Assembly: GCA_031291395.1 (NCBI GenBank)
Contig: JARLJD010000216.1
Location: 1 to 48,252, forward strand
Source of the DNA: Alphaproteobacteria bacterium
GTDB lineage: Bacteria > Pseudomonadota > Alphaproteobacteria > UBA9219
Reading direction: 5' to 3'
Length of the DNA stretch: 48,252 nucleotides
Of this stretch, positions 1 to 48,252 are shown piece by piece; position 1 is the first letter of the stretch, and each line of letters begins with the position of its first letter. The notes under the pieces were generated by a model. It searched no databases. It had not been told where the DNA came from and saw only the letters and a list, made by a program, of their open reading frames with translations. The translations under genes were made by a program, and so were the position numbers.

Positions 1-67
1 GTTATGCGACAAGAAGAACAGACCTAGCGGGAAACTGCCATCCAATAGCCGCCTTCAACTCCGGTTT

Positions 68-140
68 TGTGACCGGATAACTGTCGGAACGGTGGCCGGA
101 TAATGATTGGAATAGGTGGCCGGAACGATCGGAATCCGCA
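68..140. mobile_element. IS21-like terminal repeat remnant
   Basis: Three imperfect copies of a unit of about 22-25 bp follow one another, each with a core like GTGGCCGGATAATGATTGG followed by GGAA. They start near 68, 91 and 115. Serial repeats with a TGGCCGG...CGGAA core are typical of the multiple transposase-binding sites at the ends of IS21-family elements. No IstA or IstB coding sequence is visible here, so this is either an end whose element continues off the left edge or a remnant. The family call rests on pattern memory, not alignment. Confidence 0.5.
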
Positions 141-188
141 CTCGTAAGGCTTAACCCAATTTTAGCAGTTCTGCGCCAACCTAACTGC

Positions 189-449
189 ATGACCGATCCG
201 TCCTCCCTCCCGCCGCAAGACCTCGCCGCCGGGCTTTGCGCGTGCGAGCGCAGATATCGCGCGATTTTTGAAAACGCCGATATCGGCATTTTTCACATCG
301 CCCCGGACGGCACATGGACGATCGCGAATCTGACCGCGGCCACTATTCTGGGGTATGCCACGACAAACGACCTTCTCGCCGCGCAGCCGGATTTCCACGG
401 CAAGCTTTTCGTCGATCCGGCTCAGCGCCAAGCGTGGCTTTCCAATTGA
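189..449 (+). pseudogene. Truncated PAS-domain sensor fragment
   Basis: This 86-residue reading frame starts at ATG 189. Residues about 17-75 look like the N-terminal half of a PAS domain: YRAIFENADIGIFHIAPDG, followed by a region resembling the usual N-A-A-x-x-x-L-G-Y pattern. Such domains sense ligands or redox state and are normally attached to a histidine kinase or GGDEF output domain. Here the frame stops right after the first PAS strands and no output domain follows. A copy of an intergenic palindromic repeat begins at 463, just past the stop, which suggests that rearrangement at the repeat removed the rest of the gene. No Shine-Dalgarno sequence is visible. It is probably a dead 5' fragment. 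Confidence 0.5.
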
Positions 450-462
450 CGTAAACACAGAA

Positions 463-512
463 GGTCGCGGCTGGAAGCTGCTCCTACGAAAAATCACAAT
501 TTATGGCGTGTC
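463..512. repeat. GTAGGAGCGGC-type palindromic repeat, half copy
   Basis: About 50 bp match 23679-23726 almost exactly: the segment GGTCGCGGCTGGAAGC, then GCTCCTACGAAAAAT, then ACAATTTATGGCGTGTC, with only two or three differences. Only the right-hand arm of the hairpin is present. Its last bases, read on the minus strand, supply the final residues (D-T-P) and the stop codon of the L,D-transpeptidase gene. Confidence 0.75.
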
Positions 513-1001
513 GCAGTATATATAGCGTATTTCGACGCCGGATCCTTCGGGCATTAAATCAAAAAGCTCGATAATGTCTTGATTGCTTATTCGTACGCAA
601 CCGAGGGAAGCGGGCGTTCCGAGCAAATCTTCACGATTTGTGCCGTGAATGTAAATATAGCGGTCTTTTGTATTGGCATTGCGGCTTTCGCAGCCTTCGA
701 GCCACAGGATTCGCGTTAGGATAAGATCGTCCTTTGTATCCCGAAGGGGATTGTTTTTGTCTTTCGACCACACCTCGCCCGTTGGCAAACGGCTTTTAAA
801 GACAGTTCCCGGCAAGGCATTCGCGCCGAATTTTTCCGATACCCTGAAAAGCCCGATCGGCGTTTTGTTGCTACCGCTTTCGCAACCCAAACCTTTTGCC
901 GCTGTCGAAACGACATAGGTTTTTAATAATTGCCCGTTGACGAAAAGCTCAGCCATTTGCTTTTGGGCGCATACAATAAGTTTTACGCTCGTTTCGCTCA
1001 T
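501..1001 (-). CDS. L,D-transpeptidase (YkuD) family protein
   Basis: The 166-residue protein carries the YkuD catalytic signature: His119 in YIHGTN, then SLGCVRISNQD with Cys135 and Arg137. Enzymes of this family form or remodel L,D-crosslinks in peptidoglycan, or anchor proteins to it, through a Cys acyl-enzyme. Residues 5-35 resemble the usual first strands of the fold (KLIVCAQKQMAELFVNGQ). No signal peptide or membrane segment is seen at the annotated start, which is unusual for an enzyme that acts on the wall. Either the start is further upstream or export differs. The last residues (CDTP) and the stop lie inside an intergenic repeat, so the C-terminus may have been altered by repeat insertion. 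The gene is monocistronic and divergent from ctrA. Confidence 0.85.
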   Translation of the reverse strand: MSETSVKLIVCAQKQMAELFVNGQLLKTYVVSTAAKGLGCESGSNKTPIGLFRVSEKFGANALPGTVFKSRLPTGEVWSKDKNNPLRDTKDDLILTRILWLEGCESRNANTKDRYIYIHGTNREDLLGTPASLGCVRISNQDIIELFDLMPEGSGVEIRYIYCDTP

Positions 1002-1239
1002 ATCTGAACTTTCTGTGGCATGTTTTCGGGCAGAATAATCGGTGGCTTTATTCGTTTATTCTGAGTCATAGGGAGCGGATCATACACGGGCGGAGTCATA
1101 ACCAACGCAGTGTTTACGTTGACATTGGGGCGGATTCCAATCAAGTGCGAAGCCGCTGTTGCCAAATTCTATTGCTAAGGCATTGTTATCAAACAACAAA
1201 ACTCAAATCCGCCCCTTTTTGCCCCCATTGTTAATAAAG

Positions 1240-1254
1240 TTTACCATTCGTTAA
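1240..1254 (+). promoter_or_regulatory. CtrA-like box upstream of ctrA
   Basis: TTTA-CCATTCG-TTAA differs in one base from the alphaproteobacterial CtrA consensus TTAA-N7-TTAA. It lies about 60 bp before the ctrA start. A further TTAA occurs at 1274-1277. CtrA autoregulates its own promoters in Caulobacter, so an autoregulatory site is plausible here, but it is not shown. The remainder of the 1002-1315 gap shows no gene. Confidence 0.45.
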
Positions 1255-1315
1255 ATTCTGTGCTAGATTATGCTTAACAATTCGTACAGACCCTAAACCC
1301 GTGTGAGGTTTTGTT

Positions 1316-2032
1316 ATGCGCGTTCTGCTTGTCGAAGACGATACCTCTGTCGCCAAAAGCATTGAGCTGATGTTGCAAGCCGAGGGCTTTATCGTCGACA
1401 CGACCGATTTGGGCGAAGATGGGCTGGAAATCGGGAAGATCTATGATTACGACATCATCATTCTCGATCTGATGCTGCCCGATATCGACGGTTATGAAGT
1501 GTTGCGCCGCTTGCGCGCCGCGCGCGTCACGACGCCGATTCTTATCCTGTCCGGCCTTTCGGAACTTGACAACAAGATCAAGGGGCTGGGTTTCGGCGCC
1601 GACGATTATCTGACCAAGCCGTTCGACCGCCGCGAGTTAGTCGCGCGCATTCACGCGATCATCCGCCGCAGCAAAGGCCATTCCGATAGCGTTATCCGCA
1701 CCGGCAAGCTGGTCGTCAATCTCGACACGCGCACCGTCGACGTCGACGGCGCGCCGTTGCATCTGACCGGCAAGGAATATGGCATTCTGGAACTTTTGTC
1801 GCTGCGCAAAGGCACGACGCTGACCAAGGAAATGTTCCTGAACCATCTTTACGGCGGCATGGACGAACCGGAATTGAAAATCATCGACGTGTTTGTGTGC
1901 AAATTGCGCAAGAAGCTGGCCGTCGCCGCGGGCGGAGAAAATTATATCGAAACCGTGTGGGGTCGCGGCTATGTGCTGCGCGATCCGCCAGCAGCCGAGG
2001 CTGCGCGAAATACGGCCGCCAGACAGGCGTAA
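1316..2032 (+). CDS. ctrA: Cell-cycle response regulator CtrA
   Basis: The 238-residue OmpR-type regulator has a receiver domain (about 1-115; acid pocket D8-D9, phospho-acceptor D51 in ILDLMLPD, K101 in LTKPF). Its C-terminal winged helix (about 125-225) carries [18 protein letters not shown] and [18 protein letters not shown], which are near-identical to CtrA across alphaproteobacteria. CtrA is phosphorylated through the CckA-ChpT relay and controls division, motility and replication genes. The start is supported by a GAGG seven bases upstream of the ATG. The C-terminus ends ARQA and not with the paired alanines used for ClpXP turnover in Caulobacter, so proteolytic control may differ. A CtrA-like box lies in the leader. 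Confidence 0.95.
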
Positions 2033-2236
2033 TCTTGCGAAAATATCGCTAAAATTGCATGTAAAAAGCAAGATTGTTGCGTGTGTCGCGTTACCTGTTG
2101 AACGATCAGGACAATTCTCGAAAAGGCGCATTTATCTCGCATTTGCGTAAAAATTTTGTCCGTCTTGGAAAGCGAAAATTGTGGTAAACTGAGCGTCTTG
2201 CAAAACGATCACCCTCAAACGAGAAGGAGGTTTGTT

Positions 2237-2419
2237 ATGGCGCTTGAACACCGTATTGATTCCTTGAAAAAAAGACACGCGCGGATCGATGAAATGTTGC
2301 GTCAGGAGGAGCTTCGCCACGGCGCGGATCATCTGGCGCTTCAGCGGTTGAAATCCCTGAAGCTGATTTTGAAAGACGAAATCGAACGTCTTTTGCAAGA
2401 TCAGCGCGTCACGGCCTGA
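2237..2419 (+). CDS. YdcH/DUF465 family small helical protein
   Basis: The 60-residue protein starts at the ATG preceded by a strong AAGGAGG (2224-2230). An upstream in-frame ATG at 2156 has no such site and is rejected. The sequence is almost entirely helical and charged, with two heptad-rich segments (ALEHRIDSLKKRHARIDEML and LKSLKLILKDEIERLLQDQ). That is the layout of the YdcH/DUF465 family of small coiled-coil proteins, whose function is poorly known. It lies 204 bp after ctrA and is followed directly by a rho-independent terminator, so it probably ends the transcript. Confidence 0.8.
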   Translation: MALEHRIDSLKKRHARIDEMLRQEELRHGADHLALQRLKSLKLILKDEIERLLQDQRVTA

Positions 2420-2442
2420 CGGCAGGCGCTTTTTAACGATCA

Positions 2443-2471
2443 AGACCCGGCGAAAGCCGGGTCTTTTTTAT
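2443..2471 (+). terminator. Rho-independent terminator after the ydcH-like gene
   Basis: A GACCCGGC-GAAA-GCCGGGTC hairpin is followed by six T residues. It lies 24 bp after the YdcH-like stop and directly abuts the convergent gene ending at 2471, so it may serve both strands. Confidence 0.85.
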
Positions 2472-3139
2472 TAGCGGGGAATATAAGCATCTAGCGGCTC
2501 AGATCGCGATCTTTGTTTGTCCCGATAGGCTCTTAAAAGATTCGCCGCTATGTCGGAAAGATACAAGTCAGGAAACTTGCCATTTGATTCATAACATCCC
2601 AAACTCGTCCTCACGTCATAAAGAGTTTGAGGAACATGAGAGTTTCCGAGTTTCGATTTTCTTTCCTCCGCTTCGTTTTTAAGCTTCGGAAGCACAACTT
2701 CAATTTTTGCCATTAGTTTTGTGAGCGGAGAACGCGCATAGGCTGCGCATCTGTACAAGTCGCGAAGAACGGCATCGGCAAGTTTTTCAAGGGCGGGAAC
2801 GCCGTCGGCAAGCGGTCGAAGTTTCAGGGCGTACTCAGTCGACATTACGGCGAGATTACGCTTGGAATCGTCCGACATATACATGACGGGGGTGCTAAGC
2901 AGGTTTATATTTTTTATAAGCTGTTCAAGGCCGGCGGCGACGAGAATTCTCCTGTTGGTCGAAAGGCGCGGTTCTTCGCGAGCCGCGTCGATAAGCATAG
3001 AAAAGGGGATTGTGTCTTCCTCTTGCTCTCTTCTTCGTTTCTCTAGCGCCTTTTTTTGTTCCTCGATTATGCGAGAAATTCCTGTATGCCTGAGGAGGCT
3101 GGAGCCAAGGTTTGTGAAACAACGCACGAAGGAATTCAT
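2471..3139 (-). CDS. Hypothetical protein, helical
   Basis: The 222-residue protein has a good ribosome site (AGGGAGA before the ATG). I do not recognise the family. Residues 20-45 are a highly charged helix (RIIEEQKKALEKRRREQEED). The rest looks mainly alpha-helical, with no signal peptide, no membrane segment and no obvious catalytic motif. Base composition is more AT-rich than ctrA or rseP, and codon use is less GC-biased, which suggests acquired or fast-evolving DNA. It stands alone between two terminators or gaps and converges on the ctrA-ydcH unit. Confidence 0.65.
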   Translation of the reverse strand: MNSFVRCFTNLGSSLLRHTGISRIIEEQKKALEKRRREQEEDTIPFSMLIDAAREEPRLSTNRRILVAAGLEQLIKNINLLSTPVMYMSDDSKRNLAVMSTEYALKLRPLADGVPALEKLADAVLRDLYRCAAYARSPLTKLMAKIEVVLPKLKNEAEERKSKLGNSHVPQTLYDVRTSLGCYESNGKFPDLYLSDIAANLLRAYRDKQRSRSEPLDAYIPR

Positions 3140-3281
3140 TGAAAATCTCCCTTAATAAAGAACACGCGGCATTATACGGGGGCGGAAACGCTTTCAGAAG
3201 CAGAATCCAAGGTTAATCCGGCTTTTTTTCGCCACAGCTTTGTGTCAAACTCATTCCTTAGCTTAACCAGAGAACTTGTCC

Positions 3282-4418
3282 ATGCACGAACTTTTTTCCG
3301 TTGCCCAGAACTATGCGTTCCCCTTTCTCGTTGTCATCAGCGTGATCGTGTTCGTGCATGAATTCGGGCATTTCTGGGTGGCGCGGCGGTGCGGCATTCG
3401 CATCGAATCTTTTTCGATCGGCTTTGGGCCGCCGCTTTTCGGCTGGACGGATAAGCTCGGCACGCGCTGGCAGGTGGCCTGTCTGCCGTTCGGCGGCTAT
3501 GTCAAGATGTTCGGCGACGCCGATCCGGCCAGCACGCCCGATGCGAGCGTTAAAACGATGACCGAGGAGGAAAAGAAGGTTTCCTTCTTCCATCAAAGCG
3601 TGGGCAAGCGCATGGCCGTAGTCGCCGCCGGTCCCGCCACCAATTATCTGTTCGCGATTCTGGTTCTGGCGGTTTTATTCGTGTTTCAGGGCCAGCCTTT
3701 CACCCCGCCCGTCGTCAGTTCGTTGCAGGCAAACAGCGTCGCGGCTCAAGCGGGTTTGCAGCCGGGCGATAAGATCGTCTCGATCGACGGCGTCAAGATC
3801 GACCGTTTCGAGGACATCAAGCGCGAGATCGGCATGAATTCCGGCACGCCCGTTCATGTCGTCGTCGAACGCAACGGCGCGGCGCAAACCTTCACACTGA
3901 CTCCGGAAATAACGGTCATAACCGACCGTTTCGGCAGCGAGCATCGCATAGGCAGGATCGGCATTGTTTCCGACAAGCTCGATCATAAAAAATGGCCGCC
4001 GCTGAAGGCCGTGGGGCAAGCGACGATTGAAACTTGGCATATCACGTCCGACACGCTGAAAGCCGTCGGGCAGATGATTATGGGCACGCGCGGGGGGGAT
4101 GAAATCGGCGGCCCTCTGCGCATCGCCGAAATGTCGGGGCATGTCGCGAAGGACGGCGCGTGGGCGCTGGTCTGGTTTATGGCGGTTATTTCGATCAATC
4201 TAGGGCTTATCAACCTGTTTCCCGTGCCGCTTCTGGACGGCGGGCATTTGATGTTCTATGCGTTCGAGAAAATCGCGGGACATCCTTTGAATGAAAAAGC
4301 GCAGGAAATCGGCATGCGCATCGGATTGACCCTCGTCGTGTCGCTTATGGTCTTTGCGACATGGAACGATCTGGTGCATCTGGATGTGATCGCGAAGATC
4401 AAGGCGTTGTTTTCGTAA
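3282..4418 (+). CDS. rseP: Site-2 protease RseP/MmpA, M50 zinc metalloprotease
   Basis: This 378-residue intramembrane protease has HEFGH at residues 26-30 in the first membrane helix (zinc ligands and catalytic Glu). A PDZ domain (about 125-205, with NSVAAQAGLQPGDKIVSIDG) follows, then the third zinc ligand in LDGGH (318-322), with membrane helices at both ends. Family members cleave anti-sigma factors or, in Caulobacter (MmpA), PodJ within the membrane. The ATG at 3282 is preferred to the in-frame TTG at 3276, although neither has a strong ribosome site. In many relatives rseP sits between dxr and bamA; here it is alone, flanked downstream by a MITE-like repeat. Confidence 0.95.
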   Translation: MHELFSVAQNYAFPFLVVISVIVFVHEFGHFWVARRCGIRIESFSIGFGPPLFGWTDKLGTRWQVACLPFGGYVKMFGDADPASTPDASVKTMTEEEKKVSFFHQSVGKRMAVVAAGPATNYLFAILVLAVLFVFQGQPFTPPVVSSLQANSVAAQAGLQPGDKIVSIDGVKIDRFEDIKREIGMNSGTPVHVVVERNGAAQTFTLTPEITVITDRFGSEHRIGRIGIVSDKLDHKKWPPLKAVGQATIETWHITSDTLKAVGQMIMGTRGGDEIGGPLRIAEMSGHVAKDGAWALVWFMAVISINLGLINLFPVPLLDGGHLMFYAFEKIAGHPLNEKAQEIGMRIGLTLVVSLMVFATWNDLVHLDVIAKIKALFS

Positions 4419-4465
4419 GACGGCGCGAGGAAACGAGTGAATCTGTTTAACAGTTAAAAAGTGCA

Positions 4466-4662
4466 GTGAAGCGAAAACGGCGGTATCCCCTCCCCCTCTA
4501 TGGGGGTGGGTTTGGGTGGGGGTGGTGGTTACCCACACACTGTCTTTTGACTAGCAAAAACAGTTGTTGCGGCGCGATTGCCCACAAGTTCGAACATCAC
4601 CCCCACCCTAACCCTCCCCCATAGAGGGGGAGGGGATTATGCCGCTTTTGTTCAACCGCTGT
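4466..4662. repeat. MITE-like long inverted repeat, copy A
   Basis: The left arm (about 4471-4526) contains ATCCCCTCCCCCTCTATGGG followed by a GGTGGGTTTGGGTGGGGGTG variant. The right arm (about 4596-4650) is the near-complement (CACCCCCACCCTAACCCTCC...GGGGAGGGGAT), followed by GCCGCTTTTG. The loop is about 70 bp and is not shared with the other copies. It fills the gap between rseP and coaE (convergent genes), so it could also act as a bidirectional terminator. Confidence 0.8.
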
Positions 4663-4684
4663 TGTTCGCTCCCTTTGTGACCCA

Positions 4685-5278
4685 CTAGGGCAACAAATCG
4701 AGCTTTTCAAAAATCCGGCGCAAGCATAATTCCGTTTCTTCCAGACTCGTTCCCGTCGGCACGACATAGTCGGCTTTGCGGCGTTTTTCGGCGTCGGGGA
4801 GTTGCCGCGCTAAAATGGCTTTGAGCTTTTCGGGCGTCATGCCCTTGCGCGACAAAACGCGCGCGCATTGCGTGGCGCGCGGAGCCGTGACGCATAGCGT
4901 TATAGCGCAGCGTTTTTCCGCGCCTGTTTCAAACAGCAAAGGGATTTCCAGAATCGCGGCGCGGGCTTTATCCTTGCGGGCTTTTTGCAGAAAGGCCTGT
5001 TCGGACTTGCGCAAGAGGGGATGCACGATTTTCTCTAGCCGCCGCAGCTTTTCCGGCTGTCCGAAAACGGCGCGGCTTAACGCTTTGCGGTCGATAGCGC
5101 CGCGTCTCACGGTTTCGGGAAAAACTTGCGCCAAAGGCTTTACCGCCGCGCCGCCTTTTTTCAAAACGTCATGCACGGCTTTGTCGGCGCTATAGATTGG
5201 GAAGCCAAAGCGGCGCAGGATTTTGGCGGCCGCGCTTTTGCCCATGCCGATGCCGCCGGTCAGGCCGACGATCAACAT
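4685..5278 (-). CDS. coaE: Dephospho-CoA kinase
   Basis: The 197-residue P-loop kinase phosphorylates the 3'-hydroxyl of dephospho-CoA, the last step of coenzyme A synthesis. Walker A is GGIGMGKS (residues 8-15). The CoaE pattern of SADKAVHDVL around residue 30 and ILEIPLLFETG around residue 110 is present. Length is normal for the family. Its ATG overlaps the end of aroE by seven bases, so translation is probably coupled. The pair aroE-coaE is a common alphaproteobacterial arrangement, often followed by dnaQ, which is absent here. Confidence 0.95.
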   Translation of the reverse strand: MLIVGLTGGIGMGKSAAAKILRRFGFPIYSADKAVHDVLKKGGAAVKPLAQVFPETVRRGAIDRKALSRAVFGQPEKLRRLEKIVHPLLRKSEQAFLQKARKDKARAAILEIPLLFETGAEKRCAITLCVTAPRATQCARVLSRKGMTPEKLKAILARQLPDAEKRRKADYVVPTGTSLEETELCLRRIFEKLDLLP

Positions 5279-6132
5279 GACTTATCCTCTAGCACATAGC
5301 GCCGCAATTCTTCCGTGACTTGCGGATCGCGCCCAAAGAAGGCTTTAAATGCAGGCCGCGCTTGATGCAAAAGCATGCCCAGCCCGTCGATCGCGCGATT
5401 GCCGCGCAGTTTCGCCCGTCGCAGCAAATCGGTTTCCAAAGGCGCATAGACGATGTCGGTAACAAACGCCGTTGTCGGCAACGCATCCAGCGCAAATTCC
5501 AGCGCCGGTTGCCCCTTCATGCCGAGGGAGGTCGTGTTGACCAAAAGGTCGATGTTTGGCAAAGCCTGCGGTGCCTCGTCCCACGCGGCGACGGAAATTT
5601 TACAAGACGGCGCGGCGAATTCCCGCGCCAGTTTTTCCGCGCGTTCCAACGTGCGGTTGGCGATGCGGATTTCGCCAAATCCCATATCGACCAGCGCCAC
5701 GATCACCGCGCGGCATGCGCCGCCCGCGCCCAAAACAAACGCCGCGCCTCGTTCGGCCTTGAAGCCACCCGCAAGAAGATTTTGCGTAAAGCCGTAAGCG
5801 TCAGTATTGCGCCCGAAAAGTCTGCCCTGTTTTTCAACCGTCACAAGATTGACCGCGCCGATGCGCCTTGCCGTCGGGTCAAGCTCATCGACGATGGCGC
5901 AGGCCGCGACTTTATGCGGCACGGTCAAATTAACGCCGCAAAACCCGCGATCCTGCAAGCCGCGCAAGGATACCGCCAAATCCTCCGGCCTGACCGGCAA
6001 AGCTTCATAACTTCCCGCAAGGCCAAGTTTTTGCAACCAGAACCCGTGCAACCGCGGCGACAAAGAATGGCCGATTGGCCAGCCCATGACTCCGGCTTTG
6101 GGGATAGGAGGGGAAAGTTCTCTAACGGACAT
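5272..6132 (-). CDS. aroE: Shikimate 5-dehydrogenase
   Basis: The 286-residue enzyme reduces 3-dehydroshikimate with NADPH in aromatic amino-acid synthesis. Shikimate-binding Ser23 and Ser25 lie in GHSLSPRLHG. The catalytic Lys74 is in NLTVPHK and the Asp111 in GRNTDAYGF. The Rossmann loop is GAGGAC (135-140), and the C-terminal motif is DGLGMLLHQA. The start at 6132 (MSVREL) is chosen because an open frame continuing upstream to 6423 overlaps the permease and lacks family similarity. The ribosome site before it is weak. The gene reads into coaE. Confidence 0.95.
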   Translation of the reverse strand: MSVRELSPPIPKAGVMGWPIGHSLSPRLHGFWLQKLGLAGSYEALPVRPEDLAVSLRGLQDRGFCGVNLTVPHKVAACAIVDELDPTARRIGAVNLVTVEKQGRLFGRNTDAYGFTQNLLAGGFKAERGAAFVLGAGGACRAVIVALVDMGFGEIRIANRTLERAEKLAREFAAPSCKISVAAWDEAPQALPNIDLLVNTTSLGMKGQPALEFALDALPTTAFVTDIVYAPLETDLLRRAKLRGNRAIDGLGMLLHQARPAFKAFFGRDPQVTEELRRYVLEDKSC

Positions 6133-6167
6133 GGTTCTTTGCTGATTCCGCCTGCGTTTCAGATAAA

Positions 6168-7586
6168 TCAGGCGTTTCCGGTTTTCCTCATCACGATGAG
6201 ATAGACTGCTCCCCCAACGGCAAGAACGCCACCGGTTGCGATTGCGACAGGGTGGAATTCTTGCGGTATCGTGAGAACGCCGATTTCTACAATCAGCCAC
6301 AAAGCCGCAAGAATGACGACCGGCCAATGCCAACGCTCCAGCGAAAACGTGTCGGTTTTTGGCATTTTTTGTGCCTTCAACGCAAAGCTGATCACCGTAA
6401 TTAGAGAATAAATAACGTAGCAAACCGTGCCGGCTCCGTAGAGAGACGTTGCCGAATCGGCCATAAACGTAAAGACAACGGCTACCGCCGACATCAGAAA
6501 TAGGGGGCCCTTCGGAACATGATGCGCGGAAACTTTGCTAAAAAAGGACGAGGCGATAAAACGCTTGTCCCGCGCCACGGCGAACATAATGCGCGATCCC
6601 GCCATCATGCACACCAAAGAACAGGCGAACATAGCTACCAGGGCGAAGATCAGGAACACATTGGTAAAATCATGTCCAAGGTAATAGTCGGCAATAGCGG
6701 CAAGCGGATAGGACGCCTTGCTGATTTCCGAGAGGTCGGGAATGGCAAGGGTCATCACAACGATAAACGCGAATCCGACGACCGCGCTGACCAAAAGGGC
6801 GGACAGAATGCCCTTGGGTGTCACGCGCCGCGCATTGACTGTTTCTTCGCTGACGTCCGCCGAGCACTCGAACCCGATCATCGTCCACATGCCTAACAAC
6901 GTAGCCATCATAAAGCCCTGCCAATAGGGATGCGGGTCGGAAGGAACGGTTGTCAACAAACCGACATTGAAGTGCCCGCGGCTTGAGACGGCCAAAACAA
7001 TCAGAAGCGCCAGTCCGCCGACGCCGACAATCTCGGCAATCACCGCGCCGATGTTGATGTGCGATGTTAGTCGCACGCCATACAAATTAATAAGCATCTG
7101 CACCACGATTAGCGCAGAAGCAATAACGCAACCCGTTTGCGTATCAATGGGATGCCCAACAATAACGGCAAGGATCGAAACCATCGTCGTGGAAACGGCG
7201 GCGACGCCGATGGTATATCCTACTATCCCCAACCAACCGACAAACCACGCCGCCGTTGGGTTTCCGAGTTTGTTGTTCCAGTTGTAACAACTTCCCGTTA
7301 AAGGAATGCGCCCCGCCAGTTCGGCAAAGACCAGCGCCAACAGCATCTGTCCTGCGGCCACCAACAGCCACGCCCAAAATCCGAACGGCCCCGCATGCCC
7401 AAGCACAAATCCATAATTCGCGAAGATCCCCGTTGTGATTGAAATTTCGGAAAACGGTATGGCGAAAGATGCAAAACGCCCTAGGCTACGGCGAAGTTGA
7501 GGTTTATAACCGGCGTCGATAATGGCCTGATCGTCGTGATTCACAGAATCTGCGCTAACTTTAGCCAATTCAGATTGAGCAGACAT
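6168..7586 (-). CDS. APC-superfamily amino acid/choline-type permease
   Basis: The 472-residue membrane protein has about twelve hydrophobic helices. Its N-terminal region (FAIPFSEISITTGIFANYGF, then GRIPLTGSCYNWNNKLG and WFVGWLGIVGYTIG) is typical of the amino acid/choline transporter branch of the APC superfamily. The substrate cannot be deduced. The ATG at 7586 is preferred to an in-frame TTG at 7598. It lies 35 bp upstream of aroE on the same strand, so the three genes permease-aroE-coaE may be cotranscribed. The upstream gap to 8049 contains only a MITE-like repeat. Confidence 0.85.
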   Translation of the reverse strand: MSAQSELAKVSADSVNHDDQAIIDAGYKPQLRRSLGRFASFAIPFSEISITTGIFANYGFVLGHAGPFGFWAWLLVAAGQMLLALVFAELAGRIPLTGSCYNWNNKLGNPTAAWFVGWLGIVGYTIGVAAVSTTMVSILAVIVGHPIDTQTGCVIASALIVVQMLINLYGVRLTSHINIGAVIAEIVGVGGLALLIVLAVSSRGHFNVGLLTTVPSDPHPYWQGFMMATLLGMWTMIGFECSADVSEETVNARRVTPKGILSALLVSAVVGFAFIVVMTLAIPDLSEISKASYPLAAIADYYLGHDFTNVFLIFALVAMFACSLVCMMAGSRIMFAVARDKRFIASSFFSKVSAHHVPKGPLFLMSAVAVVFTFMADSATSLYGAGTVCYVIYSLITVISFALKAQKMPKTDTFSLERWHWPVVILAALWLIVEIGVLTIPQEFHPVAIATGGVLAVGGAVYLIVMRKTGNA

Positions 7587-7769
7587 GGTTTTTCCCAAAG
7601 ACTTTCAACATATTACTCAAGCTATCCACTGGCCGTTGGAAAATCAAGCTGAAGAAAGACTTGGAAAAAAACAAAACTGCTTTTTCTTCTACACCAAACT
7701 AGATTGAAGCACTATACTTAGGCGGCATAAGAAAATAAATGACCCTGTTTGACGGTTAAAAATAACGGT

Positions 7770-7980
7770 GAAGCGGAAACGCCGGAATCCCCTCCCCCTC
7801 TATGGGGGAGGGTTAGGGTGGGGGTGATTTTTTAGTGTGTGGGCGATCATGTTGCAATAACTGTCTTACATATTCAAAGGCAGCTTATACAAAACCATCA
7901 CCCCACACACACAAGCACCACCCCCACCCTAACCCTCCCCCATAGAGGGGGAGGGGATTCCACCGCTTTTGCGGCACTGC
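7770..7980. repeat. MITE-like long inverted repeat, copy B
   Basis: The left arm (about 7771-7826) reads AAGCGGAAACGCCGGAATCC, then the C/T-rich block and GGGTTAGGGTGGGGGTG. The right arm (about 7919-7972) is its near-perfect complement and ends CACCGCTTTTGCGG. The spacer is about 90 bp and is unlike the other copies. Outer flanks share ACAGT/AACGGTGAAGCG and GCACTGCTGTTTC, which suggests terminal inverted repeats. The repeat accounts for most of the 7587-8049 gap. The remainder, 7587-7769, is AT-rich and probably holds the permease promoter. Confidence 0.85.
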
Positions 7981-8049
7981 TGTTTCTAACTCACAGAAAA
8001 TGGCTCGCTTATTTCCCTAAGCCGTTAGCGCCGATAATCCCCAAACCCT

Positions 8050-8688
8050 ATGCCCTCGATTTTTCTTCTTATCTCCGACACTTCTCTGCGCGAGGCGGTG
8101 GTCGAACAGATCAAAGCTGCGAAGCTCGGCGAGCCGCGCGTGGTTGATCCGGTGGAGGCGGGGGCTTCCGACGTCGTCATTATTGACGATTCGGAAGGGG
8201 GGAATAAAACAGCCGCCTTGTTGCGCTCTTTGGCCGCGCATTCCGAAAAGCCGGTGATTCTGCTGCTGGGCGGCGGGGACGATTGCGAAGGCGCGACCGA
8301 GACTTTTGCCAAACCGCTGCGCCTCGGGCATTTGATCGCGCGTTTGCGTTATTATCTGGAAACGGCGCCCTTGTTGCGTCCCAGCGTGATCGTTTTCGGC
8401 CCTTATCGGCTGGAGCCGGAAAATCGCCGCGTCTTTTGCGAGAACAGCGCCGAGCCGATAAGGCTGACGGAAAAAGAAACCGCGCTTCTGGTCTTTCTGG
8501 CGCAAAGCCCGAAACCCGCGACGCGGCGGGATATTCTGGCCGCCGTCTGGGGCTATGACGAGCGCATCGATACGCACACGCTGGAGACGCATATCTACCA
8601 GTTGCGCCGCAAACTCGACAATCGCGGCGAAAACTGGTTGGTGAACGAAGCCGGGGTCTATCGTCTGGCACGGGGGCAGGACGCATGA
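8050..8688 (+). CDS. Response-regulator-like winged-helix transcription factor
   Basis: This 212-residue protein has a receiver-like N-terminal half (1-100) and an OmpR-type winged helix (about 118-208: IRLTEKETALLVFLAQSPKP, then HTLETHIYQLRRKLD). The receiver is degenerate. The acidic pair near the N-terminus is reduced to one Asp in LLISDTS, the strand-3 region reads VVIIDDSEGG, and the switch Thr/Ser-Lys region is reduced to FAKPL. Phosphorylation is therefore doubtful and no cognate kinase is nearby. Its stop overlaps the start of the following lipoprotein gene (ATGA), so the two are translationally coupled. Targets are unknown. Confidence 0.75.
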   Translation: MPSIFLLISDTSLREAVVEQIKAAKLGEPRVVDPVEAGASDVVIIDDSEGGNKTAALLRSLAAHSEKPVILLLGGGDDCEGATETFAKPLRLGHLIARLRYYLETAPLLRPSVIVFGPYRLEPENRRVFCENSAEPIRLTEKETALLVFLAQSPKPATRRDILAAVWGYDERIDTHTLETHIYQLRRKLDNRGENWLVNEAGVYRLARGQDA

Positions 8689-9266
8689 AGCGGGGACTGG
8701 TTTTATTGCTGGTCTGTTTTCTTTGCGCCTGCGCTGCGGGCGGCTTCACCTATCATCCTGTTTCGGGGCGCGGGCTTGCGAAAACCCAGCCCGACCGCGA
8801 TCCCGTGCGGCGCGTGGTTCTGGTTTATCCCTATACGCATGAGAAACTTGACGTGGTTTTCTTTCACGATGGCGCCTATGACGCGCAGGCCATGGAGAAA
8901 ATCGACGAACTGATGCGCGACCGGCACGCCAATGTCGCGGGAGAAATCGACCCCGAATTGATCGATTATCTGGTCGATATCCGCAAAAGGCTTGATTTGC
9001 CGTCGTGGGTTCCTTTCCAAATTTTATCCGGCTACCGCACGCCGGAGTCCAATGCGCGGCTTGCGGTTACCAATGGAAATGTCGCCAAGGAGAGCCTGCA
9101 TATGCACGGCTGGGCTGTCGATTTCCGCATCGAAGGCGTCAGCGGCAAAGCGATTTGCGAAATCGCCAAGACGATGCAGCGCGGCGGGGTTGCCTATTAC
9201 CCCGAAGACAATCATGTTCATGTGGATTTGGGGAATATCAGGACGTGGCATGAGGCGGGGAGGTAG
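8685..9266 (+). CDS. Lipoprotein, YcbK/DUF882-type M15 peptidase-like
   Basis: This 193-residue protein has a lipoprotein signal ending in LCAC, with the acylated Cys at 16. The mature part has SGYRTPESNARL, SLHMHGWAVDFRI and NHVHVDLG, which match the zinc-binding His/Asp set of the M15 D,D-carboxypeptidase-like YcbK (DUF882) family. The family is thought to act on peptidoglycan, and this copy would be tethered to the cell envelope. Length is typical. It overlaps the upstream regulator by four bases. A common operon with that regulator is likely. Confidence 0.85.
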   Translation: MKRGLVLLLVCFLCACAAGGFTYHPVSGRGLAKTQPDRDPVRRVVLVYPYTHEKLDVVFFHDGAYDAQAMEKIDELMRDRHANVAGEIDPELIDYLVDIRKRLDLPSWVPFQILSGYRTPESNARLAVTNGNVAKESLHMHGWAVDFRIEGVSGKAICEIAKTMQRGGVAYYPEDNHVHVDLGNIRTWHEAGR

Positions 9267-9277
9267 GAGAAAAATTG

Positions 9278-9733
9278 ATGAGGTCTGGAATGAAAAATAG
9301 AATGCTGTTAATTTTAATCGCTGCATGTATGCAGTTTCCGTCGGCAGCTCAAGCTGTTTGCATAAACTCGGACGGGACAAGCGGCAGACATCCTTCAGTT
9401 GAGAAGGAATATAACGATTCTGACTACGTTATATCAGGAGTAGTTGAATCTCAAAAAGTTATTCCCGACCCAGATGACTCAACGGGCTACGCTGGCATTG
9501 AATATAAGATACGCGTTGTTAGAACGTATAAAGGAACCGGTGAGAATGAGCTAAAAATATACAGCGAGAATTCTTCCGGGCGTTTTCCGATGAATTTAAG
9601 AACAACATATCTTTTGTTCATAGAACAACATGAGAATAAATTAGGCGTAGATAGTTGTGGAAACTCTGGATTAGAAACCGACAAAATCTCGGTAACAAAG
9701 AAATTACAGGAATTGTCATCAAGAAAATTCTGA
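9278..9733 (+). CDS. Secreted NTR/TIMP-like small protein, AT-rich
   Basis: The 151-residue protein has a clear signal peptide (MLLILIAACMQFPSAAQA, cleavage after Ala26). Mature features are an N-terminal Cys, a YNDSDYVISGVVESQKV strand pattern, YKIRVVRTYKG, and TTYLLFIEQ with a later Cys in GVDSCGNSG. This layout resembles bacterial netrin-module/TIMP-like OB-fold proteins, but that is a pattern judgement. The start chosen is the ATG at 9278 behind GGTAGGAGAAA. The gene is visibly more AT-rich than its neighbours, which suggests separate acquisition. Function is unknown. Confidence 0.6.
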   Translation: MRSGMKNRMLLILIAACMQFPSAAQAVCINSDGTSGRHPSVEKEYNDSDYVISGVVESQKVIPDPDDSTGYAGIEYKIRVVRTYKGTGENELKIYSENSSGRFPMNLRTTYLLFIEQHENKLGVDSCGNSGLETDKISVTKKLQELSSRKF

Positions 9734-9768
9734 ACATAAAAAAGTTGCTACAACGCAAAGGGATAAAA

Positions 9769-11106
9769 ATGACGAACGACGCCTTAAATCTTCTCGCCGA
9801 TCTTATCGGCAAAGCCTGCACAGCCGGAGCCGATGCCGCCGACGCTTTGCTGGTCGACGCCAGCGATCTTTCCGTATCTTTGCGGCTGGGCGAGATTGAA
9901 AGTTTGGAGCGTTCGGAATCCGGGGATTTGGGCTTGCGGGTTTTCATCGGGCAAAGACAGGCCGTCGTTTCATCGACGGATCGCAGCGCTCAAGCATTGA
10001 ACGAACTGGTCGAACGCGCCGTGGCAATGGCCAAACTCGCGCCTGAAGATCCTTTTTGCGGCATCGCCGCGCCGGAGGAAGTCGCCGCGTCTTTTCCCGA
10101 CGTCGAAAGCGCCGACGCCACGGAATTTTCCGCCGAGCAGTTGATCGCAAAAGCGCGCGCCGCCGAAGACGCCGCGCGCGCCGTCAAAGGCGTGACCAAT
10201 TCCAACGGCGCCAGCGCCGGTTGGGGGTCGAGCCGCGTCACGCTGGCCGCCAGCAACGGCTTTTCCGGCTCGCGCCGCCGCACGGGTTACAGCCTCAGCG
10301 CCTCGGTTCTTGCCGGAGAAGGGACAGGCATGCAAAGCGATTACGAATATGCCAGCCGCGTTTTTGCGGGCGATCTTCCGGACTCTGAATGGGTTGGCAG
10401 ACGCGCGGGTGAACGCGCCGTGGCGCGGCTTCATTCGCGCAAAATGCAGACGGCGCGTGCGCCGGTTTTTTTCGACCCGCGCATTTCCGGCAGCTTGGTC
10501 GGCGCGTTGCTCGGCGCTATATCCGGCCCTTCGGTCGCGCGCGGCACCAGCTTTTTGAAAGACAGGCTGGGCGAGAAGATCTTTCCCGAAGCCATAACGA
10601 TCGTCGAAGACCCGTTTCGCGCGCGCGGTTTGCGTTCCCGCGCGTTCGATTGCGAAGGCCTGTTGCCGCGGAAACGCAAATTGATTGATGCGGGCGTTTT
10701 GACGACGTGGCTGCTCGACTTGCGCTCGGCGCGGCAGTTGAAAATGCGCAGCACGGGGCATGCAGCGCGTTCGCCTTCCGGCCCGCCCTCGCCTTCCGCT
10801 AGCAACGTGTTTATGGAAGCCGGAAAAGTTTCTCCGACTGAACTTATGTGCGATGTGGCGCAGGGGTTTTACGTTGTCGAGACGATGGGCATGGGCATCA
10901 ACGGCGTCACGGGCGATTACAGCCAGTCGGCGGCGGGCTTTTGGATCGAAAACGGGCAGATCGCTTTTCCTGTCAATGAAATGACGATTGCCGGAAATCT
11001 GAAAAACATGTTTTTGAATCTTAGCGCTGCAAACGATCTGGAATTTCTGCGCGGCGTCGATGCGCCGACTTTGCGCATCGACGGCATGACGATTGCGGGG
11101 ACGTGA
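9769..11106 (+). CDS. pmbA: TldE/PmbA family metalloprotease subunit
   Basis: The 445-residue protein matches PmbA/TldE: N-terminal LRLGEIESLERSESGDLGLR, the central GVTNSNGASAGW, and C-terminal GMGINGVTGDYSQSAAGFW and MTIAGNLKNMF. TldD/TldE form a heterodimeric protease that processes peptides such as microcin precursors and affects CcdA stability. The TldE subunit lacks the HExxxH site, as seen here. TldD is not in this window. The start is the ATG behind AAAGGGA at 9757-9763. Its stop overlaps the glycosyltransferase start (TGATG). Confidence 0.93.
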   Translation: MTNDALNLLADLIGKACTAGADAADALLVDASDLSVSLRLGEIESLERSESGDLGLRVFIGQRQAVVSSTDRSAQALNELVERAVAMAKLAPEDPFCGIAAPEEVAASFPDVESADATEFSAEQLIAKARAAEDAARAVKGVTNSNGASAGWGSSRVTLAASNGFSGSRRRTGYSLSASVLAGEGTGMQSDYEYASRVFAGDLPDSEWVGRRAGERAVARLHSRKMQTARAPVFFDPRISGSLVGALLGAISGPSVARGTSFLKDRLGEKIFPEAITIVEDPFRARGLRSRAFDCEGLLPRKRKLIDAGVLTTWLLDLRSARQLKMRSTGHAARSPSGPPSPSASNVFMEAGKVSPTELMCDVAQGFYVVETMGMGINGVTGDYSQSAAGFWIENGQIAFPVNEMTIAGNLKNMFLNLSAANDLEFLRGVDAPTLRIDGMTIAGT

Positions 11107-12347
11107 TGCCGGTTTTGCGCGTCGCCGTTCTGATCGATTTGCCGCGCGAAGCCGCATCGGGCGGCCATGTCAAATATTGGGAACGCGTGGCGCAGGCTGC
11201 TGTCAAGCAAAACGCGCCGATTGACCTGACGCTCTATTTCTCCGGCGCGGGCGCGGATGAGATTCTCTCGCCCCATGTGCGCCTGCGTTTCCTGCCGCCG
11301 GTTTTCAGCACGGCGCGGCTGAAGTTTTTGCCTTATGTTCCCGCGCATACCGATCTTGCCCCCTTTCATCCGCGGCTGGCGCGGGAATTGCCGCAGTACG
11401 ACGTTCTTCATGCGACGGACGGATTTTTCGCCTTTGCCCGCACGGCGGAGCGTATAGCAAAGCGGCGCAAGATTCCTTTAGCGACATCCTTCCACACCGA
11501 CACGCCCGCTTACGCCGAATTGTTCACGCGGCAAACGCTGACCGGATTGCTGGGGAAAAAGTTCGGCGGCTGGCTGGATTCCGTTATGAAAATTTCTAAG
11601 CGCGAACGCGCGAGCAAAGATAAAAGATTGGCAGATCATTTGCGCGTCTGCTCCGCCGTGCTGGCGATGCGTCCGGAAGACATCGCGCTCGCGCAAAGCG
11701 TAGCGGGGGCGGATAAAATCAAGCCGATGCGCCTTGGGGTCGACAAGGATATTTTTATGCCGCGTCCTGATGCGCGCGGTGCAATCGAAGAGGAATATCA
11801 AATCGCGCAGAGAAAGTTTCTGGTTCTTTTCGTCGGGCGCGTCGATGCGGGCAAGAATGTGCCGCTTCTGATCGAGGCTTGCGTTCAGGTTTTGGAAAAG
11901 GGGATTCCCTTGCATCTGGCCGTCGTCGGGCAAGGCCCGCTGTGCGATGCGGTGAAAACAAAGCTGGGCGAACACGCAACCCTGACCGGCCTTTTGCCCG
12001 CCGAAAAACTGGCGCAATTTTATGCCGCTGCCGATTGTCTCGCGATGACCTCGGATATAGAAATCGGCGGCCTGATCGGGGTCGAGGCGCTGGCCTGCGG
12101 CTGTCCCGTTCTGACCTCGAAGCAAAGCGGCGTGGCGCAGCTTTGCGGCGAGACGGCTGCCATGCGTCAGGTCGAAAGCAGGGAGGCGGCGTGGGCGGAC
12201 GCCTTGGCCTGTTTGGCGCAAGATCGCGGCGAACAAACGGCGATGCGCGAAGCGGCGCTGGACTTCCGGCGCGATAAACTGGCCGGATGGGATGATGTTT
12301 TAAAGGAAGATTTTATGCCGGTCTGGCAGGCTCTGACGAAAAGCTAA
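11106..12347 (+). CDS. Glycosyltransferase family 4-like protein
   Basis: This 413-residue GT-B enzyme has an N-terminal acceptor domain (GGHVKYWERVAQAA) and a C-terminal nucleotide-sugar domain with VLFVGRVDAGKNVPLLIEA. The E-x7-E motif of retaining family-4 enzymes is E319-IGGLIGV-E327, followed by ALACGCPVLTS. Such enzymes add sugars to lipids or cell-surface glycans; donor and acceptor cannot be inferred. No membrane segment is present. The ATG overlaps the tldE stop by one base (an in-frame GTG lies three bases upstream), implying coupling. Confidence 0.88.
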   Translation: MPVLRVAVLIDLPREAASGGHVKYWERVAQAAVKQNAPIDLTLYFSGAGADEILSPHVRLRFLPPVFSTARLKFLPYVPAHTDLAPFHPRLARELPQYDVLHATDGFFAFARTAERIAKRRKIPLATSFHTDTPAYAELFTRQTLTGLLGKKFGGWLDSVMKISKRERASKDKRLADHLRVCSAVLAMRPEDIALAQSVAGADKIKPMRLGVDKDIFMPRPDARGAIEEEYQIAQRKFLVLFVGRVDAGKNVPLLIEACVQVLEKGIPLHLAVVGQGPLCDAVKTKLGEHATLTGLLPAEKLAQFYAAADCLAMTSDIEIGGLIGVEALACGCPVLTSKQSGVAQLCGETAAMRQVESREAAWADALACLAQDRGEQTAMREAALDFRRDKLAGWDDVLKEDFMPVWQALTKS

Positions 12348-12426
12348 AGCTTGCTTGGCTCTGTCTTCTATCGCTGATACAGTCGGCGCGGTGGAAATCG
12401 CCAAAGACGATGGAAGGGCGGGCGGC

Positions 12427-13416
12427 ATGAGCGAGATTGTTATCTATGAACAGGAAGGGCGCGCGGTCGAAGTGCGGCTCGACGGCGATACCGTTTGGCT
12501 GACGCAGCGGCAAATGTCGGAACTTTTGGACAGCTCAACCGATAACATCGGCCTGCATATCAAAAGGATATACGAAGACGGCGAACTGGCTGAAATGGCA
12601 ACTACCGAGGAATCCTCGGTAGTTCAAACCGAAGGTAAACGCAGCGTTGCCCGTAAAATAAAGCAGTATAATCTGGACGTTATCATCTCCGTGGCCTACC
12701 GCGTAAACTCGAAACGCGGCGTCAAATTCCGTCAATGGGCGACGCGGGTGCTTAGGGAGCATCTGACGCGCGGCTATACTCTTAACCGCCAGCGTTTGGA
12801 AAGCAACGCGCAGGAGCTGGAGGCAGCTTTGCGTCTAGTTCAGCAAACGGCGCAAACCGCCGAATTGACGACCGATGCCGGACGCGGATTGGTGGACGTG
12901 ATCGGCCGCTATACGCAGACTTTTTTGTTGCTTCAGCGTTACGACGAGGGATTGCTCGCCGAACCCGCCGGAACGACAGGCGGCACGCTCCCCAACATTG
13001 CCGAGGTCAGGCGGATTTTGGCCGCGCTTAAAACCGATCTGCAAAAACGCGGCGAGGCTGGCGATCTGTTTGCCCGCGAACGCGGCGACGCGCTGGAATC
13101 GATCTTTGGAAATTTAGATCAAACCGTGTTCGGGAATCCCGCCTATCCCACGATAGAGAGCAAGGCGGCGCATCTGCTTTATTTCGTCATCAAAAACCAC
13201 CCTTTGTCCGACGGAAACAAACGCAGCGGCGCTTGCCTTTTCGTGGATTTTCTGCATCGGAATGGGGCGTTGATGCGCGACGGACAGCCCATTATCAACG
13301 ATGTTGGCCTCGCTGCGTTGGCTTTGCTGGTCGCCGAATCCGCGCCCGATCAGAAAGAAATCATGATCCGTCTTATCATGAATATGCTGTCCCCGATCCA
13401 CAAAACGGCGGCATAA
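12427..13416 (+). CDS. RhuM-like domain fused to Fic/Doc domain
   Basis: This 329-residue protein has an N-terminal RhuM-like part (about 5-150: VRLDGDTVWLTQRQMSELLD, YNLDVIISVAYRVNSKRG, FRQWATRVLREHL), which resembles the virulence-protein RhuM/KilA-N-associated family. The C-terminal Fic/Doc domain (about 195-310) has its active-site loop HPLSDGNKRSG from His258. The loop has Lys where classical AMPylating Fic proteins have Gly and lacks the second Arg. In this it is closer to Doc, which phosphorylates EF-Tu, so the chemistry may be phosphotransfer. No antitoxin is recognised beside it. The start is the ATG at 12427; the frame is open to 12355. Confidence 0.85.
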   Translation: MSEIVIYEQEGRAVEVRLDGDTVWLTQRQMSELLDSSTDNIGLHIKRIYEDGELAEMATTEESSVVQTEGKRSVARKIKQYNLDVIISVAYRVNSKRGVKFRQWATRVLREHLTRGYTLNRQRLESNAQELEAALRLVQQTAQTAELTTDAGRGLVDVIGRYTQTFLLLQRYDEGLLAEPAGTTGGTLPNIAEVRRILAALKTDLQKRGEAGDLFARERGDALESIFGNLDQTVFGNPAYPTIESKAAHLLYFVIKNHPLSDGNKRSGACLFVDFLHRNGALMRDGQPIINDVGLAALALLVAESAPDQKEIMIRLIMNMLSPIHKTAA

Positions 13417-13436
13417 ACGAAAAGGAAAAACCAAAC

Positions 13437-14210
13437 ATGTTCGGCAAACGCATTCTTATACTGGTTGCCCATCCCGATGACGAGGTTGTGGGCTGCGCCG
13501 CCTCTATTGCGCGCGCTCGTGCGCAGGGCGCGACGGTATCCGCTCTTTATCTGACGAACGGCTGTCTGGCGCAGGATGTTTTGTGGCCGTGGCAGCGCAA
13601 AAAATATGATCGTTTTGTCGCCACGCGCCGCGCCGAAGCGGATGCAGCGGCGACTTTCCTCGGTCTTCAACCCGTCGGCTGGGCCGAGCGTCCCGCCCGC
13701 CAATTATGGCGCGAAATGCCGCAAGTGTTTCAGGAAATCGACAGCGCTCTCGACCGCTATCGCCCCGATCAGCTGTGGGTTCCGGCCTATGAAGGCGGGA
13801 ACCCCGACCACGACGCGTTGAACGCGCTTGGCTTCAAATGCAAGACGCGGCGCAGCGTTTTGGAATTCGCCGAATATAACTTCTTCGGCGGCAAGACGCG
13901 TACGCAGCAATTTATTTCCTCCGACGAAACCGCGCGCGTTTTGTCGTTGACTCCTGAAGAAAGCGTTGTCAAAGGCAAAGCCCTGAAAATTTACGCTTCG
14001 GAAGCGGGTAATCTTTCCTCGATCGCCCTCGATCAGGAAAGCTATCGGCCTATACAAGCCTATGATTACGCGCAGCCGCCGCATCAGGGCAAATTGTGGT
14101 ACGAACGCTTCCAGTGGGTTCCCTTCCGCCACCCCCGCGTCGACCGTACGCGCTCCGAAGAAGTGTCGAGGGCGATAGCGGCGTTTATGGATTATGCCCA
14201 GACTCTCTAG
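13437..14210 (+). CDS. PIG-L family deacetylase
   Basis: The 257-residue protein has the zinc-binding AHPDDE motif at residues 11-16 and a later NPDHDAL, which are the ligands of the PIG-L/LmbE fold. These enzymes deacetylate N-acetylglucosamine-type substrates in glycoconjugate, bacillithiol/mycothiol or antibiotic pathways. No signal peptide is seen, so it is cytosolic. The ATG follows AAAAGGA. The nearby glycosyltransferase makes a role in surface-glycan modification conceivable, but the unrelated RhuM-Fic gene lies between them. Confidence 0.87.
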   Translation: MFGKRILILVAHPDDEVVGCAASIARARAQGATVSALYLTNGCLAQDVLWPWQRKKYDRFVATRRAEADAAATFLGLQPVGWAERPARQLWREMPQVFQEIDSALDRYRPDQLWVPAYEGGNPDHDALNALGFKCKTRRSVLEFAEYNFFGGKTRTQQFISSDETARVLSLTPEESVVKGKALKIYASEAGNLSSIALDQESYRPIQAYDYAQPPHQGKLWYERFQWVPFRHPRVDRTRSEEVSRAIAAFMDYAQTL

Positions 14211-14244
14211 GGACACGAAAAAAGGCTTGTGGAGAGTGCATGCG

Positions 14245-15057
14245 TCATTTTTCGGTTGACTGCAAAACACCCCCGACCCGTACTGGCTCGATTGCCACGG
14301 CCAGCCCCGTCGCGTCATCCGTCACCACCAAAACCCCGCAAACCGTAGCCACCCCATCGGCGGGTGCCTTGCGTTCGGGAGGCGGGGTTTTGCGGGTGAA
14401 GCGCCAGATCGCGACGGTCTTTTTCATGCCGATGATGCTGTCGTAATCTCCGCACATGCCGGCGTCGGTCAGATAGGCCGTGCCTTGGGGCAATATTTGC
14501 GCGTCCGCCGTGGGGATATGCGTGTGGCTGCCGATCACGGCGCTGACGCGGCCATCGAGGGTATGCGCCATCGCCATTTTTTCCGACGTCGCCTCGCCGT
14601 GCATATCGACAAAGATTTGCAAACGTCCCGAAAGCTTGTGCGCGGCGACGACTTTTTCCATTGCGGCAAAAGGATCGTCCAGCACCGGCTCCATAAACAA
14701 ACGTGCCAGCGGATTGACGATCAGGAGTTTATTGCCGTTCGGAATCTCCAGCAGATAAAACCCGCGCCCTGGCGTGCGCTCGGGATAATTCAAAGGCCGC
14801 ACGATGCGCGGCTCGTTGTCGATCGCGGTCAGCAACTCGCGCTGCGAGAAGGCGTGATTGCCCAAAGTCAGGCAATGGATGCCGAGGGCGAAAAACTCTT
14901 CGGCGATTTTCATCGTCAGCCCCGCGCCCGAGGCGGCGTTTTCGGCATTGACGATGATCGCGTCGGGCCTCAGCCTTTCTTTCAGCGCGGGCAAATGCCG
15001 CGCCACGCCTTCGCGCCCGCTGCGTCCCATAACGTCGCCGAGGAAAAGGATTCTCAT
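14245..15057 (-). CDS. YmdB-like metallophosphoesterase
   Basis: This 270-residue calcineurin-like phosphoesterase has the metal-binding motifs GDVMG (Asp8), NAEN, GNHAF, VDMHGEATSEK and GSHTH. These place it in the YmdB/DR1281 family (2',3'-cyclic nucleotide phosphodiesterase). The usual GNHxWD is GNHAFS here, so the Trp-Asp pair is replaced while the metal-binding Asn-His is kept. In many alphaproteobacteria this gene lies near rny or the 5-formyltetrahydrofolate cyclo-ligase gene; neither is seen here. It converges on the PIG-L gene. Confidence 0.88.
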   Translation of the reverse strand: MRILFLGDVMGRSGREGVARHLPALKERLRPDAIIVNAENAASGAGLTMKIAEEFFALGIHCLTLGNHAFSQRELLTAIDNEPRIVRPLNYPERTPGRGFYLLEIPNGNKLLIVNPLARLFMEPVLDDPFAAMEKVVAAHKLSGRLQIFVDMHGEATSEKMAMAHTLDGRVSAVIGSHTHIPTADAQILPQGTAYLTDAGMCGDYDSIIGMKKTVAIWRFTRKTPPPERKAPADGVATVCGVLVVTDDATGLAVAIEPVRVGGVLQSTEK

Positions 15058-15109
15058 TTACACACTCCTGTTTCTTCAACGCGTGAAACGGCGCCGTTGC
15101 TTAGCCAAA

Positions 15110-16177
15110 TCATTGGACGTCTCCCAAAGGCGAGGCGCAGTTTCCGTCGCCAAAGAGAACCGCCATGCCGCAGGTCGAGCCGAACAGGCTTGTCGGGCTG
15201 TTTTTGGCGTCTTTGGCTATGGAAAAAGTCTGCGTTTTTGCTGCGACATCCCCGTAAAGCGATTGCAGATAAAGCCTGTAACTGTCGGCGCGTTCTGCGC
15301 GGTTTTTGCCTTGCAAGGCCACGGCGCAGACGGTTTCAGCCGTGGCGTTTTCCGCCCCCGCGTTCAGATAGGTGATAAAGCGCAGGGCGTAATCGGTCTT
15401 GACGGCGTTGGAGCCGACGCGCCGCGCATAGGTGTTCAGCTTTTGAAGCCCGAAAGGATAGGCGTCGTAATCGGGGCAGGCGGCGGCATTGGGTCTTCCG
15501 AAGCCTTTCCTTCCCCCCAAAGGCCGCACGGGCGTTTGATACAGATAAGACGAGGCTGCCGCTACGACAAAGCGCAGGTCGATATTTTGCTGCGCGACTT
15601 TGTCGGCGGCGCGGCTGAGGGCGGCGTAACGTTGGGTAAAATTCGCGCCTGCGCCAAAGCCCGCGACCACGATTTCCCGAAGATCCGGAAAGATGCTGCG
15701 ATCCGACAGATACATCAAAAGCAGATCGATCGCGGTAAAGGAACTGACGCTGGGGCGCGCCGGAACAGGCATCGAATCATCGCCCGCCGCCCAGCCGGAT
15801 ATTTGCCACGCGGCGAAATCGTGGCCTTTGTCCGGCAAATGGTCGGCAAAACCGACAACGTCGGACGGCAGCAGAAACTGCGGCGCGACGATCATCACGG
15901 CCGCGTTCATATTCCCTGCCAAAGCCGCCAGCGTCGCCAAGGCGGCGTTGGCATCGCGGGTTTCGTCGTGGATCACGATAATCGCCCGCAAGATTCCCGC
16001 GTGGGACTCGTTCAGCGGATGGTTGACGGCCAGTGGAATCCATTGCGGCAAAACGCCGTCCGGCGCATCGAAAGGCAACACGGGGAAATAGGCCGTTGCC
16101 GGCACCGCCTCTTCGGCCAGCGCCGCATGGCAGCTTAGAAGGAATAAAATGGCAAGAAGGGGAAAAATACGCATCAT
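15110..16177 (-). CDS. Secreted alpha/beta-hydrolase-like protein, nucleophile replaced
   Basis: The 355-residue protein has a signal peptide (LLAILFLLSCHAALA, cleavage near 21). A strand plus oxyanion-like segment (RAIIVIHDETRDAN) follows. At residues 173-177 the expected GxSxG elbow reads G-F-G-A-G, with Gly175 in the Ser position. The overall strand pattern suggests an alpha/beta-hydrolase fold used for a non-catalytic or different role. It carries several Cys (near 236, 282 and the C-terminus) that could form disulphides in the periplasm. Family is not recognised with certainty. It lies 52 bp upstream of the YmdB-like gene on the same strand. Confidence 0.55.
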   Translation of the reverse strand: MMRIFPLLAILFLLSCHAALAEEAVPATAYFPVLPFDAPDGVLPQWIPLAVNHPLNESHAGILRAIIVIHDETRDANAALATLAALAGNMNAAVMIVAPQFLLPSDVVGFADHLPDKGHDFAAWQISGWAAGDDSMPVPARPSVSSFTAIDLLLMYLSDRSIFPDLREIVVAGFGAGANFTQRYAALSRAADKVAQQNIDLRFVVAAASSYLYQTPVRPLGGRKGFGRPNAAACPDYDAYPFGLQKLNTYARRVGSNAVKTDYALRFITYLNAGAENATAETVCAVALQGKNRAERADSYRLYLQSLYGDVAAKTQTFSIAKDAKNSPTSLFGSTCGMAVLFGDGNCASPLGDVQ

Positions 16178-16271
16178 TAGATGATATATGGACTTTTTTG
16201 CCGTTCGCGCAAGGAAACAAAACGATTTTATCAGGGGGATTCGGGGAAAAAATTATGAGAAGAGTCTAAGA

Positions 16272-16396
16272 ATGCTTAAAGTATTCGAGGTCATGACCGC
16301 GGATTCGCAGATTTCCTGCGCGAGGTTGTGAAGGACAAAGATGACGTGCGGGAGGTTGTTCTTGCGGCTGGCGCGTGGATTGCCTCGGATGATTGA
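16272..16396 (+). pseudogene. Possible frameshifted remnant of a small gene
   Basis: Two adjoining frames read sensibly: MLKVFEVMT from the ATG at 16272, then, after a shift near 16298, GFADFLREVVKDKDD and VREVVLAAGAWIASDD ending at TGA 16394. The second piece has a protein-like amphipathic pattern. This could be the decayed tail of a small gene, but no family is recognised. Apart from this the 16178-16477 gap holds only the arsR operator region. Confidence 0.25.
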
Positions 16397-16444
16397 TTTA
16401 GACATTCCGCGCCGCATATTCTAAAGAAACGATTATCCGCTTGC

Positions 16445-16468
16445 GTGCATATGCATCTTTGTGCATAT
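16445..16468 (+). promoter_or_regulatory. Putative ArsR operator
   Basis: The octamer GTGCATAT occurs at 16445-16452 and again at 16461-16468, sixteen bases apart. The first lies within the perfect palindrome TGCATATGCA. It ends about ten bases before the arsR start codon. ArsR-family repressors bind short inverted repeats at this position, so autoregulation of the arsR-permease pair is likely but inferred. Confidence 0.5.
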
Positions 16469-16477
16469 AGAGAGGCC

Positions 16478-16774
16478 ATGGATCAGGCTCTTCGAATTCT
16501 TTCCGTTTTATCCGAACCCACGCGCTTTGAGGCGATGCGCCTTCTTTGGGATGGCCGCGAGCATTGCGTGTGCGAACTTATGGAGGTTCTGGCCAAGGGC
16601 CAGTCCACCATGTCGCGCCATATGGCCGCTCTTAAAAAGGCCGGTCTTGTCGTGGACAGGCGGGATGCGCAATGGGTGCGCTATGCGCGCAATCCTCGAC
16701 TCTCCAAAGCGGTGGTCGCGCTCATCGAAGCTGCGTTTGATCTTGGCAGCCCGTCCAAAAGGAAAGCCGCATGA
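16478..16774 (+). CDS. ArsR-family metalloregulator
   Basis: This 98-residue winged-helix repressor has Cys30 and Cys32 in HCVCEL, the ELCVCDL-type thiolate site of arsenite/antimonite sensors on the recognition-side helix. The DNA-binding helix is STMSRHMAALKKAGLV. Binding of As(III) or a similar thiophilic metal should release it from DNA. The start at 16478 has AGAGAGG upstream; an earlier in-frame ATG at 16445 lies in the operator. The stop overlaps the permease start (ATGA), so the two form an operon. Confidence 0.88.
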   Translation: MDQALRILSVLSEPTRFEAMRLLWDGREHCVCELMEVLAKGQSTMSRHMAALKKAGLVVDRRDAQWVRYARNPRLSKAVVALIEAAFDLGSPSKRKAA

Positions 16775-17850
16775 AATGCCCGTGCCAATGTCAGGCCGAA
16801 GCCGTCGTTACGCAAGATAGCAAAGCGAAGCCGCCCACGCGCGTTTGGGTCGGCGGCACGCTGCTTTTCCTCGCGGTTTGGGTTCTTTTGTACAGCCAGC
16901 TCCCCCCGTTTTCCGCATGGCTTGTCGCTCAATTCCCTATAACACAAACGAGCCATCTTCATGAGGCGCTGGCCTTCTTCTTTTACGATACGCCCAAGGT
17001 TCTGATGCTGCTGACGCTCGCTGTTTTCCTGATGGGCATTATGCGCAGCTTCTTTTCTCCGGAGCGCACCCGCGCGATGCTGGCGGGAAAAAACGAAGGG
17101 CTCGGTAACATTGCCGCCGCTTGCCTTGGGATCGTAACGCCTTTTTGTTCTTGTTCCGCCGTTCCGCTGTTTATCGGTTTTGTGTCCGCTGGCGTTCCGC
17201 TCGGCGTGACGTTTTCTTTTCTGATCTCGGCTCCGATGGTCAATGAAATCGCCCTTGGCCTTTTATTCGGCCTTGTCGGTTGGAAAATTGCGCTGGCCTA
17301 TCTGTCCTTCGGGCTGGGCGTAGCCATCGTCGCAGGCTGGATCATCGGGCGTTTTCATCTTGAAGGCTGGCTTGAAGACTGGGTGCGCGATGCCCGCACA
17401 GGCGCTTCCCGTTTGCCAGCTACACAAACAACCGCCGTTGACCGGATCAAGGAAGGCCTTACGGCCGTTCGGGAAATCGTCGGCAAGGTCTGGCCGTGGA
17501 TGATAGCAGGCATCGCCGCCGGAGCCTTCATTCATGGCTATGCGCCCGCAGATCTTTTGGCATCAATTATGGGGAAGGACGCATGGTGGTCGGTTCCGGC
17601 TTCCGTGCTGGTAGGGATCCCTTTATATTCGAACGCGGCGGGAATTATTCCAGTTGTCGAGGCGCTTTTGGGCAAGGGTGCGGCCCTTGGCACGGTGCTG
17701 GCCTTCATGATGTCCGTGACGGCGCTTTCGCTGCCGGAAGCCATCATTCTTCGCAAGGTTTTGTCGATGCGGTTGATCGTCGTTTATTTCAGCGTCGTCG
17801 CGATCGGCATTTTGGCGGTAGGTTATTTGTTTAACGCCTTCTTTGTATAA
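16771..17850 (+). CDS. ArsP-type permease (DUF318)
   Basis: The 359-residue membrane protein has about nine to ten helices. It carries the permease signature TPFCSCSAVPLF (Cys126 and Cys128), and SAPMVNEIALG and PLYSNAAGIIPVVEAL in the second half, as in ArsP/DUF318 permeases that export trivalent organoarsenicals or other soft metals. The N-terminus is unusual: CPCQC at residues 3-7 offers three thiols for metal capture. Coupled by overlap to the ArsR regulator, it is very likely the regulated efflux pump. Confidence 0.85.
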   Translation: MKCPCQCQAEAVVTQDSKAKPPTRVWVGGTLLFLAVWVLLYSQLPPFSAWLVAQFPITQTSHLHEALAFFFYDTPKVLMLLTLAVFLMGIMRSFFSPERTRAMLAGKNEGLGNIAAACLGIVTPFCSCSAVPLFIGFVSAGVPLGVTFSFLISAPMVNEIALGLLFGLVGWKIALAYLSFGLGVAIVAGWIIGRFHLEGWLEDWVRDARTGASRLPATQTTAVDRIKEGLTAVREIVGKVWPWMIAGIAAGAFIHGYAPADLLASIMGKDAWWSVPASVLVGIPLYSNAAGIIPVVEALLGKGAALGTVLAFMMSVTALSLPEAIILRKVLSMRLIVVYFSVVAIGILAVGYLFNAFFV

Positions 17851-17969
17851 ATCCGTTTATCCTTCTCATACTCACGCGTCTTCACAGAACAACTCAAACT
17901 CTTTTTTCTAGTTGCTCGTGGCGCTTAATGTCTGGCGTCGGAAGTCGCCACGTTGTGTCTTGAAGAAAG

Positions 17970-18044
17970 TGGTGGGCGCAACAGGGATTGAACCTGTGAC
18001 CCCTACCATGTCAAGGTAGTGCTCTCCCGCTGAGCTATGCGCCC
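17970..18044 (-). tRNA. tRNA-Val(GAC)
   Basis: The reverse strand folds into a complete cloverleaf: acceptor GGGCGCA/TGCGCCC, D-arm GCTC/GAGC, anticodon stem CTACC/GGTAG with loop TTGACAT (anticodon GAC, valine), T-arm ACAGG/CCTGT with TTCAATC. CCA is encoded at the 3' end (17970-17972). It is 75 nt long. The flanking 17851-17969 shows nothing else. Confidence 0.97.
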
Positions 18045-18159
18045 ACTCTCAAGTTGCAGGGTTTTATGATTTTAACGGGTTTTGGGCAAGATAAAAAAAC
18101 GGGGCAGGATTATATTTGCTTTTTCCCGCTTTTTTGGCTCTTTTCAAGTTGTGTTTTTG

Positions 18160-18230
18160 CGTAGGGGCGGCTCCTCGCTGCGACTTCTTGTTTTTACAGC
18201 AACAGTCGCGGCTGGAAGCCGCTCCTACGG
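18160..18230. repeat. GTAGGAGCGGC-type palindromic repeat, diverged copy
   Basis: The left arm GTAGGGGCGGCTCCTCGCTG is followed by a short spacer and the right arm GTCGCGGCTGGAAGCCGCTC with CTAC. This is the same family as the perfect hairpin at 23629-23706. The left arm is diverged. It lies in the leader of the uracil-DNA glycosylase gene. Confidence 0.7.
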
Positions 18231-18267
18231 AAAAACACAACCCGCACCCGCCTGTGGTATATTTCCT

Positions 18268-18897
18268 ATGCAACATACTCTACGATTTCCTGAATCTGTT
18301 CAGAAGGCCGCAAAGATCCCCTTTGCCGATTACAGCTTTCCGTCCTCGGTTAAAGGCTGGAATGGGCTGGCGTTGGTGGGCGAGGCGCCGGGGGCGGAGG
18401 AGGCGCGGCTGGGGCGGCCTTTTGTCGGGCGCAGCGGGCAGCTTCTGGATAAAATGCTGGAAAATGCGGGGATCGAGCGCGCGGCGTGTTTGATCGCCAA
18501 TGTTTTTCGCTTTCAGCCGCCGGGGAATAAAGTCGATCATTTCTTTGCGTCGCGTCGGGCGGCGGCGGCGGAAGGTTTTGCTTTGGCAGAGAGTTTTGGG
18601 AAATTCGGCAGCGCGTACTGCCGCGCTGAATTTGCCGTGGAGCTTGAGCATCTGCGCGATGTTCTGGCACGGGAGAAACCGCTGGGGATCGTCGCGCTGG
18701 GGCGCACGCCTTTGTGGGCGCTGACGGGGGAAAACGGGCTTTTGGACAAGGTCGGACGCACGTTGCCTTGCCGGTTCTTGCCTTCGGCTCCGGTGATTCC
18801 GACTTATCATCCGAGTTTTATCTTGCGCGGCAACTGGAAATTACAAGAGGGGTGGTTGGGGCATTTCCGTGCGGCAAGGGAAAGGGCGAGGTTCTGA
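18268..18897 (+). CDS. Uracil-DNA glycosylase, family 4-like without Fe-S cysteines
   Basis: This 209-residue protein has the family 4/5 active-site region GEAPGAEEARLGRPFVGRSG, then NVFRFQPPGNK, IVALGRTPLWALTG and the His in PTYHPSF. It should remove uracil from DNA in base-excision repair. The N-terminal Cys pair that helps ligate the 4Fe-4S cluster in family 4 is missing, and the usual Cys before RPP is Phe (FRFQPP), so no cluster is expected. A segment around residues 95-120 appears inserted. The start chosen is the ATG at 18268, just after a palindromic repeat; no strong ribosome site is seen. Confidence 0.85.
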   Translation: MQHTLRFPESVQKAAKIPFADYSFPSSVKGWNGLALVGEAPGAEEARLGRPFVGRSGQLLDKMLENAGIERAACLIANVFRFQPPGNKVDHFFASRRAAAAEGFALAESFGKFGSAYCRAEFAVELEHLRDVLAREKPLGIVALGRTPLWALTGENGLLDKVGRTLPCRFLPSAPVIPTYHPSFILRGNWKLQEGWLGHFRAARERARF

Positions 18898-19057
18898 GGT
18901 TTTAAGAAAACGGGGAATGCGGCACTGTGCCTGATGCAGCCCGCCCCCCTGTTTCGCTGAACCGAGTTTTCATTGAGTCCGTTGGCATGCGGGGTTCCTC
19001 GTTGAGGTTCTTGCGGCTCCGCAAGGCGTTTTCCGCCGCTTTCCCACGCAAGCATAC

Positions 19058-19084
19058 AAACCGCCGCCTTGAGGCGGCGGTTTT
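19058..19084. terminator. Hairpin terminator between rpsP and the UDG gene
   Basis: AAACCGCCGCC-TTGA-GGCGGCGGTTT is a perfect stem followed by T residues. It lies 25 bp after the rpsP stop (minus strand) and is nearly symmetrical, so it may also end transcripts from the plus strand. Confidence 0.65.
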
Positions 19085-19109
19085 GCAAGGGATAACAACC
19101 GAGAAAGCT

Positions 19110-19493
19110 TTACGCCGCTGGCGCTTCCGCCGGAGCCGCCGTGGCTTCCGCCGCCTTGGCCGCAGCTTCCGCCGCCGCCTTCAGGCGTTCCTGCGCTTTG
19201 GCGCGGGGCGCGGACTTCTTGGGCGACGGACGGTATTCGACCTTGGGGCCGAAACCTGCCGCGTGGATGAAACGCGCGACGCGTTCGCTGGGTTGCGCAC
19301 CGTTCTTGATCCAATGTTTGATGCGTTCCTCGACCAAAACCACGCGCTTGGGATCTTCCTTGGGCAGCATCGGATTGTAGGTGCCGACCTTCTCGATAAA
19401 GCGCCCGTCGCGCGGGCTGCGGCTATCCGCCACGACGATTTGATAAAATGGACGCTTTTTCGCGCCGTGACGGGTCATGCGTAGAACTAACAT
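19110..19493 (-). CDS. rpsP: Ribosomal protein S16
   Basis: The 127-residue protein begins [18 protein letters not shown] and continues [18 protein letters not shown], the S16 core that binds 16S rRNA during early 30S assembly. The tail beyond about residue 90 is an Ala/Lys/Glu-rich extension typical of alphaproteobacterial S16. It lies downstream of ffh on the same strand. The common followers rimM, trmD and rplS are absent; a terminator comes next. Confidence 0.97.
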
Positions 19494-19538
19494 TTACTTT
19501 TTCCTTCTTTCTTTGTGTTGATTAAAAACCGCCTTGCC

Positions 19539-19568
19539 CCGTCATTCCCTCGAAAGCGGGAATGACGG
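19539..19568. repeat. GTCATTCCCGC-type short palindrome
   Basis: The perfect 11 bp arms CCGTCATTCCC and GGGAATGACGG are separated by an 8 bp loop, between rpsP and ffh. It belongs to the same family as copies at 31221, 33076, 44333 and 48098. Confidence 0.8.
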
Positions 19569-19600
19569 AACCCAGCAATACCGCTTCTAGAAACCTTTAC

Positions 19601-20953
19601 TCATCTTCCCCCAAACTTCGTCCCCATAGACCTCATAAACCCCGATTTCCCCAGCTTCTGCACCTGTTTCATCATCTTCTGCATTTCAAGGAATTGCTTG
19701 ATCAACCGATTGACGTCGGCGACATCCACGCCTGCGCCCGCCGCAATGCGCCGCTTGCGCGAGGCTTGCAGCAAATCGGCGTTTTTGCGTTCGGCTTTGG
19801 TCATCGACTGGATGATCGCCTCTTGCCGCTTGATGATTTTGTCGTCGATATTGGCGTTTTTAAGCTGATCCTTGATCTTGCCCATGCCCGGCAGCAAATT
19901 CATCAAACCGCCCATGCCGCCCATCTTGCGCATCTGCTGCATCTGCTTGGCGAGGTCGTTGAAGTCGAAACGCTCGCCCGACATGACTTTCTTGGCCATC
20001 GCTTCGGCTTCGTTCATGTCGATCGTCGCCGCCGCTTTTTCAACCAGCGAAACGACGTCGCCCATGCCCAAAATGCGTCCGGCGAGGCGGTCGGGATGAT
20101 AGGGTTCCAAAGCGTCGGTCTTTTCGCCTACGCCCAGAAATTTGATCGGCTTGCCGGTCACGGCGCGCATCGACAAAGCCGCGCCGCCGCGCGCGTCGCC
20201 GTCGATGCGCGTCAGGATAATGCCGGTGACGCCGACTTTTTGCTCGAATTGCTTGGCGGTGTTGACGGCGTCTTGTCCCGTCATCGCGTCGACGACCAGA
20301 AGGCTCTCATGCGGTTGTGCAATATCGCGCACCGCCGCGGCTTCGGCCATAAGCTCTTCGTCGATCGCCAAGCGTCCGGCGGTATCCAAAATAACGACGT
20401 CGAAAACTTCCCGACGCGCGACATCCACGGCGCGGCGGGCGATATCCACCGGCTGTTGCCCGCCGACGATCGGCAAAACAGAAATGCCGATCTGCTTGCC
20501 GAGAACAAATAGTTGCTCCTGCGCGGCAGGACGCTGCACATCGAGCGAGGCCAGTAGGACTTTTTTATTATCTTTGTTCGTTAAGAACTTGGCGAGTTTT
20601 GCCGAGGTTGTCGTCTTGCCTGAACCTTGCAACCCCAACATCATGATGACGACAGGCGGCGCGACATTGAGGTTCAAAGGCTCGGCCTGTGTCCCCAGCA
20701 GTTCGACCAGATTGTCATGCACGATCTTGATGACTTGCTGCCCGGGCGTGACCGAGCGCAAGACTTCCTGCCCGACCGCGCGTTCCTTGACTTTGGCGGT
20801 AAAGTCCTTGACGACTTCCAGCGCGACATCGGCTTCCAGCAGCGCCACGCGCACTTCGCGCATGGCCTCGGCCACGTCGGCTTCGTTCAAAGCCCCGCGT
20901 CCCGTCAACCGGTCGAAAATGCCGGTTAATTTGCTGCTTAAACTGTCAAACAC
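19601..20953 (-). CDS. ffh: Signal recognition particle protein Ffh (SRP54)
   Basis: This 450-residue GTPase of the signal recognition particle binds signal sequences with 4.5S RNA and docks to FtsY. It has an N domain, a G domain with GLQGSGKTTTSAKLAKFL and DTAGRL, and a Met-rich M domain (QMQQMRKMGGMGGLMNLLPGM region). The start is taken as GTG at 20953 (reading V/M-FDSLSSKLTGIFDRL), with AGAGGA just upstream. The frame stays open to 21043, but the extra residues do not match the family. A stable hairpin sits in its leader. Confidence 0.95.
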   Translation of the reverse strand: MFDSLSSKLTGIFDRLTGRGALNEADVAEAMREVRVALLEADVALEVVKDFTAKVKERAVGQEVLRSVTPGQQVIKIVHDNLVELLGTQAEPLNLNVAPPVVIMMLGLQGSGKTTTSAKLAKFLTNKDNKKVLLASLDVQRPAAQEQLFVLGKQIGISVLPIVGGQQPVDIARRAVDVARREVFDVVILDTAGRLAIDEELMAEAAAVRDIAQPHESLLVVDAMTGQDAVNTAKQFEQKVGVTGIILTRIDGDARGGAALSMRAVTGKPIKFLGVGEKTDALEPYHPDRLAGRILGMGDVVSLVEKAAATIDMNEAEAMAKKVMSGERFDFNDLAKQMQQMRKMGGMGGLMNLLPGMGKIKDQLKNANIDDKIIKRQEAIIQSMTKAERKNADLLQASRKRRIAAGAGVDVADVNRLIKQFLEMQKMMKQVQKLGKSGFMRSMGTKFGGR

Positions 20954-20982
20954 GTCTGTCCTCTGACTCCCAAACACCATCG

Positions 20983-21011
20983 GGCCTGTGCACGCCACGC
21001 GTGGACAGGCC
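20983..21011 (-). promoter_or_regulatory. Hairpin in the ffh leader
   Basis: GGCCTGTGCACGC and GCGTGGACAGGCC are 13 bp arms with a single mismatch and a 3 bp loop, 30 bp upstream of the ffh start. It could be an attenuator, a protein-binding site or a repeat remnant; the sequence alone does not say which. Confidence 0.4.
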
Positions 21012-21235
21012 TTACGCCCTTTTTCCAAGGAACGCATCCGCAAGCGACAAAGCTTACCGCAGTTAACCGGAAATGTGGCGCGTCAATAGCAAGAAAGCCA
21101 AAATATGTCAATTATCTTGAAAACCTAGATTAAACTTGACAACGCAAGCCGTTTTCACGACATTGCGCCCCTTCCCGCTTTTTAAGGCGGCGCGGGCCGA
21201 TCAAGCATTTAGATAAACGACTCAGGATACATGAC

Positions 21236-21415
21236 ATGGCTAAAACAAAGAACGATATCAAGCTGGTCAGCTCGGCTAACACGGGCTTTTTTTACGTGAC
21301 CAAGAAGAACCCCAAGAACAACACCAAGAAGCTTGAGCTGAAAAAATACGACCCCGTCGCGCGTAAGCATGTCACGTTTAAAGAAGGCAAGATCAAGGAA
21401 GGCAAGAAGTCGTAG
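21236..21415 (+). CDS. rpmG: Ribosomal protein L33
   Basis: The 59-residue protein reads [20 protein letters not shown], then [20 protein letters not shown] and [14 protein letters not shown]. This is L33 of the large subunit in its Cys-free (non-zinc) form. The ATG follows CAGGA. It is transcribed alone, 282 bp from ffh on the opposite strand. Confidence 0.95.
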
Positions 21416-21526
21416 GCTTCTTTTCCGTTCGCGCGTTCTCTTCAAATGATAAAGTAACATTGTGTCGCCAAAGTTGAGTTTCTTTTGGCGCAAGTTGGCT
21501 TATTGTCTTTCCGGTTACTCCCAGAT

Positions 21527-21694
21527 CTTCGTCATTCCGCAAAATTTGCTTTTTTGCCCTTTCTTGCAAAAATGCAAATTTATGCGGAATCCCATTTGTT
21601 TTTCTTGTTGCGGAAAAGGAACCAAATGGGATTCCGGATAAAATCGCATTTTTGCAAGAAAGGGCAAAAAAGCGATTTTTCCGGAATGACGAAG
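21527..21694. repeat. Long inverted repeat between rpmG and glmS
   Basis: Arms of about 70 bp (21528-21598 and 21623-21693) are imperfect complements. They begin TTCGTCATTCCGC and end GCGATTTTTCCGGAATGACGAA, with the shared block TTTTTGCCCTTTCTTGCAAA. A spacer of 24 bp separates them. It looks like a non-autonomous MITE-type element of a family not otherwise seen here. It occupies most of the 21416-21762 gap; no gene is visible there. Confidence 0.8.
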
Positions 21695-21762
21695 AATTTT
21701 TAGCTTGTCTTTTGCTTGGGGGGTACATTTCTTGTTCTTATTAACCACGCGAGAGTCAATTC

Positions 21763-23583
21763 ATGTGCGGCATTGTAGGATTTATCGGCAAACGTCAGGC
21801 TTCTCCCCTTCTTCTCGACGGCTTGCAACGGCTGGAATATCGCGGCTATGACAGCGCGGGGCTGGCGACGTTGGTCGACGGGAACATCGAAACCCGCCGC
21901 GCCGAGGGCAAGCTTTACAAGCTGGCCGAGCGGCTCGTCGAACAGCCTTTGCCCGGCACTGTCGGCATCGGGCATACGCGTTGGGCCACGCACGGCAAGC
22001 CGACCGAGGCCAACGCGCACCCGCATGCGACCGATCTTGTCGCCGTCGTGCATAACGGCATTATCGAGAATTACCGCGAGCTGCGCTCTGAGCTGGAAAA
22101 AGAAGGCTGTGTGTTCGCCTCGGAAACCGACACCGAATCCATCGCGCATCTGATCAGCGTCTATCTGCGCCGTGGCCTGACGCCGCAGCAAGCGACCGAA
22201 GCCGCGCTTAAAAGGCTGGACGGCGCGTTCGCCATCGGCGTTATCTTCAAAGGGCACGGCGATCTGTTGATCGGCGCGCGGCGCGGCAGCCCGTTGGCGC
22301 TGGGCTATGGCGAGGGGGAAATGTATATCGGCTCCGACGCTTTGGCTCTCGCGCCCTTGACCAACCGCATCGCGTATCTGGAGGAAGGCGATTGGGCCGA
22401 ACTTTACGCCGATAAAATCATCGTCCACGATGCCGACGGCAAAACGGTTGAACGCAAAATCCACATTACCGCTTTATCCGGCGCGATGATCGGCAAAGGC
22501 CAATATCGCCATTTCATGCTCAAGGAAATTTTCGAGCAGCCCGCCGTCATCGGCGACACCTTGTCGACAATGGTAACGCCAAACGGCGAACTGACTTTGC
22601 CGCTTCTGCCCTTCGATTGGAAAAAAGTCTCGCGCCTCACGATCATCGCTTGCGGCACGGCGTCTTATGCCGGTCTTGTCGCCAAATATTGGTTCGAGCA
22701 ATTGGCGCGTTTGCCGGTGGAACTCGATATCGCCTCCGAATTTCGTTACCGCGAAGCCCCCATGCCCGAAGGCGGCGTGACGATCGCCGTGTCGCAATCG
22801 GGAGAAACGGCGGACACGCTCGCCGCTTTGCATTACGCCAAGGCGCAGGGGCAGAAGATTCTGTCCGTCGTAAATGTTCCGCAAAGCTCGATCGCGCGCG
22901 CTTCGGATATCGCCGTGCCGACGTTGGCGGGGCCGGAAATCGGAGTCGCCTCGACCAAAGCCTTCACCACGCAATTGGCGGTTCTGCTTTGTCTGGCGAT
23001 TGCGGCGGCCGAAGCGCGCGGCGCCCTCTCACCTGTTCGCGCCAAGGAAATTTTGCAGGCCTTGCGAGAACTCCCCGCGCTTATCAATCAGGTTTTGCGC
23101 GACGAGCATTATTTTCAGGAACTTGCTCAGAACATCAGCGACGCCCGCGACGTTTTGTATCTGGGGCGCGGTCTGCTTTATCCGCTGGCGATGGAAGGCG
23201 CGCTGAAACTCAAAGAGATTTCCTATATCCACGCCGAAGGCTATCCCGCTGGAGAAATGAAGCACGGCCCGATCGCCCTGATCGACGACGCTTTGCCGGT
23301 TGTTTTCCTCGCCCCCAGCGATGCGCTTTTTGAAAAAACCGCCTCGAACATTCAGGAAGTCATCGCTCGCGGCGGCAAGGTTATTCTCATCTCCGACAAG
23401 AAAGGCGTTGCCTCCATCGGCGCGAAGACATGGAAAAGCATCGCAATGCCTGAAGCGGATCCGGCGGTGTTGCCGTTGCTTTACGCTGTCCCCGTGCAAC
23501 TACTTGCCTACTACACCGCCATTGCCAAAGGAACCGACGTCGACCAACCCCGCAATCTGGCGAAAAGCGTGACGGTGGAGTAA
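21763..23583 (+). CDS. glmS: Glucosamine-6-phosphate synthase (isomerizing)
   Basis: The 606-residue enzyme makes glucosamine-6-phosphate from fructose-6-phosphate and glutamine, feeding peptidoglycan and LPS. The class II glutaminase domain begins MCGIVGFIGKRQ, with catalytic Cys2 and RLEYRGYDSAG. Two SIS domains follow (IACGTASYAGLVAKYWFEQ and SQSGETADTLAAL; later LGRGLLYPLAMEGALKLKEI). The C-terminus DQPRNLAKSVTVE is canonical. No glmU or glmM neighbour is present. The leader shows no ribozyme-like or recognised control element. Confidence 0.98.
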   Translation: MCGIVGFIGKRQASPLLLDGLQRLEYRGYDSAGLATLVDGNIETRRAEGKLYKLAERLVEQPLPGTVGIGHTRWATHGKPTEANAHPHATDLVAVVHNGIIENYRELRSELEKEGCVFASETDTESIAHLISVYLRRGLTPQQATEAALKRLDGAFAIGVIFKGHGDLLIGARRGSPLALGYGEGEMYIGSDALALAPLTNRIAYLEEGDWAELYADKIIVHDADGKTVERKIHITALSGAMIGKGQYRHFMLKEIFEQPAVIGDTLSTMVTPNGELTLPLLPFDWKKVSRLTIIACGTASYAGLVAKYWFEQLARLPVELDIASEFRYREAPMPEGGVTIAVSQSGETADTLAALHYAKAQGQKILSVVNVPQSSIARASDIAVPTLAGPEIGVASTKAFTTQLAVLLCLAIAAAEARGALSPVRAKEILQALRELPALINQVLRDEHYFQELAQNISDARDVLYLGRGLLYPLAMEGALKLKEISYIHAEGYPAGEMKHGPIALIDDALPVVFLAPSDALFEKTASNIQEVIARGGKVILISDKKGVASIGAKTWKSIAMPEADPAVLPLLYAVPVQLLAYYTAIAKGTDVDQPRNLAKSVTVE

Positions 23584-23628
23584 ACAATGGCGTTGCAAGA
23601 TGTATACTTCGCCGCGTCACAAATTATC

Positions 23629-23706
23629 TTTTCGTAGGAGCGGCTTCCAGCCGCGACTGGTGACGTCATAACAAAGGGTCGCGGCTGGAAGCCGCTCCTA
23701 CGAAAA
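23629..23706. repeat. GTAGGAGCGGC-type palindromic repeat, perfect copy
   Basis: TTTTCGTAGGAGCGGCTTCC plus AGCCGCGAC (23629-23657) is perfectly complementary to 23678-23706, with a 20 bp loop. Sequence 3' of it, ACAATTTATGGCGTGTC, is shared with the copy at 463-512, so the mobile or duplicated unit is longer than the hairpin. It lies between the convergent glmS and surA-like genes and may also work as a terminator. Confidence 0.9.
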
Positions 23707-23735
23707 ATAACAATTTATGGCGTGTCCCTCCCGCC

Positions 23736-25013
23736 CTACGAATCCTTCCCCAACCTCACATCCAGATAGGCGTTGCGGTGCAGGTCGCGCAGCAATCGCC
23801 TTGCTTGCAGTTCCAGTTTTTCCGTGCCGATCGAATGCATGATCGCGTCGCGGTTGATGCCGCTCTCGTCACGGCTGCAGACGAACAGAACCGCCGCGCC
23901 TTTGTCTGTTGCCAGAGGCTCGCTGGAGCCGCCCACTGCAACGCCCTGAACTTTGGACGCCAGCCATTCCGGCGCCTTGGCGGGGTTCATGTCGCCGAGT
24001 TTTTGCGCTTTCCAGCCCGGAAAAGACGCCAGCGTGTCGTTAAGGCTGGCGCAGCCTTTAAACGAAGCGCGCAGACGCGCGGCTTCTTGCATTGCCTTGT
24101 CTTTGTCGCCGTTCGCGTAAGCGCGGAAAGCTTGCATCAGATTGATGCTGGCTTTGGCGGGATCGCCCAGCGAGACGGTGCGTTTGTCGCGCACGGCCAG
24201 AATATGAAACCCATTCGAGGTGCGGATCGGATCGCTGATTTCGCCCGGGCTTGCCGCTGCCAACGCGCGGTTGAGTTCCGGCGATAGCTGGCCTTGTTGA
24301 ATCCAGCCCATATCTCCCCCTTGCGCTGCGCCCGCGCCTTGCGAGAACTGCCGCGCGATGGCGGAAAAATTCGCGCCGCTTTTAAGCTGTGCCACCAGAT
24401 TCTCGGCGGTTTGCCGCACTTGATCTTCGTCTTTCGGATTGTCCACGGTTAAAAGAATTTCGCTGACCAGAAATTCCTCTTTGCCCGCGTCGGCACGGAT
24501 GCGGTCGATGACGGCGTCGATCTCGTCGTCGCCGATCTCGATGTTCGGGCGCAACTCGCGTTGTACGACTTTGCTCCACAAAAGGCTGTCCCTGATCTCG
24601 TTGGTCAGCGCGTCGGCGGATGCGCCGTGGGCGGCGACGAAATCCAGCATGCTGCCCTGAATGTTGTTGTCTTTGGCGATGTGCGCCAGAGCCTCGTCAA
24701 TTTCCTCCTTGCTCACGCTGAGGTCGAGGCGTTTGGCTTCCTGCGCCTCCAGTTGCTCGTCGATCAGGCCGCGCAAAATCTGCGGCAGCAAATGCGCGCG
24801 CACCTCGGCATTGTCGGGCAAACCCGACGACAAAATGGCGAGCCGCATGCGTTGATCCAGATCGGTCGTGGTGATGACGTTGTCGTTGACGACGGCGGCT
24901 ATGCGCGTGCTGATATTGCTGGCAGGCGCGACCGTGGGCAGTTGGCCGACGCGTTGAGCCAAAGCCGGAAGCGGGAAGGATAAAAGCGCGAGAAGAACCA
25001 GTAGTTTTTTCAT
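23736..25013 (-). CDS. surA: SurA-like periplasmic peptidyl-prolyl isomerase
   Basis: The 425-residue protein has a signal peptide (MKKLLVLLALLSFPLPALA), a SurA N-terminal chaperone region (AAVVNDNVITTTDLDQRMRL, about 35-150), and one parvulin domain (about 185-285). The parvulin domain shows VSEILLT, FSAIARQFSQG, GGDMGWIQQGQLSPEL and NGFHILAVRDKR. It should assist outer-membrane protein folding in the periplasm. The start is placed at MKKLL (25013); a further ATG lies at 25022 and neither has a clear ribosome site. The usual neighbours lptD, pdxA and ksgA are not present. Confidence 0.9.
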   Translation of the reverse strand: MKKLLVLLALLSFPLPALAQRVGQLPTVAPASNISTRIAAVVNDNVITTTDLDQRMRLAILSSGLPDNAEVRAHLLPQILRGLIDEQLEAQEAKRLDLSVSKEEIDEALAHIAKDNNIQGSMLDFVAAHGASADALTNEIRDSLLWSKVVQRELRPNIEIGDDEIDAVIDRIRADAGKEEFLVSEILLTVDNPKDEDQVRQTAENLVAQLKSGANFSAIARQFSQGAGAAQGGDMGWIQQGQLSPELNRALAAASPGEISDPIRTSNGFHILAVRDKRTVSLGDPAKASINLMQAFRAYANGDKDKAMQEAARLRASFKGCASLNDTLASFPGWKAQKLGDMNPAKAPEWLASKVQGVAVGGSSEPLATDKGAAVLFVCSRDESGINRDAIMHSIGTEKLELQARRLLRDLHRNAYLDVRLGKDS

Positions 25014-25189
25014 GCGGGTCATGCGGGTAAGAGGGGAGAAACCCCTAAAGGCCGTCGTTCCCGCCCAGTATCGTAGCACGGGGAGGGCGTGACGGCTCTT
25101 GTGTTTAGTTACAGGAGGCGAGCCTAATGCGATTTTGGGGTTAGGGAAACGGTATTTTTTGTCTTCTCATATCTCTGTGACCCATTCCG

Positions 25190-25355
25190 TAAAAAAAGAA
25201 GCGCGCTTCTCAGTGACCTCGCCGAGGCGAGGGGCGGCATGCTGCCTGTTTGTTAAGGCCTCCGGCGATACCCCGTAATCGGCCGCTTGCGGGCACGGAG
25301 GCGAAACAAACATCTCTTTCGAGACTTGGGTTATATAGATCGGGGGACGAGGAAT
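25190..25355 (+). ncRNA. Candidate structured RNA, class unknown
   Basis: This gene-free stretch is dense in complementary blocks. AGAAGCGCGCTTCT at 25198-25211 is a perfect 14 bp palindrome, and CCTCGCCGAGGCGAGG and GGCGGCATGCTGCC are local hairpins. GTTTGTT-AA-GGCCTCCG (25248-25264) pairs with CGGAGGC-GA-AACAAAC (25296-25311). The long interrupted stem with an internal loop is reminiscent of 6S RNA, but I do not find a signature that proves a class. Strand is not certain. The rest of 25014-25589 shows no coding signal. Confidence 0.3.
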
Positions 25356-25589
25356 GTAAAGGGAATTATCACAGCAAGAGGGATATTTCTATTATCCGGG
25401 TTTTATTCGCGTATATGAGGCGCAAAAATCACTAATCAGATAATAAATTAACTACATTTGTGTGCAGTGCAAAAAAGACGTGACAAATGGTTAAGATCGG
25501 AATATAGGTTATCAAATGGAGGGACGGGTTCCTTCCTGTCTGCGCAGCTCTTTCCGAGCCGTATCCTTTCCGAGCCAAATGGAGGCATG

Positions 25590-26048
25590 ATGTCAAAGCC
25601 GTTTACCAATCCGTTCATTGAGGCCGATTTGTCCAAGATGTTTGACCTGTCGAAGTTCACGAGCGACTTCCGCATGCCGCAGTTCGACGCCGAAGCTGCG
25701 TTTTCCTTGCAACGCAAGAATATTGAAGCCTTCACGGCGATGAATCAGGCCGCTTATGAAAGCATTCAGGCTCTGGCGCATCGTCAGGCCGACACTTTCC
25801 GCCAGATTATCGAGGAAGCTTCGCAGACCGTGCAAGCGATTATTGCGAGCCCGACCCCCGAAGGCAAGGCGATCAAGCAAGCCGAAGTCAGCAAGGCCGC
25901 GATGGACAAGTATCTGGCCAGTCTGCGCGATGCGTCGGAAACCATTGCCAAGTGCAACAACAATGCTTTGGAAACCGTCGGCGTTCGCCTGAATGAAGGT
26001 CTGAATGAATTGCGCAGCATCGTTAAAAGCGCTGATCGCGCCGCTTAA
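25590..26048 (+). CDS. Phasin family protein
   Basis: This 152-residue helical protein contains AAFSLQRKNIEAFTAMNQAA, RQADTFRQIIEEASQTVQAI and later AKCNNNALETVGVRLNEGL, the phasin pattern of amphipathic helices that coat polyhydroxyalkanoate granules. GGAGG lies upstream of a double ATG; the second (25590) has better spacing. No PHA synthase gene is in the window. The family is widespread in alphaproteobacteria, and some members act only as general stress-related proteins. Confidence 0.88.
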   Translation: MSKPFTNPFIEADLSKMFDLSKFTSDFRMPQFDAEAAFSLQRKNIEAFTAMNQAAYESIQALAHRQADTFRQIIEEASQTVQAIIASPTPEGKAIKQAEVSKAAMDKYLASLRDASETIAKCNNNALETVGVRLNEGLNELRSIVKSADRAA

Positions 26049-26220
26049 GACTTTGGCTGTTCGTTTGTTTTCCAGAAAAGCCGTTTTGACGGGCATGATG
26101 CTTTTGTGCATCATGTCCGTTTGCGCGTGCGGCAAAAAGCCCGCGCATGTTGATGTGCCGGAAGATGCCGGAGACACCGTCTTTCCCGCCGTCTATCCGA
26201 ATCCGGCTATGAATAAATGA
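26005..26220 (+). CDS. Small lipoprotein, LptM-like
   Basis: A short frame ends with a lipobox-like LLCIMSVCACGKK and a brief Pro-rich tail (HVDVPEDAGDTVFPAVYPNP). This resembles LptM/YifL-type small outer-membrane lipoproteins, which start CGxKGP after processing. The start is uncertain. ATG 26005 has GAAGG upstream but overlaps the phasin gene by 44 bp in another frame, while TTG 26053 or ATG 26095 would avoid the overlap. The acylated residue is probably the second Cys of CAC. No lysA or dapF, common neighbours of lptM, follows. Confidence 0.55.
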   Translation: MNCAASLKALIAPLKTLAVRLFSRKAVLTGMMLLCIMSVCACGKKPAHVDVPEDAGDTVFPAVYPNPAMNK

Positions 26221-26274
26221 CGGCGTTTTTGTATGAATAATTCGGGTTAAACGCGGCTCAAAGGAAAAGAAAGA

Positions 26275-26688
26275 ATGACCGGAAATTGGGCAATTCCTGC
26301 GATCGCGACATTCATTTTCTGGGGGTTGATGGTTTTTCTCCCCAAGCTTACGGTCGGTCACATCCCGCCCTCAAGCGCGATCATCTATGAGGTTCTTGGC
26401 GGCGTTACCGTAGCCCTGATCACATTGGCTTCGCTTAAGTTCCATCCAGAATTCGATGTTAGAGGAGCGTTGTTATCCTATTTCGTCGGCATTGTCGGAT
26501 TTCTTGGAACTTTGGCCTATTTTTACGCCGTGTCAAAAGGACCCGTCGCGATTGTTTCAGTTATAACCGGGCTTTATCCCGCTATCGCTGTGTTATTGGG
26601 CATTGTCTTTTTGCATGAGCCGTTGACGTGGAGACAAGGCCTCGGATGTCTCATGGCTTTGGGCGGCGTCGCCTTGTTATCTCATTAA
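26275..26688 (+). CDS. Four-helix EamA/DMT transporter
   Basis: The 137-residue protein has four hydrophobic helices and the EamA half-unit pattern (ATFIFWGLMVFLPKL; SVITGLYPAIAVLLGIVFL; HEPLTWRQGLGCLMALGGVA). It is about half the length of standard ten-helix drug/metabolite transporters and probably acts as a dimer. Substrate is unknown. A good AAAGGA precedes the ATG. Confidence 0.82.
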   Translation: MTGNWAIPAIATFIFWGLMVFLPKLTVGHIPPSSAIIYEVLGGVTVALITLASLKFHPEFDVRGALLSYFVGIVGFLGTLAYFYAVSKGPVAIVSVITGLYPAIAVLLGIVFLHEPLTWRQGLGCLMALGGVALLSH

Positions 26689-26703
26689 AAGTTACGGTCA
26701 AAC

Positions 26704-27459
26704 ATGCCCGCACCAAACCCCGAATCCGAATGGTTCGGCTTTCGCCGCGTCGATCCGGAGGAAAAAACCGGCCTTGTGCATCGGGTTTTTTCTTCGGTTG
26801 CGGGGCGGTATGATCTGATGAACGACCTGATGTCGGGCGGTTTGCACCGACTGTGGAAGGACTCTTTGGTTTGCCGCATGAATCCGAAAGCGGGCATGAC
26901 GCTGTTGGATGTCGCGGGCGGCACCGGTGATATTGCTTTGCGATTGCAAAAACGCATGGAAGGCAAAGCCAGAATCATCGTTTGCGACATCAATCCCGCG
27001 ATGCTGGCGCAAGGCAAAGCCAAAGCCATTGATCACGGCATTTTGTCGGGCATAGACTGGGTCACGGGCAATGCCGAAGCCCTGCCTTTTCCTGATCGCA
27101 GCGTCGATATGTATTCGATCGCCTTCGGCCTGCGCAACGTCACGCGCATCGATCAGGCTTTGCGCGAGGCGGCACGGGTTTTAAAACCCGGCGGCCGCTT
27201 TTTCTGCATGGAATTCAGCCCGGGCGTGATTCCGGCACTGAAACCGCTCTATGAAACCTATTGCGTTAATGTTTTGCCTCTTTTGGGGGAATTTGTCGCC
27301 AAAGACCGCGAGGCCTATCAATATCTGGCCGAAAGCATCTTGAAATTCCCTGCGCAACAAGAACTGGCCAAGCGCATGGAAAAAGCGGGATTAAGTCAGG
27401 TCAAATGGACAAATTTGAGCGGAGGAATCGCGGTTATTCATGAGGGGTGGAGATTGTAG
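26704..27459 (+). CDS. ubiE: Ubiquinone/menaquinone methyltransferase UbiE
   Basis: The 251-residue SAM-dependent C-methyltransferase has GRYDLMNDLMSGGLHRLWK, motif I LLDVAGGTGD (67-76), then GNAEALPFPDRSVDMYSIAF and GLRNVTRIDQALREAARVLK, the UbiE/COQ5 signature. It methylates the quinone ring in ubiquinone and menaquinone synthesis. The usual partner ubiB does not follow. It lies 15 bp after the transporter gene, possibly cotranscribed. Confidence 0.96.
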   Translation: MPAPNPESEWFGFRRVDPEEKTGLVHRVFSSVAGRYDLMNDLMSGGLHRLWKDSLVCRMNPKAGMTLLDVAGGTGDIALRLQKRMEGKARIIVCDINPAMLAQGKAKAIDHGILSGIDWVTGNAEALPFPDRSVDMYSIAFGLRNVTRIDQALREAARVLKPGGRFFCMEFSPGVIPALKPLYETYCVNVLPLLGEFVAKDREAYQYLAESILKFPAQQELAKRMEKAGLSQVKWTNLSGGIAVIHEGWRL

Positions 27460-27534
27460 GAGAAGGAGGGAGACAATAGCGTGGGGAGGGTGAGAACGAA
27501 AGAGCTATATTTTTGTGGGGTTTCCCTTGATTGC

Positions 27535-27855
27535 TTAATAGGCGCAAGGATTTCCATGAACGCATTGCGCCATATTATTTGAATCCGCGCAATAAGACGT
27601 TTGGGCGGCTCCGAGTAATACGGCTAAATCCTGAGACGTCGCATGAGTTGTGCACCATGAAAAAAAATTTTCATATTCGTCAGGGCACATTTGGCACATG
27701 CATGTGTAGGGAGATTGTGCAGATTGGGTTGCCCGCGTTTTTAACAAGGGAACGGCAATAGATCGGCAAACTTCTTCATTTGCAGCCTTCGCGGCTTCGG
27801 ACGGCAACAACGTTGCCGCCATTAAAATCAGAAGAACGAGGAAGAATGGCTTCAT
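27535..27855 (-). CDS. Small secreted cysteine-rich protein
   Basis: This 106-residue protein has a signal peptide (MKPFFLVLLILMAATLLPSE, cleavage near 24). The mature part of about 82 residues has eight Cys: one near the start, a CMCQMC cluster, and four towards the C-terminus (WCTTH, SYCAD, AQCVHGNPC). The spacing suggests four disulphides in the periplasm or outside the cell, or metal binding by the CxCxxC cluster. No family is recognised. An RBS-like GAGAGGAT precedes the start. It converges on ubiE. Confidence 0.6.
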   Translation of the reverse strand: MKPFFLVLLILMAATLLPSEAAKAANEEVCRSIAVPLLKTRATQSAQSPYTCMCQMCPDEYENFFSWCTTHATSQDLAVLLGAAQTSYCADSNNMAQCVHGNPCAY

Positions 27856-28029
27856 AAATCGATCCTCTCACAAGAATTCCTCACCCCGTTTGTTATACCA
27901 ACGGCTGGTAAACTTTCCGTTAATTAAGCGTGTCCGTACAAAGCCCAAACACGCTGCTTGACCGGATGTTTTCAAAGTCTGTATTTTCGCGTTAGATTAA
28001 TCGCCGAAAAATTGCTCAAGAGGTGTTTC

Positions 28030-28362
28030 GTGGACAGGGAAAGAGCCAAAAAAATAGAGATGATTTTGTCTCTTGCCAATTGCGGCATGCGCGAGGGACT
28101 TGATGAAAAACAAAAGACGGCTTTGTCCGATTTTCGCCGCAATTTGTTGGTCGCTTTGATCGATGAAAAACCCATAGCAAACCCATTGGCGGATTTGGCA
28201 AATTTTTATGTGTCAATACAACATGTTAGTGGGTTGGGTTGCGTATTGTTTCCTCAAGAAACCGCACGTCATGATCTTGTCAGACTGCGCGAGGGGATTG
28301 AGAAATACAAGCCTGATCATGGAGATCTGGCCGTGCCGTCAGCAGGCTTGCATTGTGTTTAA
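28030..28362 (+). CDS. Hypothetical protein
   Basis: About 110 residues, cytosolic, helical, with Cys near 18 and 70. The start is placed at GTG 28030, which has AAGAGG just upstream; the frame is open to a TTG at 27958. No motif is recognised. It lies before the rpmI operon, but the gap of 150 bp and its AT-rich composition suggest an independent unit. An artefact cannot be excluded, though the composition looks protein-like. Confidence 0.45.
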   Translation: MDRERAKKIEMILSLANCGMREGLDEKQKTALSDFRRNLLVALIDEKPIANPLADLANFYVSIQHVSGLGCVLFPQETARHDLVRLREGIEKYKPDHGDLAVPSAGLHCV

Positions 28363-28513
28363 TGCCCGTTTTCTCTGAACGGCTGGAGCATGATGCAAAA
28401 AAATCGCACAAATTCCTTGCTTTCCCTTCCCCTCTGGTCTATCAACCCCTCCTTCGCGCGCCGAGGGCCTTTGGACATGCCCGGCCGCTTAACTATAGAA
28501 TAAGGAAAACAAA

Positions 28514-28714
28514 ATGCCCAAAATGAAGACCCACAGCGGGTCCAAAAAGCGTTTTCGCGTGACAGGCTCCGGTCATGTCAAGGCGGGCGCAGCGAACCGC
28601 CGCCACTTTATGCGCCGCCGCTCCCAGAACACCAAACGCGTGTCGCGCCAAGGCTTGATCCTGTTCAAGACCGACGGCGATAATATCATTAAATATTTTC
28701 TGCCTAACGGCTAG
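28514..28714 (+). CDS. rpmI: Ribosomal protein L35
   Basis: The 66-residue protein [20 protein letters not shown] with [17 protein letters not shown] is L35. The ATG follows AAGGA. It heads rpmI-rplT; infC, which precedes it in many bacteria, is absent. The leader (28363-28513) has GC-rich inverted segments but no defined L20-binding structure could be shown. Confidence 0.97.
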
Positions 28715-28728
28715 GAAGGGAACTCACT

Positions 28729-29091
28729 ATGGCTCGTATTAAACGGGGCGTGACGACCCATTCTCGTCACCAGGAAATGGTCAAATTGGGCAAAGGCTAT
28801 CGCGGCCGCGCCAGCACCAATTTCCGCGTCGCTATCGAAAAAGTCGAAAAGGCGCTGCGCTACGCCTATCGTGACCGCCGCGCCAAGAAAGGCGAGTTTC
28901 GCGCTTTGTGGATTCAGCGCATCAATGCAGGCGCGCGCGAATATGGCTTGACCTATGCCCGCTTCATCAACGGCTTGAAGCGCGCGGGCATCGAGCTGGA
29001 CCGCAAATCCTTGTCCGAGCTGGCCGCGACGGAACCGGCGGCGTTCAAGGCTCTGGTCGATCAGGCGCAAGCTGCCTTGGCCGCCAAGTAA
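28729..29091 (+). CDS. rplT: Ribosomal protein L20
   Basis: The 120-residue protein [20 protein letters not shown] with [19 protein letters not shown] and [19 protein letters not shown] is L20, an early 50S assembly protein. It lies 14 bp after rpmI with a GGAAGGGA site and is followed by a strong terminator, so rpmI-rplT can be a unit separate from pheST. Confidence 0.98.
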
Positions 29092-29104
29092 GGACGGACA
29101 AATC

Positions 29105-29142
29105 CAAAAACGCCGCGCGCAGCGATGCCGCGGCGTTTTTTT
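29105..29142 (+). terminator. Rho-independent terminator after rplT
   Basis: AAAAACGCCGCG and CGCGGCGTTTTTTT form a strong stem around an 11 bp loop, ending in seven T residues, 14 bp past the rplT stop. Confidence 0.9.
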
Positions 29143-29225
29143 GTTTGCCGATTCGCAGGGGCGGTATATAAAAATCCTTCGGTTTTTGCTTTGTGCCTGT
29201 TGGGATACAAGTAAGACAAGCGGTT

Positions 29226-29392
29226 GAGCGAAAGCGATGGAATCCCCTCCCCCTCTATGGGGGAGGGTTAGGGTGGGGGTGGTGATTCCGCATGAACGGT
29301 TCTTGCAAGGTAGAAAAATCCCTTGCGGCGCGATCACCCCCACCCTAACCCTCCCCCATAGAGGGGGAGGGAATCAGACCGCTTTTGTCGCA
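29226..29392. repeat. MITE-like long inverted repeat, copy C
   Basis: The left arm (about 29227-29284) contains GGAATCCCCTCCCCCTCTAT, then GGGGGAGGGTTAGGGTGGGG. The right arm (about 29334-29385) is its complement, ending GACCGCTTTTGTCGCACTGT. The spacer is about 50 bp. It lies between rplT and pheS; the sequence 29393-29471 after it would hold the pheST promoter. Confidence 0.85.
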
Positions 29393-29471
29393 CTGTTTTT
29401 CTTAATCATTTGACGGATTCTCTTGTTTCCTCGCGCGGGCTTATCCATCGTTCATTCAGGAATGTTTTCTT

Positions 29472-30563
29472 ATGTCTCAATCTGTATCCGCGCCCTCTGA
29501 TGATCTCGATACCTTAAAGATCGAACTGGCTGCCGCCGTTGCCTCCGCCGCCGACAGCGCGGCGCTGGATGCCCTTCGTGTTTCGGCGTTGGGCAAGAAA
29601 GGCCGCATTACCGATTTGATGAAAACGCTCGGCGCTTTGCCTGCGGAAGAACGCAAGATGCGCGGCGCGGCCTTGAACGTTCTGAAAGACGAAATCGCAG
29701 TTGCGATTGACGCCAGACAGAAAATCCTTTCCGCCGCTGCGTTGCAAGACCGCCTGTCGCGCGAAAGCCTTGACGTGACTCTCCCTGCGCGGCCACAGAA
29801 CGAAGGCCGCATTCACCCCATCTCGCAGACGATCGACGAGATCGTGACGCTTTTTGCAAGCCAAGGCTTTGCCGTCGCCAAAGGCCCCGATATCGAAAGC
29901 GAATATTATAATTTCGAGGCTTTGAACATCCCCTCGTCCCATCCCGCGCGGGATATGCAGGCGACGTTCTTTATGCCGTCTTCGGGCGAATATAAAATGG
30001 TTTTGCGCACGCAAACATCGCCGGTGCAAATCCGCACGATGAGGGAGCAGAAGCCGCCCATCCGCATCATCGCGCCGGGCCGCACCTATCGCTGCGACTA
30101 CGACATGACGCACACGCCGATGTTTCATCAGGTCGAAGGGCTGGTGATCGACGAGGCGACGCATATGGGGCATCTGAAAGGCTGCTTGCTGGATTTCCTG
30201 CGCGAATTTTTCGGCATCGACGATCTGCCGATCCGCTTCCGCCCGTCTTATTTCCCCTTTACCGAGCCTTCCGCCGAGGTCGATATCGGCTGCTCCCGTA
30301 AAGGCGGCGAGTTGAAATTGGGTAATTTTGGCGATTGGCTGGAAATTCTCGGTTGCGGCATGGTGCATCCGAACGTGCTGAAAAACTGCGGCATCGACCC
30401 CGAAAAATATCAAGGCTTCGCCTTCGGCATGGGCATCGAGCGTTTGGCGATGCTGAAATACGGCATCCCCGATCTGCGCACTTTCTTCGATGCCGATTTA
30501 AGGTGGTTGAAGCATTATGGGTTTATGCCGCTGGATATCCCAAACCCAGCTTTGAAAGCGTGA
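29472..30563 (+). CDS. pheS: Phenylalanyl-tRNA synthetase alpha subunit
   Basis: The 363-residue catalytic subunit has an N-terminal coiled coil (about 1-95), motif 2 region [10 protein letters not shown]-like ([15 protein letters not shown]), [22 protein letters not shown], and motif 3 [22 protein letters not shown]. Together with PheT it charges tRNA-Phe. Length and start are standard. It lies 9 bp before pheT. Confidence 0.98.
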
Positions 30564-30572
30564 GAACTAAAC

Positions 30573-33020
30573 ATGAAATTTCCCCTCTCTTGGCTCAAAC
30601 AGCATCTCGACACCCCCGCCTCGCTGACCGAAATCTGTGACAAGCTCACCGCGATTGGCCTTGAGGTCGAAGGCATAGAAGACCACGGCAAGAAACTCGC
30701 CCCTTTTATTGTGGCGCAGGTTCTTGAGGCCGCGCCGCATCCGGGTGCTGACCGGTTGCGCGTGTGTACTGTCGATACCGGCAAGGAAAAACTGCAGGTC
30801 GTGTGCGGCGCGCCGAATGCGCGGGCGGGGATCAAGGTCGTGCTGGCGCGACCCGGGGATGTCATGCCGGATTCGGGCGAGGCTTTGAAGAAAGGCGTCA
30901 TTCGCGGCGTCGAATCGCAGGGCATGCTGTGCGCGGTCGATGAACTTGGTATCGGCGACGCGCACAGCGGAATTATCGAATTGGGCGAGGACGCGCCCGT
31001 GGGCGGCAGCTTTGCCGCCTATGCCGGTTACGACGATCCGGTGATCGAGATCAACCTGACCCCGAACCGTCCCGATTGCGCAGGCGTTCTGGGCATCGCG
31101 CGGGATTTGGCCGCTGCCGGTTTGGGTGAGTTGAAACCGCTTGACACAACGCCGGTTAAAGGCACGGAAGCCAGTCGGATTAAGGTTAAGTTAGAATTTC
31201 CCTCCGCAGGCGCGGCGAAGATGGATCCCCGTTTTCGCGGGGATGACGAACCTTCTAAGGCCTGTCCCCTCTTCATTGGCCGCCTGATCCGCAACATCAA
31301 AAACGGCTCCAGCCCCGAAGGAATGCAGCGCCGCTTGCGCGCGATCGGCTTGCGGCCGATTTCGGCTTTGGTCGATATCACAAATTATCTGACGATCGAT
31401 TGCGCGCGGCCTTTGCATGTGTTCGACGCGAAAAAGATCAAAGGCGGTTTGCGTTTAGGCCCCGCGCAGGGCGGCGAGGTGCTCGACGCCCTGAACGGCA
31501 AAACCTACACGCTTGAAGCGGGTATGACGACGATTTATGACGACGCGGGCGCGGTCAGCCTTGCAGGGATTGTCGGCGGCGTTCGCACCTCCTGCGACGA
31601 AAACACGACCGAAGTCTTTGTCGAATCCGCTTATTTCGACCCCGTGCGCACGGCGTTGACGGGACGCGCTTTGCAGATTTCCTCCGACGCGCGTTACCGC
31701 TTTGAACGCGGCATCGATCCGCTGTTCACCGAAACGGGCGCGGAACTGGCGACTAAGCTTATTCTGGAATTGTGCGGCACGCCGGAAACAACGGTCAGTC
31801 CGTTGGAAATCGCGGGCAATGTTACGCCGCGCACGGAAGCGATTACGCTTGATACGCAAAAATGCCTTAAACACACCGGCGTCGCCGTTGCCGAGTCCGA
31901 GCAAGCCGAAATCCTGACGCGCCTCGGTTTTGCCGTGACGCGCAAGAACGGCAAGCTGGACGTGATCCCGCCCAGCTGGCGTCCCGATATCGAAGGCGAC
32001 GCCGATCTGGTCGAGGAAATTATCCGCATCAAAGGCTTCGATCATTTGCCGGTCACGTCCTTGCCGCGCCTTCACGTTATCACGAAAACCGCGATCGACG
32101 CGCAGGACATCCGCGCCAACGCCGCGCGGCGTGCTTTGGCCGATCAGGGCTTGATGGAAGCCGTCACTTGGTCGTTCATGCCCAGCGTGATCGCCGCGTC
32201 TTTCGGCGGCGTCAGCGACGATCTGCGCCTCGTCAACCCGATCAGCAGCGATCTGGATGTCATGCGGCCTTCGATTCTTGGCAATCTGCTTAGTGCCGCC
32301 AAACGCAACGCCGACAGGGGTTTTGCCGCCGTCGGGTTGTTCGAAATCGGCCCTGTTTTCAAAGATCTGACGCCGGAAGGACAGGCGGTTGTCGCAACCG
32401 CCGTGCGTTGCGGCCAGACGCCGCGCCATTGGGCGGCTGCCAGCCGCGCTTGCGATGTTTTTGACGCCAAGGGCGACGCCACCGCGGCATTGGCCGCCGC
32501 AGGCGCGCCCGTGGCCGCGTTGCAAATCACAAGCGATGCGCCGGATTGGTATCATCCCGGCCGTTCCGGCGCTTTGCGACTGGGGGCTAATGTGCTGGCT
32601 TATTTCGGTGAGATTCACCCCTCGGTGCTAACGGCGTGCGATCTGTCCGGCCCTGCCGTCGGCTGTGAACTTTTTCTCGCCAACATTCCCGCGCCGCGTT
32701 CCAGCGGCACGGCCAAGCCTTTGCTGAAACTGGACGCGCTGCAACCCGTCTCGCGCGATTTCGCCTTCGTCGTCGAACGCAAAGTTACGGCGGCCAAATT
32801 GGTGCAAGCCGTCAAAGCGGCCGACAAAAACCTGATTCGCGAGGTCGCGATCTTTGACGTCTACGAAGGCGATAAGATCTCAAGCGACAAAAAATCCCTC
32901 GCCCTGAACGTCACTCTGCAACCCCAAGGCAAAAGCCTGACCGACGCCGAAATCGAAGCCGTCTCTGCCAAAATCACGGCCGCAGTCGGCAAAGCGACAG
33001 GGGCAGTGTTGAGGGGGTAG
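30573..33020 (+). CDS. pheT: Phenylalanyl-tRNA synthetase beta subunit, with repeat-derived insert
   Basis: The 815-residue beta subunit has an N-terminal tRNA-binding OB domain (about 39-150: VLEAAPHPGADRLRVCTVD), the B3/B4 editing domain (RRLRAIGLRPISALVDITNY), B5, a catalytic-like core and the C-terminal anticodon-binding domain. At residues about 205-230, between the usual F-P and A-C-P-L-F, there is an extra segment including MDPRFRGDDE. It is encoded by a short genomic palindrome of the same family found between other genes (31221-31249). The frame is kept, so the protein is presumably functional with a surface loop there. The final residues and stop look normal. Confidence 0.97.
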   Translation: MKFPLSWLKQHLDTPASLTEICDKLTAIGLEVEGIEDHGKKLAPFIVAQVLEAAPHPGADRLRVCTVDTGKEKLQVVCGAPNARAGIKVVLARPGDVMPDSGEALKKGVIRGVESQGMLCAVDELGIGDAHSGIIELGEDAPVGGSFAAYAGYDDPVIEINLTPNRPDCAGVLGIARDLAAAGLGELKPLDTTPVKGTEASRIKVKLEFPSAGAAKMDPRFRGDDEPSKACPLFIGRLIRNIKNGSSPEGMQRRLRAIGLRPISALVDITNYLTIDCARPLHVFDAKKIKGGLRLGPAQGGEVLDALNGKTYTLEAGMTTIYDDAGAVSLAGIVGGVRTSCDENTTEVFVESAYFDPVRTALTGRALQISSDARYRFERGIDPLFTETGAELATKLILELCGTPETTVSPLEIAGNVTPRTEAITLDTQKCLKHTGVAVAESEQAEILTRLGFAVTRKNGKLDVIPPSWRPDIEGDADLVEEIIRIKGFDHLPVTSLPRLHVITKTAIDAQDIRANAARRALADQGLMEAVTWSFMPSVIAASFGGVSDDLRLVNPISSDLDVMRPSILGNLLSAAKRNADRGFAAVGLFEIGPVFKDLTPEGQAVVATAVRCGQTPRHWAAASRACDVFDAKGDATAALAAAGAPVAALQITSDAPDWYHPGRSGALRLGANVLAYFGEIHPSVLTACDLSGPAVGCELFLANIPAPRSSGTAKPLLKLDALQPVSRDFAFVVERKVTAAKLVQAVKAADKNLIREVAIFDVYEGDKISSDKKSLALNVTLQPQGKSLTDAEIEAVSAKITAAVGKATGAVLRG
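31221..31249. repeat. Palindromic repeat inside pheT
   Basis: ATCCCCG (31225-31231) pairs with CGGGGAT (31238-31244), followed by GACG. It matches the GTCATCCCCGC...GCGGGGAT unit at 48098 and related copies. It lies in frame within pheT and encodes D-P-R-F-R-G-D-D. Confidence 0.85.
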
Positions 33021-33075
33021 CCGGAGCCGGAAAAGCCGTGCAAAGACGAGTTCAAGGCGATTGAATAAAAACGAT

Positions 33076-33103
33076 CGTCATACCGGCTTTCGCCGGTATG
33101 ACG
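33076..33103. repeat. GTCATNCCGGC-type short palindrome
   Basis: The perfect 12 bp arms CGTCATACCGGC and GCCGGTATGACG with a 4 bp loop lie between pheT and the HAD gene. It may act as the pheST terminator-like structure, though no T-run follows. Confidence 0.8.
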
Positions 33104-33171
33104 AGTATTTTCGCTTCGCCGTTATTCCTGATCGTCAAAAAGATTCACTTTACCGGAAAGGCAAACGAAAA

Positions 33172-33813
33172 ATGACCGCCTCTTTCACCAGCGTTGTTTT
33201 CGATTTGGGCGGGGTTTTGATCGACTGGGATCCCGAATACCTTTACCGCAAGCTGATTCCAAACGACGAAGAACGGCATGACTTTCTGACAAAGGTCTGC
33301 ACGCGCGAATGGCACAACCGGCATGACAAAGGCGTTTCTTTTGCCGACAACGCGCGGGAACTGAGCGAGAAATACCCGAACGATCCGCGCCTGCGGTCCC
33401 TGATCTATGCGTGGGGCGAACGTTATGAGGAAATGTTTTCCGGCTCCATTCAAGGAAGCGTTAAAATCCTCGAGGAACTGAATGACGCGAAGGTAGCGCT
33501 TTATGCGCTGACGAATTGGTCGGCGGAATATTATCCGAAGGCTTGCAAAAGCTTTCCTTTTCTCTTTCTTTTCAAAGACGCCGTCGTGTCGGGCGAAGAA
33601 CATGTGATGAAGCCAGACCCCCAAATTTATGAAATCCTTTTGGAGCGCACCAAAATCGATCCGCGCCGCGCGATCTACATCGACGATCGCAAAGAAAACC
33701 TTCTTCCCGCCTCGGCGCTGGGATTCACAACCATTCTGTTCACAACCCCCGAAGCTTTAAGGGCGGAATTGATCCGGCACAGGCTTCCGCTTGCGCCCAT
33801 GTGTGGCTTATAA
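33172..33813 (+). CDS. HAD-superfamily hydrolase (YihX/haloacid dehalogenase-like)
   Basis: The 213-residue protein has HAD motif I FDLGGVLIDWD (nucleophile Asp11), motif II LTNWS, a motif III Lys in HVMKPDPQIYE, and motif IV AIYIDDRKENL. Motif I is D-L-G, without the general-acid Asp at the usual +2 position, as in the YihX branch. It is a probable small-molecule phosphatase or dehalogenase; substrate unknown. The ATG at 33172 is chosen; the frame is open to 33061 within a palindromic repeat. Confidence 0.87.
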   Translation: MTASFTSVVFDLGGVLIDWDPEYLYRKLIPNDEERHDFLTKVCTREWHNRHDKGVSFADNARELSEKYPNDPRLRSLIYAWGERYEEMFSGSIQGSVKILEELNDAKVALYALTNWSAEYYPKACKSFPFLFLFKDAVVSGEEHVMKPDPQIYEILLERTKIDPRRAIYIDDRKENLLPASALGFTTILFTTPEALRAELIRHRLPLAPMCGL

Positions 33814-34782
33814 TTACCCCGCCCTCATCATCGTGCGGCTGGCGCGGCGTTCGTGGCGGATGAGGGAAAGGCCGGAGGCGACGATGATCGCCGCGCCGCA
33901 AAGCAACCAGACGCTTGGCACATCGCTCCAGATAAGATAGCCGAGCACGGCGCCGAGGATGAGTTCCGAATATTGGAAAGGCGCGACGGACGCCGCCGGA
34001 GCGTTTTTATAAGCCTCGGCCAAAAGCGTCCAACCCGCGCCGCCCAACGCGCCCGATCCGCACAGGGCAAGGAAAATATGCGGCTTCATCGCGACAAATC
34101 CCGTGGCGGCGCAAAGGACAAGCCCGCCCACGGCAAGCGCTGCGCGGGCATAGAACGATGTGCTCTCGCTGCTTTCCTTATCCGCCACGACGCGGAGCAA
34201 AAACATAAGCAGCGCCGAAGCCGCCATATTGCCGAAAAGAAAGAGATAGGGGATCAAACCTCCGCCGTGCGCGGAAAGGGTGGAAGGATTAACGGCGACC
34301 ACGACGCCGACAAAGCCTGCGAATATAGAAGCCGCGCGCTTCCAGCCGAGAGGCTCTTTCAGGAAAACAACCGCCAGAATCGCGACGGCCATCGGCGCCA
34401 TAAAAGAAACCACATACATATTGGCCAGCGGCAGAAGGGGCAGCGCCAGCATCCAGAAAGAAAAAGACGCCACTTGGCACAGGCCGATCGCCAGAAGGCC
34501 AATCGGCCGATGCGGTTGCAACCGGTCAAGCTTTCCCCTTAAAGCCGACGCAAGAAAAATGACCGCCATGCTGCCGACCCCGCAAATCAGCATGATTTGC
34601 CCCATCGGAACGCTCGCCATTCGCGCCAGCTTCAACAGCGCGTCGCTGACTGTCCATAAGACAAAGGCGATCAGGGCTAAGGATGCGGCGCGGGGGTAGT
34701 TGCTAGAGGAAGAAAAGCATCCCCCGCTACATGGCGGGCAGATAACAAACCTTTTGGCAACTAATTGATATATAAGGCGCAT
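33814..34782 (-). CDS. EamA-family (DMT) transporter
   Basis: The 322-residue protein has ten hydrophobic helices and two EamA halves (first near 30-165, second near 180-305; ALPLLPLANMYVVSFMAPMA, VFLKEPLGWKRAASI; APFQYSELILGAVLGYLIWS). It is probably an inner-membrane exporter of metabolites or amino acids. The N-terminal 25 residues (ICPPCSGGCFSSSS) precede the first helix and are encoded by a palindromic, repeat-like stretch, so they may be a recent addition. The ATG overlaps the stop of the upstream AlbA_2 gene by one base (TAATG), indicating coupling. Confidence 0.88.
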   Translation of the reverse strand: MRLIYQLVAKRFVICPPCSGGCFSSSSNYPRAASLALIAFVLWTVSDALLKLARMASVPMGQIMLICGVGSMAVIFLASALRGKLDRLQPHRPIGLLAIGLCQVASFSFWMLALPLLPLANMYVVSFMAPMAVAILAVVFLKEPLGWKRAASIFAGFVGVVVAVNPSTLSAHGGGLIPYLFLFGNMAASALLMFLLRVVADKESSESTSFYARAALAVGGLVLCAATGFVAMKPHIFLALCGSGALGGAGWTLLAEAYKNAPAASVAPFQYSELILGAVLGYLIWSDVPSVWLLCGAAIIVASGLSLIRHERRASRTMMRAG

Positions 34783-36302
34783 TATATATTCCTAAGTTTG
34801 TTATCCAGAACGCCTGATAATAACTCAACCTGTTCCACAGATCGACCAGTCTTAATATAAGCCATATTTCGTTTAGCCCGCCCCGGAAGCGGCTCTAACA
34901 ATCCCTGCTCAACCCATATCCGCAGTAGCTTGGAGGCTCGCAACGTATCTATTTTACTAATTTTACACAAATCGGCATTCGCTATAGGGCCGCGTCGTTC
35001 TACCCAGTCACTTACTTCATTCCAAATAGACGGCCGTTCTGCATTCAACAGCGTAACGACAACACATTCGGACATAAGTTCACTATTCTGACGATATTGC
35101 GGCGGATACAAGTGAGCCGCGTCCATTTGCTCAAACATCATCGGGACGCCTTCATTAAGATCGAAGTTAGGCGGTTTAGGAAAATCTCTGAGTGTTCTCA
35201 CAATCAAAGGGTTGCGGGCATTTGACCCCGCTGTTTTAATGTTTGCCGGGGTAATGGAGCCAGGAAAAACACCGGGACTCTCAATTTCAAGACGATCATC
35301 AAAAATGCGAATAAGAATATCGCGATTAAGTCGATAGTCTCGATGAAGAACCGCGTTAACGATAGCCTCTTTAACAACACGCTCCGGATAACGATGCCGC
35401 GTCTTAAATCCGCTATTTTCAAGTTCCACGCCTTGCGCCAATTCATCAAGAACGGCGCGTACAGTCTCCTCAATAAGGCGAACAAGGGGGCCTCGAAATA
35501 CTCGGGGCGGTTTACGAAAATTCGGCGTTGCAGCCGCCTCAACGGATTTACCTCGATACACCATCAACCGAACTTCCGCGCGCGATCCATGCGCTGCAAG
35601 CAAGCCGCCCGGCTCATCTGCGAAAAGAAGCACAGCCGCTCTGGTTGGCCGCAAGGCGTCTTCAACCCTCAATGCAAGCCCCAACTGAGCCATTTGCTCC
35701 GGCAAAGGCCGCGATCGCCCAAATCCACGCGCGGAAGAAAATTCATCCCATACGGGCGTTTCCAATAAAGACCAATCGACAAAAATCGGTTCCGCTTCAG
35801 CGCTTCTTATTCCTCTGCGATACGAAAGTTCGGTAATTTCAACCGCTGTCATAGGCCGATTGCTTGCCCTCATTCGACACAATGTATTTCCGTCGATAAC
35901 AGAATGAACCTTTCCGCTTTGCAGCACATGCACAACAACTATATGCCCGTCAGTATTGTCTCGAAGGCGGCAGGCAACACGTAGCAAAAGAATGTTATCT
36001 GCTGGAATTGGCGGCATGAATTGCGATGAAATTTTGCGCAATAACTCATCCAACGCCTCAGGGTTTTCTTCTACCCCATACAGCCTAATGTTGCCATTTT
36101 CCTGCTTGTTATCGGCAACTCCAAGAACAAGGCTGCCTCCTTCCGAATTTGCGAAGGCACAAATGGTGTCCAACGCTTTGCTCACCATCTTTCCTGAAAC
36201 GCGCTTAAACTCAAGCCGATGCCCTTCTGGGGTTATCAAAAACTTCCCTATTGTTTCTTTCGCTTCGTCAAAGGAAATTTCGATCATCTGATTCGGTTGC
36301 AT
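34782..36302 (-). CDS. AlbA_2/Schlafen-type ATP-binding protein
   Basis: The 506-residue protein has an N-terminal AlbA_2 domain (about 20-150: LEFKRVSGKMVSKALDTICA, then FANSEGGSLVLGVAD). A RecG-like GHKL ATPase part (about 320-420: PERVVKEAIVNAVLHRDYR, ILIRIFDDRLEIESPGVFPG) and a C-terminal winged helix follow. Such proteins appear near mobile DNA and defence genes and are described loosely as transcription or nucleic-acid-binding ATPases. It begins 4 bp after the secA stop and is more AT-rich than its neighbours, which suggests insertion into the secA transcript. The start at 36302 is chosen over the frame's opening at 36419 inside secA. Confidence 0.85.
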   Translation of the reverse strand: MQPNQMIEISFDEAKETIGKFLITPEGHRLEFKRVSGKMVSKALDTICAFANSEGGSLVLGVADNKQENGNIRLYGVEENPEALDELLRKISSQFMPPIPADNILLLRVACRLRDNTDGHIVVVHVLQSGKVHSVIDGNTLCRMRASNRPMTAVEITELSYRRGIRSAEAEPIFVDWSLLETPVWDEFSSARGFGRSRPLPEQMAQLGLALRVEDALRPTRAAVLLFADEPGGLLAAHGSRAEVRLMVYRGKSVEAAATPNFRKPPRVFRGPLVRLIEETVRAVLDELAQGVELENSGFKTRHRYPERVVKEAIVNAVLHRDYRLNRDILIRIFDDRLEIESPGVFPGSITPANIKTAGSNARNPLIVRTLRDFPKPPNFDLNEGVPMMFEQMDAAHLYPPQYRQNSELMSECVVVTLLNAERPSIWNEVSDWVERRGPIANADLCKISKIDTLRASKLLRIWVEQGLLEPLPGRAKRNMAYIKTGRSVEQVELLSGVLDNKLRNI

Positions 36303-36306
36303 ATCG

Positions 36307-39063
36307 TTACCGCGTTGCTCCGTGGCAATGCTTGTATTTCTTGCCCGATCCGCAGGGGCATGGGGCGTTGCGGGGGGTGTCACCCCATGTTTGGGAATCG
36401 TCTGGATTAAACGCCGCATGCTGCACCGGCTGCGCCGCGATGTGATGCGCGGCGGAAGAAGGATGCCGCAGAATCATGCCAGCGGGCAGCGGCTCGTTGC
36501 CGAAGGGGTTGGCTCCCATTGCTTCGGTGTCGGCGCCGCTCAGCTCTTGCATCGCGGCGCGGTTGCGTTCCATGATTTCCTCAAGCGAGGGCAGACGCAT
36601 GCCCGCCTGCATCAGGGATTTGGTCACCTGTTCGCGAATTTCGATCAGCATTAGCTGGAACAGGCCGAACGCCTCGCGGCTGTATTCGTTCAGCGGGTCG
36701 CGTTGCCCATAGCCGCGCAGATGGATGCCTTGCCGAAGCTGATCCAGCGCCAGCAAATGATCCTTCCACACCTGATCGAGCGTGCCGAGCAAAGCCGCTT
36801 TTTCCGTGTGGCGCATCGCGCCTTCTTCGATGATCGATGTTTTTTCCTTGATCTTTTCCTCAGCCGCTTTCCTGATGCGTTCCTCGATCTCGATTTCGGC
36901 GATATTGTTTTCCGCCGCCCATGCCTCGATCGGCATGTCGAGCGCGAGAATGTCCTTGACGCGTTCTTTAAGGCCGGAAATGTCCCATTGTTCGACATAG
37001 GAATGGGGGGGGATTGCGCGGGTCACGAAATCGTGAATGACTTCCTCGCGCAGATCGCGGATGATGTCCGCGACATCGGCCGCCGCCATGATGTCGCGGC
37101 GTTGTTCATAGATGACCTTGCGCTGGTCGTTCATGATGTTGTCGTATTTCAGCAAATTCTTGCGCATGTCGAAATTGCGGCTTTCGACTTTTTCCTGCGC
37201 CTTGGCCAAAGCCGACGAAATCCACGGATGTGCAATTTTTTCGCCGTTGCGCAAGCCAAGTTTGGCCAAAATCGCCTGCGTTTGATTGTGCGTGCCGAAA
37301 ATGCGCATCAGATCGTCTTCAAGCGACAGGAAGAAAATCGACGCGCCCGGGTCGCCCTGACGCCCCGAACGACCGCGCAGCTGGTTGTCGATGCGGCGCG
37401 ATTCGTGGCGTTCGGTGCCGATCACGAACAGGCCGCCCGCTTCGCGCACTTTTTCGCGGGCCTGCTCAATCTCCGCGCGCAAGGCCGCGACGGTGGCCTC
37501 ATCCGGCTCGCCCTCGGCGGAAAGCTCGGCCAAACGCGCGTCGAAATTGCCGCCGAGCTGAATATCCGTGCCGCGTCCCGCCATGTTGGTCGCGATCGTC
37601 ACCGCGCCCGGACGCCCCGCTTGCGCGATGATCGAAGCTTCGGAATCATGGAAACGCGCGTTCAAAACATTATGCGGAATGCCTTTTTTCTTGAGAACCT
37701 CCGACAAAATTTCCGACTTTTCGATCGAAACGGTTCCGACCAACGTCGGCTGGCCGCGCTTGAGGCAATCGGCGATGCGCTTGACGATCGCGTCGTTCTT
37801 TTCCGCCATCGTGCCATAGACTTCGTCGTTCATGTCGTCGCGCTTGACCGGCACGTTGGTTGGGATTTCAACGACTTCAAGATTGTAAATCTCGGCGAAT
37901 TCCGGCGCTTCGGTCAAAGCGGTGCCGGTCATGCCGGAAAGCTTGGGGTAAAGGCGGAAATAATTCTGGAAGGTGATGCTGGCCAGCGTCTGGTTTTCGC
38001 GCTGGATCGTGACATGTTCTTTGGCTTCCAGCGCCTGATGCAACCCGTCGGAATAACGGCGGCCTTCCATCATGCGGCCCGTGAATTCGTCGATGATGAC
38101 GACCTTGTCGTCCTTGACGATGTAATCGACGTCACGCGTAAACATGGTGCGCGCGCGCAAGGCCTGATTGACGTGATGCACGATCGTAACGTTGGCGGGA
38201 TCGTAAAGCCCGCCGCCGGGGGTCAGTAAATCGGCATCGGCTAGCAGCTGTTCGATTTTCTCATTGCCCTCTTCGGTCAGGACGACCGTTTTGGCCTTTT
38301 CGTCTTTTTCATAATCCGTTTCCGCCAATCGCGGGATGATTTCATCGACCCGCATATAAAGTTCCGAGGAATCCTCGGCGGGGCCGGAGATAATCAAAGG
38401 CGTCCGCGCCTCGTCGATCAAAATGCTGTCGACTTCGTCGACGATCGCGAAATTGAACGGCCTTTGCACAAGATCGCCTTGCATGAACTTCATATTGTCG
38501 CGCAGGTAATCGAAGCCGAATTCGTTGTTGGTGCCATAGGTGACATCGGCCGCATAGGCCGCGCGGCGCTCGTTGTCGTCAAGCCCGTGTACGATGCAAC
38601 CGACAGTCAAACCAAGAAAATTGTGAATCCGCCCCATCCAGGCGCTGTCGCGCTTGGCCAGATAATCGTTGACCGTGACGACATGCACGCCTTTGCCGGT
38701 CAGCGCGTTCAAATAGCCAGCAATCACAGCGACCAGCGTTTTACCCTCGCCCGTCTTCATTTCGGCTATTTTGCCCTGATGCAAAACCATACCGCCGCGC
38801 ATCTGCGCGTCGAACGCTCTTTGCCCCAGAATGCGAATCGCCGCTTCTCGCACCACGGCAAAGGCCTCTGGCAATAAAGCGTCGAGTTTCTCGCCTTTCG
38901 TTAATCTTTCGCGAAATTCCGCAGTCTTGGCGCGCAAAGCATCGTCGGAAAGAGCCTTGATCTGCGGCTCCAGCGCATTGATGCGCGCGATAACCGGCGT
39001 TTGGGCATGTAAAACGCGATCATTATGAGAGCCGAACAGCTTACGCGCGAGGGAAGTGATCAT
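36307..39063 (-). CDS. secA: Protein translocase ATPase SecA
   Basis: The 918-residue ATPase drives protein export through SecYEG. Walker A is [12 protein letters not shown] and Walker [15 protein letters not shown]. The nucleotide-binding fold 2 contains [11 protein letters not shown] and [13 protein letters not shown], and [13 protein letters not shown] is motif VI. The C-terminal zinc tail is [18 protein letters not shown]. The start [11 protein letters not shown] is canonical, but a heptanucleotide repeat fills the leader up to the ATG and no Shine-Dalgarno sequence is visible. Confidence 0.98.
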
Positions 39064-39097
39064 CAGGGGTCAGGGGTCAGGGGTCAGGGGTCAGGGG
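39063..39097. repeat. Heptanucleotide tandem repeat at the secA start
   Basis: Five copies of TCAGGGG (7 bp) lie immediately upstream of the secA ATG; on the coding strand they read as CCCCTGA repeats. The rest of 39098-39256 is AT-rich with no gene. Confidence 0.95.
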
Positions 39098-39256
39098 AAA
39101 CATTCCCTGAGCTTGTGCCTACTAAATGGCGGTTTTGGGGTGAAAATGCAAGGGAGGATAGGGAATTGAAGGGCAAGAAAGGGAAAGAACAAGAATATAG
39201 AGGCGATTTATTTTTTTTCCCTGTTACCCTCATTCCCTTAAAAGACCCCCTTCTAT

Positions 39257-40480
39257 TTACTTCACCGACCCCTTCGTCCCCTGAACAATCCAAACCCCGC
39301 CGTCTTGCTGGATGGCGGTGATGTTGCCGATGCCGGGCAGTTTATCGCCCACCTTAAGTTGTTTCAGGTCGGGAGAGGTCGGGCTGGTTGCAACCCATGC
39401 TTGCCCGGGCGTCGCGGCGCGCAGAACCCATTTGTTTTCGACCGTGGCTTCGCGCGGCGCTTTTTTAACATGCTTAACATGCCGCGAAACGGCGGTTTGA
39501 CTATGCTCTTTGTGCGTTTTGTGGGCGTGGCGCGATGATGCCGCCACCGATGGCTTTGACACAAGCACGGGGCTTTCGGGTCTTAGCGATGTGACAGGGG
39601 CAGCTTCCGGATATTTTGCGTTGAGATCCGCAAGCTGCTGTTGCAGCTTGTCAATCTGATCCTGCAAATCCTTGACGCTGGGGGTTGAAGAAGCGCCGAC
39701 GTTCGCCGTTGCGATGGCGCTCGTCATCTGTCCCAATTGCTGGTTAATCTGATCCAAAGCATTTTTCAGCTTGTCAACGCGTGCGGCCAGCGTCTCGATG
39801 CGGGAATCCGTCGATTCGCCGTTCAAGGCCGCAGGAGCCAGCGGGGATAGAACCGGCGCCGAAGCCGCCGCAACGGGCGACGGCGCAACAGCGGGAGATA
39901 CGGGAATGGCCGGCTTCACTGGCGCGGGAGCCGTTGCTTCAGGCAACGGTTTTTGACTTTCGGTTGCATCTTTCGGTTGCAACGCAGCAGCAAGGATTGA
40001 CTCAGGTTCGGACGCAGAAGGCTTGCTGTTTGCAACATCTGGCGCAACGCCCGAAACGGGAGAGGGCAAAGCCCCTGCTAACGGCGCTTTCTCCTCAACC
40101 GACGCTGTTCTGGGGGCAACCGGAAGGACGGCAGGTTTTTGCGCGTCGGAAACTGTGGCGGGCAAGGGCATTGCCGCAGGCGCTAGAGGAGAAGGGGGCG
40201 TTGGGGGCGATAGGCTCCCGAGCTGCCACCATGCTACGCCGCCCAGCAGCACAAGACCGCCAACCGCCGCCGCAATCGGCAAAATCGGCGAACGCCGCGC
40301 GGTTTTGGATTCCTCGTCCTTTTCGCCTTCGAGCGGATATGACGCCGCGTGATCGGCAGAATCGGGATCGCCATATTCGAATTCGGAAGGCGCCTCGTGC
40401 ACGGCCTCGCTTTCGGGACGCAAGACTTCGTCATGCCCTGCTTCATGATCGGGTGGTTCTGAACCAAAAGTATCGGTCAT
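39257..40480 (-). CDS. Type IVB secretion protein DotF/IcmG-like
   Basis: The 407-residue protein has an acidic cytoplasmic N-terminus, one membrane helix (about 66-88) and a long Pro/Ala-rich periplasmic linker. A coiled coil follows (about 225-285: RIETLAARVDKLKNALDQIN; LQDQIDKLQQQLADLNAKY). The C-terminal domain (VLRAATPGQAWVATSPTS, VGDKLPGIGNITAIQQDGG) matches the DotF/IcmG and TraP type ending. DotF is an inner-membrane part of the Dot/Icm core that contacts DotG. Family assignment is by architecture and C-terminal pattern. It is transcribed away from the MAPEG and dotH-dotG genes. Confidence 0.6.
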   Translation of the reverse strand: MTDTFGSEPPDHEAGHDEVLRPESEAVHEAPSEFEYGDPDSADHAASYPLEGEKDEESKTARRSPILPIAAAVGGLVLLGGVAWWQLGSLSPPTPPSPLAPAAMPLPATVSDAQKPAVLPVAPRTASVEEKAPLAGALPSPVSGVAPDVANSKPSASEPESILAAALQPKDATESQKPLPEATAPAPVKPAIPVSPAVAPSPVAAASAPVLSPLAPAALNGESTDSRIETLAARVDKLKNALDQINQQLGQMTSAIATANVGASSTPSVKDLQDQIDKLQQQLADLNAKYPEAAPVTSLRPESPVLVSKPSVAASSRHAHKTHKEHSQTAVSRHVKHVKKAPREATVENKWVLRAATPGQAWVATSPTSPDLKQLKVGDKLPGIGNITAIQQDGGVWIVQGTKGSVK

Positions 40481-40714
40481 CGCTTAACTCCTGTGATTTT
40501 CGCTGGATCAGGCGGTTTAGAAAGGATTCCTGAGAAACGGACTGCGCAGCCCCCGATCTTCGCGAGATTTTGCCCTTACGCAAGCGGGGAGACAAGCTTT
40601 TTCGATGCAAGAATTCCGAAGCTTGAATATCCGCAATTCCAGACCGGCGCAGGTTTCAGTCTATGTAACGCTTTTCAAAACTTTTGTATCGAAAAAAAGA
40701 TGATCCATTCCTTA

Positions 40715-41143
40715 CTAATGCGTCAGCATAGGCACCCAATAAAGACAGAGACAAATGAAGCTGGCGATTGTCAGAACCAGATAAGTTAGTTGCGCTCCCA
40801 GAAAACGCAACGCATCGGCGCCGTGAATAAAATTGCTGCCGAAAGCATGCATCAGCCGCGCGGCGACCAGAGCGGCGCCAAGTCCATGTATGACAGCCGC
40901 CGGCGCCCCGCCGGATTCGGCCAAGCCTATCAAAAGCAGCGTAAGCGGAACGTAATCGGTAAAACTGCCGACGAGCGCCTCGGCGCGGCGCAAGGCTTGT
41001 GCGGCGCTGGAAGCACGGGCAGGATCGCCCGATACACCTTGACTTGCCGCCTTGATCCAGCTCTTCGTCATGTTGAAGGAAAGCACGACCAGAAACAGCC
41101 CCAGAAGACCAGCGTAAAGCGAGGTAATGTGAAAAGACGCCAT
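40715..41143 (-). CDS. MAPEG family membrane protein
   Basis: The 142-residue protein has four helices and the MAPEG pattern (SLYAGLLGLFLVVLSFNMTK; RRAEALVGSFTDYVPLTLLL; HGLGAALVAARLMHAFG). Family members include glutathione- and lipid-related membrane enzymes. Bacterial copies are mostly uncharacterised. It lies between the DotF-like and DotH genes, but nothing links it to secretion. The 40481-40714 gap shows no gene. Confidence 0.85.
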   Translation of the reverse strand: MASFHITSLYAGLLGLFLVVLSFNMTKSWIKAASQGVSGDPARASSAAQALRRAEALVGSFTDYVPLTLLLIGLAESGGAPAAVIHGLGAALVAARLMHAFGSNFIHGADALRFLGAQLTYLVLTIASFICLCLYWVPMLTH

Positions 41144-41340
41144 TTAATCACCTATCTTATGGTTAATTTTTGAGCGGGATGAGACGAAAAAGCCACAGAT
41201 TTTCTTGCAGAACTTTTTTGTCACGAAGAGACTTGAATTGTGAAGATATTTGAAGTTATAAACTTACTATTAACTTTCATATGATCAAACATTAGTTCGG
41301 ACAGATAGTCTATTTGATTCGGGGATGTTCTTTGCGTTAC

Positions 41341-42504
41341 ATGTTAACACACTTCCGGTTTCGTCCGGTTTCTCGTTCCCTCTTGGCCGTTGGCGCCTTG
41401 TTGGCTCTGGCAGGGGTTCCGGCGTATGCCGCCGATGTCGGCGCTGTCGCGCCTGCAGCTGTTCCTGCGGCGCAAGCCGTCGTGACGGGACAAGGACAGG
41501 CGGTTTATCCCATGGCGGCTCCCGCGGCAACGTCCGCGAAGAGCGTGCCAACGACAGTCGATCCGCCGACCTTGGCTGCGCCTGCGTCGGCGATGTCCGG
41601 AATCAACATTCCTTCTCCGCCGCCGCCCTCGGCTTTTTCGTCGGACGCCAATCAGTTGGCGGCACAGGCCGAGCAGGCTGCGTTGCAAGCGCAAGCGCAG
41701 GCTGACGCCGATCAGCACAAACGCGAGACGGAGCACAATGAAAAATCTTATGACAAGGCCGCAACGGGCCTGATGCCGCTGTCGCCCGATCAGGTGCGCG
41801 ATTTCATGCACCGGTTGGAGCAAACGCAAAACGCGGCGCAAATGCCTTATGAAGGGACGCCCAAAGGGGAAACGCGCATCGCGACGATATCGCTCGCGCC
41901 GGGTGTCGAACCGCCGCAGGTCAATCTTGCCTCCGGCTATGTCACCACGATCGAACTGGTCGACGTTACTGGCGCGCCGTGGCCGATACTGGATGTCGGC
42001 GTTGGTGGCAATTTTGAGGTTTCCCCGACTCAGGCTGGATCGCATGTCGTGCGTGTGATGCCTTTGACCCGTGTCGGTACCGGCAATTTGTCGATTTTAC
42101 TCAAGGATTTGCCGACGCCGGTGATTTTCCGCCTCGCGGCGGGCGGCCCGACGGTCGATTTGCTCTATGACGGGCGCATCGGCAAGGTCGGTCCCGAGGC
42201 AAAGCCGCAAATCATCAACCGCCCGCGGCTGGAGGCGGGCGACGATACCTTAACGATGATCCTTGAAAACGCGCCGCCGCCCTCTGCCAAGCGCGTCAAG
42301 ATCGGCGGCCTCGACGCTCGCACCAAGGCATGGGAGATCGGCGACAAGGTCTATGTGCGCACGCCCCTTACTCTGCTATCGCCAGCATGGAACGCCAGCG
42401 AAGCTTCGGGCGACGGCACGACGGTTTACGAAATAGGCAATGCGCCCGTTCTCTTGTTGTCCGATAACGGATCCATGGTGCGCGCACTCATTTCACGGGA
42501 CTAA
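41341..42504 (+). CDS. dotH: Type IVB secretion outer-membrane core protein DotH/IcmK
   Basis: The 387-residue protein has a signal peptide (SRSLLAVGALLALAGVPAYA, cleavage before ADVG). An Ala/Gln-rich helical segment (about 100-140) and a conserved C-terminal region follow. The latter includes SPDQVRDFMHRLEQTQ, ISLAPGVEPPQVNLASGYVT, GAPWPILDVGVGGNFEVSP and PTPVIFRLAAGGPTVDLLYD, the DotH/IcmK signature. DotH, DotC and DotD form the outer ring of the Dot/Icm or I-type conjugation apparatus; DotC and DotD are not in this window. ATG 41341 is chosen; the ribosome site is weak. dotG follows 4 bp later. Confidence 0.88.
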   Translation: MLTHFRFRPVSRSLLAVGALLALAGVPAYAADVGAVAPAAVPAAQAVVTGQGQAVYPMAAPAATSAKSVPTTVDPPTLAAPASAMSGINIPSPPPPSAFSSDANQLAAQAEQAALQAQAQADADQHKRETEHNEKSYDKAATGLMPLSPDQVRDFMHRLEQTQNAAQMPYEGTPKGETRIATISLAPGVEPPQVNLASGYVTTIELVDVTGAPWPILDVGVGGNFEVSPTQAGSHVVRVMPLTRVGTGNLSILLKDLPTPVIFRLAAGGPTVDLLYDGRIGKVGPEAKPQIINRPRLEAGDDTLTMILENAPPPSAKRVKIGGLDARTKAWEIGDKVYVRTPLTLLSPAWNASEASGDGTTVYEIGNAPVLLLSDNGSMVRALISRD

Positions 42505-42508
42505 GATC

Positions 42509-44032
42509 ATGACAGATAATTCCGATAACGAAAACAACGACGAATTCCTTGAGCCCGAAATTGGCGCTCCGGAAGAAGAATCAAAGCCGTCCGGCGTTGC
42601 CGGAAATATACGCGAAGCGTGGAACACGCGGCCATTTTTCAAGTTTATGGTTTTGCTCGTCGCCGTTTTTGCGGTTGGCGTGGCTGCCATCAACTTTTTT
42701 GGCGGTAACTCTGCCAATAGTGAGCTGGCGCGATTGGGGACTCCTCCGGCTACGTTGAAGGAAGCGCCCGGCGGCCCGACGTCTCCCTATGTCAAGGCGC
42801 AGACCGAAATGGCGAACAAGGAACGCACCGACCAGGCGATCGCCACCGGCGGCAGCGCCATTCCGACGCCGATCGGCCAGACATCGAACATCAGCGGCCT
42901 TGATTCGGAGAAAAAAGAAGACCCCCTGCGCGAGCTGCGCGTCGAAACGGATGAGCTTAAAAAACAGATCCAGCAGCAGAAGGCTCAACAGCAGCAGTTT
43001 CAACAACAGCAGGTTCAGCAACAGCAGCGTCCGCCAGAGCAGTTCGACAATTCGCTGGCTGAGGCAATGCAGCGCCAGATGCAGCAACTGTTGGAAAGCT
43101 GGACGCCCAAGGGCATCAAGAATGTGACGGTGATCAAGCCCGAAGACCTGAAGAACGAAGAAAAGGCCGCGCAAGCCGCCGCAGGAACTCCGGCGCAGGC
43201 TGCGCAGCTCGCTCCGTCCGGGGCGAAACCAAAGGCTTTTGTCAGCGCCGGAACCGTCAGCTATGCCCAGCTTTTGACGGAAGCCAATTCCGACGTTCCC
43301 GGCCCTATTCTGGCGCAGATCGTGTCGGGGCCTTTGACGGGCGCGCGCGCGATCGGGTCGTTTCAGGAAGCGATGGGCTATGATAAATATCTGGTGATGC
43401 GATTCTCGATCGCCGACAAAAACGGCAAGGATTACAAGATCGATGCCTATGCTCTTGATCCCGATACAACTCTGGGGGGGATGGCGACCGAGGTTGACGA
43501 ACGTTATTTCGCGCGTGTCATTCTTCCCGCCGCGGCGGGCTTCCTGCAAGGCTTGGGGCAAGCAATGGGGCAGGGCAATGTCACGATTGAAAACACCGGA
43601 ACGGCCACGATCACGACGCAAGGCTCCCAAGGCTTCAGGCAGGGCATGTATAACGGCATGGGCACAGCAGCGACGACGATGGGCTCGTTCTTTCAGAATC
43701 AGGCCAATTTGACCAAGCCGTTGGTTCGTGTGGCGGCAGGCACCGCTATGGGCATGTTCTTTGTCGCGCCCGTCTACGATCCTTCCGTCGACGCCGGTTC
43801 TTCGGAACAAAATGCGGTTGGCGCGGCCAATACCCACAACAACGCCAATGGGTACGCCAACGCCAACTATCCCGGAACGACGGTAAACGGCTATGGGAAC
43901 AGCCAGAATACGGGGAACGTGCCTTATCCGAATTATGCGACGGCCGGAAACCGCAATTCTAATCAGGCTTTTGGCGCCATGCCGCAATACATGCCCGCTT
44001 CTCAGAATTACGGACAGAATTACGGGCAATAA
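42509..44032 (+). CDS. dotG: Type IVB secretion core protein DotG/IcmE
   Basis: The 507-residue protein has a cytoplasmic acidic N-terminus and a single membrane helix (about 43-63). A Gln-rich coiled stretch (about 151-178) and a C-terminal TrbI/VirB10-like domain (about 245-420) follow. This domain contains VSAGTVSYAQLLTEANSDVP, SGPLTGARAIGSFQ, YDKYLVMRFSIADKNGKDY and PDTTLGGMATEVDERYFAR, which identify DotG/IcmE. It lacks the long pentapeptide repeat region of Legionella DotG and is about half that length. The last 80 residues are Asn/Tyr/Gly-rich. It lies 4 bp after dotH. Confidence 0.9.
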   Translation: MTDNSDNENNDEFLEPEIGAPEEESKPSGVAGNIREAWNTRPFFKFMVLLVAVFAVGVAAINFFGGNSANSELARLGTPPATLKEAPGGPTSPYVKAQTEMANKERTDQAIATGGSAIPTPIGQTSNISGLDSEKKEDPLRELRVETDELKKQIQQQKAQQQQFQQQQVQQQQRPPEQFDNSLAEAMQRQMQQLLESWTPKGIKNVTVIKPEDLKNEEKAAQAAAGTPAQAAQLAPSGAKPKAFVSAGTVSYAQLLTEANSDVPGPILAQIVSGPLTGARAIGSFQEAMGYDKYLVMRFSIADKNGKDYKIDAYALDPDTTLGGMATEVDERYFARVILPAAAGFLQGLGQAMGQGNVTIENTGTATITTQGSQGFRQGMYNGMGTAATTMGSFFQNQANLTKPLVRVAAGTAMGMFFVAPVYDPSVDAGSSEQNAVGAANTHNNANGYANANYPGTTVNGYGNSQNTGNVPYPNYATAGNRNSNQAFGAMPQYMPASQNYGQNYGQ

Positions 44033-44110
44033 ACTTGACCCTCCGCCAAATCAACGCGAGAGAAGAAATGAATCTAAGAACCTGTTCATGATCTTTTGCT
44101 GTTTGAAGCA

Positions 44111-44300
44111 AAGGGCGCAAAAAGCACGGCAGAGTCCCCCTCCCCTTGAGGGAGGGGTTAGGGGTGGGGTGTATAAAACTCGACAATTATACAAATAAAA
44201 CAATAGTTGTTGTTTTAGCGTGTCCCCTGCCTTTATATACCCCACCCCTAACCCCTCCCTCAGGGGAAGGGGAACTCTGCGGCTTTTGCTGCACTGTTTC
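44111..44300. repeat. MITE-like long inverted repeat, variant copy D
   Basis: The left arm GTCCCCCTCCCCTTGAGGGA with GGGGTTAGGGGTGGGGTGT is complementary to CACCCCTAACCCCTCCCTCA and GGGGAAGGGGAAC. GGCTTTTGCTGCACTGTTTC follows on the right. The inner arms differ from copies A-C (TTGAGGGAGG in place of CTATGGGGGAGG), so this is a subtype. The loop is AT-rich, about 60 bp. Confidence 0.75.
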
Positions 44301-44332
44301 GGATAAATGACAAGATCATGAACAGGCTTTAA

Positions 44333-44473
44333 GCCGTCATTTCCGCGAGAGCGGGAATCCGGTGCGAGCGATAGCGCACCTATAAGGCAACTGCGGTTTC
44401 ATTTGAATTGCCGCCAGACCCTTGCCGCGCAGACACGCGGCGGTGGATTCCCGCTTTCGCGGGAATGACGGCT
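44333..44473. repeat. Full-size compound GTCATTCCCGC palindrome
   Basis: Two hairpins face each other: GCCGTCATTTCCGCGAGAGC...AATCCGG (44333-44362) and GGATTCCCGCTTTCGCGGGA plus ATGACGGC (44445-44472). The interior is about 80 bp. The two ends are complementary, so the whole is an inverted repeat of about 140 bp. With copy D it fills the gap between dotG and dnaA; no gene is seen in 44033-44548. Confidence 0.8.
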
Positions 44474-44548
44474 GTTTTGCAACAGAATCAATGGGGCATA
44501 CTGTAGGGGCGTATGTATGCGCCCTGATGCCGTGCTGCAGTATAAAAA

Positions 44549-46030
44549 TCAATTCTGCAGCAATCTTCTCAATAACTCCACATCCTCGCGGAAGGCGGCG
44601 TCGTAGGCGGAGAGTTCCTCAATCTTGCGGACGGCGTGGATGACGGTGGTGTGATCGCGGCCGCCGAATTTACGGCCAATCTCGGGCAGGCTGCGCGGGG
44701 TGAGTTGTTTGGCAAGATACATGGCCACCTGACGCGGGCGCGCGACGGCGCGGGCGCGGCGGGCGGAATGCATATCGGCGACGCGGACATTGTAATGCTC
44801 GGCGACTTTCTTCTGGATTTCGTCGATCGTGATGCGGCGTTCCGACGCGCGCAACATGTCGGCCAGAACTTCCTGCGTCATTTCCAACGATATCGTGCGC
44901 CCGACTAATTGCGCATGCGCGACGATGCGGTTGAGCGCGCCTTCCAGCTCGCGCACGTTCGAGGCGATTTTATGCGCCAGAAATTCCATGACCTTGTCCG
45001 GCACCGGACAGCCGAGCTTTTCGGCTTTGGCGTGCAGAATGCCCAAACGCAATTCGTAATTCGCGGGATGGAGATCGGCCACCAACCCCCAGCCGAGGCG
45101 CGAACGCAGACGTTCTTCCATACGGTCGAGGTCTTGCGGCGATTTGTCGGCGGAAATAATGACTTGTCGGTTGCGGTCGACCAGCGCGTTGAAGGTGTGG
45201 AAAAATTCCTCCTGCGTCGTGTCCTTGCCGCCGATGAATTGCACATCGTCGATCATCAAAACGTCGACCGAGCGGAATTGATCCTTGAACGCGACCGTAT
45301 CTTTGAAACGTAGCGCGCGCACGAATTGGTACATGAATTTTTCCGCCGACATATAGATAACGCGGCGCTGCGGATAATTGGCGCGGATATGCCAAGCGAT
45401 CGCGTGCATCAGATGGGTCTTGCCCAAGCCGACGCCGCTGTAAAGAAACAGGGGATTGAAAGCGGGATTTTGCGTTTCGGCGACGCGGCGCGCGGCCGCA
45501 TAGGCCAGCTCGTTCGGCTTGCCGACGACGAAATTGTCGAAAGTGAAACGCGGATCGAGATCGGCCGACAAATCGCCGGTAAAATTGGCGGACGCGGACG
45601 ACGAGATGGACGCGGGCGCATAAGAAGGAGGGGAAGACGTGGCCGCGGCGCGGCCCAACGGCGCGATCGGGGCGATTGCTGCGTTATCGATCGCGCTCTT
45701 GGCCTCCGCCGCTTTGGCTAAAGGCGACATGACGGAAAAAGCGACAGTGCCCGGCCCGGCAATCTGTTGCCATAGCGAACGAATGGTGTCGCCGTAATGC
45801 CCCTCGACCCAATCGCGCATAAAACGCGTGGGGAGCGTAAGCGTCGCCAGCGACGCGCCGGAAACGTCAGGGGCGATTTCACTGGTCATCGGCTCCAGCC
45901 AACGGCGATAGGCGGTTTCGCCCAAACGGTCGCGCAACTGCGCGCGCAAAATTTTCCACGCTTCTTCGGAAGTTTCTCCCGCCCTTTGCAAACCGGCGTC
46001 TGCCGCCTCAAATTTAGCTTGAACCTTCAT
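44549..46030 (-). CDS. dnaA: Chromosomal replication initiator DnaA
   Basis: The 493-residue initiator opens oriC and loads the helicase. Domain I is near 20-100 and a variable Ala/Ser linker near 110-165. The AAA+ domain contains GVGLGKTHLMHAIAW (Walker A) and VDVLMIDDVQFIGGKDTTQE (Walker B). Domain IV is the DnaA box-binding helix with PEIGRKFGGRDHTTVIHAVR. Length and start are normal. rpsT follows upstream, as in many alphaproteobacteria. No clear set of DnaA boxes is evident nearby. Confidence 0.98.
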   Translation of the reverse strand: MKVQAKFEAADAGLQRAGETSEEAWKILRAQLRDRLGETAYRRWLEPMTSEIAPDVSGASLATLTLPTRFMRDWVEGHYGDTIRSLWQQIAGPGTVAFSVMSPLAKAAEAKSAIDNAAIAPIAPLGRAAATSSPPSYAPASISSSASANFTGDLSADLDPRFTFDNFVVGKPNELAYAAARRVAETQNPAFNPLFLYSGVGLGKTHLMHAIAWHIRANYPQRRVIYMSAEKFMYQFVRALRFKDTVAFKDQFRSVDVLMIDDVQFIGGKDTTQEEFFHTFNALVDRNRQVIISADKSPQDLDRMEERLRSRLGWGLVADLHPANYELRLGILHAKAEKLGCPVPDKVMEFLAHKIASNVRELEGALNRIVAHAQLVGRTISLEMTQEVLADMLRASERRITIDEIQKKVAEHYNVRVADMHSARRARAVARPRQVAMYLAKQLTPRSLPEIGRKFGGRDHTTVIHAVRKIEELSAYDAAFREDVELLRRLLQN

Positions 46031-46509
46031 CGCAACTCCGTTGATCGAACCGGCTAGTCAAACAGTAAAAAAGAAGGCGCGCCCAAAGAGAATTCCATGG
46101 GACTTGCAACAATTAAAACAGGGAACAGGGGACACAGGTAACGGCGATGAACTTCGCGGCGAAGAAATCCGGAATAGCGTATGATTTATAATCGCCCATC
46201 TTTTCCGATCCACATCCACAAGGTGAAAGCCAAGCCAACGCGCGTTGTCAGCTTTCGTTATCTTTTGTAGCGTCTTATCAATCCCGCGATGGCCGCGAGG
46301 AAAAACGAAAGAGCGTTTTCCGTATTCTTCTTCGCGTTCGAAGGCGGGCAACCATAGATCAAATTTTGCGTCTTTGTCCACTGGTCCGAAGCAGGAACGA
46401 CGGAAAATATTTTCCGTGCGCGCGTCAAAAAAACTTGACGCGTTTTTTTGTGACTTGATAGGGAATAATTTCTTCCGATTTTTTCGCGCAAGTCAACGCG
46501 CAAAAAAAT

Positions 46510-46537
46510 TCGCCGCCTATTTTCATAGGCGGCGAAA
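46510..46537 (-). terminator. Terminator after rpsT
   Basis: TTCGCCGCCTAT and ATAGGCGGCGAA form a perfect stem with a 4 bp loop and A/T runs on both sides. It lies 32 bp after the rpsT stop. The remaining gap 46031-46569 is AT-rich and probably holds the dnaA promoter; no gene is supported there. Confidence 0.85.
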
Positions 46538-46569
46538 AAACTTTTGCAAAAAACAAAAGGGGGAACTTC

Positions 46570-46839
46570 TTACGCTTTCTTGGCAGCCTTCGCGCGCTTG
46601 GCAAGACGCGACGTTTTACGCGCCGCCGTTTTCCAATGCAGCGTTCCGCGCGACGCGCCTTTGGCCAAGGCCGATTCAGCCTTGCGCATCGCCGCAGTTG
46701 TTTTTTCGATGTCGCCTGTGGCCGCGGCGGCTTCCGCTTCCTTGGCGTAAGTGCGGATCGTCGAACGACGCGAACGATTCAACGCGTTGCGCTTCACGGT
46801 TTGACGCGCGCGCTTTTCAGCAGATTTATGGTTAGCCAT
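46570..46839 (-). CDS. rpsT: Ribosomal protein S20
   Basis: The 89-residue protein MANHKSAEKRARQTVKRNAL with NRSRRSTIRTYAKEAEAA is S20, a 16S rRNA-binding protein of the small subunit. AGGGA precedes the ATG. It is monocistronic, with its own terminator. Confidence 0.98.
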   Translation of the reverse strand: MANHKSAEKRARQTVKRNALNRSRRSTIRTYAKEAEAAAATGDIEKTTAAMRKAESALAKGASRGTLHWKTAARKTSRLAKRAKAAKKA

Positions 46840-46928
46840 AACGATATCCCTAGATTTTATAGTTAAGTTCAGCAGTTAATTCCAGCCGGACTCATACGCG
46901 GCGCGGCGGAAATGGTCAAGAAGAAAGA

Positions 46929-47002
46929 AAGCATTCAGGGAGCAGCATTCGGCATTCAGAGGTCAGGGAAAAACGAAGATTCCAAGGCTTCCCTGAATGC
47001 TT
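46929..47002. repeat. Inverted repeat upstream of prs
   Basis: AAGCATTCAGGGA (about 46929-46941) pairs with TCCCTGAATGCTT (46990-47002); the spacer of about 48 bp holds further CATTCAG and GGTCAGGG words. It lies in the leader of prs, about 63 bp before its start, and may be a repeat remnant or a transcript structure. Confidence 0.6.
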
Positions 47003-47065
47003 GCTCTTCGGTCCGCACACTGATATACGCACGCCCATAATCTTCTACATTTTCAGGAGCGCGTC

Positions 47066-48013
47066 ATGAAGCTTATCGCGGGCAACAGCAACCGGCCTTT
47101 GGCCGAGGCGATTGCGCAGAATCTGGGCGTCGATCTGACGCGCGCGTCGATCCGGCGCTTTGCCGACATGGAAGTTTTCGTCGAAATCCTCGAAAATGTG
47201 CGCGGCGAAGACGTTTTTGTGATCCAGCCGACCTCTTTCCCCGCCAACGACACGCTGATGGAATTGTTGATCCTGATCGATGCGTTGCGCCGCGCTTCGG
47301 CGCGCCGCATTACCGCCGTGATGCCCTATTTCGGCTATGCGCGGCAGGATCGCAAAACCAGCTCGCGCGCGCCGATAACGGCCAAGCTGGTCGCCAACAT
47401 CGTCACGACGGCGGGCGCGCATCGCGTCTTGACGCTCGATCTGCATGCCGGTCAAATTCAGGGCTTTTTCGATATTCCGGTCGATAATCTGTTCGCGGGG
47501 CCTGTTTTCGTACGCCATGTGCGCGACAGCCTGTCGGTTCAGGGAAAAATGCCGGAAGGATTAACGATCGTATCGCCCGACGTCGGCGGCGTGGTGCGCG
47601 CGCGCGCGATGGCCAAAAAACTGGACGCCGGCCTTGCGATCATCGACAAGCGCCGCGAAAAAATCGGCGAATCCGAAGTCATGAACATCATCGGCGACGT
47701 TGAGGGTCGCGACTGCATCATGTTGGACGATATCGTCGACAGCGCTGGAACCCTGTGCAACGCCGCCGGAGCGCTGAAGGATGCCGGAGCCAAATCGGTG
47801 TCGGCCTATGTCTCGCACGGCGTTTTGTCGGGAGCGGCGGTCGAGCGCGTCAACAAGTCGCCGCTCGAGAAAATGATCATCACCGACTCGATCGAGGCCA
47901 CCCCCGACATCATCGCCTCGCCCAAGATCAAGCAAATCAGCATTGCCCCGCTCATGGCCGAGGCCATCATCCGCATTAACCAAGAACGGTCGGTTTCAAA
48001 TTTGTTTGGTTAA
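47066..48013 (+). CDS. prs: Ribose-phosphate pyrophosphokinase
   Basis: The 315-residue enzyme makes PRPP from ribose-5-phosphate and ATP for nucleotide, His and Trp synthesis. Motifs are [37 protein letters not shown] (ATP site), [20 protein letters not shown] and the PRPP loop [20 protein letters not shown] lies upstream. Length is standard. Confidence 0.98.
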
Positions 48014-48097
48014 TCAGAGGACAGAAGACGGGGATTAGGGATCAGAAAAACCTTTACCTTAGTCGGCGTGAGGAAATAAGAGAATTAACCCGGTGCG

Positions 48098-48130
48098 TCA
48101 TCCCCGCGAATGCGGGGAGGTGGATTCACG
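48098..48130. repeat. GTCATCCCCGC-type palindrome
   Basis: TCATCCCCGCGAATGCGGGG and AGGTGGATTC form the left half of the compound palindrome, with CCCCGC/GCGGGG stem. It lies directly 3' of the IS30 transposase end and supplies its stop codon. Confidence 0.75.
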
Positions 48131-48252
48131 ATTGAAGTGCAACGGAGGAGGAAATAGTACTTCAGCTGGGGTTTTGAATCCAAGGCATTTTCTGGGTGCG
48201 TTGTTATGCCGGTCGGCGATGAGTTGGAGAGCGTGATGAGAAAGGGCAGAAA
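48098..48252 (-). pseudogene. IS30-family transposase, C-terminal fragment (partial)
   Basis: The minus strand reads ALQLIADRHNNAPRKCLGF and KTPAEVLFPPPLHFNR, the end of an IS30-type DDE transposase. The frame runs off the right edge. It ends within the palindromic repeat at a TGA (48098-48100), with the residues S-P-H-S-R-G supplied by the repeat. The true IS end is probably near TTGCACTTCAATC (48131-48143). Whether the rest is intact cannot be seen. Confidence 0.75.

Follow-up and report, generated by a model that had tools for sequence, protein, structure and literature searches.

What is the core of a Dot/Icm-like secretion machine doing between secA and dnaA on the chromosome of an uncultured alphaproteobacterium, and does such a machine move DNA or protein? 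Legionella and its relatives are the best-known carriers of Dot/Icm machines, and the plasmid form of such machines is best known from IncI conjugation. The DNA analyzed here, a stretch of 48,252 nucleotides referred to as the window, is one contig (C146) of a 2.41-Mb MAG that consists of 222 contigs and is 99.2% complete and 3.9% contaminated. GTDB includes an order named UBA9219 (PMC12981114); the window's family takes in the MAGs UBA9219 (G032, the source of locus L057) and UBA8914, with loci matched by identity, and to judge from the name the order is very probably UBA9219. Our sample of the order comprised 33 genomes. Micavibrio, a name that some hits bear, was considered as the host and set aside, as was Rs-D84, for which evidence was lacking. 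A sequence-only reading of the window had placed a DotF/IcmG-like protein, DotH/IcmK and DotG/IcmE within 4.8 kb between secA and dnaA. Both flanking genes are where that reading put them, and profile searches with all three proteins confirmed the gene identities.

The evidence is strongest for DotH and DotG. DotH (41314..42504, plus strand; ATG 41341 is a possible alternative start) is an outer-membrane core protein with a signal peptide, its predicted topology having a signal-like segment at the start, and it matches Pfam PF12293 at E=1.4e-69 (234 bits, cut-off 25 bits) and Legionella IcmK/DotH (6x62) at E=3e-42. DotG (42509..44032, plus strand) is a channel protein with a TrbI-type C-terminal domain (7e-12, above the cut-off) and a single predicted N-terminal TM-like segment; it matches Legionella DotG (9ngw) at E=4e-23 and the NCBIfam DotG model NF033900 at E=1.3e-49, a score under the equivalog cut-off because the model is full-length and Legionella DotG is about 1000 aa long. 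The gap of 4 bp that had been read between DotH and DotG is borne out provided that DotG starts at 42509, a start preferred because the DotG of relatives begins with MTNN. DotF (39257..40480, minus strand), an inner-membrane core protein, is weak by sequence, with E=9e-8 to NF038218, far under the equivalog cut-off. The DotF family was the most frequent match among its orthologues (10/18), the DotF profile of the order matches Legionella DotF at 1.5e-5, and the gene lies directly 3' of DotG in relatives. The predicted topology is one TM segment near residue 64, a coiled coil and a small C-terminal beta domain; for the modelled domain (AlphaFold/Foldseek), the two best PDB matches were both Legionella DotF in 7muc (probability 1.00, TM 0.63/0.68), with an E value of only 0.07 because the domain is so small. 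Profile, predicted fold and gene order support the assignment of this weak sequence match to DotF.

The sequence-only reading also described the island as split, with DotF opposite to DotH-DotG and a MAPEG gene in between. A local inversion explains this arrangement. Four congeners (L043, L044, L045 and L049) have the genes in the sequence dnaA, MAPEG, DotH, DotG, DotF, secA; blastn alignment to these loci shows that the MAPEG-to-DotG block is reversed in the window while the flanks keep their orientation (aligned-block limits 40724..43773, which give the breakpoints approximately). Inversion of MAPEG-DotH-DotG is the reason why DotF faces away and MAPEG intervenes. The MAPEG-family membrane enzyme itself (40715..41143, minus strand; PF01124, 2.3e-14) is a real gene, kept between dnaA and DotH in the congeners, but it is a mere neighbor that stands outside the machine. 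On the other side of the locus, adjoining secA, a Schlafen/AlbA_2 plus RecG-C-terminal-like protein (34782-36305, minus strand) has no tblastn match in congeners L043-L045, where a DMT transporter gene follows secA.

One edge of the inverted block, in the interval from DotG to dnaA, carries nested inverted repeats (44074-44333 and 44332-44473). They consist of 22-nt outer arms around 68-nt inner arms, followed by a 29-nt inverted repeat, of which approximate copies also occur at 19541 and 31224, and they look like a MITE- or REP-like element. Such repeats at the edge of the block, together with the fragmentation and contamination of the MAG, speak for an artefact in which the T4BSS (type IVB secretion system) contigs were binned from another organism and the inversion is a misassembly. 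We consider this artefact extremely improbable, since dnaA, secA, rpsT, prs and pheT are on the same 48-kb contig, and since congeners assembled as independent MAGs carry these genes at the corresponding site; doubt remains only for the inversion itself.

DotC, DotD, DotO and the coupling ATPase had been noted as absent from the window, from which a scattered chromosomal apparatus in an alphaproteobacterium was proposed. They are found at other sites of the same genome; a genome-wide search for dotA, dotB, dotC, dotD, dotL and dotO recovered all six, the components lie at separate sites beside ordinary chromosomal genes, and the relatives are alphaproteobacterial MAGs. One group, all on one strand of contig C27, runs from a 287-aa conserved protein and a lytic transglycosylase through DotD, DotC, DotB, PilL, PilN, PilO, PilP and PilQ to PilR. 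Here the lipoproteins DotC and DotD match PF16932 (1e-72) and PF16816 (2e-28), DotB scores E=3e-121 and 404.5 bits, under the equivalog cut-off of 463.3, and the pilus genes carry PAP_PilO, secretin, T2SSE, T2SSF and TcpQ domains; a PilS domain is found in a pilin of a relative. Two tandem DotI genes follow a GcrA-like gene on contig C182, and three DotA genes are spread over contigs C12, C157 and C29. DotM (PF23127, 7e-50) is on contig C57, DotO (3e-95 to TraU) lies between phaR-like and purN-like genes on contig C185, and DotL (1.2e-58 to Legionella DotL) is a contig-edge fragment of its C-terminal half beside secF on contig C161. DotE, DotP and DotN were seen in the clusters of relatives. 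With DotH, DotG, DotF, DotC/DotD, the ATPases DotB/DotO, the coupling proteins DotL/DotM, DotI and DotA all found, the machine is almost certainly a T4BSS of the IncI/Dot-Icm kind.

Two neighbors of these genes deserve mention. The 287-aa alpha-helical protein (L014, 15143-16006) is next to the lytic transglycosylase in all three genomes inspected; it has no Pfam match and no IncI counterpart, and its structural model was too poor for use (mean pLDDT 46.5). The GcrA-family regulator (L005, 8558-9040) lies directly upstream of DotI, an arrangement shared by several genera of the order and a hint that the machine is under cell-cycle control.

Evidence for the origin of the dispersed layout came from the sister genera. 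Several of these have the order GcrA-like, DotI, DotI2, DotH, DotG, DotF, DotE, DotP, DotN. DotO, DotM and DotL follow the DotI-to-DotN cluster in genome G004, and in genome G027 the transglycosylase, DotD, DotC, DotB, PilL to PilR and two pilin genes are directly upstream of the cluster. Judging from gene order, the layout of G027 and G004 is the ancestral cluster, which the window's genus has dispersed, with DotH-DotG now adjacent to dnaA; the inversion of MAPEG-DotH-DotG took place in this species.

How widely the machine is distributed bears on its descent. DotH is single-copy in 29 of the 33 genomes of the order, and DotA occurs in 29/33, with between one and four matches per genome, fragments included; none of the 33 lacks both. 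Sampling of 387 genomes across the wider class gave DotH in 15, of which ten lie outside the order. Labels of the MAGs in the order include soil, groundwater, sludge, sulphidic cave and termite gut. The DotH/DotG phylogeny largely tracks taxonomic families: the DotH+DotG tree recovers families f1, f3 and f119 as single, well-supported groups and does not resolve f2. These genes are typical of plasmids and islands and lie in pieces in the window's genus, which would suit an integrated mobile element (an ICE or plasmid) that was recently acquired and is decaying, as would the similar cluster of the related family f68, which includes a PilV-like gene. This explanation is nevertheless very improbable, given the presence of DotH or DotA throughout the order, the family-level grouping, the 29 of 29 DotH frames without internal stops, and pieces that are flanked by dnaA, secA, phaR-like, purN-like and secF genes. 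Strong purifying selection also stands against decay; compared with congener L043, DotH and DotG have dN of 0.18 and 0.21 against a dS of 1.6 that is near saturation. Vertical inheritance of the T4BSS in the order is very likely. A recent plasmid origin was considered separately and rejected, as identity to plasmid DotH is only about 35% even for the matches ranked best.

Several clusters outside this pattern were observed. The cluster of family f68 (G399, locus L151) is more distant, has PilR- and PilV-like genes, and may be a mobile element. In a MAG labelled Micavibrio sp. UBA1850 (L068) and another alphaproteobacterial MAG (L070), DotI-DotH-DotG-DotF runs onward to DotN-DotO, and these clusters adjoin MotA/MotB-like and hemB-like genes. 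The genome paper of M. aeruginosavorus reported no type IV secretion system (PMC3189940).

Whether the inherited machine moves DNA or protein was addressed through relaxases. The genome-wide search covered the MOBP type (PF03432) only, so other relaxase families could be present, and absence of a PF03432 relaxase does not exclude DNA export. PF03432 relaxases occur in 16/33 genomes of the order and are absent from several near-complete DotH-bearing genomes (G004, G006, G008, G010, G014 and G024), and a search of the ORFs at the examined T4BSS loci gave no relaxase. The genome of the window has three MOBP genes, all on mobile-element-like contigs away from the T4BSS genes. Two very similar relaxase modules, L094 and L093, lie on different contigs of this genome, each with a SprT-like gene, a MobC-like gene, the relaxase and the start of a large helicase-like ORF.

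The main rival reading is a chromosomal conjugation apparatus that would still transfer DNA, be it the chromosome that encodes it or mobile elements of the cell that bear a relaxase. Nearly all components have an IncI counterpart, including the thin pilus that serves IncI mating (PMC12857230), and the contigs with the three relaxase genes of the window's genome, in the part examined, encode no transfer channel. This reading is nonetheless unlikely, in view of the near-complete genomes that keep DotH and have no PF03432 relaxase, and of queries with the IncI relaxase NikB, TraK and the exclusion protein ExcA, all without a match in the ORFs of the examined T4BSS loci. The scarcity of relaxases argues against self-transfer as the conserved role; relaxases in only about half of the genomes and none at the T4BSS loci examined favor protein delivery over DNA transfer, and on this comparison we put protein delivery as the main conserved role at slightly better than even. 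The machine may possibly mobilize relaxase-bearing elements in addition.

We return to an inherited machine that acts on other cells. The window holds its core-channel module (DotH, DotG and DotF), which by homology would span the envelope together with DotC and DotD. DotB and DotO would provide energy, DotL-DotM, with DotN where present, would carry substrate to the channel, and DotA and DotI would be inner-membrane parts. Attachment to the partner cell would be the task of a type IVb thin pilus, for which the genome has PilL to PilR and a relative has a PilS-like pilin, and the assembled machine, spanning both membranes, would act on the contacted cell, which we infer to be a neighboring bacterium or protist that receives protein. 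A chromosomally fixed, vertically descended T4BSS with a type IVb pilus, whose conserved role is contact-dependent delivery, is probably the right description; the T4BSS would be a domesticated one, most likely for contact-dependent delivery into neighboring cells. More tentatively, at somewhat less than an even chance, it may form a separate chromosomal branch of T4BSSs that kept the IncI-type pilus and lost self-transfer, serving throughout the order either in symbiosis or as a weapon, with delivery guided by the pilus and dependent on contact. The parts are known, but their combination in an order-wide chromosomal T4BSS, with the pilus of the IncI type and without a linked relaxase, was not found described in the open-access literature searched. 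An inherited T4BSS with an IncI pilus set, seemingly without linked relaxases, is an apparent intermediate between plasmid conjugation and effector injection, and it suggests that delivery from cell to cell is basic to an entire uncultured order.

The closest parallels are with the tra and pil systems of the IncI1 plasmids ColIb-P9 and R64 (MPF_I). Profiles built from proteins of the order and run against IncI proteins match TraY, TraJ, TraI, TraH, TraO, TraN, TraM, TrbC, TrbA, TraT, TraU and TraR, as well as PilN, PilO, PilP, PilQ, PilR, PilS and PilT. The DotF and PilL profiles had no IncI match in the same test; DotF does align with IncI TraP over the C-terminal part of the latter. Shared with IncI1 are thus counterparts of DotA, B, C, D, E/P, G, H, I, L, M, N and O, of the lytic transglycosylase and of PilN, O, P, Q, R and S, and the joint occurrence of pil and tra genes. 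In contrast to IncI1, the system of the order is chromosomal and vertically inherited, and it has a second DotI paralogue, extra DotA copies and a GcrA-like gene upstream of DotI. Type IVb thin-pilus genes are present at the T4BSS loci, and the linked relaxase and accessory genes of the IncI type are not: queries with TraV, TraW, TraX, TraE, TraF, PilM and PilU gave nothing in the ORFs of the loci examined, nor were IncI DNA-processing, entry-exclusion or primase genes found there.

The Legionella gene order is icmL-K-E-G-C-D-J-B, and the DotI-DotH-DotG-DotF-DotE-DotP-DotN-DotO order of the relatives corresponds to it. Similarity to the Legionella machine extends to the DotL match given above and to the DotN of a relative (6e-16). 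The order differs from Legionella in its alphaproteobacterial host, in the type IVb pilus genes alongside and in its several DotA copies. Delivery by known T4BSSs reaches both kinds of target cell, as Legionella Dot/Icm delivers protein into eukaryotes (PMC11338181) and the kib T4BSS of Pseudomonas putida IsoF delivers a toxin into bacteria (PMC9519443). Like the system described here, kib is a non-Legionella chromosomal T4BSS, with DotH, DotG, DotF, DotD and TrbN (PMC9519443). One important difference is that kib sits on a 67-kb genomic island with an integrase (PMC9519443), whereas the system of this order is dispersed and order-wide.
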